The notes below the pieces were generated by a model that saw nothing but the letters and a program-made list of their open reading frames with translations, was not told the origin of the DNA and did no database searches. Positions 1-64,000 of a stretch of DNA of 64,000 nucleotides are shown piece after piece. The translations under genes and the position numbers were made by a program. This stretch comes from Flexivirga aerilata (lineage in GTDB: Bacteria > Actinomycetota > Actinomycetes > Actinomycetales > Dermatophilaceae), in assembly GCF_013002715.1 (NCBI RefSeq), contig NZ_JABENB010000002.1, positions 248,001 through 312,000 of the forward strand, written 5' to 3'. How positions within the stretch are numbered: the first letter of the stretch is position 1; the number at the start of each line of letters is the position of its first letter.

Positions 1-169
1 ACACGAATCGCGTTGCGCCGTCGAAGAACTCGTGCGTGGGGTTGAAACCGTCGGCGACGTTCCAGCCGTGCTGGAGATAGCCGCGGATCCGTGGGGGCGC
101 CGCGTCGTCGAGACCGGCGTAACGAGCCATGATGTGCGCGTGGCCGTAGTAGTGGTTGTGGTGGTGCAT
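1..169 (-). CDS. Partial CDS, possible surface-polysaccharide enzyme (5' end only)
   Basis: Only the first 56 codons are in the window; the gene runs off the left edge. The ATG lies 4 nt after the stop of the upstream glycosyltransferase, with GGAGGAAA about 9 nt before it, so the two are probably co-transcribed. The N-terminus is rich in His and Tyr (MHHHNHYYGHAHI) and is followed by RIRGYLQHGWN. That pattern reminds me of capsule/teichoic-acid-type glycosyltransferase-like proteins, but the assignment is tentative. Position next to GT2 and PseI genes supports a cell-surface glycan role. Confidence 0.6.
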   Translation of the reverse strand, partial: MHHHNHYYGHAHIMARYAGLDDAAPPRIRGYLQHGWNVADGFNPTHEFFDGATRFV

Positions 170-173
170 CAGC

Positions 174-2582
174 TCACTTTCCTCCGGACTGCGGGGCCCG
201 AGCGGCGGTCGCGGGCACGTCGAACCGGACGTCGACCTGCAGTGTGTCACCGTGCGGACGCAGCGTGCCGCGTCGCCGGTCGCCGGTGCAGACCAGCGGC
301 AGACGGCTGACGAGCAACGTCTCCGGCAGCACCGCGGTCGACAGGTCGTTCTCGGCGCTGGTGCTGAAGAGTGTCCAGGTGACGAGGCTGGCGAGCGGGT
401 CCACCTCGTGCGGGACCCCCTCCACGTCGAGCAGGTCGGCGACCGGCACCCGGACCGTCCAGTCCGTGCCGGTGACGCTCGTCGCCGCCACCTCGACGTA
501 GTCCTCGGTGCCGGGCAGGTAGCGCCGCCAGGAGAGCACCCAGTCGCCGTCGGCAGCAAGCGACCGCCCGCGGACCACCAGGTCCGGGCCGTCGAGCTCC
601 GCGCTGTCGGCGACCAGCCGGACTGCGGATTCCCAGAGGTTGGCGTAACCGGCAGCGGACCGGGTCAACCGGAACTGGTTGTCCCCGACCCGGCTGATCA
701 CACTGCGCCGTCCGGCGTCCCAGAGCAGCGGGTGGTGCTTGCCGCCGGCGCGCACCTGGATGCCGCGGGTGGTGATCCGCAGGAACGGATCGTCGTCATC
801 GGTGCGTGCGGCGACTTCGGACAGCGGGATGCGGCCGATCAGGTGGGTCGCGCCGCCGTCGATGCGACAGGTCGCCGGGTAGCGCAGGTCCTCGGCGTAG
901 CGGTTGCCGGGCAGGACGAACTGCGCGACCTGCAGCGGGCGCGGGGCGCGGGCGGTGAGCACCAGGTCGTCGCCGTCCACCTCGCCGGCGGTGATGGTCC
1001 ACGGCGCGACGTGCCAGCTGAGGAGAAGCTCCCCGCTGCGGTTCGAACTCGGCTGGACCCACAGCTGATCGGTGAGAAACCCGCCCTCGGGGAAGGTCGC
1101 GCTGCCGGGTCGCAGACCACGCAGCAGGCCGTTGCGTCGCGCACCGCCGCTGCTCAGCTGAAGGTCGAATCGCACCGGCGCCTCCGCGGCACCCCATCGG
1201 GCGAGCGTCGCGCGGTCGATGACCATCTCGAAGCCGCAGTAGGCGAGTTGGCCGTGCGAGTCGACGTCCTCGAACCGGCGGACCGGGACCTGCTCGCGGA
1301 TCGCGCTGGACACCGCGAACACCCGCAGCGAGCTGTCGGCACCGGTCGGCAGGTGCCGGACCTCGGCGACCGCACGGACATGCAGACCGTCGTCCTCCCA
1401 GCGGACCGCGTTGACGGTCGTGCGCAGGGCCAGATCCTTGGCCGGGGAGAGGAAGACGTCCTTCGGCAGATAGGACCTGCCGTGGCCGGGGTAGGCGTAC
1501 TCGTATCGGCCGAGGCTGCGCGGCACCTTGAACGCGCGGGCGCCGCCGCGCAGTCCGCCGTCGCGGCGGAACACCGCGAGCTCACGCAGGAGTTCGACGT
1601 CCCGGGCGAGCATCGCGTGATACTGCAGCTGGTCGTAGCGGGTGCGCTGCTGCAATGCGTCGATGCCGAGTCGCTCAACGAGCTCGTGGCCGAGGTCGAT
1701 GAGTTGATAGCACTCATCCTCGGTGGCGGTCGCGAACGCCTGCACGATCGAGACGAAGTCGGACTCCGCGAGCATGACGTGGGTGCGCAGGCGCACGGGT
1801 TTCGGCGCGGCGGCGACGAGGTCGACGACCATGCTCGCCGACCGGACGCGATCGAGCAGGTTGTCGTAGCGGAAGACCTGCTGGGTGATCGAGTCGCCTG
1901 ATTCACGCTCCCGCCAGTAGTAGACCGGCTGGGAGAGGATGTCCACGGTCACCGCATCGAGGTGGGCCTTGAGCGTGACCGGGTAGTCCTCGTAGCGGAT
2001 CGCCGGGAACTCGTAACCGAACTCGTCCCAGAAGTCGCGCCGGTAGACCTTGTTCCACACCATCCGGTCGCGGGCCAGCACCGGATGATCGAAGACGTGC
2101 GTCGCGAACCGCGTGCGGGCGAACGCGTGCAGCTGGGCCCATGACGGCTTGACACCGCTGGAGTTGTTGAAGCGCCGGGCGTTGCCGCCGACGAACGACG
2201 AGCCGGTGGTGTCCAGCGCCTCGATCATGCGGCTGAACCCGTGCCGAGTCACCAGGTCGTCGCTGTCGACGAACGTGAGGTACTCGCCGGCCGCGTGTTC
2301 GGTGCCGGTGTTGCGGGCCGGTCCGAGGCCGCCGTTCTCGCGGGTGACCACCCGGAAGCGCGGGTCCTGCGCGGCATACGCCTCGGCGACCGAGCGGCTG
2401 CCGTCCGGCGAGCCGTCGTCGACCATGATCACCTCGATGTCGCTGAGGTGCTGCACCCGGATCGACTCGAGGCAGTCGCCGATGTAGTTCTCGACGCCGT
2501 AGAACGGGACGACGACCGACAGGCGAGGCTTCGAGCCCAGGCGACGGACCGTCGAGGGGGCACTGACGGAAGGCTGCGCCAT
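174..2582 (-). CDS. Large GT2-family glycosyltransferase with C-terminal beta-rich extension
   Basis: A protein of 802 aa. Residues 20-240 form a GT-A family 2 glycosyltransferase domain: LSVVVPFYGVENYIGDCLES near 21-40, the nucleotide-binding DDG at 55-57 and the metal-binding DSDD at 106-109. WNKVYRRDFW follows. The remaining ~550 residues are not GT2. They look like repeated beta-sandwich-type segments, as seen in wall-teichoic-acid and capsule polymer glycosyltransferases. The ATG at 2582 lies 5 bp past the pseI stop, so the two genes are almost certainly one operon. The donor and acceptor sugars are unknown. The reading frame stays open far upstream of this ATG, but that part is antisense to pseI and is a composition artefact. 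Confidence 0.85.
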   Translation of the reverse strand: MAQPSVSAPSTVRRLGSKPRLSVVVPFYGVENYIGDCLESIRVQHLSDIEVIMVDDGSPDGSRSVAEAYAAQDPRFRVVTRENGGLGPARNTGTEHAAGEYLTFVDSDDLVTRHGFSRMIEALDTTGSSFVGGNARRFNNSSGVKPSWAQLHAFARTRFATHVFDHPVLARDRMVWNKVYRRDFWDEFGYEFPAIRYEDYPVTLKAHLDAVTVDILSQPVYYWRERESGDSITQQVFRYDNLLDRVRSASMVVDLVAAAPKPVRLRTHVMLAESDFVSIVQAFATATEDECYQLIDLGHELVERLGIDALQQRTRYDQLQYHAMLARDVELLRELAVFRRDGGLRGGARAFKVPRSLGRYEYAYPGHGRSYLPKDVFLSPAKDLALRTTVNAVRWEDDGLHVRAVAEVRHLPTGADSSLRVFAVSSAIREQVPVRRFEDVDSHGQLAYCGFEMVIDRATLARWGAAEAPVRFDLQLSSGGARRNGLLRGLRPGSATFPEGGFLTDQLWVQPSSNRSGELLLSWHVAPWTITAGEVDGDDLVLTARAPRPLQVAQFVLPGNRYAEDLRYPATCRIDGGATHLIGRIPLSEVAARTDDDDPFLRITTRGIQVRAGGKHHPLLWDAGRRSVISRVGDNQFRLTRSAAGYANLWESAVRLVADSAELDGPDLVVRGRSLAADGDWVLSWRRYLPGTEDYVEVAATSVTGTDWTVRVPVADLLDVEGVPHEVDPLASLVTWTLFSTSAENDLSTAVLPETLLVSRLPLVCTGDRRRGTLRPHGDTLQVDVRFDVPATAARAPQSGGK

Positions 2583-2587
2583 CGAGG

Positions 2588-3664
2588 TCAGACCAGGTCC
2601 CAGCTGAGGGCCGTGCCGCGCTTGACGTCGGTGGCGAAGGTGCGGCCCTCGACGACCTCGAACAGGTCGGGTGCGAGGCCGCCGGCCGGGCGGATCGAGC
2701 GCACATTGTGGCCGGTGACGCGCTCGCCGGCGCGCACGTCCTGCACGACATACAGCGAGCGACGGAAGCGCAGCCCCTCGCGCTCGCCCTCCTTGGCGCC
2801 GATGGTCGGCTGACCCAGGCACTGCCAGGCGATCTCGGATTCGCGCACCAGTGCTGCGAGTTCGGCCGGTTCGAGCGAGAACGACGAGTCGACCCCGCCA
2901 CCCTCGCGGGCCAGCGTCACGTGCTTCTCGACCACGACCGCGCCGAGCGCGACCGCGGCCAGCGGGGCGCCGATGCCGGGGGTGTGGTCGGACAGTCCGA
3001 TGTGGGCGTCGAACGCGTCGCGCATCACCGGGATGCCGCGCAGGTTGGACTCCTCGGGGTTGGCCGGGTAGTCGGCGGTGCAGGACAGCACGATGATCCG
3101 CTCGTTGCCGGTGCTGCGCGCCGCGGCCACCGCGGCGTCGATCTCGCTGATCGAGGCCATGCCGGTGGAGATGATGATCGGCTTGCCCTTGCTCGCGGCC
3201 AGGCGGATCAGCGGCAGGTCGACGATCTCCGACGACGCGATCTTGTATGCCGGGGTGTCCAGCGACTCCAGCAGGTCGACGGCGGTCGGGTCGAACGGCG
3301 ACGAGAAGCAGGCCAGGCCAAGGGAATTGGCCAGCTCGAAGATCGGCTCGTGCCACTCCCAGGGGGTGTGCGCCTCCTGGTAGAGGTCCCACAGGGTGCG
3401 CCCGCCCCACAGCTCGTGCCCGTCGGACAGCCGGAAGTCCGGGGCGTCGGACTCGATGGTGATGGTCTCCGGCTTGTAGGTCTGCAGCTTGACCGCCTGC
3501 GCGCCGGAGTCGGCGACCATGCGGACGATGTCGAGCGCCTTGTCCAGGGAGCCGTCGTGGTTGCCGGACACCTCAGCGATGATGAACGGCCGGTGGCCCG
3601 GACCGATCTGGTGTTTGCCGATGGTGATGTCGGGCAGTCGGGAGTGGTCTGGCTGGTCAGTCAT
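2588..3664 (-). CDS. pseI: Pseudaminic acid synthase-type nonulosonate synthase
   Basis: A protein of 358 aa, full length for the NeuB/PseI family, which condenses phosphoenolpyruvate with a 6-carbon amino sugar to make a nonulosonic acid. N-terminal TIM barrel: FIIAEVSGNHDGS near 27-39 and VKLQTYKPETI near 58-68. The segment HTPWEWHEPIFE near 98-109 is typical of the pseudaminic rather than the sialic acid branch. Further landmarks are STGMAS, LSCTADYP and GLSDHTPG. A C-terminal antifreeze-like SAF domain covers about 295-358. It overlaps the acetyltransferase gene by 8 bp. The branch assignment (pseudaminic versus legionaminic) rests on motif memory. The other Pse enzymes (PseB, PseC, PseG, PseF) are not in the window and may lie to the left. 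Confidence 0.88.
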   Translation of the reverse strand: MTDQPDHSRLPDITIGKHQIGPGHRPFIIAEVSGNHDGSLDKALDIVRMVADSGAQAVKLQTYKPETITIESDAPDFRLSDGHELWGGRTLWDLYQEAHTPWEWHEPIFELANSLGLACFSSPFDPTAVDLLESLDTPAYKIASSEIVDLPLIRLAASKGKPIIISTGMASISEIDAAVAAARSTGNERIIVLSCTADYPANPEESNLRGIPVMRDAFDAHIGLSDHTPGIGAPLAAVALGAVVVEKHVTLAREGGGVDSSFSLEPAELAALVRESEIAWQCLGQPTIGAKEGEREGLRFRRSLYVVQDVRAGERVTGHNVRSIRPAGGLAPDLFEVVEGRTFATDVKRGTALSWDLV

Positions 3665-4169
3665 TCGGCATTCTCCTGCGTCGGATGGTGTGCACGACGG
3701 TCGGCTCTCCGGCGATCTCGCGCTCCTGCGTGTCGATCTCCTCGAACCCGTTGCGGGTGTTCATGCGGCGGACGGCCTCGTTGGCGTCGAGCACCTCGCC
3801 GCGGAGCTCGTCCAGGCCGAGCCCGGCATCGGGTTGTGCGAAGGCGAACTTGACCGCCTCGCGCTGGATCTTGATCCATGCCGGCAGCAACTCGCCGCGC
3901 GCGCCGAGGCCCTCGTTGTCGAGGTAGTAACCCCACATCGCCGACTTGGCGTCCTCGTCGATGTCGAAGAAGGTCACCACGCCCGCCGGCTCGCCGCCGC
4001 GTTCGTAGATGAACACCCGGCGGGCCGGATTGTCCTGCAACGACTGCCAATAGGCGTCGTGCTGCTCGGGGGAGATGACCTCACGGTTGAGGGAGACCGC
4101 GCGCACGTCGGGGTGGTTCCGCCATACGCGCACCAGCTCCTTGTCCGCATCGGTGGCGGGGCGAAGCAA
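3657..4169 (-). CDS. GNAT N-acyltransferase, PseH-like
   Basis: A protein of 170 aa. The likely start is TTG at 4169, with GGAGG 6 nt upstream; no ATG or GTG fits as well. It has a GNAT fold like RimJ/RimL and PseH: WRNHPDVRAVSLN near the N-terminus, GEPAGVVTFFDID as the central strand, and ANEAVRRMNTRNGFEEID as the acyl-CoA-binding and alpha-4 region. In pseudaminate pathways PseH N-acetylates UDP-4-amino-4,6-dideoxy-AltNAc, and the position directly upstream of pseI supports that role. It starts back to back with the acyl carrier protein operon, so an ACP-borne acyl donor is also conceivable. Confidence 0.75.
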   Translation of the reverse strand: MLRPATDADKELVRVWRNHPDVRAVSLNREVISPEQHDAYWQSLQDNPARRVFIYERGGEPAGVVTFFDIDEDAKSAMWGYYLDNEGLGARGELLPAWIKIQREAVKFAFAQPDAGLGLDELRGEVLDANEAVRRMNTRNGFEEIDTQEREIAGEPTVVHTIRRRRMPND

Positions 4170-4271
4170 TCGAGCCTCCGGAAGGAAAGTGCGGGCGGGT
4201 ATGGCGTGGCTGCAGGGCAGGCCCAGCCGTCTACACTACAGCAGGCCGATTCGACTACCACGGAGGTTCTT

Positions 4272-4523
4272 TTGTCCACGCTGAGCCGTGATCAGGTGCG
4301 CACGATGATGGGAGAGGTGCTCGCGACGCAGGGCAAGGAGCTTCCCGCCGACGACAGCACCCGGCTCGACGCGATCGGCTTCCGTTCGCTCGACTTCTCC
4401 GAGCTGGCGCTGCGGGTCGAGGACGAGCTGGACACCGAGCTCAACTTCGACGCGCCCGAGCTGCGCTCCATCGAGACCGTCAGCGACGTGCTCGACTTCG
4501 TCGACCAGCTGCAGCAGGCGTGA
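4272..4523 (+). CDS. Acyl carrier protein
   Basis: A protein of 83 aa. The TTG start at 4272 has GGAGG 5 nt upstream, and a TACACT -10-like box at 4232-4237 could drive the operon. It has a four-helix ACP fold; the phosphopantetheine site is Ser39 in the sequence GFRSLDFSEL. The usual Asp before this Ser (DSL) is Arg here, which is unusual but occurs in specialised carrier proteins. The stop overlaps the GTG of the adenylate-forming ligase (GTGA), implying translational coupling. It is probably a dedicated carrier for a tailoring acyl group rather than the fatty-acid-synthase ACP. Confidence 0.85.
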   Translation: MSTLSRDQVRTMMGEVLATQGKELPADDSTRLDAIGFRSLDFSELALRVEDELDTELNFDAPELRSIETVSDVLDFVDQLQQA

Positions 4524-5737
4524 GCCAACCGGCCGGCGCGGGCAACCGCATCGTCACCAGCCGGTATGACGGCACCTGGGCCGGCCTGCCGGGGTGGCCC
4601 GAACTTCCTTCTGCCGCAGCGGTGCTCGTCGCCGACAACACCGACGCGGTGCGAGCCGTCTGGCAGCACGTCACCGACGGCGACCGGGAGACGCTGATCG
4701 CGACCGCCACCCGGGTGGAGGACGAGCAGGCCGAGGGCTTCCGCGCCGACGGCCTCGCGGTGGTGCGCGGCGACGTGGTGCAGCCGGCGACCGCGCAGCG
4801 CGCAGCGGACGGCGGACGGGTGTGGCTGCTCACCAGCGGCTCGACCGGCCGGCCGAAGCAGGTCGCCCACACGCTCGACTCCCTGACGACCGTCGCCGGC
4901 GACCAGCCGGCCCGGACCTGGCTGTGCCCCTACGCGACCGGCGCATACGCCTGGTGGCAGGTGGTGACGCTGTCGCTGTCGCTGCCCGGGCAGGACGTCG
5001 TCTTCGTCGAGCCGTCCCAGCTCGACGAGTGGCCGCAGCTGGCCCTGGAGCACGGCGTCACCGCCGCCTCCGGCACGCCGACCTTCTGGCGGCAGGCGCT
5101 CTGGCGCGCCGGCGACGTCGTCGCGCAGCTGAAGCTGGAGCAGATCACCCTCGGCGGCGAGCCGGTCGACCAGGCGATCCTCGACCGGCTGCGCGAGGTC
5201 TTCCCGGACGCCCGGATCTCCTGGATCTACGCCTCCTCCGAGGCCGGTGCCGCGATCGCGGTGCACGACGGGCGGGCCGGTTTCCCGCAGGCCTGGCTGG
5301 ACCGGGAGACCGCCGGCCGGCCGCGCCTGTCGGTCGCGGACGGCGAGCTGGTGATCGCCTCGCAGAAGGCTGCCGAGGGGATGGCCCCCGCCATACGCAC
5401 CGGGGACCGGGTGGAGATCGTCGACGGCCGGGTGCTCATCACCGGCCGGATCGCGTCCGACGAGATCAACGTGGGCGGGTCCAAGGCGTCCGCGTCGAGC
5501 GTGCGCCGGGTGCTGCTCGACCACCCCGACGTCGTGTGGGCGGCGGTGCGCGGCCGCAAGGCGCCGCTGGTGGGCAACATGGTCGTCGCCGACGTGGTGC
5601 TGCGCGACGGTGCCGAGGCGGACACCGCACGCCTGCAAGCGTTTTGCGCGGAGCGCCTGCCCGACTATTCCGTGCCGCGCCGGATGCGCGTGCTGCCCGA
5701 GATCCCGATCAAGGAGACCCTGAAGAGCGATGTCTGA
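4520..5737 (+). CDS. Acyl/aryl adenylate-forming ligase (AMP-dependent synthetase)
   Basis: A protein of 405 aa, short for the ANL family (usually 500 or more). The P-loop LLTSGSTGRPKQV is at 103-115, the A5-type motif YASSEAG is mid-protein, and TGDRVEI and RIASDEINVGG mark the hinge. The catalytic C-terminal lysine region IPIKETLK ends the protein. The short N-terminal subdomain resembles stand-alone ligases that load carrier proteins. It overlaps the ACP gene by 4 bp and the reductase gene by 8 bp, so a carboxylic acid is probably adenylated and passed to that ACP. The substrate is unknown. Confidence 0.85.
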   Translation: MSQPAGAGNRIVTSRYDGTWAGLPGWPELPSAAAVLVADNTDAVRAVWQHVTDGDRETLIATATRVEDEQAEGFRADGLAVVRGDVVQPATAQRAADGGRVWLLTSGSTGRPKQVAHTLDSLTTVAGDQPARTWLCPYATGAYAWWQVVTLSLSLPGQDVVFVEPSQLDEWPQLALEHGVTAASGTPTFWRQALWRAGDVVAQLKLEQITLGGEPVDQAILDRLREVFPDARISWIYASSEAGAAIAVHDGRAGFPQAWLDRETAGRPRLSVADGELVIASQKAAEGMAPAIRTGDRVEIVDGRVLITGRIASDEINVGGSKASASSVRRVLLDHPDVVWAAVRGRKAPLVGNMVVADVVLRDGAEADTARLQAFCAERLPDYSVPRRMRVLPEIPIKETLKSDV

Positions 5738-6476
5738 AGTTGAGCCGATCCCCGCCGCGTCGTGCGTGCTGATCACCGGTGGGTCCCGCGGGCTCGGGCT
5801 GGAGCTGGTGCGCGACGCGCTGCGCCGCGGCGCCAAGGTCGCGACCTTCTCGCGGTCGATCACCCCGGAGCTGCAGGCACTCGCCGACGAGCACCCCGAC
5901 ACGCTCTTCGTCGGGTCGGTGGACATCACCGACGACACCGCGGTGAAGCAGTTCATCAAGGACGCGTCGGCCAAGCTCGGGCCGATCGACTCGCTGGTCA
6001 ACAACGCCGCGATCGGGCAGGACTCGATGCACGTGCACACCTCGCCCGACCGCATCGCCCAGATCGTCACCACCAACCTCACCGCGCCGCTGGTGCTGAC
6101 CCGGCAGTTCATCCGGCACGCGATGGCCAAGGCCGGTCGCGGCCGCATCGTGATGGTGACCTCGGTCGGCGCCCAGCGCGGCTACTCCGGCCTGGTCACC
6201 TACGCCGCGACCAAGGGCGGCCTCGACTCGGCGATGCGCACCCTCGCTCGTGAGATGCACGGCCGCTTCCTGGTCAACTCGGTCGCGCCGGGCTTCTTCG
6301 CCTCGGAGATGTCGTCGGTGCTCGGCAACGAGCAGTTGTCGGCGATCAGTCGCCGCACCCCCTCCGGGCGGATGGTGACCCCGGAGAACATCGCGCCGGT
6401 GGTCGGTTCGCTGCTCTTCGACGACACCAACCTCAACGGTCAGGTCATCACCGTCGACGGCGGCAGCTCGATCTGA
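5730..6476 (+). CDS. Short-chain dehydrogenase/reductase, FabG-like
   Basis: A protein of 248 aa, standard for classical SDRs. The NAD(P)-binding TGGSRGLG is at 16-23, then VNNAAIG, the catalytic Ser of VTSVGAQ and YAATKGG (YxxxK), and it ends with QVITVDGGSSI as FabG enzymes do. The likely reaction is reduction of a 3-oxoacyl-ACP to 3-hydroxyacyl-ACP, or of a sugar/acyl keto group. The 8-bp overlap with the ligase gene puts it in the ACP operon. Arg in SRS after the second strand suggests NADPH preference. Confidence 0.85.
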   Translation: MSEVEPIPAASCVLITGGSRGLGLELVRDALRRGAKVATFSRSITPELQALADEHPDTLFVGSVDITDDTAVKQFIKDASAKLGPIDSLVNNAAIGQDSMHVHTSPDRIAQIVTTNLTAPLVLTRQFIRHAMAKAGRGRIVMVTSVGAQRGYSGLVTYAATKGGLDSAMRTLAREMHGRFLVNSVAPGFFASEMSSVLGNEQLSAISRRTPSGRMVTPENIAPVVGSLLFDDTNLNGQVITVDGGSSI

Positions 6477-6486
6477 CGGCGGCGTC

Positions 6487-6912
6487 ATGGCGTCCTCGCG
6501 TGCACGGCAGGTCCTCTCGGTGTATGCCGTGCCCGGGCGCCTCACCGTCGGCGCCTCCCACCAGGTGCGCGCCGCCGGCGTCGGGGTGCGCTCCCACCTC
6601 GCGGACGGTCGCGGCGTGGTCTGGGATCCCGCCCTGCCACAAGGGTTTTCGGCCGCGATCGACGCGGAGATCCTGCTGCAGTCGGTGACCCCGCGGCTGG
6701 CGCGGCGGGTCGGCAGCGACGACCCGGCGATCGTCTGGCCGCGGTGGACCCGCTGCGAGGTCGCGGCGAAGCTGCTGGACCTGCCGGTGCTGTCCTGGCT
6801 GGCCTGGGACCGCCTGCAGCTGCCGGCCGACGTGGCCGCGCGCATTGACACCGCGCACGTGCGGGTCGGTGACGTGCTGGTCTGCTGCGGGGTGCGCGGG
6901 CCGGAGGGCTGA
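6487..6912 (+). CDS. Hypothetical protein, last gene of the ACP operon
   Basis: A protein of 141 aa that I do not recognise. It starts 10 nt after the SDR gene and is probably in the same transcript. It is soluble with no signal peptide or membrane segment, and has mixed alpha/beta content: SVYAVPGRLTVG, then a segment with VVWDPALPQGF and IVWPRWTRCE. There is a C-terminal CCG. Its tail is convergent, 8 bp from the stop of the next gene. Given the neighbours it may act on the ACP-bound intermediate, but nothing in the sequence shows this. Confidence 0.65.
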   Translation: MASSRARQVLSVYAVPGRLTVGASHQVRAAGVGVRSHLADGRGVVWDPALPQGFSAAIDAEILLQSVTPRLARRVGSDDPAIVWPRWTRCEVAAKLLDLPVLSWLAWDRLQLPADVAARIDTAHVRVGDVLVCCGVRGPEG

Positions 6913-6920
6913 CCGAGCGG

Positions 6921-8378
6921 TCAGCGCTGCCACCGGGCGCGGGCCGCCTCGACGATGCGCTGCGTCGGTGCCGTCATCAGGAAGAGCGCGCGGCGCGCCC
7001 GCGGCCCGTGCTCGGTCGCGATGGCGTGCTCCAGGGCCCGGACCCGTCGAGTCTGCTTGCCGAGGTCCGCACGCGCCGCGGCCAGCTGGGCGTCGCGCTC
7101 CTCCAGGGCGCCGCGCAGCTCGGCGATCCGGTCGGCCGCGGCGTCAGGTCGGGTGCGAGTGGGCTCGTGGCGGTCGGGCAGCGCAAGGGCGAGCCGGAGC
7201 GACTGCGCGTCCACCCACACCTGGTCGGGCAGGCCGACCATGGCGCCGAGTTCGTGGGCGAGTGAGTCGGCGGCGAGTTCCGGTGGGTAGCCGGCCGCGG
7301 CCCCGGGAGCGGTCGTCGCGTGGGCCAGGTCGAGCATGCCGTGTGCGACTGCGACCTCGACGGGTGGCGCGTGATCGCTGACGGGAGTGGGGGATTCGAG
7401 CTGGGTGAAGGTGCCGTCGGCGACGAGGGTGCGCCTCGGCACCGCGAGTGCGCGCCGGTCGGCCGGGAGCGTGCCCACCCACTGCGCGTATGACGACACC
7501 AGCCGCCGCAGGTCGAACTGCCGGTCGAGGCGCAGCGCCGTCAGCAGCTCGGCCTCCAGCGACCGGCCGGCCGTCGCGGGCACGTCGAGCGCGGGATCGC
7601 CGCCGAGGCGTCGGCTCCAGACCGGGGCGGCCGCCGGACCGGCGGCCCCTCGGGACACCAGCCAGCCGTCCGCCAGAGCGGGCAGCACGCCAGCGTCGAC
7701 GGCGGTGGAAGTCGCCGGGTGGGTCGAGGTCAGCGCGCGCAGCAGCGCGCGCCCGCCTGGGTCCGAGACGACATCGAGGGCCGCCACGACGACCGGCTCG
7801 TCGTCGGTGGTCAGCACCAGATGTGTTGGCTGCCAGGGGAGTTCGTTGAGAGCGGGTGCGCGGTCGTCATACCCGTCGGTGCCGACCCACCACGCGTCGT
7901 CACCGTCGAGCCGGTGGACCGGGGGAGACGTCTCACGTCGGGCGCTCAGCGCGCCGGGCACGAACGCCACGAGCCGGCCGTCCGGCGTCAGGTGCCGGGC
8001 GGCTTGCTCGACGAGTTCGACGTGCGACCACCCGTCCGAGTCGGGGGTGAGCACGGCGCCGGGCGGATCGAGCAGGAGGACCAGGTCGGCCCGGACGTCG
8101 GAGGGCAGCCGGTCGAGGCCGCCACACCGCACATCGACGCCGGCGGCGTGCAGGGCCTCGGCGTCACGCTGTCCGCGCACGACCACCGTCGCGCCCGGGA
8201 AGTGGGGGTGCAGCTGTGCGGCCGTGCGGCCGAGCAGCAGCACCGACCCGGGCTCCCCGGCGGTCGCCCGCAGGTGGTCGCCGAGCACCCCCAGCGGGGC
8301 GGGCGGATCAGTCCAGTCGGGCATCTCGCCGCCGAGCAGCGGGACACCCCCGGTGGGCGCGGCGTTCGGGACGGACAC
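6921..8378 (-). CDS. Hypothetical protein: methyltransferase-like N-terminus, coiled-coil C-terminus
   Basis: A protein of 485 aa from GTG 8378; I chose this start because a TAGGCT box lies exactly 7 nt upstream (leaderless pattern). A longer version from GTG 8402 is possible. Residues ~25-150 resemble a Rossmann-type methyltransferase: GSVLLLGRTAAQL, then VRADLVLLLDPPG and HLTPDGRLVAFVPGA. The canonical GxGxG is not clear, so activity is uncertain. The last ~90 residues (AADRIAELRGALEERDAQLA and on) predict a coiled coil. It is divergent from the GT2 gene, within the surface-glycan locus. Confidence 0.65.
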   Translation of the reverse strand: MSVPNAAPTGGVPLLGGEMPDWTDPPAPLGVLGDHLRATAGEPGSVLLLGRTAAQLHPHFPGATVVVRGQRDAEALHAAGVDVRCGGLDRLPSDVRADLVLLLDPPGAVLTPDSDGWSHVELVEQAARHLTPDGRLVAFVPGALSARRETSPPVHRLDGDDAWWVGTDGYDDRAPALNELPWQPTHLVLTTDDEPVVVAALDVVSDPGGRALLRALTSTHPATSTAVDAGVLPALADGWLVSRGAAGPAAAPVWSRRLGGDPALDVPATAGRSLEAELLTALRLDRQFDLRRLVSSYAQWVGTLPADRRALAVPRRTLVADGTFTQLESPTPVSDHAPPVEVAVAHGMLDLAHATTAPGAAAGYPPELAADSLAHELGAMVGLPDQVWVDAQSLRLALALPDRHEPTRTRPDAAADRIAELRGALEERDAQLAAARADLGKQTRRVRALEHAIATEHGPRARRALFLMTAPTQRIVEAARARWQR

Positions 8379-8385
8379 GGCACGT

Positions 8386-8391
8386 AGCCTA
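8386..8391 (-). promoter_or_regulatory. -10 box TAGGCT, leaderless start for the 485-aa gene
   Basis: TAGGCT on the minus strand followed by 7 nt and then GTG. This matches the actinobacterial leaderless pattern TANNNT-N6-8-start. Confidence 0.6.
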
Positions 8392-8429
8392 ATCTTCCGC
8401 ACCAGCCACCGATCCGATTGGAGTCATCC

Positions 8430-9323
8430 GTGCCCGCGATGTCGAGGACCGACGGGTCCGCGTTGCCCACCGTCGGGGTGGCGATGCTCCACATGGGGGA
8501 CCGGCCGGCGGAGCTGGCGCGGGCCCTGGAGACCCTGCGCGCCCAGGAGGGCGTCGCACTCGACGTCGTGATCGTCGGAAACGGCTGGGAACCGGTCGGA
8601 TTGCCGGACTGGGTGCGCACCGTGCACCTCCCGGAGAACGTCGGCATCCCCGAGGGCCGCAACGTCGCGGCGCGCGAGGCGCGCGGCGAGCTCATCTACT
8701 TCTACGACGACGACGCGGCGCTGCCGACCACCGACGTGCTCGCCCGGCTGGCCGCCGTCATCCTCTCCGACGACGAGGTCGCGGTCGCGCAGCCGCGCGG
8801 GGCCGACCCGGACGGCAAGCCGTCGCCGCGGCGCTGGGTGCCCCGCTTCGACGTGCGCGACGGTGGCAAGGCCGGTCCGGCGACGTGGTTCTGGGAGGCG
8901 GTCTTCATGATCCGCCGCACCGCCTTCGAGCAGGTGGGCGGTTGGCCCGGCCGGTTCTTCTTCGGCCACGAGGGGATCGACCTCGCCTGGCGCCTGGTCG
9001 ACGCCGGATGGCGGATCGAATACGTGCCGTCGATCGTCGTGCACCATCCCGCGACCAGCGCGGCACGGCACGCGATCTACTACCGCACCAACGCCCGCAA
9101 CCGGGTCTGGGTCGCGCGCCGCAACCTGCCGGCGCCCCTCGTGCCGGTCTACCTCGGCGCCTGGACCGCGGTCACCCTCGCCCGGGTGCACGACCCGGAG
9201 GCGCTCAAGGTGTGGTTCAAGGGCTTCGCCGAGGGTGTGCGCACCGACGCCGGGGAGCGCCGGCCGATGTCCTGGCGCACCGTGGGGCGGCTGACCCGGG
9301 CCGGCCGGCCGCCGGTGATCTGA
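8430..9323 (+). CDS. GT2-family glycosyltransferase
   Basis: A protein of 297 aa from GTG 8430, with GGAG 6 nt upstream. GT-A family 2: PTVGVAMLHMGDRPAELARA at the start, DVVIVGNGWEP, NVGIPEGRNVAAREARGE, the metal site YFYDDDAALP, and the acceptor region HEGIDLAWRLVDAGWRIEYV. No membrane anchor is visible. It resembles rhamnosyl/galactofuranosyl-type transferases of cell-wall glycans, but the specificity cannot be read. One nucleotide separates its stop from the sialyltransferase-like gene, so the two are co-translated. Confidence 0.85.
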   Translation: MPAMSRTDGSALPTVGVAMLHMGDRPAELARALETLRAQEGVALDVVIVGNGWEPVGLPDWVRTVHLPENVGIPEGRNVAAREARGELIYFYDDDAALPTTDVLARLAAVILSDDEVAVAQPRGADPDGKPSPRRWVPRFDVRDGGKAGPATWFWEAVFMIRRTAFEQVGGWPGRFFFGHEGIDLAWRLVDAGWRIEYVPSIVVHHPATSAARHAIYYRTNARNRVWVARRNLPAPLVPVYLGAWTAVTLARVHDPEALKVWFKGFAEGVRTDAGERRPMSWRTVGRLTRAGRPPVI

Positions 9324-9324
9324 G

Positions 9325-10275
9325 GTGCAGGTCGTCGTCACGGGAGTGCGCAGCCGCACCCACCTGATCCACCTGGCCGCCTACCTGCGTGACCTGCTCT
9401 CCCGCGGCGAGCGGCTCACCGTCACCTACCTCGGCGGCGGCACTTTCCTGGGGCACGCATCGGTGACCGAGACCGACGTCCGCCGCCTGCTGCCCGACGA
9501 CCCCGCGCTGCAGGTGCGTTTCGTGAGCGGGCTCGCCGAGCTCGCCGCCGTCCCCGGCGACGTGACCTACCTGTCCGTCGGCGCCCCCGGCATCAAACCG
9601 TGGATTGCGTTGCGGCGAGCCGACATTCGCCGTCGCGTGACGACCGTCGTCACCGACGAGGGCATCGGCACCTATGGCGATTGGCGCACCCGCCGCGACG
9701 CGTGGCGGCGCCAGGGCGTGCGCGAACCGTGGACCACCACCCGCGCGCTCGCCATCGAGGGCGCGGTGCGCGGCCTGACCACCACCCGCTTCCCGATGTA
9801 TGACGAGAGCCGCGATTTCGCGCTGCACCCGGGGATCGCCGCGGAGTTCCGGCGGCACAGCGGGGACGCCGCACCGGACCCGGCGGACGGGCGCGTGGTC
9901 TTCCTCGGGTCGCCGTGGGTCGAGATCGGTGCGTTGACGCCGCAGGCCTACCTCGCGCACGTCGACGGCATCGCGCGCCGGGTCGCCGCCGACGGCGGGC
10001 GCCTCGTCATACGGCCCCATCCGGCGGAGGACCCGGCCCGCTACGCCGGGCGTGAGGTGATCGCGGGTGACCTGCCTGCCGAGCTCGACCCGCAGGTGGT
10101 TGGCGCCTCGGCCGTGATCGGGGGCGCGAGCACCGCGCTGCTCAACCTGGCCGCGCTGCACGGCATGCCGGCGACGAGGGTGCTCACCCCCGGCCTGGAG
10201 CACCTGGAGAGCGAGCTGGGGGAGCGGCAGCGGGCTCTGCTGGACCGTTACCTGCGGCCGCCGGCCGGGGGCTAG
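9325..10275 (+). CDS. (Poly)sialyltransferase-family glycosyltransferase, candidate nonulosonate transferase
   Basis: A protein of 316 aa from GTG 9325. It carries the three signatures of bacterial sialyl/polysialyltransferases (GT38/GT52-like): the D/E-D/E-G motif in VVTDEGIGTYGDW, the HP motif in LVIRPHPAED, and the S/T-S/T motif in IGGASTALLN. In those families these residues bind CMP-nonulosonate. With pseI 6 kb away, the likely donor is CMP-pseudaminic acid or a relative, and the acceptor a wall glycan. It follows the GT2 gene by 1 nt. The family call is from motifs only; no alignment was made. Confidence 0.75.
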   Translation: MQVVVTGVRSRTHLIHLAAYLRDLLSRGERLTVTYLGGGTFLGHASVTETDVRRLLPDDPALQVRFVSGLAELAAVPGDVTYLSVGAPGIKPWIALRRADIRRRVTTVVTDEGIGTYGDWRTRRDAWRRQGVREPWTTTRALAIEGAVRGLTTTRFPMYDESRDFALHPGIAAEFRRHSGDAAPDPADGRVVFLGSPWVEIGALTPQAYLAHVDGIARRVAADGGRLVIRPHPAEDPARYAGREVIAGDLPAELDPQVVGASAVIGGASTALLNLAALHGMPATRVLTPGLEHLESELGERQRALLDRYLRPPAGG

Positions 10276-10321
10276 GGGGCTCGGGTCCGCCTACCTGCCG
10301 GCACCGGTCGGTGTCGCCGGT

Positions 10322-10327
10322 TAGAGT
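10322..10327 (+). promoter_or_regulatory. -10 box TAGAGT, leaderless start
   Basis: TAGAGT followed by 7 nt and GTG 10335, indicating a leaderless mRNA for the next gene. Confidence 0.6.
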
Positions 10328-10334
10328 CGATCCT

Positions 10335-11084
10335 GTGAAGGTCCCGTCCACGGCAGCAGCTCGCATCTCCGGCTCACCCAGCGTGCAACGCGCAGTGGAC
10401 CGTGCCCGGCAGGCGGCACGCGACACCGCGTCCCGGCTGCCGCATCCGGCCGACCAGAAGGTGTCGCTGCGGGCCACCGACTTCACCGGCATCCGCACCA
10501 CCGGGCTGTTGCTCGACGGTGCCGAGGCCCGGCTCGCGCGCAAGGCCGCTCGCCGCCTGGGCCTGCCGCGCACCCTCGACGACACCAGCGCCTGGGCGGC
10601 GTTCGGCGCGCTCGCGGCGCTGCTGCGCATCGTCGACGACGGCAGCCGCCGCTCGGTGGTCGTCGACACCGCCGGCCCACGGTCGGTCTTCACCCGCTGG
10701 GCGACCAAGATCGGCTTCGCACCGGTGCACGTCGACGTGATGCGCGCCGAGGTGGTCGGCACCGACGTCGACCCCGGCTCGGTCGACCTCGTCGTGCGGC
10801 TGCACCCGCACTCCAGCGACCCGCAGACGGTCGACGAGGATCTCGCCCGCGGCGCGTCCGCGCTGCGGCGCGGCGGGCTGATCATCGTCACGCTCCGTCT
10901 CGGCACCGACGATGCGGGTGGTGTCGGGGTGGCCGACCTGCGCTCGCTCATCGCCCGCGCCGACGAGCAGGGGCTGTCCCTGATCGGCGACATCCCGCTG
11001 GAGGAGGGCCGTCAGGCCCGCGCGGTCGCAGAGGGCGAGCCCGGCAACTTCGGGCTGGCGCTGCTGACCTTCCGGCGGCGGTGA
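10335..11084 (+). CDS. Hypothetical protein with methyltransferase-like Rossmann core
   Basis: A protein of 249 aa from GTG 10335, the start being set by the TAGAGT box 7 nt upstream. A basic N-terminal helix (SVQRAVDRARQAARDTASRL) precedes an alpha/beta domain with RRSVVVDTAGPRSVFTRWA, VHVDVMRAEVVG, VDLVVRLHPHS and GASALRRGGLIIVTLRLG. That layout is like a class I methyltransferase whose SAM loop has been lost. The function is unknown. It overlaps the downstream DNA glycosylase gene by 4 bp (GTGA), so the two are expressed together. Confidence 0.7.
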   Translation: MKVPSTAAARISGSPSVQRAVDRARQAARDTASRLPHPADQKVSLRATDFTGIRTTGLLLDGAEARLARKAARRLGLPRTLDDTSAWAAFGALAALLRIVDDGSRRSVVVDTAGPRSVFTRWATKIGFAPVHVDVMRAEVVGTDVDPGSVDLVVRLHPHSSDPQTVDEDLARGASALRRGGLIIVTLRLGTDDAGGVGVADLRSLIARADEQGLSLIGDIPLEEGRQARAVAEGEPGNFGLALLTFRRR

Positions 11085-12046
11085 CGGCCCACCCGGCGAC
11101 CGCCGACCACGCTCCGGGCCGGCCCGTGCCGCTCGGGTCAATCCTCGGTGCGCTGCGCCGCGGGGCCGGTGACCCAACCTGGCACCAGGAGCGCCACCAG
11201 CGCCATCAGGGCCACCAGAGCCACGGTGCGATCTGGCGGGCCTCCCGCACACCCGACGGGCCGGTCACCCTGCGGCTGCACCTCGAACCCGCGCAGACCG
11301 GCGACCGGGTGGTCGCCCGGGCGTGGGGGCCGGGCGCGGGATGGGCGCTGCAGGGTCTGCCCGCATTGCTCGGCGCCGACGACGACCCGAGCGGCTTCGC
11401 ACCCCGCGAGGACGTGCTGCGGCGCGCCGCCCACACCCATCGGCACTGGCGGCTCGGCCGCACCCGGCTGGTGCTCGAGGCGCTGGTGCCGGCGATCATC
11501 GAGCAGCGGGTGACCGGCAAGCAGGCGTTCGGCGGCTACCGGCAGCTGGTCCGCAGGTGGGGCGCGGTCGCGCCCGGGCCGCCCGAGGCGATCGCCGCCA
11601 TGCGGCTGATGGTGCCGCCGTCGGTCGAGCAGTGGCGGCGCATCCCGTCCTGGGAGTGGCTGCGGGCCGGCGTCGACGCCCAGCGCGCGGACACCATCGC
11701 GCGCGTGCTGCAGGTCGCGCCCCGGCTCGAGGAATGCTCGGCGTTGCCGTGCGAAAACGCTTGGCAACGCTTGCGATCGGTGCGCGGCGTGGGCGTGTGG
11801 ACGGCGGCCGAGACGATGCAGCGAGCGTGCGGTGACGCCGACGCCGTCAGCTTCGGCGACTATCACGTCGCCAAGGACATCGGCCACGCACTCACCGGGT
11901 CACCCGTCGACGACGAGCAGCTGGAGCGCCTGCTGCGGCCCTATGCCGGGCACCGCTTCCGCGTGCAGTTCCTGGTGACCGCCCAGCGTCTCGGGCCGGC
12001 GCGTCGTGGCGCGCGGCTCGCCATACCGACGCACCTGCCGGGGTAG
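11081..12046 (+). CDS. HhH-GPD DNA glycosylase, AlkA-like 3-methyladenine glycosylase
   Basis: A protein of 321 aa. It probably excises alkylated or oxidised bases to start base-excision repair. HhH-GPD core: LVPAIIEQRVTGKQAFGGY, the hairpin LRSVRGVGVWTAAE and the catalytic Asp in VSFGDYHVAKDIG, the layout of AlkA-type enzymes. The conserved FeS cysteines of MutY/Nth are absent. Residues 35-48 contain a His-rich run (HQERHQRHQGHQSHG) encoded by short repeats, in the N-terminal domain. The GTG start overlaps the upstream stop by 4 bp. Confidence 0.85.
   Translation: MTAHPATADHAPGRPVPLGSILGALRRGAGDPTWHQERHQRHQGHQSHGAIWRASRTPDGPVTLRLHLEPAQTGDRVVARAWGPGAGWALQGLPALLGADDDPSGFAPREDVLRRAAHTHRHWRLGRTRLVLEALVPAIIEQRVTGKQAFGGYRQLVRRWGAVAPGPPEAIAAMRLMVPPSVEQWRRIPSWEWLRAGVDAQRADTIARVLQVAPRLEECSALPCENAWQRLRSVRGVGVWTAAETMQRACGDADAVSFGDYHVAKDIGHALTGSPVDDEQLERLLRPYAGHRFRVQFLVTAQRLGPARRGARLAIPTHLPG
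11183..11218 (+). repeat. 9-bp-spaced CACCAG repeats coding a His/Gln-rich run
   Basis: CACCAG or CATCAG occurs at 11183, 11195, 11204 and 11213, coding HQ each time inside the AlkA-like gene. The frame is preserved. Confidence 0.7.
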
Positions 12047-12075
12047 TCGGGCCGTGTTTTGGGAGAGCCCGTCGG

Positions 12076-13344
12076 TCAGAGGCCAGTGTCGGTGGGGCGC
12101 GGGTAGGTCCGCAGGAACTTGCGCACGTGGTTGGTCGTCATCGCCAGCACGCTGGCGCGCCGCTGGGGTGAGCCGTCCGCCGGGTTGGCGAGCGGGTGCG
12201 CGACCCGCCCCTGCCGCATGAGCCGCACCACCCGCGAACGCAGTGCCCGCTCGGGCAGGTAGCGCAGCAGGAGCAGCCGCGGCACCACGCTGTAGACGAG
12301 GTGCGCGGTCGCGCGCTCCTGCGGCACCGACCGCCCCGCGACCAGGTCCTCGACCGGGAAGCGGGCGACGTTGTGGCCGGCGGCGGTGACGTAGTAGTTG
12401 TTGCGGCCGATGCGCGGGTTGACCTCGAAGAAGACCAGCTCACCGGTGCGCGGGTCCTGCTTGAAGTCGAAGTTGGCGAAGCCGAAGTAGTCGGCCGCGT
12501 CGAGGAAGCGGGCGGCCGGCTCCATCGCCTCGGTGAAGTCGCCGGTGAGGATCGCGGCCGGGATGCCGAGCGCGTCCGGGGTGTGCTCCTGCAGCAGCAC
12601 CCGGCCGGTCGCGAGCAGCGTGACCTCGCCGTGGCTGTCGCGGTATGCCGTCAGCGAGCCGAGCTGCGGCTCGCCGCCGGGCACGAACTCCTGCAGCAGG
12701 AACGTCCCGGCATACCCCGCCGCCCGGAGGCGGAGCAGGACGATCTCGAGCTCCGCGCGGCCCGCGAAGTGGTGCACCTTCTGCTTCCCGACGAAGTCGA
12801 CCGCGTGGTAGTCGGCGCTCGAGGCCGGCTTGCCGATCAACGGGTAGCGCAGCGGCACGTCGAGTGCGGCGACGGCCGCGTCGTCGTCGAGGTCGGGCAG
12901 GTGCACCGCGACCGTGCGCGGGGTGGCGATGCCGAGCTTCTCGCACAACGCTGCGAAGCGCTCCTTGTCGGAGACGGCGTCGAAGGTCTCCGGCGACGGG
13001 AGCACCAGGCGGTAGTGCGGCTCCAGCTGCTCCCGGTGCGCGGAGAGGGTCCGCACGAACCAGTCGGCGTTGGTCATGAGCAGGCGGATGCGGCCCGGGT
13101 GCTGCTGGGCGAGCTCGACGAGGGTCTGCACCAGCACGGTCTCGTCGGCGATGCCGCGCTGGACGAGGACGTCGGCGATCCGGGTGTCGATGAAGGGCGA
13201 CGGTTCGACGGAGCTGATGGCGACGCCGCGCACGCCGTACTCCTCGTGGAAGGCGCGCAAGAGTGCGTAGGCGCCGATGTCGCCGCCGACGACGACGGGC
13301 AGCAGGGCGGACGGATCGAAGTCGTGACGGTCGGCTTCGGGCAT
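12076..13344 (-). CDS. ATP-grasp carboxylate-amine ligase
   Basis: A protein of 422 aa. The N-terminal pre-ATP-grasp domain begins LLPVVVGGDIGAYALLRAFH. The ATP-grasp fold follows, with YPLIGKPASSADYH, FLLQEFVPGGEPQLGSL and the metal-binding FANFDFKQDPRTGELVFFEVNPR. The family joins a carboxylate to an amine through an acyl-phosphate. D-aspartate ligase (Aslfm-type) members build peptidoglycan cross-bridges, which is one plausible role, but other amide ligases look the same. The ATG 13344 is leaderless: TAACAT lies 7 nt upstream and covers the stop codon of fbiB. Confidence 0.82.
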   Translation of the reverse strand: MPEADRHDFDPSALLPVVVGGDIGAYALLRAFHEEYGVRGVAISSVEPSPFIDTRIADVLVQRGIADETVLVQTLVELAQQHPGRIRLLMTNADWFVRTLSAHREQLEPHYRLVLPSPETFDAVSDKERFAALCEKLGIATPRTVAVHLPDLDDDAAVAALDVPLRYPLIGKPASSADYHAVDFVGKQKVHHFAGRAELEIVLLRLRAAGYAGTFLLQEFVPGGEPQLGSLTAYRDSHGEVTLLATGRVLLQEHTPDALGIPAAILTGDFTEAMEPAARFLDAADYFGFANFDFKQDPRTGELVFFEVNPRIGRNNYYVTAAGHNVARFPVEDLVAGRSVPQERATAHLVYSVVPRLLLLRYLPERALRSRVVRLMRQGRVAHPLANPADGSPQRRASVLAMTTNHVRKFLRTYPRPTDTGL

Positions 13345-13351
13345 GGCTGCG

Positions 13352-13357
13352 ATGTTA
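13352..13357 (-). promoter_or_regulatory. -10 box TAACAT, leaderless start for the ATP-grasp gene
   Basis: TAACAT followed by 7 nt and ATG 13344. The box overlaps the fbiB TAA stop, so the ATP-grasp gene has its own promoter despite following fbiB by 10 bp. Confidence 0.6.
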
Positions 13358-14410
13358 GCCAGGCGCCCCGCCCGGATCGGACACGGTCACCCGCACCCCG
13401 GCGCCGTCCCGCGCTGACCGCGCGTCCAGTCGTTCGCCGGCGAGCGCGACCTCCAGCCGAGCCCAGGCGCGACCGAGAGCCACCGCGTCGTCGCTCGAAA
13501 GTTGTATGACGACAGCGGTTTTCGACGCGCTCACGATCTGCGGGTCGGCGGCGTCACCGGCCGCCAGTGCGACGCGGGCGGCTCGTGCGACGCGCTCGGC
13601 GAGCGGCTCGGGGTGCACCGACTCGATGCCGACAGCCTCCGACTCGGCGGTGCCGGGAGCGACGCCGAGCGCCGCGCGCACGGCCTCGGCGCGGCCCATC
13701 CCGAACCAGTCGCCGGGGCCGGTGCGGACCAGCTCGGCGGCACCCTCCGTGCTCGGGCCGACCAGGGCGTCCAGGCCGCGCACGAGGGCCACCGGCACCC
13801 GCTCGAGCTTGCCCTTGACCAGGTCGGCGGCGGCGGCGATCTCGTCGGCCAGGTTGCGCAGGGTGACCGCCAGGTCGCGGCCGTGGGTGTCCGGCAGGCC
13901 GCGCAGGTCGTCGAACGGCGCGAGGTGGGACAGCCCGAGCGCGAAGTCGGTGACGCCCGCGCGCCACGGGCGCCCCGAGGTGTCGCTGAGCACCACCCCG
14001 ATCGGCGGCGCAGGGTCGCCCCATGCGCCCCGGAGGGCGACGCGGATGTCGTCCGCGGCCCGGTCCGGGTCGTGCGGCAGCAACAGGATGCGTTCGTCCT
14101 GCGCGTTGGAGGCGTCGATGCCGGCGCCCGCCATGACCGGGCCGGCCGCGGAAACGACCACGCGAGTAGGGGATCCGGTGGTGGCGCGCTCGCTGACGAC
14201 GCCGACCGACTCCTGCAGCACCAGGGCCGGTCGCGCGGCCGGATCGGCATACAGCCCGAGCGCCTTGGAGACGATCTTGCTGGTGACCACGACCACGTCG
14301 CCGGTCTCGAGGGTCATCCCGGCGGCGCGCAGCGCGGTCGCGATCAGGCTGCCGAGGTCGTCGCCGGCCTGCACCTCGGGCATGCCCGGCACGGGCACGA
14401 TCGAGATCAC
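13355..14410 (-). CDS. fbiB: Coenzyme F420-0:L-glutamate ligase
   Basis: A protein of 351 aa. It adds glutamate residues to F420-0 with GTP. CofE/FbiB ligase domain in residues ~1-250: LETGDVVVVTSKIVSKALG, VSAAGPVMAGAGIDASN, LSDTSGRPWRAGVTDFALG, DTHGRDLAVTLRNLADEIAAA and VALVRGLD. Mycobacterial FbiB (~450 aa) carries a C-terminal nitroreductase-like domain for dehydro-F420 reduction; here only ~100 residues follow the ligase, too few for a full one. GTG 14410 overlaps the fbiA stop by 4 bp. Confidence 0.88.
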   Translation of the reverse strand: MISIVPVPGMPEVQAGDDLGSLIATALRAAGMTLETGDVVVVTSKIVSKALGLYADPAARPALVLQESVGVVSERATTGSPTRVVVSAAGPVMAGAGIDASNAQDERILLLPHDPDRAADDIRVALRGAWGDPAPPIGVVLSDTSGRPWRAGVTDFALGLSHLAPFDDLRGLPDTHGRDLAVTLRNLADEIAAAADLVKGKLERVPVALVRGLDALVGPSTEGAAELVRTGPGDWFGMGRAEAVRAALGVAPGTAESEAVGIESVHPEPLAERVARAARVALAAGDAADPQIVSASKTAVVIQLSSDDAVALGRAWARLEVALAGERLDARSARDGAGVRVTVSDPGGAPG

Positions 14411-15375
14411 GAGCGCAATGAAAGGCCGAGATCGACTGTGGAAGCTGCGATTTCGGCTGCGGCGTCGATGTCGGTCATCAGCAGCGGCACGGCGTCGACG
14501 GCGATCGAGGCACCGGCCATGCTGGCTTCGTCGGCCTTGTCCACCAGCCAGCCGTCGAGGAAGTCGGCGTAGAGACCGGCGACCCCGTCCGGCGTGACCG
14601 GGATGCCGATCGCGGTGAGGCAGGCGTCGGCGTGACCGCGCACCGGTGCGCCGCCGACCAGGGGCGAGACGCCGACCACCGGCGCCTTGGTGCCGCGGAG
14701 CGCGTCGCGCACGCCGGGCACCGACAGGATGATGCCGATCGAGACGACCGGGTTGCTCGGCGGCAGGATCACCAGGTCGGCGCCGCGGATGGCGTCGAGC
14801 ACCCCCGGCGCGGCGGCCGCCTGGTTCATGCCCGCGACCACGAAGCGCTGCGCCGGCAACGACGCCTGATGGCGAACCCACCACTCCTGGAAGTGAATTG
14901 CCCGCTGCTCGCCGTCCTCCTCGACCACCACGTGGGTCTCGACGGGGGTGTCGGTCATCGGCAGCAGCGTCACGCCCTGCTCGGGCAGGCCCCACCGGGT
15001 CGCGAGGCGCTCGACGACGCCGCTGAGCGGGACGCCCTGGCCGAGCCACTGGCTGCGCACGATGTGCGTGCCGAAGTCGCGGTCGCCGAGCCCGAACCAC
15101 TGCGGCGTGGCGCCGTATGCCGCGAGTTCGCCTTGTACGACGAAGGATTCGTCGGCGCGGCCCCAGCCCTGCCCCTCGTGGACGCCGCCGCCGAGCGTGT
15201 AGAGCAGCGTGTCGAGGTCGGGGCAGACCCGCAGTCCGAAGAGGGTGATGTCGTCGCCGGTGTTGCCGATGACCGTCAGCGTGTGCGGCCCGTCGTCGCG
15301 GGTCTGCAGGTGCTGCAGGAGGCCGCGCAGGAAGCGTGCTCCGCCGACTCCGCCGGCCAGTGCGGTGATGCGCAT
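14407..15375 (-). CDS. fbiA: 2-phospho-L-lactate (or phosphoenolpyruvate) transferase, F420 biosynthesis
   Basis: A protein of 322 aa, full length for CofD/FbiA. It transfers a phospho-lactyl or enolpyruvyl group to the deazaflavin Fo, giving (dehydro-)F420-0. Motifs: ITALAGGVGGARFLRGLL at the N-terminus, VIGNTGDDITLFGLRVCPDLD, LGDRDFGTHIVRS and ILPPSNPVVSIGIIL. It forms an operon with fbiB and is divergent from whiB, as in mycobacteria. The ATG 15375 has no clear ribosome site; a weak CACCAT box 6 nt upstream would fit a leaderless start. Confidence 0.92.
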   Translation of the reverse strand: MRITALAGGVGGARFLRGLLQHLQTRDDGPHTLTVIGNTGDDITLFGLRVCPDLDTLLYTLGGGVHEGQGWGRADESFVVQGELAAYGATPQWFGLGDRDFGTHIVRSQWLGQGVPLSGVVERLATRWGLPEQGVTLLPMTDTPVETHVVVEEDGEQRAIHFQEWWVRHQASLPAQRFVVAGMNQAAAAPGVLDAIRGADLVILPPSNPVVSIGIILSVPGVRDALRGTKAPVVGVSPLVGGAPVRGHADACLTAIGIPVTPDGVAGLYADFLDGWLVDKADEASMAGASIAVDAVPLLMTDIDAAAEIAASTVDLGLSLRS

Positions 15376-15478
15376 TCGTTCATGGTGTCACGCACGCACC
15401 GTCCATCCCGAGGCAGGCCGGACCGTGCAACGCACTCGCGTGTGTCGCGAAAATCGTTGGGGCGGCAAGGACCCGGGC

Positions 15479-15509
15479 TTGACGGATCGTAATGACACGC
15501 GTGTAATTA
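15479..15509 (+). promoter_or_regulatory. Candidate SigA-type promoter of whiB
   Basis: TTGACG at 15479-15484 and TAATTA at 15504-15509, 19 nt apart (18 if GTAATT is used), lie 37 nt before the whiB start. This is the clearest -35/-10 pair in the fbiA-whiB gap. Confidence 0.45.
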
Positions 15510-15546
15510 GGCCCGTCAACGTCAGCAGGACTTTTCAGGAGGAGCC

Positions 15547-15825
15547 GTGCAGGAGTTCACTCTTTTGACCTTGCACGAAGGGCTCGAAGCAGACGAGGAG
15601 TTGACGGAGCTCTCGTGGCAGGAGCGCGCGCTGTGCGCGCAGACCGACCCCGAGGCTTTCTTCCCCGAGAAGGGCGGATCCACCCGCGAGGCCAAGAAGG
15701 TCTGCGTCGGGTGTGAGGTCAAGGCCGAGTGCCTCGAGTACGCCCTCGCGAACGACGAGCGCTTCGGCATCTGGGGCGGCCTGTCCGAGCGAGAGCGTCG
15801 CAAGTTGAAGAAGCGGGCGGTCTGA
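15547..15825 (+). CDS. whiB2: WhiB-family iron-sulfur transcription factor, WhiB2/WhmD type
   Basis: A protein of 92 aa. GTG 15547 is preceded by AGGAGGAG. Four [4Fe-4S] ligands: Cys30, Cys53, Cys56 and Cys62 (CVGCEVKAEC). The G(I/V)WGG turn follows at 74-78, and a basic C-terminus RERRKLKK gives DNA contact. WhiB2 controls septation and cell division in mycobacteria and Streptomyces. The neighbours (fbiA, DUF3499, manB) are those of Rv3260c, which supports the subfamily. In this genome it is followed directly by a giant glycosyltransferase gene. Confidence 0.9.
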   Translation: MQEFTLLTLHEGLEADEELTELSWQERALCAQTDPEAFFPEKGGSTREAKKVCVGCEVKAECLEYALANDERFGIWGGLSERERRKLKKRAV

Positions 15826-15878
15826 CCACGACCCAAGCCCGGCTCACCCGGTACTCAGCCGAGCTGGACCGTGCCGGG

Positions 15879-18800
15879 TTGTCGGCGACCGATGACGACG
15901 TCGACACTGCGCTCGCCGTCACCGCACTGCTGGTCGTGCAGCACGCCGACCACCCCCATCTGACCGACACCCTGCAGGCGCTCGCCGCGTCGACGCGCGC
16001 CCCCGACCGCCTGGTGATCGTGGACGCGACGCCCGGCCGGGACATCCCCGAGCGGCTCGCCGACCACGAGGAACTCGGCGCGGCATACCCCACGATGTCG
16101 GTGGTGACCGTGCCGAGCGGCACGCCGTTCGCCGAGATCGTCGACACCGCGGTGACCGCGCTGCCCGACCCCGGCGAGGACGTCGTGGTCGCGCTGCGCT
16201 CGCGGCGGCGGGCCCGCAAACGGCCGGTGCGCCCGCGCGACCGGGACGAGTGGCTCTGGCTGCTGCACGAGGACACCGCACCCGCGCCCGACGCCCTTGA
16301 GCGGCTGCTCGCGGTCGCCTCCCGCAGCGACCGCATCGGCATCGCCGGCTGCAAGGTGCTCGACAGCGACGACCCGCGCCGGCTGGTCAACGTCGGGCTG
16401 GACCTGACCCGGACCGGACGCCACGTCGGCTCCCGGATGCAGGGCGAGCCCGACCAGGGTCAGCACGACGACCGGCGCGACGTGCTCGGCGTGAGCAGCG
16501 CCGGGATGCTCGTGCGGCGCGACGTCTACCTCGTGCTCGGCGGCTTCGACCCGGCATTCGACGGAGACGGTGACGGTCTGGACCTGGCCTGGCGGACACA
16601 CCTCATCGGCCGGCAGGTCGTCGTCGTTCCCGCCGCTCGGGTGCGCCAGGACCTCGGCGGCAAGGACAGCGACGTCGACCGGCCCGCACCCCGCAGCCCG
16701 CGCACGCTGCGCCGGCACCGGCAGGTGGCCCTCGCCCGGTGCTCGCTGCTCACCCTGCCGGTGATGGCGCTCTGGATCCTGCTGAGCTGCACTGCGCTCG
16801 GCGTCGTCATGCTCCTGCTCAAGAGGCCGCGCCGGTCGCTCGCCGAATTTGCCCAGGCCACAGCGCCGTTCGGCATCGCCCGCATCCTCGGCGCCCGCTG
16901 GCGCTTCGTCGGACGGGCCACCACGCGGCGGCGCAACCTGCGCGGCGTCTTCGTGCCGTGGACCGGCGCGGTCGGCCACGCCCTCGACTCCATCGGTGAC
17001 GCGGTCGCCATCGAGCCGACGCGGCGCGACATCGCCACGCCCGGGTCGACCGAGACCGGTCCGGTGCCCGACGAGGCCGAGGCGATGCCCGCCTCCACGC
17101 GCGCCGGAGGCGTGCTGCGCAACCCCGGCGTCCCCCTCGTGCTGGTGCTGCTCGTCGTCGCCGGCTTCTGCTGGCGCGACCTGATCACCGGCGGGGCGGT
17201 CCGCGGCACCGGCAACGGCCTGGCCGGCGGAGCGCTCCAGCCCTTCGCGACCGACGCCGCCGGCGTCTGGCGGATGTGGCGCGACTCGTGGACCGGCAGC
17301 GGGCTCGGCGAGGCGGCGACGCCCACGCCATACCTCGTGGTGCTGGCGCCGCTTGCCTGGCTGGTCCAGCAACTGCCCGGGGTGCACGGCTCCGCCTCGG
17401 CCGCCGCGGTCGTCGCCTGGCTGCTCGTGCTGGCGATGCCGCTCTCCGGGCTCGTCGCCTACCGCGCCGGCCGCGTCGCCACCCACGCGCGCTGGCCGCG
17501 TGCCGCCGCCGCCCTCGCCTGGGCGACCCTGCCGACCCTCACCACCGCGGTCGCCGCCGGCCGCATCGGCGCGGTCGTCGGCCACATCGTCTTCCCCTTC
17601 GCACTGGCCGGTGCCTTCGAGATCGGCCGTCGCCGCGCCAGCACACCGGTCACCTGCGGCACCGTGCTCGCCGCGGCGCTGGTCGGCGCGTTCGCGCCGC
17701 CGCTGCTGATCGTCGTCTCGCTCGTGGCGCTGCCCTCGGTGCTGCTCGGACCCGGCTGGGCACGGCTGCGCGGCGCGGTCGTCGCGGTGGTGCCGTGGCT
17801 GTTGCTCGGCTGGTGGACCCGTGCACTCTTCAGCGACTGGCGGGCCGTGCTCGCCGGCCCGGGCGGGCTCGACGTGCCGCGCGACCTGCCCGCCTGGCAG
17901 CTCGCGCTGCTGCACCCCGGCGGACCGGGCTCGTATGCCGTGCTGGCGTCCCTGCCGGTGCTGGTGCTCGGCGTGGCCGGCCTGCTGCGCACCGGCTTCG
18001 GCAAGGCATCTTCCGGTCTCGCGCTCGTCGGGCTGCTTGGCCTCGGGGCGGGCCTGGCCGCGGGGCACCTGGACCTGGTGCAGTGGGCGGACGGCCCGCG
18101 CACCCCGTGGGCCGGGTTCGGCCTCGACGTGCTCGCCGCGGCGCTGCTCGGCGCCGCGCTGCTCGGGGTGCGCGGAGTGCTCGCCGAACGCCGCGGACCG
18201 GCGCCCGCAGCGATCCGCCGGCCGCTCGAGATCCTCACCGCTCTCGCCTGCGTCGTCTTCGTCGCGGTCGCCGCGCTCGTGGGCTGGAAGGCACAGCCGA
18301 CGCCGTCGCTGCGGGCCGCGCCCGCGGGGCCGCCCAGCGTGATCGCCGAGCAGGTCGGCGGCCCCGCCGCCGTGCGCGTGCTGCGGCTGACCGTCGGTGA
18401 CTCCGGGGTGCTGACCTACCGGCTGGACGGACGGGAGACCGGGGCGCCCGCGGCGTCGCTGCGCCAGGCGCCACTTAGCGGGGGCGCTCCCACCGCCGGC
18501 GTCGTCGCCGGTCTGGTGCAACCGGGTGCGGGCGCCGACGCGGCCCGCGGATTGCGAGACCTGGCAGTCGGTTTCGTCGTGGTCGACGGCCCCGGAGACC
18601 GAGCCGGAGTCTCCGACGCACTGCAGCAGGTCGCCGGGCTCACCCAGCTGTCGGCGGCGGCGAAACAGTCGATCTGGCGGGTCGACGGTGCCGCCCCGAG
18701 CAGCCGGCTCTGGCTCGAGCAGGGTGGCCGCGCAGTCGGCGCCCTGCCCTCCACCGTCGCGCACGCGCGGTCGATCACCCGGGTGCCGGCCGGCCCGGAC

Positions 18801-19055
18801 GGCCGCTCGCTGGTGATCGCCGAGGGTGCGGGCTGGCAGACCCACGGCCGGGTCACCGTCGACGGCACGCGGATCGAGCCGGTGGTGGCCGACGGACTGC
18901 TGCGCTACCCGATGCCGGCCGCCGGCGGCCGGCTCGTGGTCGACCCCGGCCTCGCGCACGACACCGTCAACCTGGCGCAGGGCGCGCTCGCCGCCGCACT
19001 GATCTTCCTCGCCGTGCCGTTCGGCAACCGCCGGTCCCGCAGGAGCGCCGCATGA
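15879..19055 (+). CDS. Giant GT2 glycosyltransferase-membrane fusion protein
   Basis: A protein of ~1058 aa. Residues ~15-300 are a GT2 domain: VTALLVVQHADHPHLTDTLQ, DRLVIVDATPGRD, WLLHEDTAPAPDALERL, GVSSAGMLVRRDVYLVLGGF and DGLDLAWRTHLIG. About a dozen hydrophobic helices follow (e.g. LVLVLLVVAGFCW), and a C-terminal region probably extracellular. The start is uncertain. TTG 15879 is the first standard codon after whiB; a CTG at 15822 that overlaps the whiB stop would add a natural N-terminus (TTTQARLTRYSAELDRAG). The next gene overlaps by 4 bp. It is likely involved in cell-envelope glycan synthesis, and corresponds in position to Rv3259-side genes only loosely. Confidence 0.85.
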   Translation: MSATDDDVDTALAVTALLVVQHADHPHLTDTLQALAASTRAPDRLVIVDATPGRDIPERLADHEELGAAYPTMSVVTVPSGTPFAEIVDTAVTALPDPGEDVVVALRSRRRARKRPVRPRDRDEWLWLLHEDTAPAPDALERLLAVASRSDRIGIAGCKVLDSDDPRRLVNVGLDLTRTGRHVGSRMQGEPDQGQHDDRRDVLGVSSAGMLVRRDVYLVLGGFDPAFDGDGDGLDLAWRTHLIGRQVVVVPAARVRQDLGGKDSDVDRPAPRSPRTLRRHRQVALARCSLLTLPVMALWILLSCTALGVVMLLLKRPRRSLAEFAQATAPFGIARILGARWRFVGRATTRRRNLRGVFVPWTGAVGHALDSIGDAVAIEPTRRDIATPGSTETGPVPDEAEAMPASTRAGGVLRNPGVPLVLVLLVVAGFCWRDLITGGAVRGTGNGLAGGALQPFATDAAGVWRMWRDSWTGSGLGEAATPTPYLVVLAPLAWLVQQLPGVHGSASAAAVVAWLLVLAMPLSGLVAYRAGRVATHARWPRAAAALAWATLPTLTTAVAAGRIGAVVGHIVFPFALAGAFEIGRRRASTPVTCGTVLAAALVGAFAPPLLIVVSLVALPSVLLGPGWARLRGAVVAVVPWLLLGWWTRALFSDWRAVLAGPGGLDVPRDLPAWQLALLHPGGPGSYAVLASLPVLVLGVAGLLRTGFGKASSGLALVGLLGLGAGLAAGHLDLVQWADGPRTPWAGFGLDVLAAALLGAALLGVRGVLAERRGPAPAAIRRPLEILTALACVVFVAVAALVGWKAQPTPSLRAAPAGPPSVIAEQVGGPAAVRVLRLTVGDSGVLTYRLDGRETGAPAASLRQAPLSGGAPTAGVVAGLVQPGAGADAARGLRDLAVGFVVVDGPGDRAGVSDALQQVAGLTQLSAAAKQSIWRVDGAAPSSRLWLEQGGRAVGALPSTVAHARSITRVPAGPDGRSLVIAEGAGWQTHGRVTVDGTRIEPVVADGLLRYPMPAAGGRLVVDPGLAHDTVNLAQGALAAALIFLAVPFGNRRSRRSAA

Positions 19056-20521
19056 ACGCCACCGGGATCGCTCGCGCGGTGGTCGCCGTCGCCGTCGGCG
19101 CGGGGATGGTCTGGGGTGCCGGTCAGGCCACCGGCACCGTCGACACCACCCGCCGGTCCGACGCGCGGCAACTCCGCGACGACGCGACGTCGAGCGCGCT
19201 GCGGCAGGTCAGCCTCTCGTGCCCCGGCCCGGACCGGGCCGGGGCCGCCGGCAGTGGCGGCCAGGGCCAGTCGGTGACCGTGCTGGCCGCGTCCGCACCG
19301 GCCGCACTGCTCGGCGGGACGGGATCCGGCGGCGCGTCGTCCGGGGGCACCGTGACCCTCACCGGTGCCGGTGGGAGGACGACCGATGTCGCCATACGAC
19401 GTGGGGGAGTGGGGTCGGCGACGGTGAGCGGTGCAGTCGCTCCCACGCTGCAGGCCCGCGGCGGACTCGCCCCGGGTCTCGCCGGCAGCCAGGCCGGTCT
19501 GACCGACGACTCCTCCGGCCGTGGACTCACGCTGGCCGCGTGCGGCGCGCCGGTGCGCGACGGCTGGCTCTTCGGCGGCGGCACCGACAAGGGCCGGGTC
19601 GCCCGGCTCGTCGTGGCCAACCCGGGTGCCACGCCGGTCACGGTCGACGCCGCGGTGCTCGGTGCATCCGGCGTCGACGCCGGCAAGTCCGTGAAGGGCA
19701 CCGTGCTGGCGCCGGGGGAGCGGAAGGTGCTGGTGCTGGGGGCGTTCGGCCCGGCGCTCGCGAGTGCCGCCATACATGTGACCGCGACCGGTGGCGGAGT
19801 GGTCGCCGCGCTCACCGACGCGTGGATGTCGGGCGAGACTGCGGTCGGCGAGGCGACCGCCGGGCCCGCCACACGGCCCGCGAAAAGCCTTGTGATCCCA
19901 GGAGTTTCGGCCTCCACCGCCGCGCCGCAGGTGCGCGTCGCGGTGCCGGGGTCCGAGGACGCGATCGTCCGGGTGCAGGCGGTCAGCACCTCCGGAGCCG
20001 TGGCCGCCGACACGGTGCAGACCGTCCCCGCCGGCAGTGCCGGCGCGGTGACCCTGAGCGGGCTGGCCGCCGGCACCTACGCACTGCGGGTGACCGCCGA
20101 CGTGCCGGTGGCGGCCGCCGCGCTCAGCCGCACGGGACCCACCGGGACGACCGACATCGCCTGGGCGCCCGCCGCAGACGCCGTCGCCGGCTTGACCGGT
20201 GGCGCGTTGCCGACGGCGGTCCCGGGCGCGCGGTCCGCGCTCATGCTCGTCGCACCGAAGGGTGTGACCGTCGATGTCCAGACCGTCACCGCCGGCGGCA
20301 GTCACACCTCCCGCGTGGCACTGCGGGCAGACCGGCCGCTCGAGCAGCAGCTGCCGAGCGATGTGCGCGCGGTCTGGGTGCGGCCGGCCGGCACGGCGGC
20401 GGTGCACGCCGCGGTGACGGTGAGGGGCAAGGATGCCAAGGGCGCTCTGCTCGCGACGATGCCGCTGCAGCCGGTGTCGACCTCCGGCACCTCGGTGTCG
20501 ATGGTCCCGGCGCGCGACTGA
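19052..20521 (+). CDS. DUF5719-family secreted/envelope protein
   Basis: A protein of 489 aa. The ATG overlaps the glycosyltransferase stop (ATGA). An N-terminal signal/anchor helix (IARAVVAVAVGAGMVWGAG) is followed by a Gly/Ala/Thr/Ser-rich extracellular region with repeated beta-strand-like segments and two probable disulfide cysteines (LSCPG, LAACGAPVRDGWLF). DUF5719 proteins sit next to this type of giant GT2 in many actinobacteria; the function is unknown. Translational coupling suggests that the two proteins work together at the membrane. Confidence 0.75.
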   Translation: MNATGIARAVVAVAVGAGMVWGAGQATGTVDTTRRSDARQLRDDATSSALRQVSLSCPGPDRAGAAGSGGQGQSVTVLAASAPAALLGGTGSGGASSGGTVTLTGAGGRTTDVAIRRGGVGSATVSGAVAPTLQARGGLAPGLAGSQAGLTDDSSGRGLTLAACGAPVRDGWLFGGGTDKGRVARLVVANPGATPVTVDAAVLGASGVDAGKSVKGTVLAPGERKVLVLGAFGPALASAAIHVTATGGGVVAALTDAWMSGETAVGEATAGPATRPAKSLVIPGVSASTAAPQVRVAVPGSEDAIVRVQAVSTSGAVAADTVQTVPAGSAGAVTLSGLAAGTYALRVTADVPVAAAALSRTGPTGTTDIAWAPAADAVAGLTGGALPTAVPGARSALMLVAPKGVTVDVQTVTAGGSHTSRVALRADRPLEQQLPSDVRAVWVRPAGTAAVHAAVTVRGKDAKGALLATMPLQPVSTSGTSVSMVPARD

Positions 20522-20591
20522 CCCCGGGCTGACACTGCGACTGACACCAAGACTGACCTCGGGACGACACTGCGGCTGACGCTGGACTGAC
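20518..20591. repeat. Degenerate CTGAC repeat, 11-12 bp period, between convergent genes
   Basis: CTGAC occurs at 20518, 20529, 20541, 20553, 20576 and 20587, with a decayed copy (ACGAC) near 20564. The spacing is 11-12 bp throughout. It begins at the stop of the DUF5719 gene and fills most of the gap to the convergent gene. Confidence 0.7.
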
Positions 20592-20611
20592 CGGAAAACC
20601 GGCGCTGGTCT

Positions 20612-21445
20612 CTAGCGCCGTTGGTCGGCCAGCCACTGCGCGTAGGTGCGGCCGCCGCGTCGCGCCTGAGGGCCGGGCAGATTGCTGCCCTCGGCGAGAC
20701 CGCGCAGGATGCCACCGACGCGCGGCAGACGCACCTGCCGGGGGGTGCCGCGGCCCTGCACGTGGGCGGTCAGCACGGCCAGCTCGCGCGCGCTCAGCAC
20801 CTCCGGCCCGGCGAGTTCCGGCGGCTCCGCCGGCACCTGCTCCTCGAACGCCGCATCGACCAATTCCGTTGCCAGCCAACGGGAGTCACAGGGCGCGAAG
20901 CGCAGCCCACGCAGGCCGATGCTGAGCCGGCCGAGATGAGCTCCGACGATGCGTTCGACGAGTTCGTGCACCTGGGTCGCCCGCACGATGACGTGCGGAC
21001 GGCCCGACGCGGTGACCACCGTCTCCGACTCCGCCTTGACCCGGTAGTAGGGCAGCGGGTTGTCCCAGCAGCCCACGATCGACACGTGCACCAACCGCGC
21101 GTCGGGTGCGACCTGCGCCATGGCCTCGGTGAGTCGTCCGGTGCCCTCGACGTCGACCGCGCGGCCCTGTTTCGCGTCGGATGCACAGTGGATCACCGCC
21201 TGCACCCCGGTGAGCGCCTCCTCGAGGCCGGCGCCGCCCAGCAGGTCGCCCTCGACCAGTTGCGCGCCGGGTGCCGCTCCGGGCCGGGCCAGGCGGGTCA
21301 GCACCCGGGCCGGGATCTGCGACTCCAGCAACTCCACGACGACCTGTGAGCCGATCGTGCCCGTGCCGCCGGTCACCAGCACCGGTTGGCGGCCGAGGCC
21401 CGGCATGCCCGGGATCAGCGGCGGCGGCAGGGCGGCGTCGGTCAT
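20612..21445 (-). CDS. NAD(P)-binding atypical SDR / NmrA-like protein
   Basis: A protein of 277 aa. ATG 21445, GGAGG 9 nt upstream. Rossmann motif VLVTGGTGTIGSQVV near residue 22, then VIHCASDAKQGRAVDVEGT and VHVSIVGCWDNPLPYYRVKAESE, where YxxxK sits as in extended SDRs. No catalytic partner or substrate is obvious; such proteins act as oxidoreductases or redox sensors. The C-terminus ends with GRTYAQWLADQRR. It follows the metallopeptidase-like gene by 5 nt and is convergent to the DUF5719 gene. Confidence 0.78.
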   Translation of the reverse strand: MTDAALPPPLIPGMPGLGRQPVLVTGGTGTIGSQVVVELLESQIPARVLTRLARPGAAPGAQLVEGDLLGGAGLEEALTGVQAVIHCASDAKQGRAVDVEGTGRLTEAMAQVAPDARLVHVSIVGCWDNPLPYYRVKAESETVVTASGRPHVIVRATQVHELVERIVGAHLGRLSIGLRGLRFAPCDSRWLATELVDAAFEEQVPAEPPELAGPEVLSARELAVLTAHVQGRGTPRQVRLPRVGGILRGLAEGSNLPGPQARRGGRTYAQWLADQRR

Positions 21446-21450
21446 GCTGG

Positions 21451-21837
21451 TCAGTCCTCCAGATCGTCGGGATGGATGCCGATGACGTGCGCGACCTGTT
21501 CGGCCAGGACGTCCTCGACCAGGTCGCCGAGCTCGGTCTCGGTCACCGCCCGGGACTCGATCGGCCGCCGGTAGAGCACCACGCGTGCGGGGCGGCCGCG
21601 CTCGGCCGGGAAGCTGCGGCCCAGCGCCAGTTGTGCCTCCCACGGCGCGGGATCGGTGGACGGCACGTCCTCGACGGCGAACTCGATGTCGGCGAGCTGA
21701 CGACGCAGCCGGCGCTCCAGGGTCTCGACCGCGTCGAGCACGACGTCGTCGAACTGGGCCGAGCGGCTCTGCATGGCGGGCACCGGCGGCCAGGCCAACG
21801 GCCCGCGCACGCCGCGTCCGTGCCGGTCGGACCTCAT
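21451..21837 (-). CDS. Metallopeptidase-family (DUF1025-like) protein with degenerate zinc motif
   Basis: A protein of 128 aa, with the length and layout of the actinobacterial metallopeptidase family beside whiB2 and manB. FDDVVLDAVETLERRL starts the domain, VVLYRRPIESRAV is the core strand. The C-terminal helix should carry HExxHxxG but reads EQVAHVIG, so the first His and the catalytic Glu are lost. The protein is probably not an active zinc protease. Family call from context and overall pattern, medium confidence. Confidence 0.7.
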   Translation of the reverse strand: MRSDRHGRGVRGPLAWPPVPAMQSRSAQFDDVVLDAVETLERRLRRQLADIEFAVEDVPSTDPAPWEAQLALGRSFPAERGRPARVVLYRRPIESRAVTETELGDLVEDVLAEQVAHVIGIHPDDLED

Positions 21838-21917
21838 GCGAACCTCACGGAACGACTTTAACCACAGTCATGTCCGCGGCTACGGCGTGCCTGGGCGGCG
21901 GGCGCGTCGTCGGGCGT

Positions 21918-21923
21918 TAGAGT
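21918..21923 (+). promoter_or_regulatory. -10 box TAGAGT, leaderless start of the DUF3499 gene
   Basis: TAGAGT followed by 8 nt and GTG 21932. Confidence 0.6.
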
Positions 21924-21931
21924 CTCCCCTC

Positions 21932-22294
21932 GTGACGGCGCCGAGGGTCAAACGACAGTGTTCCCGCACAGCGTGCAGCGGCGGGGCAGTGGCGACCCTC
22001 ACCTATGTGCACGCTGACCAGACCGTCGTCGTCGGCCCGCTCGCCACGTATGCCGAGCCGCACTCCTACGACCTGTGCGCCGAGCACACCGCACGCCTCA
22101 CCGCCCCCCGCGGGTGGGACGTCGTACGCCTCGCGATCGACCTCACCGAGCCCGAGCCGACGCCCGACGACCTGCTCGCGCTCGCCGACGCGGTGCGTGC
22201 CGCGGGGCGGCCTCCGGCGCCGCGACCGGAGCCCGAGCGAGCCACCGGACGGCCCGTGCTGACGGTGCTGCCCGGGCTGGAGGCGCACCGGTAG
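21932..22294 (+). CDS. DUF3499 family protein
   Basis: A protein of 120 aa from a leaderless GTG. The family signature is a small zinc-ribbon-like core: RQCSRTACSGGAVATLTYVH, a central YAEPHSYDLCAEHTARLTAPRGWDVVRL, then a Pro-rich tail. The pairs CxxxxC and CxxH could bind zinc. It sits between the metallopeptidase-like gene and manB, the position of Rv3258c. The function is unknown. Confidence 0.82.
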   Translation: MTAPRVKRQCSRTACSGGAVATLTYVHADQTVVVGPLATYAEPHSYDLCAEHTARLTAPRGWDVVRLAIDLTEPEPTPDDLLALADAVRAAGRPPAPRPEPERATGRPVLTVLPGLEAHR

Positions 22295-22297
22295 GCT
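22292..22297 (+). promoter_or_regulatory. -10 box TAGGCT, leaderless start of manB
   Basis: TAGGCT overlaps the DUF3499 stop codon and is followed by 8 nt and GTG 22306. Confidence 0.6.
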
Positions 22298-22305
22298 GCC
22301 CGACT

Positions 22306-23724
22306 GTGACTAGTCGCCGGCTTGCCGAATTCATCAAGGCGTATGACGTCCGGGGTCTGGTCCCGGAGCAACTCGACGAGTCCGTGGCGGCGGAGATCGG
22401 GGCGGCGTTCGCCGACGTCGTGGCGATCCCCGAGGGCGCGAAGAGCATCATCGTCGGCCACGACATGCGGCCGAGTTCGCCGGTGCTGTCCCGGGCGTTC
22501 GCGTCCGGCGCGGCGCAGCGTGGCATCGACGTGGTCGAGATCGGCCTGTGCTCCACCGACGGCCTCTACTACGCGAGCGGCGCGCTCGACGTGCCGGGTG
22601 CGATGTTCACCGCCAGCCACAACCCCGCGCAGTACAACGGGATCAAGCTGTGCCGCGCGGGTGCGCGACCGGTGAGCCAGGAGTCGGGGCTGGCGGAGAT
22701 CACCACGCTCGCCCAGCAGCGCCTCGACGGCGGCGAGCCGGAGCCCGCGGCGGCCGCGACACCCGGCACGATCACCCAGCGCGACATGCTCGCCGACTAC
22801 GCCGCGTTCCTGCGCGGGCTGGTCGACCTGAGCGGCGGCCGGCAGCTGACGGTCGTCGTCGACGCCGGCAACGGGATGGGCGGCCACACGGTGCCGGCGG
22901 TGCTCGGCACCGCGGCGGGGCTGCCGGAGCTGCCGCTCAAGGTGGTGCCGCTCTACTTCGAACTCGACGGCACCTTCCCCAACCACGAGGCCAACCCACT
23001 CGAACCGGAGAACCTGCGCGACCTGCAGGCTGCGGTGCGCGAGCACGGCGCCGACCTCGGGCTTGCCTTCGACGGCGACGCCGACCGCTGCTTCGTGGTC
23101 GACGAGCGTGGCGAGCCGGTGAGCCCGTCCGCGGTGACCGCGCTGGTCGCGACCCGGGAGATCGCCAAGGCCGGTGCCGGGGCGAGCGTCGTGCACAACC
23201 TCATCTCCTCGCGTGCGGTGCCGGAGATCGTCACCGAGGCAGGCGGTGTGCCGGTGCGCACCCGCGTCGGGCACTCCTTCATCAAGGCCGAAATGGCAAC
23301 GTATGACGCCATTTTCGGCGGCGAGCACTCGGCCCACTACTACTTCCGCGACTTCTGGTTCGCCGACACCGGCATGCTCGCCGCCATGCACGTGCTGGCC
23401 GCGCTCGGCGAGCAGGAGCTGCCGCTGTCGCAGCTGATGGCGTCATACAGCAGATATGTCGCGAGCGGCGAGATCAACTCGACCGTCACCGATGCACCGG
23501 CCGCGACCGAGCGGGTGCGCGCCTGGGCGACGAGCCAGGGCGACGTCAGCGCCGACCAGCTCGACGGTCTGACGATCACCCACGACGCGGCGCCCATGTG
23601 GTGGCTCAACGTGCGGGCCAGCAACACCGAACCGTTGCTGCGCCTCAACGTCGAGGCGGCCGATGGTGCGACGATGGAGCGCGTGCGCGACGAAGCGCTG
23701 CGTCAGATCCGACAGGAGGCATGA
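22306..23724 (+). CDS. manB: Phosphomannomutase/phosphoglucomutase
   Basis: A protein of 472 aa, full length for the alpha-D-phosphohexomutase family. It converts mannose-6-P to mannose-1-P for GDP-mannose and glycan synthesis. Catalytic phosphoserine loop in FTASHNPAQYNG, metal loop FDGDADRCF, sugar loop GGEHSAHYYF, phosphate loop RASNTEPLLRLNVEA. The start is fixed by the leaderless -10 box. It is followed by Trm112-like and SIS-domain genes, the arrangement seen around mycobacterial manB (Rv3257c). Confidence 0.93.
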   Translation: MTSRRLAEFIKAYDVRGLVPEQLDESVAAEIGAAFADVVAIPEGAKSIIVGHDMRPSSPVLSRAFASGAAQRGIDVVEIGLCSTDGLYYASGALDVPGAMFTASHNPAQYNGIKLCRAGARPVSQESGLAEITTLAQQRLDGGEPEPAAAATPGTITQRDMLADYAAFLRGLVDLSGGRQLTVVVDAGNGMGGHTVPAVLGTAAGLPELPLKVVPLYFELDGTFPNHEANPLEPENLRDLQAAVREHGADLGLAFDGDADRCFVVDERGEPVSPSAVTALVATREIAKAGAGASVVHNLISSRAVPEIVTEAGGVPVRTRVGHSFIKAEMATYDAIFGGEHSAHYYFRDFWFADTGMLAAMHVLAALGEQELPLSQLMASYSRYVASGEINSTVTDAPAATERVRAWATSQGDVSADQLDGLTITHDAAPMWWLNVRASNTEPLLRLNVEAADGATMERVRDEALRQIRQEA

Positions 23725-23729
23725 CCCGA

Positions 23730-23939
23730 ATGACCACGACCACCCTCGACCCCTGGCTGCGTGAGATCCTGCGCTGCCCGGTCGGCCTGCACGAACTCGT
23801 CGACGCGACAGGGACTTCCGGCGACCCGGAGTTGCACTGCGCGGCCGACTGCGGCGGCCCCGGACAGCGTCGGGCCTACCGCATCGACGCCGGGGTGCCG
23901 GTGCTGCTGGCCGACGAAGCGCGCGTCTTCACCATCTGA
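23730..23939 (+). CDS. Trm112-like small zinc-ribbon protein
   Basis: A protein of 69 aa. I chose ATG 23730 because AGGAGG ends 10 nt upstream; the ATG at 23721, overlapping the manB stop, is only 1 nt from that site. It begins LDPWLREILRCPVGLHELVD and ends RAYRIDAGVPVLLADEARVF, the Trm112/UPF0434 pattern. The usual CPxC is CPVG and the second pair is CAADC, so the zinc site looks incomplete. Such proteins may partner methyltransferases. Confidence 0.75.
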   Translation: MTTTTLDPWLREILRCPVGLHELVDATGTSGDPELHCAADCGGPGQRRAYRIDAGVPVLLADEARVFTI

Positions 23940-23942
23940 CCC

Positions 23943-25130
23943 ATGCCCTACCTCGACGAGTCGTGGATCGACGAGCCGGACGAGCTCGCTCGGCGCGACT
24001 CGCGCGACAGCCTGCGCGCGCTGGCCACGGCGGGCGCGCAGGTGCGCGAGGCGGTGACGCTGTCGCAGGAGGGCGGCATCGACAAGGTCGCGTATGGCGA
24101 GCGGCCGCGATCGGTCGTGGTCGCAGCGCTCGGTGGGAGCGCCCTCGTGGCCGACGTGCTCGAGTTGCTCGCCGAACCGTCCTCCCCGGTGCCGGTGACC
24201 GTGCGGCGCAACCTGCCGCTGCCCGGCTGGGTCGGGCCGCTGGACCTGGTCATCGCGGTCTCGCTCTCGGGCAATGCCGACGGGCCGGTCGCGCTTGCCC
24301 GGGAGGCCGCCCGCCGGGGTGCCGCGTTGCTGACCGTCGGTGCCGACGAGTCGCCGCTCGCCGAGGTGAGCCACCGCTCGCGAGGGGTGCACATCGGGGT
24401 CGGTCGCGGGCGCACGTCGTCGCGCACCTCGTTGTGGTCGCTGCTGACACCTGTGCTGCTGGCCGCGGACGTGCTCGGCCTGGCGGATGTGCCGGCCGAC
24501 GTATTTCCCCAGCTGGCAACGCGATTGGACGATCAGGCAGACGCCTGCCGCCCGTCGTCGGAGTCCTTCGTCAACCCGGCGAAGCTGATCGCGGTCCAGC
24601 TCGCCGAGACCGTGCCCGTCGTGCTCGGTGACAATGCGCTCGCCGGTGTCGCGGCCCGGCGCGCATCGTCGATGCTGGCGCGCACCGCGCGCATCCCCGC
24701 GACGTGGGGTGAGCTGCCCGACGCGGCGTCGCAGGTGGTGGCCTGTTTCGACGGGCCGTTCACCGCGGGCGGCGGAAGCGGTGCCGGCGGCGGCTCGGGC
24801 GCGGCGTCGGACCTGTTCGCCGATCCCTTCCTCGACGCACCGGCGCAACCCAAGCTGGGGCTGATGATGTTGCGCGACGTGCCGCCGTCGCCGCCGACGC
24901 CCGAGAGTGACGAGGCGGCGGCGCTCACCGAGGCGCTGCTGCAGACCGCGCGTGCCGCGGGGGTGAAGGTGATCGAATCGACCGCCTCGGCCGGCCACCC
25001 GGTGGTGCGCCTTGCCGAGCTGGTGTCGTTGGTCGACTTCGCCGCGACTTATCTGGCGATCGGCCTGGGGGTCGATCCCGCGGTGTCGCCGCACATCGCC
25101 GACCTGCGCGACCGCACGTCCAGGGAGTGA
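23943..25130 (+). CDS. SIS-domain protein, phosphomannose/phosphoglucose isomerase-like
   Basis: A protein of 395 aa, starting 3 nt after the Trm112-like gene. Two SIS-type sugar-isomerase subdomains: SVVVAALGGSALVADVLELL and DLVIAVSLSGNADGPVALA in the N-terminal half, AVQLAETVPVVLGDNALAGV in the second. A Gly-rich linker (TAGGGSGAGGGSGAASD) precedes a C-terminal part. It corresponds in place to Rv3256c, next to manB. Probable role: supply or interconversion of hexose phosphates for the mannan/GDP-mannose pathway. A separate manA is not in the window. Confidence 0.82.
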   Translation: MPYLDESWIDEPDELARRDSRDSLRALATAGAQVREAVTLSQEGGIDKVAYGERPRSVVVAALGGSALVADVLELLAEPSSPVPVTVRRNLPLPGWVGPLDLVIAVSLSGNADGPVALAREAARRGAALLTVGADESPLAEVSHRSRGVHIGVGRGRTSSRTSLWSLLTPVLLAADVLGLADVPADVFPQLATRLDDQADACRPSSESFVNPAKLIAVQLAETVPVVLGDNALAGVAARRASSMLARTARIPATWGELPDAASQVVACFDGPFTAGGGSGAGGGSGAASDLFADPFLDAPAQPKLGLMMLRDVPPSPPTPESDEAAALTEALLQTARAAGVKVIESTASAGHPVVRLAELVSLVDFAATYLAIGLGVDPAVSPHIADLRDRTSRE

Positions 25131-25142
25131 GACGCACCCGGG

Positions 25143-25148
25143 TACGGT
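25143..25148 (+). promoter_or_regulatory. -10 box TACGGT, leaderless start of kynA
   Basis: TACGGT followed by 7 nt and GTG 25156. Confidence 0.6.
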
Positions 25149-25155
25149 GCAGGGC

Positions 25156-25998
25156 GTGAGCCACGACACTTCCCGCGACATGTCCTACGCGGACTACCTC
25201 GACCTGCGGACCCTGCTCTCGGCGCAGCACCCGCTGGCCCAGCCGCCGCAGCACGACGAGTTGCTCTTCATCATCCAGCACCAGACGAGCGAGTTGTGGT
25301 TCAAGCTCGTGCTGCACGAACTCCGTTCGGCCCGTGAGCTTTTCGAGCGTGATGAGCTGCAGGCGGCGCTGAAGCGGCTGGCCCGGGTCAAGCACATCCA
25401 GGCGACCCTGACCGGCCAGTGGTCGGTGCTGGCCACGCTCACCCCGAGTGAGTACTCGCAGTTCCGGGAGTTCCTCGCCACCTCGTCGGGCTTCCAGTCG
25501 GTGCAGTACCGCGCGGTGGAGTTTCTGCTCGGGAACAAGAAGGCCGAGATGGTGCGGGTCTTCGACCGCGAGCCGGAGTGGCGTGCGGTGCTCGCCGAGT
25601 TGCTCGACCAGCCGAGCCTCTACGACGTCTTCCTCCAGCTGCTGGCCCGCCGCGGGTTCGCCGTGCCGCGGGAGGTGACCGATCGCGACTGGTCGCAGCC
25701 CTACACGCCGCACGACGAGGTGCTGCAGGTCTTCCGGCAGGTGTATGCCGATCCGGCGGCGCACTGGGACATCTACGAGACGTGCGAGGAGCTGGTCGAC
25801 CTGGAGGACAACTTCCAGCAGTGGCGGTTCCGGCACCTGAAGACCGTGGAACGCATCATCGGCACGGCGCCGGGCACCGGTGGCAGCTCCGGGGTGACGT
25901 TCCTGCGCAGAGCGCTGGACCAGACGTTCTTCCCGGAGCTGTACGCCGTGCGTGGCGTGATCGCGACGGGTTCGGTGGAGCGGAGCGGTGAACGATGA
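25156..25998 (+). CDS. kynA: Tryptophan 2,3-dioxygenase
   Basis: A protein of 280 aa, full length. Heme enzyme that opens the indole ring of L-tryptophan to N-formylkynurenine. Signatures: MSYADYLDLRTLLSAQHPL, ELLFIIQHQTSELWFKLVLHE (substrate-binding HQTSELW), SGFQSVQYRAVEFLLGNK, and near the C-terminus WRFRHLKTVERIIG with the proximal heme His, then GTGGSSGVTFLRRAL. The leaderless GTG is set by the TACGGT box. It overlaps kynU by 4 bp. No kynurenine formamidase gene lies nearby. Confidence 0.94.
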   Translation: MSHDTSRDMSYADYLDLRTLLSAQHPLAQPPQHDELLFIIQHQTSELWFKLVLHELRSARELFERDELQAALKRLARVKHIQATLTGQWSVLATLTPSEYSQFREFLATSSGFQSVQYRAVEFLLGNKKAEMVRVFDREPEWRAVLAELLDQPSLYDVFLQLLARRGFAVPREVTDRDWSQPYTPHDEVLQVFRQVYADPAAHWDIYETCEELVDLEDNFQQWRFRHLKTVERIIGTAPGTGGSSGVTFLRRALDQTFFPELYAVRGVIATGSVERSGER

Positions 25999-27305
25999 GC
26001 GGCGAGGGGATGATTGACGAGGGCAGAGGCGCGACCGAGGACACGAGCCAGACTCAGGACAGCGGGGAATTCGCCCGGCGCGCAGCGGAACTCGACGCTG
26101 CGGATCCGCTGGCGTCATACCTCGAGGAGTTCGTGCCGGTCGACGAGCCGGGTTTCGTGGCCTACCTGGACGGCAACTCGCTGGGTCGGCCGACGAGGCG
26201 GGCGGCAGCCGAGCTGGGGGAGCTGGTGCGAGGTGCGTGGGGGACCGACCTGATCCGCAGCTGGACCGACGGGGCCGATCCGTGGATGGAGTGGCCCGAG
26301 CGGGTCGGTGACGAGATCGCCGCTGCCTGTCTGGGCGCCGCGGCCGGGCAGACCGTGGTGGCCGACTCCACGACGGTGCTGCTCTACAAGCTCGCCCGTG
26401 CGGCGCTGACGGCGCGTCCCGGCCGTGACGAGATCGTGCTGGACACCGACAACTTCCCGACCGATCGCTATGTGCTGGAAGGGATTGCGGGCGAGTGCGG
26501 GATGTCGTTGCGGTGGATCGACGCCGACCCGCGTGAAGGGGTGCATGCCGAGCAGGTGGCTGCCGCGGTGGGGGACCGCACGGCGCTGGTCGTGCTCTCG
26601 CACGTGGCCTACCGATCCGGCTGGATCGCGGACTTGCCTGCCATTGCGGCGGTTTCGCACGGTGCCGGTGCCTTGTTCCTGGCCGACCTGTGCCACTCCG
26701 TCGGCGCGGTGCCGGTGGAGCTGGATGCGTGGGGAGTGGACCTGGCGGTCGGCTGCACCTACAAGTTCCTCGGCGGCGGGCCGGGTGCGCCGGCATTCGG
26801 CTACATCTGTCGTGACCTGCAGGATCAGGTGCGTCAGCCGATCCAGGGCTGGATGGGCCGGGCGGACCCGTTCACGATGGGGCCGGGTTACCAGCCGGCC
26901 GCCGGCATTCGCTCGCTGGTGAGCGGCACGCCGCCGATCGTGGGCATGGTGCCGGTGCGGGCCGGCGTGGGGCTGGTCGCGCGGGCCGGCATCGACGCGA
27001 TCCGGTGCAAATCGATCGAGCTGACCACGCTCGCGATCGACATCGTCGACAGCTGGCCGGATGCGCTCGGGGTGCGGGTGAGTTCGCCACGCGACGCGGC
27101 GCGACGCGGCGGGCACGTCACGATCAGCAGAGGCGACTTCCGGCAGGTGAACGCCGCGCTGTGGCAGCGTGGCGTCATTCCCGACTTCCGTGCGCCGGAC
27201 GGCATCCGGCTCGGCCTTGCTCCGCTCAGCACGTCCTATGCGGACGTCGTGCGGGCGCTCGACGTGGCACGCACGGTCATGACGCGAGGTGCCGGGGCTC
27301 CCTGA
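25995..27305 (+). CDS. kynU: Kynureninase
   Basis: A protein of 436 aa. PLP enzyme cleaving kynurenine to anthranilate and alanine. VAYLDGNSLGRPTRRA, ADSTTVLLYKLARAAL, TDNFPTDRYVLEGI, LADLCHSVGAVPVEL, the PLP lysine in CTYKFLGGGPGAP, and GHVTISRGDF near the end. The ATGA overlap with kynA makes a two-gene operon. The first ~30 residues (acidic, Gly/Thr-rich) look like an extension, so a slightly later start is possible. The 3' end overlaps the convergent gene by 29 bp. Confidence 0.93.
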   Translation: MSGEGMIDEGRGATEDTSQTQDSGEFARRAAELDAADPLASYLEEFVPVDEPGFVAYLDGNSLGRPTRRAAAELGELVRGAWGTDLIRSWTDGADPWMEWPERVGDEIAAACLGAAAGQTVVADSTTVLLYKLARAALTARPGRDEIVLDTDNFPTDRYVLEGIAGECGMSLRWIDADPREGVHAEQVAAAVGDRTALVVLSHVAYRSGWIADLPAIAAVSHGAGALFLADLCHSVGAVPVELDAWGVDLAVGCTYKFLGGGPGAPAFGYICRDLQDQVRQPIQGWMGRADPFTMGPGYQPAAGIRSLVSGTPPIVGMVPVRAGVGLVARAGIDAIRCKSIELTTLAIDIVDSWPDALGVRVSSPRDAARRGGHVTISRGDFRQVNAALWQRGVIPDFRAPDGIRLGLAPLSTSYADVVRALDVARTVMTRGAGAP

Positions 27306-27888
27306 ACACCGAGGTGTCCCACTCGTAGTTGACGGCGGCGGCCGACTCGAGCGCGATGACGATGTCGGCGAGCGCGCTGGTCACGATCTCGTCCTGCGCC
27401 GGGTCGTCCGCGATCAGCGACGGCTGGAAGCGCACGGCGGCCACGAGCTCGGTGCCGGCGTCGAGCAGCTGCTGCCGGGCGTGGATCACCGGCAGGTCGC
27501 TGCCCTCGGAGACGCACACGATCGCCACGGGCAGGTCGGCCAGCGGGTTCGGGATCCGGCGGCGTGGCAGTTCGAGCGCGGCGGTCAGCGCCGTGGTGTC
27601 CGACTGCTCGCTGCTGCCGACATAGACAATCGCGGCGTGCGCGCGGTTGAGTCGGACCCGGTAGTCGCGCCGGGCCGCCTGAAGGCGCGCCCGGGTGGAG
27701 GAGATCCCGCTGTAGGTCACCGCGTCGAGGGAGAACGGGTCTGGTGGTATGGACCGCGCGAAACTGCCTGCCAGGTCGGCCAGGGTCGCGAGCAGCGGGT
27801 CCGGACGGGCACCGGCAATCAGTGCCTGGAGACCGATGGTCGCTGTCGGTGGGCAGGCGAAAGTCGCCGAATGCCGTCCGGTTTGCAT
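27277..27888 (-). CDS. Hypothetical protein, partner of the XRE regulator
   Basis: A protein of 203 aa from ATG 27888, with GGGGAAGG about 7 nt upstream. The frame stays open to 27975, but that stretch is AT-richer and looks like leader. I do not recognise the family. It is alpha/beta without membrane helices: GLQALIAGARPDPLLATLADL, AHAAIVYVGSSEQSDTTALT, LPVAIVCVSEGSDLPVIHARQ, and a C-terminal SALADIVIALESAA. It lies 97 bp downstream of the XRE-family gene in the same direction, so both may be regulated together. Confidence 0.6.
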   Translation of the reverse strand: MQTGRHSATFACPPTATIGLQALIAGARPDPLLATLADLAGSFARSIPPDPFSLDAVTYSGISSTRARLQAARRDYRVRLNRAHAAIVYVGSSEQSDTTALTAALELPRRRIPNPLADLPVAIVCVSEGSDLPVIHARQQLLDAGTELVAAVRFQPSLIADDPAQDEIVTSALADIVIALESAAAVNYEWDTSVFREPRHLAS

Positions 27889-27985
27889 ATTGATACCTTC
27901 CCCACTGATCCGGTTGGGGACGGTAAGGGTGCGGAGTGCCACCTGTCCAGAAAAGAGTGAACATGTGAACTCCATATGACGCAAG

Positions 27986-28873
27986 TCATGCGTACTCCCA
28001 CCGGAAGCCGAATGATCCGGGGCCGAACCCCCAGCGGGCAGCGAACAGTTCGCCGTCGTGCAGCGGCACCTCCCAGGAGCGTTCGACACCGGCCTCGTCG
28101 GTGACGAACTCGGTGCACCGCACCGGGCGCAGTGCGTTGTCGAAGCGCACCGACACCACGCACTCGACCATCCGGGTCGGAGCGAGGAGTGACCACACCA
28201 GGTCCGGTGAGCCCGTCCAGGGCTCGGGCACTTCATACTCGGTCAGGATCGATTCGTGCAGCCGCAGCGGACGTGGGATGACCGCCTGCGCGGCCAACAC
28301 TCCATGCTCCGCGTCGAACACGACCTCGCCGAGGTCGAAATTGGTGACCGGGCGCACGATGGGGGGACCGTCGATCGCTTTCTCGGCCGCGTAGAAGATC
28401 GGGAAGATGCGCGCCCCATCGCGCCGAGCGCGCCAGATGTCCCGGACCGCGACATGGCACGTCTGCCCGCGGTCGTCGACGGTGGCGATCTGCTGGCTGC
28501 TGCGCTGCTCGAGCTCGGTCGGCGAGTCCGGCAACGCGGTGGACCGTCCGGCGCGCACCCGATCAATGCCGTCGTCCAATGCGCGGTCCACCAGCGTGCG
28601 GTAGCCGACCGCTTTGCTCGGACCGCCGCGGCGAGAGGGCCCGCGCGCTTCGAGCAAGGTCCCGGGCGCCAGGTCCAGCACCTCCTCGATCGCCGAGATC
28701 GCGGTGAGCGAGCGTTGCCGCTCGGGCAGGCGGTCGCCGGAGCGCCAGTAGCTCAGGGTCGACAGGCCGATCGAAATCCCTCGGGCGGCGAGTTGCTGAT
28801 GCAGCGAGCGCAGGGTGCACCCACGATCATCCATGGCGCGACGCAGCGCCTGGTCGAATGTCAAGGTGCGCAT
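27986..28873 (-). CDS. XRE-family helix-turn-helix transcriptional regulator
   Basis: A protein of 295 aa. The N-terminal HTH (residues ~5-60) reads TFDQALRRAMDDRGCTLRSL then ISIGLSTLSYWRSGDRLPER and has the lambda-repressor-like pattern. The ~220-residue C-terminal part is a possible sensor domain: FDLGEVVFDAEHGVLAAQAV and ARWGFGPGSFGFRWEYA. A perfect inverted repeat lies immediately before the start codon. The ligand is unknown; neighbours are kynAU and an exporter. Confidence 0.75.
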   Translation of the reverse strand: MRTLTFDQALRRAMDDRGCTLRSLHQQLAARGISIGLSTLSYWRSGDRLPERQRSLTAISAIEEVLDLAPGTLLEARGPSRRGGPSKAVGYRTLVDRALDDGIDRVRAGRSTALPDSPTELEQRSSQQIATVDDRGQTCHVAVRDIWRARRDGARIFPIFYAAEKAIDGPPIVRPVTNFDLGEVVFDAEHGVLAAQAVIPRPLRLHESILTEYEVPEPWTGSPDLVWSLLAPTRMVECVVSVRFDNALRPVRCTEFVTDEAGVERSWEVPLHDGELFAARWGFGPGSFGFRWEYA

Positions 28874-28876
28874 TGG

Positions 28877-28893
28877 GATGAGCGTGCCTCATC
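28877..28893. promoter_or_regulatory. Inverted repeat GATGAG-N5-CTCATC at the XRE gene start
   Basis: A perfect 6-bp palindrome with a 5-bp spacer, 3 nt upstream of the XRE regulator ATG. The position suits an autoregulatory operator. Confidence 0.4.
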
Positions 28894-28922
28894 GAGCCCG
28901 CCTCCGGGTGGATGCGCGCCGG

Positions 28923-30167
28923 TCATTTGGGCACAGAATGCGAACCGTGAACAGCCGCATCGACCGCAGCCACCGTGAGGAGGACGACGGCGGTGGCCAC
29001 GAAGACCGTCCGGAGCCCGAAGTGCGCCCCGACATACCCGCCCATGAGCGGTCCGGTGACCTGCCCGACATACTGCGCGGAGACCGAGAATCCGAGGATC
29101 CGGCCGACCACCCGGTCGGGGGTCCGATGCCGGATGGCGGCGGTGATCGCGGGCAGCAGACCGCCGAGCGCGGCGCCCATGAGGAAGCGCAGGACGGCGA
29201 GCACCGGCACGTTGGGCGCGGCGCCCTGGGCGAGCAGGAGCGCGCCGGCCGCGACGAGGCAGGCGATGACCACCTGCAGGTGTCCGACACGGTCGGCGAG
29301 GCGGCCCAGGCGCGGTGCGGTGATGATGCTGCCGAGGGCGCCGAGGGCCATGATGAAGCCGGCGCCGAGCGACGCATGATCCCTGCCACCCGACAGCTCC
29401 GCGACCAACAGGGTGATCGTCGGCTCGACCGACATCGTCGCGAACATCACCAGGCTGGCGGTCCCGAGGAGGACGAGGACGACGCCCGGCCGGTCGAGTT
29501 GCGACCACGGACGTCCCACCCGAACTCGCCCCTGGCCCGCGGGTTTGCGGTCCTCGTGCAGGAACAACACCGTCGCGAGGAAGGCCAGGAAGATCAGTCC
29601 GCCGGAGAGCAGGAAGGTGGTGCGCACGCCGACGAGCTCGGGTGCGAAGCCGCCGAACAGCGGCCCGACGACGTTGCCGGCCATCACGCCGCCGGAGAGT
29701 ATGCCGAGCGCCCAGGCGCTGCGCTCCTTCGGTGTCTGGGCGGCGACGAGGATCGTCGATCCGGACGAGTAGCCGCCGAGCAGGCCCGCGAGCAGCCGCA
29801 GGCCGACCAGCTGCCAGACGTTCTGGGCGAGTCCGATGCACGACATCACGATCGCCATGCCGAGGCTGGCGCGGATCAGCATCGACTTGCGGCCGAAGCG
29901 ATCGCCGAGCGCGCCCCAGAGGGGCGCCGTGAGGGCGGCGGTGAAGAAGGTCGCGCTGTAGGCGATCCCCGACCAGCGCACCACCGACCCGCGGTCGTCG
30001 ACACCGAGCTGCTCGACGAAGATCGGCAGGTAGGGGATAAGCATCGTCATCGCCACGATCGTGCTGAACGAACCGGCGACGCAGACGGCGAGATTGCGCT
30101 TCCAGTGTGCGCTCCCGGCCGGTGTGTCGGGTGGTGTTGCGACGGGTGCCGTCGCGGGTTCGGGCAT
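28923..30167 (-). CDS. MFS multidrug-type transporter
   Basis: A protein of 414 aa from ATG 30167; a longer form from GTG 30245 is possible but adds a polar tail overlapping the promoter region. Twelve predicted membrane helices. The first helix is LAVCVAGSFSTIVAMTMLIP. The loop 2-3 motif GALGDRFGRKSMLIRASLGM is canonical for MFS, and GRLADRVGHLQVVIA is its repeat in the second half. DHA1-like drug/H+ antiporter by pattern. It ends 50 bp before the XRE regulator and is divergent from mycothione reductase. Confidence 0.85.
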   Translation of the reverse strand: MPEPATAPVATPPDTPAGSAHWKRNLAVCVAGSFSTIVAMTMLIPYLPIFVEQLGVDDRGSVVRWSGIAYSATFFTAALTAPLWGALGDRFGRKSMLIRASLGMAIVMSCIGLAQNVWQLVGLRLLAGLLGGYSSGSTILVAAQTPKERSAWALGILSGGVMAGNVVGPLFGGFAPELVGVRTTFLLSGGLIFLAFLATVLFLHEDRKPAGQGRVRVGRPWSQLDRPGVVLVLLGTASLVMFATMSVEPTITLLVAELSGGRDHASLGAGFIMALGALGSIITAPRLGRLADRVGHLQVVIACLVAAGALLLAQGAAPNVPVLAVLRFLMGAALGGLLPAITAAIRHRTPDRVVGRILGFSVSAQYVGQVTGPLMGGYVGAHFGLRTVFVATAVVLLTVAAVDAAVHGSHSVPK

Positions 30168-30249
30168 GGGGCCCAGCGTGGCCCCGGGGTTCCGGCGCCG
30201 AGAGATGGCATCCACAATATGGACGTTTGTCTCGCGATGTGACACGGCC

Positions 30250-30255
30250 TACTCT
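30250..30255 (+). promoter_or_regulatory. -10 box TACTCT, leaderless start of mtr
   Basis: TACTCT followed by 6 nt and GTG 30262. Confidence 0.6.
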
Positions 30256-30261
30256 GGTGTC

Positions 30262-31632
30262 GTGACGCATTACGATCTCGCCGTCATCGGCACCGGCTCC
30301 GGAAACTCACTGGTCACCCCCGACTTCGACGACAAGTCGGTCGCGGTCATCGAGGAGGGCACCTTCGGCGGAACGTGCCTCAACGTCGGGTGCATCCCGA
30401 CCAAGATGTTCGTCTATGCCTCCGACGTCGCCGACGCGGTGCGCGGGTCGGGCCGCTACGGCATCGACTCGACCCTCGACGACGTGCGCTGGCTGGAGAT
30501 CCGCGACCGCGTGTTCGGGCGGATCGATCCCATCGCGCAGGGCGGCAAGGACTACCGGGTGAACGGACCCAACACCACGGCGTACCTCGGCCACGCGACG
30601 TTCACCGGCCCGACGTCGCTCACGATCGACGTCGACGGGGTGCCGCAGGAGGTCACCGCGGACCAGATCGTCATCGCCACCGGAGCACACTCGGTGATCC
30701 CGCCGGTCGTCGCCGAGAGCGGCGTGCCCTTCCACACCAGCGACACGATCATGCGGATCGACCGGCTGCCGCGCTCGCTCGTCATCCTCGGCGGGGGCTT
30801 CATCGCCTCCGAGTTCGCGCACGTCTTCGGTGCGCTCGGTGTCGACATCCGCATCGTCACGCGCGGCCCGGCGATGCTGCGCGCGGAGGACGAGGAGATC
30901 AGCCGCGACTTCACCCAGCTCGCCGGCAAGCAGTGGGAGCTGCATCTCGACGCGACGCTGACCGGCGCGCGCGAGCGCGACGGCGAGGTCGTGCTGGAGC
31001 TCGCCGGCGGAGAGACGGTGGCCGGCGAGATGTTGTTGGTCGCGACCGGACGCGAGCCCAACACCGCACGCCTCGGGCTCGAAAAGGCAGGCGTCGCAAC
31101 GCATTCGGACGGCCGGGTGCAGGTCGACGACTACGGACGCACGACGGTGCCGGGGGTCTGGTCGCTCGGGGACGCGACATCGCCATACCAGCTGAAGCAC
31201 GTGGCCAACCACGAAGCGCGAGTCGTCGCGCACAACCTCGCGCACCCGGACGACCTGCAGAAGTTCAACCACGAGTTCGTGCCGTCGGCGGTCTTCACCC
31301 ACCCGCAGGTGTCGTCGGTCGGCCTCACCGAGGCCCAGGCGCGGGAGGCCGGCATCGACCTGACGGTCAAGGTGCAGCGGTACGGCGACACGGCATACGG
31401 CTGGGCGATGGAGGACACCACCAGCATCTTCAAGGTGATCGCCGACCGGAAGACCCGGCAGATCGTCGGCGCCCACGTGATGGGCCCGCAGGCGAGCTCG
31501 CTGATCCAGCCGGTGATCCAGGCGATGAGCTTCGGCCTGCCGGCGCCGGAGATGGCCCGCGGTCAGTACTGGATCCACCCGGCGCTGATGGAGGTCGTCG
31601 AAAACGCCGTGCTGGGACTGGACTTCGAGTGA
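30262..31632 (+). CDS. mtr: Mycothione reductase
   Basis: A protein of 456 aa, full length. Flavoprotein that reduces mycothiol disulfide with NADPH, the actinobacterial counterpart of glutathione reductase. FAD motif YDLAVIGTGSGNS at the N-terminus, redox pair Cys39/Cys44 in GTCLNVGCIPTKM, NADPH-binding LVILGGGFIASEFAHVFGAL, VWSLGDATSPYQLKHVANHE, and the His-Glu dimer-interface pair in HPALMEVVENA. The GTSG and AQGGKDYR features fit mycothione rather than lipoamide enzymes. Leaderless GTG start. Confidence 0.92.
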   Translation: MTHYDLAVIGTGSGNSLVTPDFDDKSVAVIEEGTFGGTCLNVGCIPTKMFVYASDVADAVRGSGRYGIDSTLDDVRWLEIRDRVFGRIDPIAQGGKDYRVNGPNTTAYLGHATFTGPTSLTIDVDGVPQEVTADQIVIATGAHSVIPPVVAESGVPFHTSDTIMRIDRLPRSLVILGGGFIASEFAHVFGALGVDIRIVTRGPAMLRAEDEEISRDFTQLAGKQWELHLDATLTGARERDGEVVLELAGGETVAGEMLLVATGREPNTARLGLEKAGVATHSDGRVQVDDYGRTTVPGVWSLGDATSPYQLKHVANHEARVVAHNLAHPDDLQKFNHEFVPSAVFTHPQVSSVGLTEAQAREAGIDLTVKVQRYGDTAYGWAMEDTTSIFKVIADRKTRQIVGAHVMGPQASSLIQPVIQAMSFGLPAPEMARGQYWIHPALMEVVENAVLGLDFE

Positions 31633-31649
31633 CCTGGACGTCTCCTGCA

Positions 31650-31655
31650 TAGACT
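31650..31655 (+). promoter_or_regulatory. -10 box TAGACT, leaderless start of the DUF808 gene
   Basis: TAGACT followed by 6 nt and ATG 31662. Confidence 0.6.
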
Positions 31656-31661
31656 GCGCGC

Positions 31662-32591
31662 ATGGCTGGAGGACTCGTAGCCCTGCTCGACGACGTTGCC
31701 GCGCTCGCCAAGCTGGCGGCGGCATCCGTCGACGACGTCGGCGCCGCCACCGGGCGCGCCAGTGCCAAGGCGGTCGGCGTCGTCGTGGACGACACGGCGG
31801 TGACCCCGAGGTATGTCGAGGGTCTCTCCGCCGCGCGCGAACTGCCGATCATCCGCAAGATCGCCATCGGGTCACTGCGCAACAAGCTGCTGCTCATCCT
31901 GCCCGTGGCGATGATCCTCAGTCAGTTCGCCGAGTGGGCGCTGACCCCGATCCTGATGCTCGGCGGCACCTACCTGTGCTTCGAGGGTGCCGAGAAGCTG
32001 TGGGAGGCGCTGCGCGGGCACACCGAGGACGCGTCGGGCGAGCCGAAGGACGAGAAGACGGTCATCGCAGGTGCGATCCGGACCGACCTGATCCTGTCGG
32101 CCGAGATCATGGTCATCGCGCTCAACGAGGTCGACCACGAGCCGTTCGTGTCGCGCCTCATCATCCTGATCGTGGTGGCGATCATGATCACGATCCTGGT
32201 CTACGGCGTGGTCGCGCTCATCGTGAAGATGGATGACATCGGCCTCGCGCTCGCCGACGGTGCCACCGGGCTGCGCGAGAAGATCGGCCGCGGCATGGTC
32301 AAGGGCATGCCGATGGTGATGCGGGTGCTGTCGACCGTCGGCGTCGTCGCGATGCTGTGGGTCGGCGGGCACATCCTGCTGGTCGGCACCGACGAACTCG
32401 GCTGGCACACGCTCTACAGCTTCGTGCACCACGTGGAGACCGCGGTCAAGGACGCCACCGGCGCCCTCGGCGGCGTGCTCGGCTGGATCACCAACACCTT
32501 CTTCTCGGCCGTGCTGGGACTGGTCGTCGGTGCGATCGTGGTGGCCGTGCTGCACCTCGTGCCGCGGCGGAAGGCCGAAGCGCACGCCTGA
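31662..32591 (+). CDS. DUF808 (YedI-like) inner-membrane protein
   Basis: A protein of 309 aa. The N-terminal AGGLVALLDDVAALAKLAAA and KAVGVVVDDTAVTPRYVEG are the family signature. Five or so membrane helices follow, e.g. LLLILPVAMILSQFAEWALT, LIILIVVAIMITILVYGVVA and FFSAVLGLVVGAIVVAVLHL. GGTYLCFEGAEKLWE and ALNEVDH are also conserved. The function is unknown; it is a widely conserved single-gene membrane protein. Leaderless ATG. Confidence 0.88.
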   Translation: MAGGLVALLDDVAALAKLAAASVDDVGAATGRASAKAVGVVVDDTAVTPRYVEGLSAARELPIIRKIAIGSLRNKLLLILPVAMILSQFAEWALTPILMLGGTYLCFEGAEKLWEALRGHTEDASGEPKDEKTVIAGAIRTDLILSAEIMVIALNEVDHEPFVSRLIILIVVAIMITILVYGVVALIVKMDDIGLALADGATGLREKIGRGMVKGMPMVMRVLSTVGVVAMLWVGGHILLVGTDELGWHTLYSFVHHVETAVKDATGALGGVLGWITNTFFSAVLGLVVGAIVVAVLHLVPRRKAEAHA

Positions 32592-32597
32592 GACGCG

Positions 32598-33263
32598 TCA
32601 GACGACCCGCCGGAACGTCGCGATCGCGGCGGCCGCTGTCGCGATCAGCGCGGTCGCGCACGCGACGGTGAACGCGGCGCGGTAGCCGGAGTGCTGGGCG
32701 ATCGCCGGCAGTGCCGCCAGGCCGAGCGCTGCGCCGAACTGCTGGGCGGTCGCGAGCAGACCGGCGGTGATCCCTGGGGGTGTCGGGCCGGCGTGCGCGG
32801 CGGTGGCGATGTTGGTGGTCATCGCGGTCGAGGGCACCCCGAAGGCGACGATGAGCGTCGGCAGCACGGTGGCTGCGAGGTAGCTGCGGTCCGGCCCGAC
32901 GAGCAGGGCGAGCGCGCCGGCACCGACCGCGATGGTGGCGAACCCGGTGATCAGGAGCGTCCCCAGGCCGAGGCCGCCGAGGATCCTCGGCAGGAGCGGC
33001 GCGATGAGCACGATCGCCACCGACATCGGCAGCAGGATCAGCCCCGCCGCGAAGGCGGTGTAGCCGAGGTTCTCCTGGGGGTACACGCTCACCATCAGGA
33101 ACATCGGCGTGAGCGTGCATTGAGAACCGGCCGCGAGCAGGAGGGCGCCGAGCATGGGCCGGTTGCGCCATACCGCGCGGGGGATCACCGGTGCCCGGGT
33201 GCGCAGCTCGAGCGCGGCGAACGATGCGGCCGCTGCCGCGGCGACCGCGGCGGCGCCCCACAC
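32598..33263 (-). pseudogene. Truncated MFS (DHA2/EmrB-like) transporter, C-terminal half only
   Basis: A 221-aa frame that begins WGAAAVAAAAAASFAALELR and keeps only the second half of a 14-helix drug exporter: VIPRAVWRNRPMLGALLLAA, GYTAFAAGLILLPMSVAIVL, GITAGLLATAQQFGAALGLA. Intact relatives run to ~450-500 aa. The frame reads back into sequence without MFS character, and no ribosome site precedes the GTG at 33263. The N-terminal half, which would lie to the right, is missing. The adjacent AraC remnant lacks its N-terminal half too. Confidence 0.8.
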
Positions 33264-33331
33264 GTGCGGTGAACGTGGCGGGTGTTGCGCAGTGGCAGTG
33301 ATCGCGTAGGCCTGGCGCTCACCACCACTGA

Positions 33332-33679
33332 CACGAGCCTCCCCGCGCCATCCGAAACCCGCGGGTCGGCGCGGCGATCGCGACGATCAACGCGCGCTAT
33401 GCCGAGCCGTGGACCGTCCACTCGCTCGCTGCCCACACGGGCGTCTCCGCCTCCACCCTCGCCCGCGAATTCCTCGCGGTCATCGGGACAACCCCCGCCG
33501 CCTACCTGCGTGGCCGCCGCATCCTGGAGGCCAAACGCCTGCTCCGCGAGAGCAGCCACCCTCTCGAATCCATCGCGGTCGCAGTCGGATACACCAGCGC
33601 CGTCGGGCTCCACCAGGCGTTCGCCCGGGAATGCGGTGAGACGCCCGGTGCCTTCCGCAACCGCAGCAGATCCACCTGA
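33332..33679 (+). pseudogene. Truncated AraC-family regulator, HTH domain only
   Basis: An open stretch of 115 codons with no usable start after the in-frame TGA at 33329. It encodes a whole AraC double-HTH domain: PWTVHSLAAHTGVSASTLAR as the first helix-turn-helix, then IGTTPAAYLRGRRILEAKRL, SIAVAVGYTSAVGLHQAFAR as the second, and CGETPGAFRNR. The cupin-type sensor half (~190 aa) expected upstream is gone. The remnant faces the truncated MFS gene head to head. Confidence 0.78.
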
Positions 33680-33743
33680 CTCACGTGCGGCTCGGCGCGA
33701 AAAGCGTTGGCGGTCAAGGTCGTCGGGCTGCTTCAGTGCCCAG

Positions 33744-34601
33744 GTGAACGACGTCCCAGCGCACGCCTTCTACACCGGCCTGGTGGCCGAGCTCTACTCG
33801 ACGCTGCGGTCGACCAGCTTCCCGGCGGACCGTTACGCGCGGTTGATCCGCAGGTATGGCGAGCCCGCGCTCGAGCTCGGCTGCGGCGACGGCGATCCGT
33901 TGCTCGCACTACGCGAGCTCGGCCTCGACCTCGACGGCATCGACTCCTCCACGGACATGATCGACCGGTTGCGGACGCGGGCGGCGGAGGCCGGGATCGC
34001 GGTGAACGCGTGGGTCTCGACGATGCAGGACCTGGCGCCGGCACGTGCGTATCGGACGGTGTTTCTCGCCGGACCGACATTCAACCTGCTGCCGGACGAC
34101 CAGTCCATGGCGGCGACGCTGCGGTCGATCCGGGGTGCGCTCGCGCCGGGCGGGACTGCCGTCATACCGCTGTTCGTGCCGGAGGCGTATGACGACGCCG
34201 ATCTCGGGGTCCGGGTGGAGAGTGCGGACGGTGCCATGGCGTGGCAGGTCGTGTCGGCGACGCGGGACGAGGCAGCCCGCACCCAGATACTGCGGCTGCG
34301 GTATGAGCGACAGACAGGCGCGAAAACCGAGATGGTCGAACGCGATTGGCTGATGCACTGGGTGACGCCGCGTCGATTCGCCGACCTCGCCGAGGCTGCG
34401 AGCCTGGTCGTCGATGCGCTGCCGGACGAGTTCGGGTCGGACGAGCGGGACGTGGCCCTGCGGCGGGAGTCAGTCGGCGCCGTCAGCGCGGCGAGTCAGC
34501 CGCTGTGCCCACCGGGGAGGCGACCGTCAGTCCCGGGAGCCAGCCTGTGGCCTCGGCGCGGAATCGATCCCGCGCCATCGCGCCCGCACCGTCCGCTATG
34601 A
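33744..34601 (+). CDS. SAM-dependent methyltransferase, class I
   Basis: A protein of up to 285 aa from GTG 33744 (no strong ribosome site). YARLIRRYGEPALELGCGDG is motif I; LGLDLDGIDSSTDMIDRLRT is motif II; VFLAGPTFNLLPDDQS and GALAPGGTAVIPLFVP are motifs IV and V. The fold seems complete by about residue 240 (DERDVALRRE). The remaining ~40 residues are low-complexity and overlap the 3' end of bioD by 119 bp, so the original stop was probably lost. The substrate is unknown. Confidence 0.72.
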   Translation: MNDVPAHAFYTGLVAELYSTLRSTSFPADRYARLIRRYGEPALELGCGDGDPLLALRELGLDLDGIDSSTDMIDRLRTRAAEAGIAVNAWVSTMQDLAPARAYRTVFLAGPTFNLLPDDQSMAATLRSIRGALAPGGTAVIPLFVPEAYDDADLGVRVESADGAMAWQVVSATRDEAARTQILRLRYERQTGAKTEMVERDWLMHWVTPRRFADLAEAASLVVDALPDEFGSDERDVALRRESVGAVSAASQPLCPPGRRPSVPGASLWPRRGIDPAPSRPHRPL

Positions 34602-35190
34602 CGCCGAGCAGCGGCGCCGGGCCGTCGGCCAGGGTCCGCCGATTGCTCAACTCGACCTGCGACGGATCCCGGGGCCAGGAGCCGATGATCACGCCGGCGA
34701 TGCGAATCTGCCTGCGCTGCAACGCTTCCAGCGTGAGTGCCGTGTGGTTCAGCGTGCCGAGACCGGGGCGCGCAACCACGACGGTCGAACTCTGCGGCAG
34801 GGTGGCTGCGAGGTCGGCGAGAGTCTCGCCGGCTGAGGTGAGTTCGACCAGCAGGCCGCCCGCGCCCTCGACGAGCACGGCGTCGTGCGACGCGGCGAGC
34901 CGCTCGATCGTGGCGACATGGTCGGCGAGCGTGGGCAACTCGGCGTCCTCGAGCGCCGCCGCCGGTGGCGGCGCCATCGGCTCCCGAAGTCGCACGCCCT
35001 CGACCCCGGCGACGCCGGTGAGTCGCTCGACCTCGGCAACGTCCCCGGCCTCGCCGGCTTGCACCCCGGTCTGGGTCGGCTTGTAGACGACGACGGAGTC
35101 GCCGGCCTGCTGCAGCGCGGCGGCGACGGCGGCCGTGGCGACGGTCTTGCCCACGTCGGTGTCGGTGCCGGTCACGATCAGGACGGTCAT
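34483..35190 (-). CDS. bioD: Dethiobiotin synthetase
   Basis: A protein of 235 aa. It closes the ureido ring of 7,8-diaminopelargonate with CO2 and ATP. P-loop VTGTDTDVGKTVATAAVAAA at the N-terminus, substrate Lys in VYKPTQTG, VEGAGGLLVEL, and GVIIGSWP near the C-terminus. ATG 35190 shares one base with the bioF stop (TGATG). Last gene of bioB-A-F-D. A longer open frame upstream is antisense to bioF and was not used. Confidence 0.92.
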   Translation of the reverse strand: MTVLIVTGTDTDVGKTVATAAVAAALQQAGDSVVVYKPTQTGVQAGEAGDVAEVERLTGVAGVEGVRLREPMAPPPAAALEDAELPTLADHVATIERLAASHDAVLVEGAGGLLVELTSAGETLADLAATLPQSSTVVVARPGLGTLNHTALTLEALQRRQIRIAGVIIGSWPRDPSQVELSNRRTLADGPAPLLGVIADGAGAMARDRFRAEATGWLPGLTVASPVGTAADSPR

Positions 35191-36329
35191 CAGGCAGGCA
35201 ACTCCTCGTGTGCGACCGCGTCGCTCACGGCGCGGATCCGGTCTGCGGCGCCGACCGCGTCCGGCAGCGCCAGATCGGCCCGGGCCGTGATGCGGAGCCG
35301 GGAGATCCCGTCCGGGACACTCGGCGGGCGGAAGCACCCGACGAGCACGCCCTGGGCGCGCAGCGCGTCGCGTGCCTGCACTGCGGTCGACGGACTCGGC
35401 ATCGGCAACGACTGGACGGCGCCGGCGGACGGTGCGATTCGGCATCGTGCCGCGATGGCCGCGGCACGCTCGTGGACGGCGGCCGCCAGGTGCGGCGACG
35501 ACGCCACGATGTTCGCGGCGGTGGCGGCGGCGCCGGCCGCGGCCGGCGCGAGTCCGGTGTCGAAGATGAACGTGCGGGCCGCATTGACCAGGTGATCGCG
35601 CAGCCGGTCCGTGCCGAGCACCACGCCGCCCTGTGCTCCGAGGGACTTGGAGAGCGTCGCCGTCACGACCAGGTCCGGTGCTCCGGCGAGGCCGGAGGCG
35701 TGCACCAGCCCCCGGCCGTCACCGGCGACGCCGATGCCGTGAGCCTCGTCCACCACCAGCAGCGCACCGTGGCGGCGGCACACGTCATAGAGGTCGGTGA
35801 GCGGAGCGGCGTCGCCGAGCACGGAGTAGATCGACTCGACGGCGACGAGGACGCGCACCCCGTCGAGCGCGCGCAGGCGGGCGTCGAGCGCGGCCGGGTC
35901 GTTGTGCCCGACGAGTTCGTACGGCGTACGCGACATCCGCGCCGCATCGTGCAGGGAGGCATGCGCATGCTCGTCCAGCACGATGTGCGCACCGCGCCCG
36001 GCCAGCGCCGTGACGACCCCGAGGTTGGCCGCGTAACCGCTCGAAAGCGCAAGAGCAGCAGGCTGATCGGTGAGGGCGCGCAAGGACGACTCGAGCTCCC
36101 GGTGGACCGGAAGCGTGCCCGTGACCAGGCGTGACGCACCCGCGGAGGCGCCGAACCGGTCGGTCGCGTCGATCGCCGCCGCGATCACCCGGGGGTTGTG
36201 CGAGAGGCCGAGGTAGTCGTTGGAGGCCAGGTCGATCACCGCATCGTCCCGCAGCACCCGGTCCGCGCGTTCGGTGCCGCGCTGCCGTCGCAGTGCCGCG
36301 CGCTCGGCGAGCCAGTCGTCCCAGGTCAT
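35190..36329 (-). CDS. bioF: 8-amino-7-oxononanoate synthase
   Basis: A protein of 379 aa. PLP enzyme joining pimeloyl thioester and alanine. LASNDYLGLSHNPRVIAA, GASRLVTGTLPVHRELES, LALSSGYAANLGV, VDEAHGIGVAGDGRG, PLP lysine in VTATLSKSLGAQGG. The ATG overlaps the bioA stop by 4 bp (ATGA), indicating coupling. No bioC/bioH or other pimeloyl source is in this cluster, as is common in actinobacteria. Confidence 0.93.
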   Translation of the reverse strand: MTWDDWLAERAALRRQRGTERADRVLRDDAVIDLASNDYLGLSHNPRVIAAAIDATDRFGASAGASRLVTGTLPVHRELESSLRALTDQPAALALSSGYAANLGVVTALAGRGAHIVLDEHAHASLHDAARMSRTPYELVGHNDPAALDARLRALDGVRVLVAVESIYSVLGDAAPLTDLYDVCRRHGALLVVDEAHGIGVAGDGRGLVHASGLAGAPDLVVTATLSKSLGAQGGVVLGTDRLRDHLVNAARTFIFDTGLAPAAAGAAATAANIVASSPHLAAAVHERAAAIAARCRIAPSAGAVQSLPMPSPSTAVQARDALRAQGVLVGCFRPPSVPDGISRLRITARADLALPDAVGAADRIRAVSDAVAHEELPA

Positions 36330-37687
36330 CCGTGCACCTCGCGCACCGCGCCGATCAGGCCGTCGCAGATCTGCGCCACGTCGGCGTCGGTGCAGACGTA
36401 GGGCGGCATCGTGTAGACGAGATCGCGGAACGGCCGCACCCACACCCCACGATCGAGGGCAGCTCGTGTCACGGCCGGCACGTCCACCCCACCTCCGAGC
36501 TGTATGACGCCAACCGCGCCCAGCGTGCGCACGTCGATGACGGAGGACAGCTCGCGCGCGGGTGCGAGTCCTCGGCTCAACGCCTGCGAAACCCGGGAAA
36601 CGTTGTGTTTCCAAGTGGATTCGACGATGTCTACGGACGTCCCGGCGATCGCGCACGCCAGCGGGTTGGCCATGAAAGTGGGTCCGTGCAACAGGGCGCC
36701 GAACTCCGAACGGGTGATCACCCGGCCCACCTGCGCCGTCATCAGCACGGCGGCCAGGCTGAGGTAGCCGCCGGTGAGTGCCTTGCCGACGCACATCACG
36801 TCCGGCGCGACGTCCGCCCACTCGGAGGCGAAAAGCCTTCCGGTGCGGCCAAATCCGGTTGCGATCTCATCAGCGACCAACAGCAGGCCGAGCTCGTCGG
36901 CGACCTCACGCATCACCCGCAGGCAGCGGGGGTGGTAGGGCCGCATGCCGCCGGCGCCCTGGAGCACCGGCTCGACGACGATCGCCGCGAGCGTGTCGCG
37001 GTGCGCACTCGCCATCGAGCGAAACTCCGATTCCCATGCCGCCAGGGCGTTTTCGTCGGTCCGCCAGGTCTCGTCGTCGGCCAGTCTGGCGATCGGCGGC
37101 CGCGGCGCGAAGACGTGCCGGGCGAGCACACCGGGGAAGGCCGAGTGCATACCGTCGACCGGGTCGCACACGCTCATCGCCGCGAACGTGTCGCCGTGGT
37201 ATCCACCGCGAATCGTGAGGAACCGCTGACGACGGGGCCGGCCGGCCGCCGCCTGATACTGCAACGCCAGCTTGAGCGCGACCTCGACGGACACCGACCC
37301 CGAGTCGGCGAAGAAGACGTGCGCCATCGGTCCCGGCGCGATCGCCGTCAGCCGCTCGGCGAGCGCGACCGCCGGCTCGTGCGTGAGCCCGCCGAACATC
37401 ACGTGACTGAATGCGTCGAGTTGCCGCCGCGCCGCCTCGTCGAGCTCCGGGTGGCGGTAGCCGTGCACCGCACACCACCAGGAGGCCATCGCGTCGATCG
37501 CCTCGATCGGCACCCCGCCGTCCGGCGGCTGCAGCGTCAACCGCACTCCAGAAGCGGCCGAAACCCCATAGGGCGCAGGGCCGTTCAGTGGCGCGTACGG
37601 GTGCCAGACGAGCCCGCCGTCGCGTGCGGACAGCGAGTCGCGCGCCGCGAGCGAGTCGGTGACGGCCGGAGCCGTGGTCTCAGGCAT
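36326..37687 (-). CDS. bioA: Adenosylmethionine-8-amino-7-oxononanoate aminotransferase
   Basis: A protein of 453 aa from ATG 37687, which lies within the last codons of bioB (8-bp overlap). Transfers an amino group from SAM to KAPA. Class III aminotransferase: [83 protein letters not shown], and the PLP lysine in [26 protein letters not shown] marks the SAM-using type. Confidence 0.94.
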
Positions 37688-38765
37688 TCGGCTGCAGCTG
37701 AGTCCCTGCGCCGCGCCGCCGGATGGCCGGATCGTGTGACTCCTCGAGTGCCACCGACCCATCCTCGGCCGCCGCGCCCAGGTCTTCGTCCGACCCCAGC
37801 ACCACGAACCCGTTGTCCCGGATCAGCGCCAGGTCGGCCTCCGCGGCCTGCCCCTCGGAGGTGAGGTAGTCGCCCAGGAAGATCGAGTTGGCCAGGTGCA
37901 GGGCCTGCGCCTGCAGTGACCGCAGATGCATCTCGCGACCACCGGCGATGCGGATCTCCTTGTCGGGACAGACGATCCGGGCCATCGCAAGGATCTTGAG
38001 GCATCGCAGGGGAGTGAGCTCCCATCGGTCGGCGAACTCCGTGCCGTCGAACGGCATGAGGAAGTTGACCGGGATCGAGTCGGAGTCGAGCTCGCGGAGC
38101 GCGAAGAGCGCCTCGACCAGTTGCTCGTCGGATTCGCCGAGCCCGGCGATCAGGCCCGAGCAGGGCGACAGGCCGGCCGACTTTGCCTTGCCGACGGTGT
38201 CCACCCGGTCGGCGTAGGTGTGACTGGTGACGATCGAGTCGTGGTGGGACTCGGCGGTGTTGATGTTGTGGTTGTAGGCGTCGACACCGGCGTCGCGCAG
38301 TCGCTCGGCCTGACCGTCCTTGAGCAGTCCGAGGCAGGCGCAGACCTCGACCTCCGGGTGCTCGTCCTTCAGCGCGCCGACCATCGCCGACACCCGGTCG
38401 ACGTCGCGGTCGGTCGGCCCGCGGCCACTGCTCACCATGCAGATGCGGGTGGCGCCGCCGCGCAGCCCGGCCGACGCCTGCTCGATCGCCTCGTCGGTCT
38501 GCAGCCACTTGTACTTCAGGATCTCCGCTTTCGATCCGAGGGCCTGCGAGCAGTAGTGGCAGTCCTCCGGGCACAGCCCGGACTTCAAGTTGACCAGGTA
38601 GTTCACCTTGACGGTGTTGCCGAAGTGCTCGCGCCGCAGGCGTGCCACGGCCGCGACCATCGGCAGCACCTCCTCGTCCGGGGTGCGCAGCACGGCGAGT
38701 GCGTCGGCCTCGGTCGCGGCGTCTCCGGCCAGGATGTCGGTGACTCGCTCTTGGATGGACGGCAT
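37680..38765 (-). CDS. bioB: Biotin synthase (radical SAM)
   Basis: A protein of 361 aa. Inserts sulfur into dethiobiotin. The radical-SAM cluster ligands Cys65, Cys69 and Cys72 are in [10 protein letters not shown]. Then [24 protein letters not shown] and [12 protein letters not shown] for the second cluster and substrate. [20 protein letters not shown] completes the barrel. GGAG sits 5 nt before the ATG. First gene of the bioBAFD operon, under a palindromic operator shared with the divergent TetR gene. Confidence 0.95.
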
Positions 38766-38801
38766 GGCACTCCTTCGGGGAAACTGAACGCCGAAACGGC
38801 T

Positions 38802-38818
38802 CTTGAACGCTGTTCAAG
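38802..38818. promoter_or_regulatory. 17-bp palindromic operator in the bioB-bioQ gap
   Basis: CTTGAAC-GCT-GTTCAAG is a perfect inverted repeat with a 3-bp centre, between the divergent bioB and TetR genes. A partial half-site CTGAAC lies at 38784. BioQ of mycobacteria and corynebacteria binds TGAAC-type palindromes, so this is the probable BioQ box. TTGAAC also resembles a -35 element in both directions. Confidence 0.65.
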
Positions 38819-38863
38819 TATGCCGGTCCAGGTCGCGCACGGAGAGCGGGGAGGGGAAATCGG

Positions 38864-39463
38864 GTGCCGTTGTCCACGGACGAGGTCATCGACACGGCCG
38901 CCGAGCTGCTGCGCCGGCACGGGCTCGCCGACCTGTCGATGCGCCGTCTGGCGAGCGAGCTCGGCGTGCGGCCGGGCGCGCTCTACTGGCACGTGGAGAA
39001 CAAGCAGACCCTGCTCGTCCGGGTCGCCGATCGCGTCCTCGCAGACGTGCCGACGACCACCAGCGGCGCGCCGGCCCGGGACATCCGGCGTCTGCTCACC
39101 GCCATCCGCACGGCCGTGCTGCCCGTCCCCGACGGCGGTGAGGTCGTCGCCCTCGGCTACGCGCTCGACCCGACCTCGGTGCAGGTCTTCGTCCACCTGC
39201 GCCGGCTGATCGGTGACCTCGGTGTCGCCGGCCGCGACCGGGCGGCGGCCACCGACCTGATCGTGCACCACGTGCTCGGCTCGATCGCCGCGCAGCAGGA
39301 CCGGCAACTCGCGGGCCTGCCCACCCGCGGCGCGTCCGCCGCCTTCGACCGTGGTGTCGCGCTCGTGCTCGACCGGCTCGGCCGGCCAACCGAGACCACC
39401 GAGACCGCCGGGGCCACTGAGAGCACGGAGACCACCGACCGGCGCCAGGAGGAAGCGACATGA
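38864..39463 (+). CDS. bioQ: TetR-family regulator, BioQ-like biotin repressor
   Basis: A protein of 199 aa from GTG 38864, with GGGGAGGGG about 8 nt upstream. TetR HTH at residues ~5-50: VIDTAAELLRRHGLADLSMR, LASELGVRPGALYWHVENKQ, LLVRVADRVL. The ligand domain follows. The C-terminus is a Thr/Glu repeat tail (PTETTETAGATESTETTD). It is divergent from bioB, with the palindromic box in between, the arrangement of BioQ. The symbol is by context, not alignment. Confidence 0.75.
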   Translation: MPLSTDEVIDTAAELLRRHGLADLSMRRLASELGVRPGALYWHVENKQTLLVRVADRVLADVPTTTSGAPARDIRRLLTAIRTAVLPVPDGGEVVALGYALDPTSVQVFVHLRRLIGDLGVAGRDRAAATDLIVHHVLGSIAAQQDRQLAGLPTRGASAAFDRGVALVLDRLGRPTETTETAGATESTETTDRRQEEAT

Positions 39464-40008
39464 CCGACGAAACACCGATCGTCCCGGACGCCAAGGACTG
39501 GACCTGGACCATCGAATCCCGTTGCCCCGAATGCGGATTCGACGCCAGCACCGTCGAGGCGTCTCAGCTCGGCGACGCCATCCGGTCCGCGACCCTGCCA
39601 TGGGGCGCGGTGCTCGCCCGCGCGGACGTCCGCACCCGCCATACCCCCGGCGTGTGGTCCGACCTCGAGTACGGCGTGCACGTGCGCGACGTCTGCCGGA
39701 TCTTCGACGAGCGGCTGCGCCTGATGCTCGATCACGACGACCCGGAGTTCGCCAACTGGGACCAGGACGCCGCCGCCGTCGCCGGCCGCTATGCCGAGCA
39801 GGACCCCGAGACCGTCGCCCGCGAGATCGGCGCCGACGCGTCGGCGCTCGCCGCCGACTACGACACGGTCACCGGCGACCAGTGGCAGCAGCGCACCGGA
39901 CGACGGTCCAACGGCTCGCGGTTCACCGTGCTCACCCTCGGCCGCTACTGCCTGCACGACTTGACCCACCACCTGCACGACGTCGAGGCGCCGGACGTGA
40001 CCGGGTAA
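39460..40008 (+). CDS. DinB/mycothiol-dependent-type metal-binding protein
   Basis: A protein of 182 aa. The ATG overlaps the bioQ stop (ATGA). It starts WTIESRCPECGFDASTVEA with a CxxC knuckle, then WGAVLARADVRTRHTPGVWS, YGVHVRDVCRIFDERLRLML with a metal-ligand His, and YCLHDLTHHLHDVEAPD with the His triad of the DinB four-helix fold. DinB-like proteins in actinobacteria often act as thiol-dependent S-transferases. The substrate is unknown. Confidence 0.75.
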   Translation: MTDETPIVPDAKDWTWTIESRCPECGFDASTVEASQLGDAIRSATLPWGAVLARADVRTRHTPGVWSDLEYGVHVRDVCRIFDERLRLMLDHDDPEFANWDQDAAAVAGRYAEQDPETVAREIGADASALAADYDTVTGDQWQQRTGRRSNGSRFTVLTLGRYCLHDLTHHLHDVEAPDVTG

Positions 40009-40042
40009 GCTCGCGCGTGGCCGGCGTGGGTGATGACCCTTG

Positions 40043-40080
40043 CGACTCCGTGACGACGGAACGACTCCGAGACGACGGAA
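40043..40080. repeat. Two tandem 19-bp repeats upstream of sahH
   Basis: CGACTCCGTGACGACGGAA at 40043-40061 is followed directly by the same sequence with one change (T to A) at 40062-40080. CCGT-GACG-ACGG within the first copy and GGGT-GATG-ACCC just before it (about 40028-40039) can form short hairpins. They lie 74-111 bp before the sahH start. Confidence 0.75.
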
Positions 40081-40153
40081 CGCCATGCAGCCCAGAGGGG
40101 CGCGCCGGGTCCGATACCGATCCAGTAGTCGATCTCAAGGAGAACGGGCACCC

Positions 40154-41605
40154 ATGTCCTTCGATCACAAGGTTAAAGACCTGAGCCTCGCCGAGGCCGG
40201 CCGTCACCAGCTGCGTCTCGCCGAGCACGAGATGCCCGGCCTGATGGCGCTGCGCGAGGAGTATGGCGCGAGCCAGCCGCTCAAGGGCGCGAAGATCGCC
40301 GGTTCGCTGCACATGACCGTGCAGACCGCAGTGCTCATCGAGACCCTCACCGCACTCGGCGCCGAGGTCCGCTGGGCCTCCTGCAACATCTACTCCACCC
40401 AGGACGAGGCGGCCGCCGCGGTCGTCGTCGGCCCGAACGGCACCGTGGACGACCCGCAGGGCGTCCCGGTCTTCGCCTGGAAGGGCGAGACCCTCCCGGA
40501 GTACTGGGAGTGCACCAACGAGATCCTCACCTGGCCGAACGGCGACGGCCCCAACATGATCCTGGACGACGGCGGCGACGCCACCATGCTGGTCCACAAG
40601 GGTCGCGAGTGGGAGGCCGCCGGCCAGGTGCCGCCGACGACCGACGAGGACCCGGAGGAGTTCCAGGTCTTCAAGGAGCTGGTGCGCGAAACGCTGAAGT
40701 CCGACCCGCAGAAGTGGACCAAGATCTCCGAGGGCATCCAGGGTGTCACCGAGGAGACCACCACCGGCGTGCACCGTCTCTACGAGCTGGCCAAGACCGG
40801 CGACCTGCTCTTCCCGGCGATCAACGTCAACGACTCGGTCACCAAGTCCAAGTTCGACAACAAGTACGGCATCCGTCACTCGCTGCCGGACGGCATCAAC
40901 CGCGCCACCGACGTCCTGATGGGCGGCAAGGTCGCGGTCGTCTGCGGCTACGGCGACGTCGGCAAGGGCGCCGCCGAGGCGCTGCGCGGCCAGGGCTCGC
41001 GGGTCATCGTCACCGAGATCGACCCGATCTGCGCGCTGCAGGCCGCGATGGACGGCTACCAGGTCGCGCGCCTGGAGGACGTGCTCGGCGAGGGTGACAT
41101 CTTCATCACCACCACCGGCAACTTCGACATCATCACCGCCGACCACATGCAGCGCATGAAGGACAAGGCGATCGTCGGCAACATCGGTCACTTCGACAAC
41201 GAGATCGACATGGCGGGCCTCGCCAAGGTCCCGGGCATCACCAAGACCGAGATCAAGCCGCAGGTGCACGAGTGGACGCTGGCGGCGACGGACGGCCAGC
41301 CGGCCAAGTCGATCATCGTGCTCTCCGAGGGCCGGCTGCTCAACCTGGGTAACGCGACCGGTCACCCGAGCTTCGTGATGTCCAACTCGTTCGCCAACCA
41401 GACCATCGCGCAGATCGAGCTGTTCACCAAGCCCGGTGACTACGAGAAGCAGGTCTACGTGCTGCCCAAGCACCTCGACGAGAAGGTGGCGCGCCTGCAC
41501 CTTCCGGCGCTCGGCGTCGAGCTCACCGAGCTGACCAAGGAGCAGGCCGAGTACATCGGCGTCGACGTGGCCGGCCCCTACAAGCCGGAGCACTACCGCT
41601 ACTGA
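40154..41605 (+). CDS. sahH: S-adenosylhomocysteine hydrolase
   Basis: A protein of 483 aa from ATG 40154, with AAGGAG 11 nt upstream; an in-frame ATG at 40085 lacks such a site. Splits SAH into adenosine and homocysteine, removing the product of methyltransferases. Contains [34 protein letters not shown], the long loop typical of this class, NAD motif [18 protein letters not shown], and the C-terminal [10 protein letters not shown]. First gene after the accessory segment; corresponds to Rv3248c. Confidence 0.96.
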
Positions 41606-41625
41606 TCGGGCCGCGGGCCCGTCGA

Positions 41626-41667
41626 GGGCGCCGACGCCGGGGGCGCGAGCCCCGGGTGTCGGCGCCC
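41626..41667 (+). terminator. Strong hairpin terminator after sahH
   Basis: The outer stem GGGCGCCGAC / GTCGGCGCCC is perfect over 10 bp; the inner stem CCGGGG / CCCCGG pairs around a GCGCGAG loop. Only a short TT follows, usual for GC-rich actinobacterial terminators. Confidence 0.85.
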
Positions 41668-41670
41668 TTC

Positions 41671-41688
41671 GCGTATGACGACATACGC
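41671..41688. promoter_or_regulatory. Inverted repeat GCGTATG-N4-CATACGC upstream of mtrA
   Basis: A perfect 7-bp palindrome with a 4-bp centre (ACGA), between the sahH terminator and mtrA. It pairs two copies of the GTATG word that recurs through the window. It could be an operator or a recognition site. Confidence 0.4.
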
Positions 41689-41755
41689 TGGTCCCCGACG
41701 CCGCCAGGCCATCGGGGGCACGCGGCGCTTTGACGGAAAGGAACGGGTCAAGAAG

Positions 41756-42436
41756 GTGACCAACGCACGAGTGCTCGTCGTCGACGACGATCCATCGCTC
41801 GCCGAGATGCTCGGCATCATCCTGCAGGGCGAGGGCCTTGAGGTCAGCCACTGTGCCGACGGCAGCGGCGCGCTGGAGGCCTTCCACGAGAGCAAGCCCG
41901 ACATGGTGCTGCTCGACGTGATGCTGCCCGGCGTCGACGGCATCGAGGTATGCCGCCGCATCCGTGCCGAGTCGCACGTCCCGATCGTCATGCTCACCGC
42001 CCGCACCGACACCGTCGACGTGGTGGTCGGCCTGGAGTCGGGCGCGGACGACTACATCACCAAGCCGTTCAAGCCGCAGGAGCTGGTCGCCCGGGTGCGT
42101 GCCCGGCTGCGCCGCGGCGACGAGCCGGAGGCCGAGCTGCTCGAGCTCGGCGACCTCACCATCGACGTCGCCGGCCACTCGGTGAAGCGTGACGGCGCGC
42201 CGATCGCGTTGACGCCGCTGGAGTTCGACCTGCTGGTCGCGCTCGGTCGCAAACCGTGGCAGGTGTTCTCCCGCGAGACCCTGCTGGAGCAGGTGTGGGG
42301 TTACCGGCACGCCGGTGACACCCGCCTGGTCAACGTGCACGTGCAGCGGCTGCGCTCGAAGGTGGAGAAGGACCCGGAGAACCCGGAGATCGTGCTGACC
42401 GTCCGCGGCGTCGGGTACAAGGCAGGACCCGCCTGA
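41756..42436 (+). CDS. mtrA: Two-component response regulator MtrA
   Basis: A protein of 226 aa from GTG 41756, matching the usual MtrA N-terminus (TNARVLVVDDD). Receiver domain with acidic pocket Asp11/Asp12, phospho-acceptor Asp54 in VLLDVMLPGVDG and Lys in YITKPFKPQEL. OmpR-type winged helix in the C-terminal ~95 residues (LTPLEFDLLVALGRKPWQVF, LVNVHVQRLRSKVE). It controls cell-wall and division genes. Two bases separate its stop from mtrB. Confidence 0.94.
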   Translation: MTNARVLVVDDDPSLAEMLGIILQGEGLEVSHCADGSGALEAFHESKPDMVLLDVMLPGVDGIEVCRRIRAESHVPIVMLTARTDTVDVVVGLESGADDYITKPFKPQELVARVRARLRRGDEPEAELLELGDLTIDVAGHSVKRDGAPIALTPLEFDLLVALGRKPWQVFSRETLLEQVWGYRHAGDTRLVNVHVQRLRSKVEKDPENPEIVLTVRGVGYKAGPA

Positions 42437-42438
42437 CC

Positions 42439-44127
42439 GTGTCCGGTCTGCTCGGTGACGCCCGCGACCGCCTCGGACGGCTCGCCGTCCGGGGCGCCCG
42501 GGCGATCGCCCGGCTCTGGCGGCGGTCGCTGCACTTCCGGGTGGTGGTGATCACCGTGCTGCTCGGTGCGATGGTCGCCCTCGCACTCGGCAGTTACATG
42601 TACCAGCGGATCGCCTCCGGCCTGGTCGACCGGGCCACCCGCATCACCGAGCAGGAGGGTCTGCAGCAGCGCGACAGCACGCAGCGCGCCTTCAACAACG
42701 CGCCGAACACCGACCTGGCGTCGCTGCGCTCGCTGGCCGACCAGATTGCCGGCAGCATCGGCTCGAAGGTCGGCGACCAGAATGCCCGCATCGTCATCAC
42801 CCGCGCGCCGGACAACAGCTTCCAGTCGCTCGGCACGATCAGCACGCTGCCCGGGGACGAGTCGATCGTCCCGGCCTCCCTGCAGAAGGCGGTGCAGCGC
42901 GACACCGAGCACGTGCAGATCCAGATCGCGTCGATGCAGGTCGACGGGCGGGACACGCCGGCGGTCGTGGTCGGGTCGCGCATCGTCATACCCAACGCCG
43001 GCGCTTACGACTACTACCTGATCTCGCCGATGTCGGCCGAGTCCCAGATGCTCGCGGTGGTCAAGACCAGCTTCGCGCTCGGCGGCCTGGTGCTGGTGCT
43101 GCTCCTCGCCGGCATCGCGTATGTCGTGACGCGCATGGTCGTCACGCCCGTGCGGGCGGCCGCCCACGTCTCCGAACGCCTGACCGCGGGCGCCCTCAAC
43201 GAGCGCATGCAGGTGAGCGGGGAGGACGACCTGGCCCGGCTCGCGACGTCGTTCAACGCGATGGCCGACAGCCTGCAACGGCAGATCCGGCAGCTCGAGG
43301 ACCTCTCCCAGCTGCAGCAGCGCTTCACCTCCGACGTGTCCCACGAGTTGCGCACCCCGCTCACCACGATCCGGATGGCGGTCGACATGCTGCACGCCAG
43401 CCGCGCCGACTTCGCCGCACCCGTCGCCCGGTCGGCCGAGCTGCTGAGCCGTGAGCTCGACCGGTTCGAGGTGCTGCTGACCGACCTGCTGGAGATCAGC
43501 CGGTTCGACGCGGGGGCGAGCACGGTCAGCGCGGAGCCGGTCGATCTGCGCGACATCGTGTCTCGGGTGGTCGAGGCGTCCACCCCGCTCGCCGACTCCC
43601 ACGGGGTGAAGCTGCGGGTGCACGCCCGCAAGCCGGCGGTGGCGCCGATGGATGCCCGGCGCATCGAGCGCATCGTGCGCAACCTGGTCGCCAACGCCAT
43701 CGAGCACGCGGAGGGCAAACCGGTCGACATCACCGTGGCCGCCAACAGCACCGCCGCGGCGGTCGCGGTCCGCGACTACGGTGTCGGGCTGCGGCCGGGA
43801 GAGGCGGCCCAGGTGTTCAACCGCTTCTGGCGGGCCGACCCGGCACGCGCCCGGACCACCGGCGGCACCGGGCTCGGCCTGTCGATCTCGCTGGAGGACG
43901 CGCGGCTGCACGACGGGTGGCTGCAGGCCTGGGGCGAGCCCGGCAAGGGTGCCTGCTTCCGCCTCACGCTGCCGGTGCGTCCCGGCATACCGATCCGGCG
44001 GTCGCCGGTGACCCTGTCGCCGGACGACTCGGAGATCGGCGGCGCGATGCCCGGCGGCAACAGCCTCACGATCGGCACCCGGGCGGCGCTGCCCACGCTG
44101 CAGGGGCCGCCACGGAAGGCCGACTGA
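42439..44127 (+). CDS. mtrB: Sensor histidine kinase MtrB
   Basis: A protein of 562 aa. Two membrane helices (VVVITVLLGAMVALALGS and FALGGLVLVLLLAGIAYVVT) flank an extracellular domain of ~160 residues. HAMP linker VTPVRAAAHVSERL follows, then the phospho-acceptor His302 in SDVSHELRTPLTTIRM, the N box NLVANAIEHAE and G boxes RDYGVGLRPGEA and GGTGLGLSIS. Partner of MtrA. The stop overlaps lpqB by one base (TGATG). Confidence 0.94.
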   Translation: MSGLLGDARDRLGRLAVRGARAIARLWRRSLHFRVVVITVLLGAMVALALGSYMYQRIASGLVDRATRITEQEGLQQRDSTQRAFNNAPNTDLASLRSLADQIAGSIGSKVGDQNARIVITRAPDNSFQSLGTISTLPGDESIVPASLQKAVQRDTEHVQIQIASMQVDGRDTPAVVVGSRIVIPNAGAYDYYLISPMSAESQMLAVVKTSFALGGLVLVLLLAGIAYVVTRMVVTPVRAAAHVSERLTAGALNERMQVSGEDDLARLATSFNAMADSLQRQIRQLEDLSQLQQRFTSDVSHELRTPLTTIRMAVDMLHASRADFAAPVARSAELLSRELDRFEVLLTDLLEISRFDAGASTVSAEPVDLRDIVSRVVEASTPLADSHGVKLRVHARKPAVAPMDARRIERIVRNLVANAIEHAEGKPVDITVAANSTAAAVAVRDYGVGLRPGEAAQVFNRFWRADPARARTTGGTGLGLSISLEDARLHDGWLQAWGEPGKGACFRLTLPVRPGIPIRRSPVTLSPDDSEIGGAMPGGNSLTIGTRAALPTLQGPPRKAD

Positions 44128-45935
44128 TGCGGCGCCTCCGGCTGGTGATCGCGACCCTGGCGGCGGTGCTGGTGCTCGCCGGCTGCGGCGGCCTGCCGAC
44201 GAGCGGTCCGGTCCGGGCGGGCGGCGCGATCAACAACCAGGTGCCGGCGCCTGCCGGCAACGTCGACTACCCGGAGCCGCGCGAGGGCGCCTCCCCGAAG
44301 GACATCGTCCTCGGCTTCCTCGACGCCGGCGCCGAACGCAACAGCGACTTCCCGGCGGCCCGCAAATACCTCACGCCGGAGGCGAGCGCCTCCTGGAAGC
44401 CGCGCACAGTGTCGGTGGGAGAGGGACAGCAGGACGCCAAGATCACCGGCAACCAGGTGGTGACCGCGACGACGAAGCGGATCGCGACCCTGGATGCCAC
44501 CGGCCATCTCAGCCAGAGCGTGCAGGCGGCCACCGACAGCGTCCGTTTCAGCATGGCCAAGATCGCCGGTGAGTGGCGAATCTCCGCGCTGCCCAAGGAC
44601 TTCGGGCTCTGGATCCGGCAGGACGTCTTCCAGACCAACTACCAGCCGCAGACCGTCTACTACCCGGCGTCCACCGGCCACACGCTCGTGCCGGACATCC
44701 AGTGGTACCCGGCTACCGGCCTGGTCAGCTCGCTCGCCGCCGCGGTGCTGCGCGGACCGCCGGGGTGGATGCGAGGTATGACGCTGCCCGCGCTGCCGAG
44801 TGGCAGCGCGCTCGGTGTGTCGTCGGTGCCGGTCGACAACGACGGGGTGGCGTCGGTCGACCTCAGCGAACGCGTGCTGGGCGCCACGCCCGAGCAGCGG
44901 ACCGCGCTGTGGGCCGCGATGCTCGCCACGCTGCGCCAGGGCGATGTCCGCCGCGTGGTGTTGCAGGTCGGCGGCGCGCGCCTGCAGGCTCCGGGCCTGC
45001 CGCCCGAGCCGACGACGCCGAGCGACGTCGGCTACCAGGTGGTGACCGGCGACTCGACCGCGATGATCGTGCGGTCCAACGCGACCGACCTCAACTGGTA
45101 CGACCTCGGCGAGAGCGGCATGCAGGGCCGGCCGCTGGAGCGGCCGTCCAACGGTCGCGCGAAGCTGCCGGCGATCAACCGCAACTGGTATCAGCTGGCG
45201 GCGTCCGCCGACGGGAGCCAGGTCGCCGCCGTCGACGGCAGCAACAGCCAGGTGGGCCGATGGGTCGGCGGCACGTTGACCCAGCTGCGCGGTTTCGGCG
45301 ACAACCTGGTCAAGCCGAGCTTCTCCACCGTCCACCTGGGCGGCAACGACTCGGTCGGCGAGCTCTGGATCGGCGGCCAGTCGGCCTCGCCCGCCGGCGC
45401 GCAGCGGTCGGACACCAGCGCGGCCACGGTGTGGGTGATCGACACGGCGCTGCCGGCGGCCAACGCCCAGCCGCAGCCGATCGACGCCTCGTGGATCGGC
45501 GACCGGTCGATCGTCGCGCTCAAGGTCGCCCCGGAGGGCTCCCGCGTCGTCCTGGTGCTGAAGGACGCCGAGGGCCACACCGGCGTCTATCTCGCCGGCA
45601 TCGTCCGCGACGCCAAGGGCCGGGCGCGCGCGCTCACCGAGCCGACGACGGTCGCCGCGGCGGTCGACAACGTGCGGGACGTCTCCTGGATCGACTACGT
45701 GACCCTCGGCGTGCTCGGCACCACGGACGGGAGCGAGGCGCACCCGCTCAGCGCGCCCCTCGGGCAGTTCGTCACCGACCTCGGCGCCGCGCCCGGCGCC
45801 GAGGCGCTGGTGTCGTCGGGGGCCGGCTCCAGTTCGCTCTACGTCGTCACCGATCGCAAGAGCGTGCTGACCCGGGTCGGCGCTGCCTGGCAGCCGATCC
45901 GCGGTGCCACCGACCTGGTCGCCCCGGGCTCCTGA
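44127..45935 (+). CDS. lpqB: Lipoprotein LpqB (MtrAB accessory lipoprotein)
   Basis: A protein of 602 aa. Signal peptide with lipobox LVLAGC; the lipidated Cys is residue 20. GerMN-like domains near residues 50-330 (LGFLDAGAERNSDFPAARKY, LPSGSALGVSSVPVDNDGVA) and a C-terminal beta-propeller-like half (AINRNWYQLAASADGSQVAA, DTALPAANAQPQPIDASW). LpqB binds the MtrB sensor domain and tunes the system in mycobacteria. Completes the conserved mtrA-mtrB-lpqB operon. Confidence 0.93.
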   Translation: MRRLRLVIATLAAVLVLAGCGGLPTSGPVRAGGAINNQVPAPAGNVDYPEPREGASPKDIVLGFLDAGAERNSDFPAARKYLTPEASASWKPRTVSVGEGQQDAKITGNQVVTATTKRIATLDATGHLSQSVQAATDSVRFSMAKIAGEWRISALPKDFGLWIRQDVFQTNYQPQTVYYPASTGHTLVPDIQWYPATGLVSSLAAAVLRGPPGWMRGMTLPALPSGSALGVSSVPVDNDGVASVDLSERVLGATPEQRTALWAAMLATLRQGDVRRVVLQVGGARLQAPGLPPEPTTPSDVGYQVVTGDSTAMIVRSNATDLNWYDLGESGMQGRPLERPSNGRAKLPAINRNWYQLAASADGSQVAAVDGSNSQVGRWVGGTLTQLRGFGDNLVKPSFSTVHLGGNDSVGELWIGGQSASPAGAQRSDTSAATVWVIDTALPAANAQPQPIDASWIGDRSIVALKVAPEGSRVVLVLKDAEGHTGVYLAGIVRDAKGRARALTEPTTVAAAVDNVRDVSWIDYVTLGVLGTTDGSEAHPLSAPLGQFVTDLGAAPGAEALVSSGAGSSSLYVVTDRKSVLTRVGAAWQPIRGATDLVAPGS

Positions 45936-46025
45936 CGGTCCACATCCCCGCTCCGCCGAGTGCGTCGTCCACCGGTCGATGCGCGCTCGCGCCGGTGTGC
46001 CGGGCCGGTCGAGCACACTGGCCCG

Positions 46026-46754
46026 ATGGGCACGGTGGCCGCGCTGCGGGCGTTCGCCGAGCTCGTGCTGCCCAGTTGCTGCGCCGGTTGCGGGGCGCCG
46101 GTCGCGCCGCTCTGCCCGGCGTGCGACCAGGTCGTGCGGACCGCGCGGCGGGGGCGCGCCCGGCCCGCCCGGCCGAGGCCGTGCCCGTCCGGCTTCCCGC
46201 CCACGTGGTCCGCGGTGCCCTATGACGGGCCGGTCGCGGCGATGCTGCGCGCCTTCAAGGACGCCGGTCGCGGCGACCTCGCGGGGCCGCTCAGCGGTCT
46301 GCTGCGCACGGCCGTGGCCGGTGCGATCGCCGGCGACCGGCAGCTGCGCGCGGCGCTGCTGGAGGATCGCCCCGTCCTGGTGGTCCCGGTGCCGTCCCGG
46401 GGCGCCTCGGTGCGGGCGCGCGGCCGGGAGCCGATGTCCGAGCTCGCCCGGCACGCGGTCGCCGGCACCGGCCTGCGGGTCGTGCCGGCGTTGCGGATCG
46501 GCAGCCTCGTCGCGGGTGCGGGTGTCGACCAGGCCGGCCTCGGCGCCGACGCGCGTGCGGTCAATGTCGCCGGCACCATGCGGGTGCGCCGCCGGGCGGC
46601 GGTGGTGCCCGGCAGCGTCTGCCTGGTCCTCGACGACATCGTCACCACCGGCTCGACGCTGGCCGAGTCCGCACGTGCCCTCCGGGCCGCCGGGGCACGC
46701 TCGGTGAGCGCCGCGACGGTGGCCGCGACGCAGCGCCATACGACCTCGCTGTGA
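46026..46754 (+). CDS. ComF-family phosphoribosyltransferase-like protein
   Basis: A protein of 242 aa from ATG 46026; a CACACT box 6 nt upstream suggests a near-consensus leaderless start. An N-terminal zinc-ribbon with Cys18, Cys19, Cys22, Cys30 and Cys33 (LPSCCAGCGAPVAPLCPAC), then YDGPVAAMLRAFKDAGRGDL. PRTase core VLVVPVPSRGASVRARGREP and the PRPP loop VCLVLDDIVTTGSTLAESAR. Related to ComFC, which supports DNA uptake; corresponds to Rv3242c in gene order. Confidence 0.88.
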   Translation: MGTVAALRAFAELVLPSCCAGCGAPVAPLCPACDQVVRTARRGRARPARPRPCPSGFPPTWSAVPYDGPVAAMLRAFKDAGRGDLAGPLSGLLRTAVAGAIAGDRQLRAALLEDRPVLVVPVPSRGASVRARGREPMSELARHAVAGTGLRVVPALRIGSLVAGAGVDQAGLGADARAVNVAGTMRVRRRAAVVPGSVCLVLDDIVTTGSTLAESARALRAAGARSVSAATVAATQRHTTSL

Positions 46755-46789
46755 GTGCGCGATGGATGTTCGTTCCGTGATCATTTGCC

Positions 46790-46816
46790 GTTTACGTCGG
46801 ACGCTTCGGTGGATTA
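46790..46816 (+). promoter_or_regulatory. Candidate SigF/SigB-type stress promoter upstream of hpf
   Basis: GTTT at 46790-46793 and GGATTA at 46811-46816, 17 nt apart, resemble the GTTT-N15-17-GGGTA pattern of SigF-type promoters. hpf genes are stress-induced in related bacteria. Confidence 0.35.
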
Positions 46817-46820
46817 ACGT
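46815..46820 (+). promoter_or_regulatory. -10 box TAACGT before a 24-aa leaderless ORF
   Basis: TAACGT followed by 6 nt and ATG 46827. It overlaps the GGATTA of the stress-promoter candidate. Confidence 0.45.
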
Positions 46821-46826
46821 CAGGGG

Positions 46827-46901
46827 ATGAAGCACAGGCTGCGTCCGGCGCCGCCGACAGCTGTGCTCGACTCCTGCACCTCCCGATTCAGGGGGTGGTG
46901 A
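46827..46901 (+). CDS. Candidate 24-aa leader peptide upstream of hpf
   Basis: ATG 46827 opens a 24-codon frame ending TGA 46901. The peptide begins MKHRLRPAPPTAVLD and ends SCTSRFRGW. Coding rests only on the leaderless geometry (TAACGT, 6 nt, ATG) and on its place in the 206-bp gap before hpf. The 59-bp gap from its stop to the hpf ATG contains the hpf ribosome site. It may regulate hpf or may be untranslated leader. Confidence 0.35.
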   Translation: MKHRLRPAPPTAVLDSCTSRFRGW

Positions 46902-46960
46902 CCCGGCAGCCACGGGATGCCGTCCCACCTCTGCATGCGAAACCGATGAAGGAGTGCACC

Positions 46961-47608
46961 ATGGAGATCACCGTTACCGGACGCCACGTCGCGGTTTCCG
47001 AGCGCTTTCGCCGTCACATCGAGGAGAAGCTGGGCAAGGTCGCCCAGCTCGACCCACGAGTCAGTCGTTGTGACGTGGTGATCACGCACGAGGCCAACCC
47101 CCGGCAGGCAAAGGAAGCGGAACGCATAGAGATCACCTGCCACTCCAAGCGCTCGGTCATCCGGGCGGAGGCGAGCGCAGACGAGGAGTATGCCGCGCTC
47201 GACGTGGCCATGACCCGGCTGGGCGAGCGCCTGCGCCGGCTGCACGACAAGCGACGCATCCACCGCGGCCGACGCCAGCCGGTGTCGGTGCACGACGCGA
47301 CGGCGGCGATCAGTCCGCCGCCGGACGAGACCCCCGACGAGGCGGCACCGCTGCCCGCGCACATCGCCAAGGTCGGCGGTGACGAGGACTGCCCGATCCA
47401 GTTGCGCGAGAAGGTGCACACCAGCACCCCGATGGGCGTCGACCAGGCCCTCTACGAGATGGAGCTGGTCGGCCACGACTTCTACCTCTACCAGGACATC
47501 GAGACCGGGCGGCCGAGCGTGGTCTACCGCCGCCGCGGCTGGTCCTACGGCGTCATCCAGCTCGACGTGAGCGAGGCGCCGGTCGCGCTCGCGGACGCGC
47601 CGGCGTGA
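46961..47608 (+). CDS. hpf: Ribosome hibernation-promoting factor, long form
   Basis: A protein of 215 aa, with AAGGAG 6 nt before ATG 46961. Binds the 30S decoding region and, through the C-terminal domain, pairs 70S ribosomes into 100S dimers in stress or stationary phase. N-terminal domain 1-105: ITVTGRHVAVSERFRRHIEE, CDVVITHEANPRQAKEAERI. C-terminal dimerisation domain ~155-205: TPMGVDQALYEMELVGHDFY then SVVYRRRGWSYGVIQL. It overlaps the response-regulator gene (GTGA). Confidence 0.94.
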   Translation: MEITVTGRHVAVSERFRRHIEEKLGKVAQLDPRVSRCDVVITHEANPRQAKEAERIEITCHSKRSVIRAEASADEEYAALDVAMTRLGERLRRLHDKRRIHRGRRQPVSVHDATAAISPPPDETPDEAAPLPAHIAKVGGDEDCPIQLREKVHTSTPMGVDQALYEMELVGHDFYLYQDIETGRPSVVYRRRGWSYGVIQLDVSEAPVALADAPA

Positions 47609-48336
47609 CCGATCACCTGACGAGCGACCCCGCGGCCGGTGACACGCCGGCCGCGGGGTCGCTGCGGGTGGTGCTGGTCGAGGACTATGCGATCTACCGG
47701 CGCGGCCTGCAGACCCTCCTCGAGCTCGAGGACGACATCGCGCTCGTCGACCAGGTCGGCACCGCCGCCGAGGGCGTCGCGCGCACCGTCGACCTCGCGC
47801 CGGACGTCCTCGTGCTCGACATCTACCTGCCCGACGGCAGCGGGCTGGAGGTGTGCCGCGCGGTGAAGGCCGCGGTGCCGCAGATCCAGATCCTGATGCT
47901 CACCGCCTCCGACGAGGAGGGCGACCTGGTCGAGGCGATCAAGGCCGGCGCCACCGGCTACCTGCTCAAGGACGTCGCGCCGGACCAGCTGCCGGGCGCG
48001 ATCCGCGCCGTCGCCGCCGGCCAGGCGCTGCTGTCGCCGTCGCTCGCCTCCACCCTGCTCTCGGAGTTCGCGGCGATGGTGCGCTCCGGCCCCGAGCCGC
48101 ACGCCGACCCGGCACCCGCACTCACCGATCGCGAGCGCGAGGTGCTGCGGCACGTCGCCCGCGGCATGTCCAACCGGCGGGTGGCCGAAGAACTCTTCAT
48201 CTCCGAGAACACCGTGAAGAACCACGTCCGCAACATCCTCGACAAGCTGCAGCTGCACAGCCGGGTCGAGGCGGCGATGTATGCCGTGCGCGGCGGCCTG
48301 ATCGACGACCCGAAGACCGGCGGCCGCTCCGACTAG
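47605..48336 (+). CDS. NarL/LuxR-type response regulator
   Basis: A protein of 243 aa. Receiver domain: VVLVEDYAIYRRGLQTLLE, phospho-acceptor Asp72 in VLVLDIYLPDGSG, and YLLKDVAPDQL with the conserved Lys. LuxR HTH near 165-230: LTDREREVLRHVARGMSNRR, ISENTVKNHVRNILDKLQL. No cognate kinase is nearby. It starts in the hpf stop (GTGA), so it is probably stress-linked with hpf. It ends 4 bp inside the convergent GNAT gene. Confidence 0.88.
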   Translation: MTDHLTSDPAAGDTPAAGSLRVVLVEDYAIYRRGLQTLLELEDDIALVDQVGTAAEGVARTVDLAPDVLVLDIYLPDGSGLEVCRAVKAAVPQIQILMLTASDEEGDLVEAIKAGATGYLLKDVAPDQLPGAIRAVAAGQALLSPSLASTLLSEFAAMVRSGPEPHADPAPALTDREREVLRHVARGMSNRRVAEELFISENTVKNHVRNILDKLQLHSRVEAAMYAVRGGLIDDPKTGGRSD

Positions 48337-50615
48337 TCCTCCTCGCCGGTGCCCGGCGCGACCCGATCGAGCAGTAGCAGGTCGACCACGCTGCCGTCGC
48401 CGAGCGCCTCGGCCTGCCGGGCCCGGCCGACGACCTGCAGGCCGGCGCTCTGCAGCGCTCGCAGCGACGCGGTGTTGCCGTCGCCGACGCCGGCGGTCAC
48501 CCGCCGCACGCCCAGGCCGCCCCGGCCGGGAGCGAGGAACGCGAACGCCACCAGTGCCCGCACGGCGGCGGTCGCAAGACCGTGCCCGCGGGCGTCCGGT
48601 GCGAGCCAGTAACCGACCTCGGCGGACGACGCCGGCCCGCCGGTGATGTGCTGCAACCCGGCTACTCCCGCGAAGTCGTCGCTCTCGGCAGCGCAGACGA
48701 CCCACCACAGGCCGTGCGTCTCGGGGTCGGCGTATCGCTTGGCCCGCACGTAGTCGGCGGCCTGCGCGCCGAGGTCGTCCTGGGCGATCGACAGCCATTT
48801 CGCGATCTCCGGGTCGGCCCAGGTGCGCGCGAGCGGGCCGACGTCGTCGCGGCGCAGCGGCCGCAACCGGACATCGGGGAAGTCCAGGGCCGGCGGCGTC
48901 GCCGACCTCCGGCTCTCGCGATCGTCGGAGGACAGCAGCTCGAAGTAGGCGCCGTCGGAGATCGTTCCGTCACTCCCGGTGTAGGCCTGCCGGTCCTGCC
49001 CCCACCGCCGGAAGCCGGCGCCGGTCAGCAGGGCCTGCGACGCCGCGTTGGCGAGATCGGTGGCGGCGTGGAGCCGTGTCAGCCCCATGCCACCGTCATC
49101 GACCGACGAAAAAGCGTGTGGCACAACGAGTTCCAGCGCCTGTTGCAGATAGCCGTGCCCTCGCGCGTCCGGCAGGAGCCAGTAGCCGATCTCGGCCGAC
49201 GTCGCGGTGCCGTCGCCGATGCCGAAGAGCAGCATGTCGCCGACCGCACGGTCGGTGGCCGGGTCGGCGATGCACCAGGCGACTGCGCTCCCGGAGTCGA
49301 TGTTGCGGCGCCGCCGTGCGAACCACGCGTCGAAGGTGTCCGGCGTCGGCTGCGCACCGGCCGGCATGAACGTGCGCGCGAGCTCGTCGATCTCCGATGG
49401 GAGCGCCTCCCGGTCCGACTCGCGCCAGGGTCGCAACCGGATGGTCTCGTCCTCGAGTACCGGGACGTCCCGTGGCCAAATCGCCTGTGCCGCAACATCG
49501 TCGGTGGCGAGCAACTCCCAGTTGAGTGCGTCGGTGTGCGAGCCGTCGGCCTGCCGCAGCACCGACCGCTCGGTGCCCCACGAGCGGAAGCCGGCCCGTC
49601 GCAGGGTGCGCTCCGATGCCTGGTTGCGGGCGTCCGTGCCGGCCTGCAGCCGGTGCAACCCGAGACCGGTGGTGCCGCTCTCGTCGGTGCGTTCGGCGAA
49701 GGCGTGCTCGCGCACCAGCTCCAGTGCGGTCGTCATCACACCGCGGCCGCGGGCGTGCGGGTAGAGCCAGTAGCCGACCTCTCCGGTGCCGGCGATGAAG
49801 TCCACGTCGAGGCCGGTGACCTGGATCTGGCCGAGTGGCTCGTCATGCGCTGCGTCGGCGACGCACCAGACGACCGCCGCGCCGGATGCCATCCGTTCGC
49901 CGGTGCGCAGCAACCATGCAGGGAAGTCGCCGGGCGTCGGCTGCATGCGCGTCGCCATCAACCGCATGCCGTCGTCCGGCTCCTGCAGGTGATCGTCCGC
50001 GCGCCAGGGCCGCAGCCGAATCCCGTTCTTCTCCAGCACTTTCGGCTTCCACCACGGCCGGGTCGGTGCACCGGTCCAACCCTCCGCGTGCACGTGACCG
50101 ACCCAGAGGTCCTCGGGTGCGCCGTGACCGTCGGTCGCCTGCGCGGGCCAGACCCCATCGACGGTGAAGCCGGCCGCCCACGCGGCGCGGCGCGAGCCCC
50201 AGTTGCCGCGGCCCGCGCGCCAGGTTACCGTCGGCAGCTGCATGTCCTCGAAGGCGTGCCGGACGACCCGGCGGACCGCCGCACTCGTCACCCCCTGACC
50301 GCGAGAGTCGGGATGTGTCAGGTAACCGACCTCACGAGCGGCGGGGGAGCGCCGGTGCAGGGTGATCGAGCCGGCGTATTGCCCGGCCGCCTCGACGGCC
50401 CACACGCATTCGCTCTCGTCTGCCCATCCTTGCGCGACGTGGGCGAGGTAGTCGCGGGCCTGCTCCGCGGCATACGGAGCGGGCAGTGACAGCCACTGAC
50501 GCGAGCGGCGATCGTTGCAGCTGCTGACGATGCGCGGGATGTCCGCCTCGGTGTGGGCGCGCAGCAGCACGCCCTCGCCGGTCAGTCGCGGCACGTCCTG
50601 CGGAAACCGTGGCAT
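48333..50615 (-). CDS. Giant protein with four tandem GNAT acetyltransferase domains
   Basis: A protein of 760 aa from ATG 50615 (TTG 50627 is an alternative). Four RimJ/RimL-like GNAT domains of ~185 aa follow each other. Each keeps the acetyl-CoA loop: DSRGQGVTSAAV, HARGRGVMTTAL, DARGHGYLQQAL and DARGHGLATAAV. Each ends with a helix such as RTLRRAGFRSWG or ALLTGAGFRRWG. Domains 2 and 3 share WLL/WLY-type strands and linkers (NWELLATDD, YFELLSSDDRE), which show internal duplication. The substrate is unknown. Confidence 0.85.
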   Translation of the reverse strand: MPRFPQDVPRLTGEGVLLRAHTEADIPRIVSSCNDRRSRQWLSLPAPYAAEQARDYLAHVAQGWADESECVWAVEAAGQYAGSITLHRRSPAAREVGYLTHPDSRGQGVTSAAVRRVVRHAFEDMQLPTVTWRAGRGNWGSRRAAWAAGFTVDGVWPAQATDGHGAPEDLWVGHVHAEGWTGAPTRPWWKPKVLEKNGIRLRPWRADDHLQEPDDGMRLMATRMQPTPGDFPAWLLRTGERMASGAAVVWCVADAAHDEPLGQIQVTGLDVDFIAGTGEVGYWLYPHARGRGVMTTALELVREHAFAERTDESGTTGLGLHRLQAGTDARNQASERTLRRAGFRSWGTERSVLRQADGSHTDALNWELLATDDVAAQAIWPRDVPVLEDETIRLRPWRESDREALPSEIDELARTFMPAGAQPTPDTFDAWFARRRRNIDSGSAVAWCIADPATDRAVGDMLLFGIGDGTATSAEIGYWLLPDARGHGYLQQALELVVPHAFSSVDDGGMGLTRLHAATDLANAASQALLTGAGFRRWGQDRQAYTGSDGTISDGAYFELLSSDDRESRRSATPPALDFPDVRLRPLRRDDVGPLARTWADPEIAKWLSIAQDDLGAQAADYVRAKRYADPETHGLWWVVCAAESDDFAGVAGLQHITGGPASSAEVGYWLAPDARGHGLATAAVRALVAFAFLAPGRGGLGVRRVTAGVGDGNTASLRALQSAGLQVVGRARQAEALGDGSVVDLLLLDRVAPGTGEED

Positions 50616-50647
50616 GGCGGCAGCCAATCACGTGCCGGTGAGCGGCG

Positions 50648-52342
50648 CTACGAGGTTTCGTGGTTCTCGGCGTACTCGCTGGCGAGTAGCTCGAAGTAGG
50701 CGCTGTCGTGCGCGGTGCCGTCGGCGGTCACGAACGACTGGTGGTCCTGTCCCCACTGCCGGAAGCCCGCGTCGGCGAGAGTGAGCATCGACGCGTGGTT
50801 GTCTGCGACGGTTTCGGCCGCGAGCCGTTCCAGCGCGAGGCCGTCTGCCGAGAAGGCATGGTCCACAACGGCTTTCAGTGCTTCGGCGGTCACGCCGTTG
50901 CCGCGTGCCTCCGGCAGCAGCCAGTAGGCGACGGTGCCGCTGCGCAGCGGTGCGTCGAGCCCGCGCACCGACATCGCACCCAGCACCCGTCCCGACCCGG
51001 CGTCGGTGACGCACCACCGCACCGCACCCCCGGACAGTGCGTCGGCGCGCAGCTCCGCCAGCCACCGGTCGTATGACGCAGCCGGCGGACGCGGGTCGAT
51101 GCCCATGCTGCCGACGATCACCGGGTCGCCCTCGGGCTCGGACGTCGGCGCATCGCCGTCGCCCCATGCGCGCAGCACCAGCCGCGCGGTGCGCAGGGTC
51201 GGTACCGGCAGGGCGGTGCGGCGCTGCGCGTCGCGGTCGTCGCTCGCGAGCAGCTCGAAGATGTTCTCGTCGGCGACGGTGCCGTCGTCATACGTGAGGA
51301 CGGCGTCGGCGACGCCGGTCTGCCGGAACCCCGCCGCGCGCAGCGCCCGCTGCGACGGCAGGTTGCTGCTGTCGACCAGGCCGCCGAGGCGACGCAACCC
51401 CAGCCCGCCCTCCGTGGGCGGCGAGAACGCATGCGGCACAAGGAGTTCCAGAGCCCGCCCCAACGCGCCTCGGCCGCGCGCGTGCGGCTGCAGCCAGTAG
51501 GCGAGCAAGGCGGTGTCGCGTTGCATCGGCAGGTTCATCCGGAAGAGCTGGATGCCGCCGAGCGGCCGGTCGTCGGCGGCGTCCGCGATGCACCAGAAGA
51601 CGCCTTCCCCGACGGCCATGCGCTCGCGGCGGCCCATGAGCCACTCGGCGAAGTCGTCGGTCGTCGGCGCGGTCCCGTGCAGGAAGCGGGTGATTGCCGC
51701 GTCACCTTCGTCCTGCGGTGCGTCGTCCTCTCGCCAGGGCCGCAGCCGGACGGACCCGTCGGTGAGCTCGGCGGGCTCGAACCACGGGTTGCGCGGGGCG
51801 ACCCGCTCACCGGCCCGCAGGTGGCCGTACCACGTGTCCGCGACCTGGCCGTGGGCGTCGACCCGGGACGCCGGCGCGATGCCGTCGACGCCGAAGCCGA
51901 GGGCCCAGCCGACCCGGCGCGATGCCCAGTTGCCGCGGGTCGCCCGCCACTGCAGCACCCGCAGCCCGAGCTCGCCGAAGGCGTGCGCGATCACCAGCCG
52001 CGCCGCGTCCGCGACGACCCCCTGCCCGCGGACGTCGGGGTGGGCGGCATACCCGATCTCGGCGGTGCCGGGCACCCGGGCATTGAGACTCACCGTGCCG
52101 GCCCACTCGCCGTCGAACTCGACGGCCCAGATCCGGTCGGTGCCCGACTCCCAGCCCGCGCGCACCGTCTCGAGGAACGCCCGCGCCTCCGGATCGCCGT
52201 ATGGCGCAGGCAGCGCGATGCTCGCCCTGCTCGCCGGGTCGGTGGCGAACTCCACGACGCGCGGCAGGTCCTGCTCGCGCAGTGCGCGCAGCACCACGCG
52301 CTCGTCGGCGAGCTCGGGCACGTCGTCGGGGTAGACCGGCAT
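50648..52342 (-). CDS. Protein with three tandem GNAT acetyltransferase domains
   Basis: A protein of 564 aa from ATG 52342 (TTG 52354 possible). Three GNAT domains with intact acetyl-CoA loops [24 protein letters not shown] and [12 protein letters not shown]. The linkers [14 protein letters not shown] and [12 protein letters not shown] match those of the neighbouring four-domain protein, 32 bp downstream. The pair therefore arose by gene and domain duplication. Domain 1 begins [20 protein letters not shown]. It is divergent from secA. No substrate can be inferred. Confidence 0.85.
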
Positions 52343-52373
52343 GCCGGGCAGCAAACCATGTCCGGCAACCGAT

Positions 52374-52379
52374 TAGCAT
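52374..52379 (+). promoter_or_regulatory. Candidate -10 box TAGCAT for secA
   Basis: TAGCAT lies 43 nt before the secA GTG, predicting a short 5' leader. No clear -35 is seen. Confidence 0.35.
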
Positions 52380-52422
52380 GGGTGGGTCTGTCCACTTGTC
52401 CGTCATCCCGCGGGGAGCGTCC

Positions 52423-55152
<2,730 letters not shown>

Positions 55153-55182
55153 GCCGCATGCGGCGGCGACAAGGCAGCAGGG

Positions 55183-55725
55183 TTAACCGAGCTCCATCGC
55201 GGTGATCATCCAGCGGCCGTCGACGCCGACCATTCGCAGCGCCATCGCCCGCACCCGTCCGTGGTGGTGGACGACGACGCTCGCCTCGGCGACGCCGTCG
55301 TCCGGCTCGCACACGTGCACCTTGCGCACCCGCGGCGGGGAGATGGGGTGCGCGCCGCGGCGCCGGGCGATCACGTTGCGCCGGTTGACCCGCTCGAGCA
55401 CCAAGGGACTGACCCAGCGGGCGATCTGCGACGGGGCGCGCACGCCGGTCATGCACTCCAGCATCGCCGCCGCGAGCTGACGCAGCCACGGCTCCGGGTC
55501 GGGGAGTGCGGCGCGCTGCGTGGCCTGGGGTCCGAACATCGGGTCCAGGTCGGCGGCCCGCAGGTGCACCCGCAGCGTCGGCTGGGAGTAGCCCCGGCGC
55601 TGGTCGCGGGAGAGGGCGACGGCCTCGTCATACAGCAGGTCGACCGCCTGCTCGTCGAGTGCCGGGGGCCCCCAGCCGGACGCGGGACGCAACCGCAGCG
55701 GCGCGGAGTAGGCGGGCAGGCTCAT
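55183..55725 (-). CDS. Rv3235 family protein
   Basis: A protein of 180 aa from ATG 55725. SRDQRRGYSQPTLRVHLRAAD, PEPWLRQLAAAMLECMTGVR, QIARWVSPLVLERVNRRNVI, ASVVVHHHGRVRAMALRMVG and WMITAMELG form the Rv3235-type domain. Convergent to secA, 30 bp from its stop. It overlaps the LysM gene by 4 bp. The family is of unknown function. The upstream open frame is antisense/out of phase with LysM. Confidence 0.82.
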   Translation of the reverse strand: MSLPAYSAPLRLRPASGWGPPALDEQAVDLLYDEAVALSRDQRRGYSQPTLRVHLRAADLDPMFGPQATQRAALPDPEPWLRQLAAAMLECMTGVRAPSQIARWVSPLVLERVNRRNVIARRRGAHPISPPRVRKVHVCEPDDGVAEASVVVHHHGRVRAMALRMVGVDGRWMITAMELG

Positions 55726-56546
55726 CGCGTTTTCCCTTCGAGGGCGGTGGGTGCGTGCAGTCGGGTGCCGACCCGCAACAGGTCGGGGTCGTCGCCGATC
55801 TGGGCGCGGTTGGCGGCATACCACCGGGGCCACTCGCCGGCGACCGCGGTCGCGTCGGCCTGCGGGCCGAGCCTGGCGGCGACGATCGACCAGAGGCTGT
55901 CGCCGCGGCGCACCACCACCTCGCCGGACCGGTCCGGCACCGCGCATCCGGCGACGAGGGCGGCGGAGTCGCGCGCCACCTGGGCGGTGCGGGCCGGTTG
56001 CTCCGGTAGCCATCCGGGCACCGGCGGCTCCTCGGCGACCGCGCACGGGTCGTGAGCGGTGTGGGCCGCTCTCGCATCGGGTATGACGCCGGCCGCGGCC
56101 GCCGGGGCCGCGGCCACCGGAGAATCGGTCGCCGGCGCGGCGCTCGCTGCGGACAGGCCGCCCGTCGCCCCGAACGCGGTCACCGCGAGCAGCACCCCGG
56201 CGATCCGGCCGACCAGCCCGGAGCCGCTGGACGCCGACCGGTCGCGGTAGACCTCCGCGGGACGGGTCAGCGCGGCGGTGGCCATCGCGGTCAGCGTGGC
56301 CGCCCAGAGCAGCGCGAGCACCAGGGCGCCCCAGAGGACCAGCGGCAGTGCGTCGATCGGGGCGATCGAGAGGCGCGTGCCGAGCCGGCGTGCCTCGTGT
56401 GCGGCGCCGCCCGCCCCGGCCACCACCGCGACGAGGAGTGCGACCGTGGCGAGCGTGCCGAGCGCGGCGGCGCGCGCCCGGTGCGTGAACAACCGCGTGA
56501 CGACCTGCGTGACGACCTGCGTGACTGCCCGCATGACGATCTGCAT
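55722..56546 (-). CDS. LysM-domain membrane protein
   Basis: A protein of 274 aa from ATG 56546 (GGGGAA 7 nt upstream). Several hydrophobic helices (LGTLATVALLVAVVAGAGGA, LVLWGALVLALLWAATLTAM, GVLLAVTAFGATGG) precede a Pro/Ala-rich linker. A C-terminal LysM-like domain follows: EVVVRRGDSLWSIVAARLG, WPRWYAANRAQIGDDPDLLR, VGTRLHAP. The domain probably binds peptidoglycan outside the membrane. The N-terminus is encoded by 12-bp repeats giving MQIVMRAVTQVVTQVVT. Confidence 0.82.
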   Translation of the reverse strand: MQIVMRAVTQVVTQVVTRLFTHRARAAALGTLATVALLVAVVAGAGGAAHEARRLGTRLSIAPIDALPLVLWGALVLALLWAATLTAMATAALTRPAEVYRDRSASSGSGLVGRIAGVLLAVTAFGATGGLSAASAAPATDSPVAAAPAAAAGVIPDARAAHTAHDPCAVAEEPPVPGWLPEQPARTAQVARDSAALVAGCAVPDRSGEVVVRRGDSLWSIVAARLGPQADATAVAGEWPRWYAANRAQIGDDPDLLRVGTRLHAPTALEGKTR

Positions 56547-56556
56547 GACGATTTCC
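56485..56556. repeat. Six 12-bp units (RTGACGAYCTGC-like) at the start of the LysM gene
   Basis: Units begin at 56485, 56497, 56509, 56521, 56533 and 56545; 56497 and 56509 are identical, the others decay. Each begins GTGA or ATGA on the plus strand. On the coding strand they give QVVT-like tetrapeptides at the N-terminus. Confidence 0.75.
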
Positions 56557-56681
56557 CCTTCCCCAAAGCGGCTGCCGGCCGGGCCGGGTGACGGACCCGG
56601 CACAACTGTCATCAACCGACAACAAACGACATTAACTGCACTTAACCACAGCATTGGTCAGGTGTCTACGGATTGCCCCTT

Positions 56682-56695
56682 TTGATGTCGATCAA
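56682..56695. promoter_or_regulatory. FNR/CRP-type palindrome TTGAT-GTCG-ATCAA
   Basis: A perfect match to the FNR box TTGAT-N4-ATCAA in the 205-bp gap between the divergent LysM gene and the 180-aa gene. This gap is unusually AT-rich. A looser GTGA-N9-TCAC follows at 56702-56718. Confidence 0.5.
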
Positions 56696-56738
56696 TGTCA
56701 GGTGATGACCTTTGTCACTATGGCGGCGGGCGGGTGGC

Positions 56739-56744
56739 TACGGT
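56739..56744 (+). promoter_or_regulatory. -10 box TACGGT, leaderless start
   Basis: TACGGT followed by 7 nt and ATG 56752. Confidence 0.6.
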
Positions 56745-56751
56745 GATCCGC

Positions 56752-57294
56752 ATGCGCTGGCAGGAGCTCTTCGCCGACCTCGAGGCACAGCTGGTCGCCG
56801 AGGCGCGGCTGGAGCAGGCGGCGGAGGTGCCCGACCGCACCCGCCGCGAACGCGCCGACGTCTCGTGGCTGGACCGCGCGGCGCGGTCCGCGGGAACGGT
56901 GATCACCTGTGCGACCGCCGCCGGAGTGGTGCGCGGGGCGCTGGAGGACCTGGGCCGGGAGTGGCTGCTGGTACAGGAGCAGGGGCGGCACGCCGCGCTG
57001 CTGCCGACCGCCGCGGTGCTCTCGGTGACCGGGCTGTCCGTGCGCAGCGACGACGACCGCGGCATGGGACGGCGGTTCGGGCTGGGGGTGGCGCTACGGG
57101 CGATCGCCCGGGACCGGGCGCCGGTCGCGGTGCACGACATCGCCGGCGGACTGGCCACCGGCACTATCGACCGCGTCGGATCGGATCACCTCGACCTCGC
57201 CGAGCACCCGGCCGATGCGCTGCGCCGGCCGACCGCCCTGACCGGCCACCGGGTCATCCCGTTCGCCGCCATCGCGATCGTGCGCCGCGCCTGA
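56752..57294 (+). CDS. Hypothetical protein
   Basis: A protein of 180 aa from a leaderless ATG. No signal peptide or membrane helix. RWQELFADLEAQLVAEARLE is an amphipathic helix; RSAGTVITCATAAGVVRGAL, EWLLVQEQGRHAALLPTAAV, DHLDLAEHP and GHRVIPFAAIAIVRRA give beta-barrel-like strands reminiscent of an SH3-type or PRC fold. It seems to be a conserved actinobacterial protein beside the LysM gene. I cannot name a family. Confidence 0.7.
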   Translation: MRWQELFADLEAQLVAEARLEQAAEVPDRTRRERADVSWLDRAARSAGTVITCATAAGVVRGALEDLGREWLLVQEQGRHAALLPTAAVLSVTGLSVRSDDDRGMGRRFGLGVALRAIARDRAPVAVHDIAGGLATGTIDRVGSDHLDLAEHPADALRRPTALTGHRVIPFAAIAIVRRA

Positions 57295-57375
57295 AGCCGG
57301 CCGGTCCGCGGGGAGGGCGCGCCGGTGTGGCTTCAGGGCGTCCCGCCCGGAGACCAGCCCTTCGCTGCTCCTTGG

Positions 57376-57657
57376 TTATTCCTCGGTCTCGGGCTCCGGC
57401 TCGGTGTCGGCGAACTCACCCGAGGCGATGCGGGAGCGCGAGTCTTCGTACTGCCGCTGGATGAACGCCTCCAGCTCGACGAACTCGATGCGCCACGCCT
57501 TGCCGATCTTGATGGCCGGCAGCGCACCGCTGGTGACCAAGCCGTAGGCCTGCCGCGAGGAGATGTTGAGCGTCTCGGCGACATCCGCGATCGATGCGAA
57601 GCGTGGGGCCACGGTCGATGCACTCCCTCTCGGTCTTGCGGTCGTTGTGCGGACCAT
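57376..57657 (-). CDS. Excisionase/BldC-like helix-turn-helix protein
   Basis: A protein of 93 aa. A small MerR-type winged HTH at residues 18-70: FASIADVAETLNISSRQAYG, LVTSGALPAIKIGKAWRIEF, VELEAFIQRQYEDSR. The C-terminus is acidic (EFADTEPEPETEE). Such free-standing DNA-binding proteins, like BldC, are conserved regulators rather than phage excisionases. There is no integrase or att site nearby. It is divergent from the SAF-domain gene. Confidence 0.82.
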   Translation of the reverse strand: MVRTTTARPRGSASTVAPRFASIADVAETLNISSRQAYGLVTSGALPAIKIGKAWRIEFVELEAFIQRQYEDSRSRIASGEFADTEPEPETEE

Positions 57658-57784
57658 TGTGGCGCATGATCCGCAAGCCGCCGATACGAGCCTGTGGATA
57701 ACTTCCGCGGCGCCTTCGCGAATCTCTCTAGTCTGGCCGCCCGGCCACCGGAAGCGGTGGACCGCCGAGCGGAGGAGACATCGG

Positions 57785-58492
57785 ATGGCGCAGAAGGGGC
57801 GAGCAGCAGCGGGCGCTGCCGCAGGAGAGGACCAGGGGCTGCCGCGACCGGTCGCGGGCCGCTTGCAGCGACCCTCGTGGCGCGACGCACGGCTGGTCGC
57901 CGGTGTGCTGCTGATCCTGGTGGCGATGCTCGCCGGGGCGGCCGCGCTGCGCCACTACGACGACTCGGTCGAGGTCCTGGAGGCAGCCCGGCCCCTGGTC
58001 CCCGGCCAGCCGATCACCGCCGGCGACGTGCGCGCGGTCAAGGTGCGCATCGACAAGGGTGGCGCCACCTACTTCCGGGCCGGTGCGCCGCTTCCGTCGG
58101 GCGAGGTGCTCCGTGAGGTGCGCCCCGGGGAGTTGCTGCCACGGTCCGCGGTCGGCGCGGCGTCGTCAGTGCGCATGAAAGCCGTTGCCCTTCCTGTGGA
58201 TTCGTCCCAGTCGACCAATCTGGTCAAGGGCTCCATCGTGGACCTGTGGGTGTCGGCAAAGCAGAAGGGCGCGGCCGGTCAGGAGTCCTTCGACGCCCCG
58301 CAGCGGCTGCTCGACCGTGCCGTGGTGTCGCGGGTGCCGCAACGCACCGGTGGCCTGACCGTCGCGACCGACTCCGATGCGGTGCACGTGCTGGTGCTGG
58401 ACGACAAGGTCGCCGACGTGCTCGCCGCGGTCAACTCCGGCGCGAAGGTCAACCTCGTGCCGGTCGCCGGCTCGCCGTTGAAGGGGGAGTAG
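57785..58492 (+). CDS. SAF-domain protein, CpaB/RcpC-like
   Basis: A protein of 235 aa from ATG 57785 with GGAGGAGA upstream. One N-terminal membrane helix (LVAGVLLILVAMLAGAAALR) then a SAF domain: ARPLVPGQPITAGDVRAVKV, EVLREVRPGELLPRSAVG, MKAVALPVDSSQSTNLVKGS. These proteins belong to Tad pilus or flagellar P-ring-like assemblies. It is translationally linked to the CpaE-like gene. No pilin or secretion ATPase is visible. Confidence 0.82.
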   Translation: MAQKGRAAAGAAAGEDQGLPRPVAGRLQRPSWRDARLVAGVLLILVAMLAGAAALRHYDDSVEVLEAARPLVPGQPITAGDVRAVKVRIDKGGATYFRAGAPLPSGEVLREVRPGELLPRSAVGAASSVRMKAVALPVDSSQSTNLVKGSIVDLWVSAKQKGAAGQESFDAPQRLLDRAVVSRVPQRTGGLTVATDSDAVHVLVLDDKVADVLAAVNSGAKVNLVPVAGSPLKGE

Positions 58493-59887
58493 ATGAGCGT
58501 CACCGTGGTCACCGGCATCGGTGCCGCAGGGGAGGCGACCGTTGCCGAGGCGCTCGGCAACGCGGGCGACGTGCGACTGGTGCGCCGTTGCCCGGACGTC
58601 GCCGACCTGCTCGCGATCTGCGCCGCCGCCCGCGCGGACGTCGCCGTCGTCGCACCCGACTTCACCGGCCTCGACCGCACCGTCCTCGCCGACCTGCGCT
58701 CCGCCGGGGTCGGCATCGTCGGGGTGTTCCGCGCCGGCGACGAGGAGCAACAGCGGGTGCTGCAGCAGTGGGGTGTGGTGACCTCGCTGCCGATCGGGGC
58801 CGCCGTGCGCGACCTCACGGCCGCCGTGCACGCCGCCGCGTCGTCGGCGTCGTCGGCGTCCACGGCAGCCGGGCAGGCCGCCGGTGCCCACGGTGCCGAA
58901 CGCCCGGACCCTGCTGCCGCCACGAGGGATTCGGCCGCTGACCTCGACCGTGAACTCGAGGCGCTGGCCGCGGGCGGCTCCGACGCGGCATACGTCGCGA
59001 CCAACCCGTTCATCGGCGACGACGCCGTCGGTGGCGCCCCGGCCGAGGAGCACACGGCCGGCCAGGTCGTCACCGTGTGGGGGCCGGTCGGCGCGCCGGG
59101 GCGCACGACGCTCGCAGTCAACCTCGCGGCCGAGGCGGCGCGGTCCGGCGTGCCCGCGATCCTGCTCGACGCCGACACCTATGCTGCCTCGGTCGCACAG
59201 CACCTCGCGCTGCTCGACGAGGCACCGGGCATCGCCGCGGCCACCCGGCTGGCCGACTCCGGCCATCTCGACCTGCACAGTCTGGCCGGGGTCGCGCCGG
59301 AGGTTGCACCTGGCTTCCGGGTGCTCACCGGGTTGCCCCGCGCGGAGCGGTGGCCGGAGCTGCGCGAGGATGCGCTGACCGCGGTCGTCGAGCAGTGCCG
59401 GCGGCTCGCGCGGCTGGTCGTGATCGACATCTCCGGGCCGCTCGAGGAGGACGAGGAGCTGAGCTACGACACGGTGGCGCCGCGCCGCAACGCCGCCACC
59501 CTCGCCGCGCTCCGGGCGGCCACGACGGTCGTCGCGGTCGGGAGTGCCGACCCGGTCGGCCTGCAGCGGCTGGTGCGCGGTCTGGACGACCTGCGCGCGG
59601 TCACCGCCGACCCGCCTCTCGTGGTCGCCAACCGGGTGCGGGCGGCGGCTGTCGGCGGCAGTCCCGAGCGCCGGGTGACCGAGGCGCTGCAACGTTTCGC
59701 CGGTGTCACCCGGCTGACGCTCGTGCCCGACGACCGCGACGCGACGGACGCCGCCCTTCTCGCCGGCCGGGTGCTGGCCGAAAAGGCACCGTCCTCCCCG
59801 GCGCGGCGAGCGATCGCCGAGCTCGCCGGGCAACTCACCGGCCAACCCGTCACCACCCGTCGGTCGCGCTTCGCGGGGCGCCGCTGA
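58493..59887 (+). CDS. CpaE-like MinD/ParA-type ATPase with altered P-loop
   Basis: A protein of 464 aa whose ATG directly follows the SAF gene stop. An N-terminal receiver-like domain (DVAVVAPDFTGLDRTVLADL) is followed by an Ala-rich linker and a MinD/ParA-type domain. The deviant P-loop reads GPVGAPGRTTLAVNLAAEAA: the usual catalytic Lys of GKT is Arg. LLDADTYAASVAQHLALLDE, VVIDISGPLEEDEELSYDT and VVAVGSADPVGLQRLVRGL complete the fold. Probable membrane-localisation partner of the SAF protein. ATPase activity is uncertain. Confidence 0.75.
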   Translation: MSVTVVTGIGAAGEATVAEALGNAGDVRLVRRCPDVADLLAICAAARADVAVVAPDFTGLDRTVLADLRSAGVGIVGVFRAGDEEQQRVLQQWGVVTSLPIGAAVRDLTAAVHAAASSASSASTAAGQAAGAHGAERPDPAAATRDSAADLDRELEALAAGGSDAAYVATNPFIGDDAVGGAPAEEHTAGQVVTVWGPVGAPGRTTLAVNLAAEAARSGVPAILLDADTYAASVAQHLALLDEAPGIAAATRLADSGHLDLHSLAGVAPEVAPGFRVLTGLPRAERWPELREDALTAVVEQCRRLARLVVIDISGPLEEDEELSYDTVAPRRNAATLAALRAATTVVAVGSADPVGLQRLVRGLDDLRAVTADPPLVVANRVRAAAVGGSPERRVTEALQRFAGVTRLTLVPDDRDATDAALLAGRVLAEKAPSSPARRAIAELAGQLTGQPVTTRRSRFAGRR

Positions 59888-59907
59888 CCGCGTGCCACTA
59901 TGGCCCC

Positions 59908-61332
59908 GTGGCCGATCGACTGAGCGCCCTCGATGCGTCATTCCTCTACCTGCAGGACCGCACGACGCCCATGCACGTCGGGTCGGTGATGATCTTCGAC
60001 CCGCCCGACGGCGGCTTCGAGTACGAGAACCTCGTGAGCTTGGTCAGCAACCGCATCGCCTACGTCCCGCGCTACCGGCAGAAGGTGCGCCAGGTGCCGG
60101 GCCGGCTGCTGCCGCCGGTCTGGGTCGACGACGGCGGCTTCGACGTGAGCTACCACGTGCGCCGCGCCGCGCTCCCGCGCCCGGGCAGCACCGCGCAGCT
60201 CGAGGAGTTCGTGGCCCGGGTGCAGGCCCGCGTGCTCGACGCCACCCGGCCGCTCTGGGAGCTCTACCTCGTCGAGGGCCTCGAGGGCGGACGCTTCGCG
60301 ATCGTCACCAAGTCGCACGTCGCGCTGGTGGACGGCATCCACGCGATCGACATCGGCCAGATCATCGTCGACCCGGAGGCCGGTCGCGACCAGCCGGTGC
60401 CGCACACCTGGCGCGCGTCCCGGACGCCGAGCGAACTCGAGCTGCTGCTCGGGGTCGCCGTCGACGTGGTGCGCCGCCCGACGCGGGTGGTCGAGCTGGC
60501 CCGCGGCGGCGTGAGCGCGGCATCGGGGGAGGTGTGCCGCATCGCCCGTCGCGGCACCGCGACCGCGGCCGCGGCGGCCGGCGCGATCGCCAAGGCCACC
60601 GCGCGACCCGCGCCGTCCAGCCCGCTCAACCGCTCGGTCGGCGTGCACCGCCGCTTCGTGATGGTCTCCACCCCACTGGCCGACTACCGCCGCATCCGTG
60701 CCTCGTGCGAGGAGCGGGTCACCGTGCACGACGTCGTGCTGGCCACCATCGCCGGAGCCCTGCGCGGCTGGTTGCTCGCCCGCGGCGAGGCGGTCGACGC
60801 GACCGAGACTGTGCGGGTGCTCGTGCCGCTCAGCGTGCGCGGCGGACAGGCCGCCGAACAGCTCGACGAGGAGGTCATGCCGGCCTTCGTGGACCTGCCG
60901 GTCGGTGAGCCGCGGCCGATGATGCGGCTGCACCAGATCGCCTTCGCGATGCAACAGCAGCTCGAGAGCGGCAGCGCAGCCGTCGACGCGGCGTCGATCG
61001 CCGGGCTCGCCGGCTTCGCGCCACCCACCCTGCACTCGCTCGGTGCCCGGCTCGGCAACGCCATGTCGCGGCGGATGTTCAACCTGGTGGTGACCAACGT
61101 GCCGGGCCCGCAGCAACCGCTCTACGCCGGGGAGGCCCCGATGGTCGAGTCCTACCCCGTCATACCGTTGCCCAAGGGACAGACCCTGGCGATCGGGTTG
61201 ACGTCCTACAACGGTCGGGTCGATTTCGGGCTCAACGCCGACCGCGATCAGATGCCCGACGTGGACCTGCTCGGCCAGTGCGTCACCGACGCCCTGACCG
61301 AGTTGCTGGACGAGATGGAGGCTCGGGCATGA
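59908..61332 (+). CDS. WS/DGAT-family acyltransferase with altered catalytic motif
   Basis: A protein of 474 aa from GTG 59908 (a CACTAT box 6 nt upstream suggests a leaderless start). LSALDASFLYLQDRTTPMHV is the family N-terminus; PLWELYLVEGLEGGRFAIVT precedes the active site. That site reads SHVALVDGIHAID where the family has HHxxxDG, so the second His is Val. NVPGPQQPLYAGEAPMVESY and GQTLAIGLTSYNGRVDFGLN follow. It may be a degenerate triacylglycerol/wax-ester synthase. In gene order it corresponds to Rv3233c/Rv3234c. Confidence 0.85.
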   Translation: MADRLSALDASFLYLQDRTTPMHVGSVMIFDPPDGGFEYENLVSLVSNRIAYVPRYRQKVRQVPGRLLPPVWVDDGGFDVSYHVRRAALPRPGSTAQLEEFVARVQARVLDATRPLWELYLVEGLEGGRFAIVTKSHVALVDGIHAIDIGQIIVDPEAGRDQPVPHTWRASRTPSELELLLGVAVDVVRRPTRVVELARGGVSAASGEVCRIARRGTATAAAAAGAIAKATARPAPSSPLNRSVGVHRRFVMVSTPLADYRRIRASCEERVTVHDVVLATIAGALRGWLLARGEAVDATETVRVLVPLSVRGGQAAEQLDEEVMPAFVDLPVGEPRPMMRLHQIAFAMQQQLESGSAAVDAASIAGLAGFAPPTLHSLGARLGNAMSRRMFNLVVTNVPGPQQPLYAGEAPMVESYPVIPLPKGQTLAIGLTSYNGRVDFGLNADRDQMPDVDLLGQCVTDALTELLDEMEARA

Positions 61333-61766
61333 CGAAGGACGCCACCAGCCGCAGACGCGTCTACCTACCGCTGGACGACGCGTCCCTGGCACAACTCGAT
61401 GAGTCGAAAGTGTTGGACGGCAAGGGCATTCACGGTTACGCGGTGACGCCGGAGCTGCGCGAGTCCGAGCCGAACGAAGACGCCGAGGGGCTGGAGTACC
61501 TCGCGATGCAGGATGCCGCCACCGCCGCCGCCGGTCGCGACCTGCGGGTCGTCGCGGCGGTCGATCTCGACCCACAGCAGGTGGGGGAGGGCGCGCACGG
61601 CGACGTCGACACCGAGGTCTCGCTGCTCGGCGACGTGCGGCTGCGGTGGGTCGCCAGCCTGCACGTGCTGGACCCCGCGGGGGAGCGGGACGTCGACTCC
61701 GATCTGGAGCTCTCCTGGTATGACGTGACCGAACTGCCCGACGTACGAACGCTTTTGCAGTCCTGA
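61329..61766 (+). CDS. DUF6912-like hypothetical protein
   Basis: A protein of 145 aa. The ATG overlaps the acyltransferase stop by 4 bp. RRRVYLPLDDASLAQLDESK, YAVTPELRESEPNEDAEGLE, YLAMQDAATAAAGRDLRVV and LELSWYDVTELPDVRTLLQS fit a small actinobacterial family (Rv3231c-like from memory). No catalytic residues are evident. Its function is unknown. Confidence 0.7.
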   Translation: MTKDATSRRRVYLPLDDASLAQLDESKVLDGKGIHGYAVTPELRESEPNEDAEGLEYLAMQDAATAAAGRDLRVVAAVDLDPQQVGEGAHGDVDTEVSLLGDVRLRWVASLHVLDPAGERDVDSDLELSWYDVTELPDVRTLLQS

Positions 61767-61911
61767 GCGGTCCTGATCGGGCCTCAGTACTTCTGAGTGG
61801 CAAGTCAGCAGATCCGAACAGTCCTGGCACTCCTCCCACCCCGCGCGATTGCACGGGTGCGAGGATGGGATGACCGCTTACGTCATACATCTTCACGAAG
61901 GAGCCGCATCG

Positions 61912-63540
61912 ATGGACGCTGTGACCCAGGTCCCCGCACCGGTGAACGAACCCGTACTCGACTACGCGCCCGGTAGCCCGGAGCGTGCCGCGCTGGAGGT
62001 CGCGCTCGTCGAAATCGGTTCGGAGCAGGTCGAATTGCCGCACACCATCGGTGGGAAGCGGGTCATGGGTGGTGGCCGTGCCATCGCGGTGCGCCAGCCG
62101 CACGCGCACAAGAAGGTGCTCGGCACGATGAAGAACGCCACGGTCGGCGACGCCCAGGCCGCGGTGGACGCGGCGAAGGCGGCGGCGCCGGCGTGGCGTG
62201 CGCTCTCCTTCGACGACCGGGCGGCGGTGCTGCTCAAGGCCGCTGACCTGCTCGCCGGCCCGTGGCGGGCCCGGATGAACGCCGCGACGATGCTCGGCCA
62301 GAGCAAGACCGCGACCCAGGCCGAGATCGACAGCGCGTGCGAGCTGATCGACTTCTGGCGCTACAACGTGCATTTCGCGAAGGCGATCATGGCCGAGCAG
62401 CCGATGGCCAACTCGCGCGGCGTCTGGAACCGCACCGACCACCGCCCGCTCGAGGGTTTCGTCTACGCGATCACGCCGTTCAACTTCACCGCGATCGCCG
62501 GCAACCTGCCGACCGCGCCCGCGCTGATGGGCAACACCGTGGTGTGGAAGCCGTCGCCGACGCAGACCCGTGCGGCGCAGCTGACGATGGAGTTGCTCGA
62601 GGCGGCCGGACTGCCCGACGGCGTCATCAACCTGGTGACCGGCGACGGCATCAACGTCTCCAAGGTCGCGCTCGCCGACCCCGATCTGGCCGGCATCCAC
62701 TTCACCGGTTCGACCCCGACCTTCCAGAACCTCTGGCAGACGGTGGGTTCCAACCTGACCAAGTACCGCACCTACCCGCGGCTGGTCGGCGAGACCGGCG
62801 GCAAGGACTTCATCCTGGCGCACCCGTCGGCCGACCCGGATGTGTTGCGCACGGCGATGATTCGCGGCGCCTTCGAGTTCCAGGGGCAGAAGTGCTCGGC
62901 CGCCTCGCGCGCCTACGTCCCGGCGAGCGTGTGGCGCAAGATCAAGTCCGACCTGGTCGGCATCACCGACTCGATCGCGATGGGCGACGTCACCGACTTC
63001 TCCAACTTCATGGGCGCGGTCATCGACGCGCGGGCGTTCGCCAAGCACAAGGACGCGCTCGACATGGCGCACGCGCACAAGGACATCAAGGTCCTCGCCG
63101 GTGGCACCTATGACGACAGCGTCGGCTATTTCGTGCGGCCCACCGTGCTCGAGGTCGGCGACCCGGACAACGCGGTGTTCTCGACCGAGTACTTCGGGCC
63201 GATCCTCGCCGTGCACGTCTTCCCCGACCGGCAGTACGACAAGGTGCTGGACCAGATGGAGTCGGTGGCCCCCTACGGCCTGACCGGCTCGATCATCGCC
63301 CAGGACCGCGAGGCGATCGCCGACGCGCAGGAGCGGCTGCGTTTCGCCGCCGGCAACTTCTACATCAACGACAAGCCGACCGGTGCGGTCGTCGGCCAGC
63401 AGCCGTTCGGCGGCGGCCGCGCCTCGGGCACCAACGACAAGGCCGGCTCCGCGGCCAACCTGATGCGCTGGACCAGCCCGCGGTCGATCAAGGAGACGTT
63501 CGTGCCGCCGACCGACTACAGCTACCCGCACATGCAGTGA
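61912..63540 (+). CDS. pruA: L-glutamate gamma-semialdehyde (P5C) dehydrogenase
   Basis: A protein of 542 aa, starting at ATG 61912 with AAGGAG 8 nt upstream; a frame upstream stays open but lacks one. Oxidises P5C semialdehyde to glutamate in proline breakdown. EGFVYAITPFNFTAIAGNLP, VVWKPSPTQTRAAQL, LVGETGGKDFILAHPSA with the general-base Glu, the nucleophile Cys in FEFQGQKCSAASRAYVP, and YDDSVGYFVRPTVLEVGDPD. It ends PTDYSYPHMQ, typical of PruA. No proline dehydrogenase gene lies within the window. Confidence 0.95.
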   Translation: MDAVTQVPAPVNEPVLDYAPGSPERAALEVALVEIGSEQVELPHTIGGKRVMGGGRAIAVRQPHAHKKVLGTMKNATVGDAQAAVDAAKAAAPAWRALSFDDRAAVLLKAADLLAGPWRARMNAATMLGQSKTATQAEIDSACELIDFWRYNVHFAKAIMAEQPMANSRGVWNRTDHRPLEGFVYAITPFNFTAIAGNLPTAPALMGNTVVWKPSPTQTRAAQLTMELLEAAGLPDGVINLVTGDGINVSKVALADPDLAGIHFTGSTPTFQNLWQTVGSNLTKYRTYPRLVGETGGKDFILAHPSADPDVLRTAMIRGAFEFQGQKCSAASRAYVPASVWRKIKSDLVGITDSIAMGDVTDFSNFMGAVIDARAFAKHKDALDMAHAHKDIKVLAGGTYDDSVGYFVRPTVLEVGDPDNAVFSTEYFGPILAVHVFPDRQYDKVLDQMESVAPYGLTGSIIAQDREAIADAQERLRFAAGNFYINDKPTGAVVGQQPFGGGRASGTNDKAGSAANLMRWTSPRSIKETFVPPTDYSYPHMQ

Positions 63541-63553
63541 CGCCCGTATGACG

Positions 63554-63586
63554 AAGGCCCCGCAGCGCGTGCGCTGCGGGGCCTTT
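63554..63586. terminator. Bidirectional terminator between pruA and the DUF2505 gene
   Basis: AAGGCCCCGCAGCGC pairs perfectly with GCGCTGCGGGGCCTT around a 2-nt centre, followed by T residues. It serves both convergent genes. Confidence 0.9.
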
Positions 63587-63600
63587 CGCGTGCCCGCCGG

Positions 63601-64000
63601 TCAGGCGAGGTACCTGGCCCCGGTCTCGGCCTCGATCCGCACGCCGTTCGAAATCGCCGGTGCCGCAGCGGATTCCACCCGTCCACCGACGAGCGGGATG
63701 CGCGCCTTGAGGTCACCGACCAGGTGCATGGTGGTGGTCGCGCCCTGCGGGGTCATGGTGAGCTTGCCGACGTAGTTGACCGGCAGGCCGCCGAGCGAGA
63801 CGTCGAGATCGGCGGTGCGCACGCCGTCGGCCTCGGGCTGCCCCCAGAGCTGAATCTCGATGATCTTCAACGATTTGCCGACGATCTTGGCGACGTTGTC
63901 GGGCAGGCCCGCGGTCGACATCTCGCGGCGGGTCTCGATGACCTCGACGGGCGGCTCGGTGCGGACGTCGACGGTGCTGGAGAGCGCACCGGTTGCCTCG
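63601..64000 (-). CDS. DUF2505 family protein, 3' part only
   Basis: The last 132 codons of a gene that runs off the right edge. The visible part includes ALSSTVDVRTEPPVEVIETR, VAKIVGKSLKIIEIQLWGQP, ADLDVSLGGLPVNYVGKLTM, TTTMHLVGDLKARIPLVGGR and VRIEAETGARYLA at the end. This matches the DUF2505 (SRPBCC/START-like) beta-barrel seen in actinobacteria. The ATG at 63921 is internal. It is convergent to pruA across the shared terminator. Confidence 0.78.
   Translation of the reverse strand, partial: EATGALSSTVDVRTEPPVEVIETRREMSTAGLPDNVAKIVGKSLKIIEIQLWGQPEADGVRTADLDVSLGGLPVNYVGKLTMTPQGATTTMHLVGDLKARIPLVGGRVESAAAPAISNGVRIEAETGARYLA

Follow-up and report, generated by a model that had tools for sequence, protein, structure and literature searches.

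A putative hydroxyacyl priming cassette adjoins the pseudaminic acid genes of Flexivirga aerilata

The nearest described counterpart of the genes considered here is the priming cassette of thiomarinol and of the antibiotic mupirocin, whose side chain it primes; the cassette is reportedly the topic of a 2020 paper. The ligase, SDR and acyl carrier protein (ACP) of the thiomarinol plasmid pTML1 are, we presume, TmlQ, TmlS and TacpD, the record itself naming none of them. In the available portion of PMC10098928, MupQ, MupS and MacpD convert malonyl-CoA to 3-hydroxypropionate-ACP in mupirocin biosynthesis, and the priming unit of thiomarinol is 4-hydroxybutanoyl. As to pseudaminic acid (Pse), a form with 7-N-(R)-3-hydroxybutanoyl is known (accessible parts of PMC9676051 and PMC3628348), and the Acinetobacter modules for 5-N-acetyl-7-N-(3-hydroxybutanoyl)-Pse are six-gene sets, psaABCGHF, for which the available sections of PMC9676051 and PMC6586298 name neither a carrier nor a ligase. 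According to a review (PMC9912281, available part), Pse that bears 4-hydroxybutyric acid in amide linkage occurs in polysaccharide backbones, a report whose source, at a guess, may concern Kribbella.

Here we analyse a locus from the soil actinobacterium Flexivirga aerilata, in which a cassette of ACP, adenylate-forming ligase and SDR genes (the trio) adjoins the Pse genes. We lean slightly towards reading the trio as a hydroxyacyl priming cassette like MupQ/MupS/MacpD, the product of which would be placed by a PseH-like GNAT on N7 of Pse and thereby enter a wall glycopolymer.

Layout and distribution of the genes

The window, that is the whole stretch of 64,000 nucleotides analysed, carries the five genes in two divergent operons, and the open reading frames and their overlaps agree with the arrangement given in the preliminary description. 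What is established in our reading is the presence of the genes, the families to which they belong, their joint inheritance and the SDR lineage. On the minus strand lie the gene for the pseudaminic acid synthase PseI (2588..3664), which scores 445.6 bits against TIGR03586 (curated cut-off 340.25) and contains the Pfam domains PF03102 and PF08666, and, overlapping it by 8 bp, that for the PseH-like GNAT (3657..4169), the proposed N-acyltransferase of the 4-amino-altrose precursor. Beyond the intergenic region (4170..4271), the plus strand encodes the ACP (4272..4523, PF00550), a short adenylate-forming (ANL) ligase of 405 amino acids proposed to load the carrier (4520..5737), and the SDR, a proposed acyl-thioester reductase (5730..6476); the ACP and ligase genes overlap by 4 bp (GTGA), and those of the ligase and SDR by 8 bp. 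The ACP start is the TTG at 4272, five bases 3' of a GGAGG (4262-4266), and counting from it the phosphopantetheine-bearing residue in GFRSLDFSE is Ser39, as originally numbered. Genes for PseB, PseC, PseG and a PseF-like cytidylyltransferase are situated 3.4-9.2 kb upstream of the window start (L003), where a CoA-transferase-like gene, so named by eye, also occurs (L003:1296-2069).

A search with the ligase as bait yielded 148 named loci. Among the best 80 of these, the ACP-ligase-SDR tandem occurs in all 80, and the GNAT and PseI within 10 kb in 78 and 71, respectively; within the same 80, L121 and L053 have no PseI within reach, and L053 has no GNAT either. In 58 related genomes the ligase and the GNAT were found in the same 14. 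The association of the trio with the GNAT and PseI is thus strongly conserved and exceeds chance, and the treatment of the five genes as one set in the preliminary description is clearly borne out. Members of the genus differ in this respect (the ligase and GNAT are present in G003 and G004, and all of these genes are missing from G001 and G002), so that the distribution is patchy, and a class-wide sample of 296 genomes contains the ligase in six, the GNAT in seven, PseI in 13 and all three in five. In G076 the ligase, ACP and SDR are present and neither the GNAT nor PseI was found, on a contig that ends 183 bases beyond the ACP match.

Twenty-two neighbour families recur in at least 15 of the 80 loci, at least two of them lying outside the Pfam scan. 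A family of 141-amino-acid proteins, represented in the window directly 3' of the SDR (6487..6912, plus strand) and giving no Pfam match, occurs in 37 of the 80 loci, invariably on the plus strand (37/37) and in 34 of the 37 starting at most 60 bases past the end of the SDR match; it is possibly the fourth gene of the operon. A GT2-family glycosyltransferase with a long C-terminal part (PF00535, E 6e-35) follows PseI on the minus strand (174..2585, start approximate), and its family is found in 45 of the 80 loci. The Pfam-matched recurring families include glycosyltransferases, a PF01757 membrane acyltransferase, an MFS transporter, a C39 peptidase and an FAD-dependent oxidoreductase; no obvious acid-supplying gene is among them, several further families having no match. 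No polyketide or fatty-acid ketosynthase, the enzyme to which a cassette of the MupQ/MupS/MacpD type would hand its product, was found among the eight window proteins scanned or the scanned recurring families.

Some of these observations bear on an alternative in which the GNAT is an ordinary acetyl-CoA-dependent PseH and the hydroxyacyl group made by the trio is destined for a different position or residue within the same polymer, be it as an O-acyl group, on a different amino sugar or as a linker in the chain. We consider it distinctly unlikely. Of the 80 loci, 23, every one of them in the range L066 to L117, contain the PF01757 acyltransferase, which could be an alternative user of the acyl group. 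This raises the alternative slightly at the expense of the favoured reading; the family is, however, absent from L043-L063, the loci nearest to that of the window. In two genomes (G183 and G266) the Pse pathway is present together with a GNAT of the same clade while the trio is missing, so the GNAT may function independently of the trio, and in 18 of 78 loci (17 from Kribbella, one from Streptomyces) the GNAT and PseI are 4.2-7.1 kb away from the trio. A different acyltransferase adjoins the trio in Qingshengfaniella. Set against this is the one-to-one tracking of the ligase by the GNAT in the 58 relatives.

Affinities of the reductase, carrier and ligase

The preliminary description had taken the SDR for a FabG-like reductase forming a hydroxyacyl-ACP, and had named 3-hydroxybutyryl among the known N-acyl groups; a FabG-type enzyme making a 3-hydroxyacyl group of this kind is not supported. 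The best PDB match of the SDR is MupS (4yxf, E 7e-43). In a tree built from 13 of the 88 cassette SDRs, MupS itself not included, the FabG-like rows are set off together (96/78; 100% of 200 bootstrap trees) and the thiomarinol SDR joins the cassette rows (87/85), so that the F. aerilata SDR is separated from the FabG-like paralogues encoded in the same genome. Judged by sequence, the SDR groups with MupS/TmlS of mupirocin and thiomarinol, not with FabG. The score against the FabG model TIGR01830 (162.3 bits) is below the cut-off of 297.75, by itself a weak argument since no protein of the genome passes; it is on the nearest relative together with the tree, not on the cut-off alone, that we reject the FabG reading. 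The residues Asn116-Ser145-Tyr158-Lys162 are kept in at least 87 of the 88 SDRs and R208-R209-T210 in all 88, the latter motif being counted in favour of the priming-cassette reading.

Under a rival explanation, the ligase would load a beta-keto acid, for example acetoacetate, the SDR would act as a ketoreductase, and the GNAT would transfer a 3-hydroxyacyl group, for instance 3-hydroxybutanoyl. The full Asn-Ser-Tyr-Lys set agrees with this, as do the FabG-type models being the nearest curated families and the existence of 7-N-(R)-3-hydroxybutanoyl Pse (PMC9676051 and PMC3628348, parts available), but the SDR lies on the MupS/TmlS side and the available text on the psaABCGHF modules names no ACP, ligase or SDR (PMC9676051). 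We hold this explanation to be unlikely, and 3-hydroxybutanoyl has been downgraded as the leading acyl group, the producers listed in that text being described with no such trio. The lineage of the SDR, combined with the mupirocin and thiomarinol primers (PMC10098928, available portion), makes transfer of a terminal hydroxyacyl group from the ACP to N7 of Pse likelier than that of 3-hydroxybutyryl.

All 88 orthologues of the ACP have the motif GFRSLDFSE unchanged. This supports the earlier suggestion that Arg in place of Asp marks a dedicated carrier, as does the lack of the usual Asp in three other trio carriers (GLRSLDLAE in Bradyrhizobium, LTSLDLAE in thiomarinol and GLSSLDLAQ in Burkholderia); the trio carriers of Azospirillum and Qingshengfaniella retain it. 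Similarity between the carriers of different trios is weak, the best being 30% over 71 residues (E 0.004).

The ligase consists of PF00501 and PF13193, and its AF2 model (pLDDT 89.1) matches many carrier-loading and CoA ligases, a fold that gives no substrate specificity. In the ligase tree it belongs to a clade with the trio ligases of Azospirillum and Qingshengfaniella (99/96), which is separate from the thiomarinol-ligase clade; the branch joining the two has values of 60/43, so the grouping is unclear, orthology with MupQ/TmlQ is uncertain and the substrate may differ. Depsipeptide synthetases provide a ketoreductase parallel for alpha-keto acids. If the acid loaded by the ligase were of the alpha-keto or alpha-hydroxy kind (pyruvate, 2-oxoglutarate), with the SDR working in the same manner, an N-lactoyl-Pse or similar product would result, and N-lactyl on Pse has been reported (PMC9912281, available part). 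The weak local similarities of the ligase to AmcH (a 2-oxoglutaryl-ACP ligase by name) and of the ACP to AmcB point the same way, but at 46.8 bits against a cut-off of 370 and 21.4 against 80 they are far too low to make this anything other than very unlikely. Short ligases of this family appear in databases as 'AMP-binding protein' or as 'long-chain fatty acid-CoA ligase'; our interpretation, if right, would give the family a first reading.

The acyltransferase and the predicted pathway

With 89.4 bits against TIGR03585 (PseH; curated cut-off 93.1), the GNAT is PseH-like while falling slightly short of the curated line, which is passed by its orthologues in G013 and G088 and a relative in G266; the PseH fold and the Pse pathway context were both found. 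The usual GNAT motif A is RGxxLG-like, and this form occurs in the PseG-fused GNATs of PseI-containing genomes in which the cassette is missing (G009, G019). The degenerate motif A of the window protein could suggest a donor other than acetyl-CoA, but even in H. pylori PseH the P-loop is atypical (PMC4964394, available part), and because of this the motif was dropped as a guide to the donor.

We infer the substrate, the product, the destination and the donor of the GNAT, the last being the ACP instead of acetyl-CoA. In the favoured reading of a priming cassette, the ligase would adenylate a small dicarboxylate, free or as a CoA half-thioester (malonyl or succinyl), and load it onto the Ser39-phosphopantetheine of the ACP. 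The SDR would use NAD(P)H to reduce the distal thioester to the alcohol level. From the resulting 3-hydroxypropanoyl- or 4-hydroxybutanoyl-ACP, the GNAT would transfer the hydroxyacyl group to the 4-amine of UDP-4-amino-4,6-dideoxy-L-AltNAc. PseG, PseI and PseF would then produce CMP-Pse with N5-acetyl and N7-hydroxyacyl groups for incorporation into a wall glycopolymer. A fuller version of this ACP-dependent nonulosonic N-acylation, in which the terminal hydroxyl is subsequently glycosylated and the amide-bound acid forms part of the wall-polymer backbone in Dermacoccaceae, Intrasporangiaceae, Kribbella, Nocardioides and Micromonospora, is offered tentatively, as a possibility about which we are doubtful.

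To our knowledge, the supply of odd N-acyl groups on many bacterial surface sugars is unknown. If true, the reading would connect the chemistry of cell-wall glycans with a priming mechanism of antibiotic biosynthesis, provide a genetic marker predicting actinobacteria with hydroxyacyl-pseudaminic acid polymers, and offer a portable ligase-ACP-SDR-GNAT set for new sialic-acid-like sugars.

Comparison with known systems

The H. pylori and C. jejuni PseH proteins (4ri1, 4xpk) are remote from the window GNAT, which is 22% identical to 4ri1 and, like most of its relatives, reads R-G-E-[LT]-L-P in the motif A region. In the Acinetobacter psaABCGHF and Shigella boydii psb modules, both for Pse5Ac7-3-hydroxybutanoyl, a swap of the acyltransferase sets the N7 acyl group of Pse, as is proposed for the window, whereas a dedicated carrier, ligase and SDR are not named for them in the available text of PMC9676051 and PMC3628348.

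In Azospirillum, the ligase and SDR lie about 5 kb or less from PseI in all eight records examined, of 19 with an SDR match, and two annotated records show ACP-ligase-SDR followed by KAS III and flagellin. This pseI-flagellin locus thus has the gene order of the window and a ligase of the same clade, but differs in the adjacent flagellin and the extra ketoacyl-ACP synthase III, and the GNAT of A. brasilense Sp7 is only 26% alike to that of the window over 137 residues.

The mupirocin and pTML1 sets, like the window, have ligase, SDR and ACP genes side by side; the SDRs are of one lineage, and the non-Asp carrier motif is common to the thiomarinol and window ACPs. The order is ligase-SDR-ACP in pTML1 but ACP-ligase-SDR in the window, the window ligase is in a different well-supported clade from the thiomarinol ligase, and the window trio has a sugar GNAT and Pse genes for neighbours where that of pTML1 is followed by a polyketide synthase. 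The product of the mupirocin set is a hydroxyacyl group on a carrier (PMC10098928, available portion), and the same is proposed for the trio of F. aerilata.

Gene layout and the pseudaminic acid pathway

The places that the preliminary description had assigned to the five genes (PseI, the PseH-like GNAT, ACP, ligase and SDR) were borne out by an ORF check of the window, and the 4 and 8 bp overlaps it had described in the plus-strand operon agree with the sequence. The ACP gene starts with TTG at position 4272, with GGAGG five bases ahead, and the PseI and GNAT genes overlap by 8 bp. Scored against curated profiles, PseI lies above the equivalog cut-off and the GNAT 4 bits below the PseH cut-off. 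Directly ahead of the window (C2:248001-312000 in a genome of 4.0 Mb) are PseG, PseB, PseC and a fusion of a PseF-like cytidylyltransferase with an aldo-keto reductase; PseB scores above its profile cut-off, and PseC (405 bits vs 424) and PseG (119 bits vs 154) fall below theirs. Taken together, the genes for pseudaminic acid (Pse) look like a complete pathway. The nearest named relative by ligase is Flexivirga meconopsidis (94%), in a search that may omit very near records.

A second PseI, 71% identical and passing the PseI cut-off, lies outside the window (G000:C1:1350699-1351742; L004:9696-10745). The other pse queries had no match within 20 kb of it, and by eye its neighbours resemble a LysR regulator and MetNI-type transporter genes.

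Conservation of the gene set

Two peptide patterns applied to a collection of 84,980 species, one genome each, gave 148 loci, and the best 80 of them form the set described here; as the ligase was the only bait, the loci were unselected for Pse genes. Among these 80, which share kinship and are not 80 independent events, ACP, ligase and SDR stand in tandem on the same strand in all 80, the GNAT is found in 78 and PseI in 71. The GNAT is divergent from the ACP and less than 500 bases away in 60 of the 78; in the remaining 18 (17 Kribbella and one Streptomyces), GNAT and PseI lie 4.2-7.1 kb off. Seven of the nine loci without PseI are on contigs ending near the cassette (L056, L065, L076, L086, L089, L106, L115), and in L053 and L121 PseI is truly missing within 10 kb. 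The two loci without a GNAT are L053 and L115, the latter on a cut contig.

The ligase has an orthologue in 14 of 58 relatives (E ≤4e-143; next match 3e-16), and the GNAT occurs in the same 14. PseI (E ≤1e-120) is present in 17, namely these 14 and G009, G019 and G024. Within the genus, G003 and G004 carry ligase, GNAT and PseI, and G001 and G002 none of the three. A PseG-GNAT fusion is present in G009 and G019, where the trio was not found in 20 kb; a search of 20 kb in G024 gave no PseH-like match. An evenly drawn class sample of 296 genomes (E limits 1e-60 for ligase, 1e-10 for GNAT, 1e-90 for PseI) yielded the ligase in six, the GNAT in seven, PseI in 13 and all three in five, two of which (G000 and G013) overlap with the 58 relatives; six PseI genomes lack both ligase and GNAT. 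Fisher tests, which ignore relatedness, gave 1e-13 and 7e-9. There are three exceptions. G183 and G266 have the GNAT and the Pse pathway, lack a ligase genome-wide, and show neither ACP nor SDR matches within 20 kb; in G076 the trio sits on a contig of 5.9 kb, and searches for GNAT and PseI found neither.

Counting neighbour families present in at least 15 of the 80 loci gave 22 families. A 141-aa protein without a Pfam match is encoded directly 3' of the SDR (6487-6912, + strand); its family follows the SDR on the same strand in 37 of the 80 loci, within 60 bases of it in 34 of the 37, and may add a fourth gene to the operon. A PF01757 membrane acyltransferase, found in 23 of the 80 loci, all between L066 and L117 (e.g. 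L066:15127-16476), and in none of L043-L063, is in the L066-L117 loci a candidate, besides the GNAT, for using the acyl group. Another family without a Pfam match, beginning MHHxNxxYGHAxxLARY, occurs in 48 of the 80 cassette loci (e.g. L043:19-891) and, by eye, on the minus strand from the window start to about position 170; it is possibly a polymer transferase. The protein at 9325-10275 (+ strand) matches the alpha-2,8-polysialyltransferase profile (PF07388, E 5e-6), and what looks by eye like a relative is encoded close to PseI in G024 (L154:4783-5721).

Relationships of the SDR, ligase and carrier

Among solved structures, the SDR is closest to MupS from the mupirocin pathway (4yxf, E 7e-43; next match 3.5e-36). 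A tree of 31 SDRs separates 12 FabG-like proteins (96/78; split present in 100% of 200 bootstrap trees), of which 11 are paralogues from this genome, from the 13 cassette SDRs, which fall on the other side (93/86) with those of pTML1 (the thiomarinol plasmid), Bradyrhizobium, Burkholderia, Azospirillum and Qingshengfaniella. Arg-Arg at 208-209 is found in 11/11 aligned trio SDRs and 88/88 cassette SDRs and is absent at both positions from six FabG-like proteins; MupS likewise has RRTP there in the alignment. The catalytic Asn-Ser-Tyr-Lys is retained in 87-88 of 88.

The ligase is a short, 405-aa ANL enzyme; 83 of 88 sequences have an exact TSGSTGxPK core. In its tree, which includes 12 cassette ligases, the cassette clade is joined by the Azospirillum and Qingshengfaniella trio ligases (99/96), and those of pTML1, Bradyrhizobium, Burkholderia and a Rhizobium form a separate clade. 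Since the branch joining the two is weak (60/43), only the SDR has support for a lineage shared with its counterpart in the antibiotic trio. In Rhizobium sp. T1470 (L214), a short ligase grouping with the thiomarinol ligase (99/96) and an SDR adjoin a CmlS-like halogenase.

The carrier motif GFRSLDFSE is identical in 88/88 sequences (from the 80 named loci, from the window itself and from seven more relatives, at least some repeating named species), so the Arg ahead of the modified Ser is a family trait. Trio carriers elsewhere read GLRSLDLAE (Bradyrhizobium), GLSSLDLAQ (Burkholderia) and LTSLDLAE (thiomarinol), whereas those of Azospirillum and Qingshengfaniella retain DSL.

In another phylum, Azospirillum has ligase and SDR some 5 kb away from a PseI in all eight records inspected, of 19, from this single genus, and a Pse-related role is thereby supported there too. 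Two Azospirillum plasmids (L206, L229) carry pseI, a small carrier-like or hypothetical gene, an alpha/beta hydrolase, ACP-ligase-SDR, KAS III and then flagellin, a candidate set for extended acyl decoration of flagellin Pse. Mupirocin-like ligase-SDR-ACP trios are followed by a PKS gene on Bradyrhizobium elkanii pS05J (L207) and by a very long 'SDR family' gene on Burkholderia stagnalis plas2 (L210); both possibly serve hydroxyacyl-primed polyketides.

Predicted acyl group and known systems

No carrier-ligase-SDR set for Pse acylation was found in the titles and abstracts searched in the open-licence literature. Judged by lineage and gene set, the trio should, by analogy with mupirocin and thiomarinol, make a terminal-hydroxyacyl-ACP. 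The GNAT, which is inherited together with the trio, would then act as the PseH and transfer the hydroxyacyl group to the 4-amine, later N7 of Pse. The acyl group may instead be 3-hydroxybutanoyl or an alpha-hydroxy acid, or the trio may serve elsewhere in the polymer. The terminal-hydroxyacyl product has its models in the antibiotic pathways: according to PMC10098928, malonyl-CoA is converted to 3-hydroxypropionyl-ACP by MupQ, MupS and MacpD, MupS is described as a malonyl-CoA/ACP reductase, and the thiomarinol primer is 4-hydroxybutanoyl. MacpD is among the matches of the window's carrier, weakly (E 0.02), and on pTML1 ligase, SDR and carrier adjoin one another. A review (PMC9912281) describes Pse amide-linked with 4-hydroxybutyric acid in the backbone of some polysaccharides.
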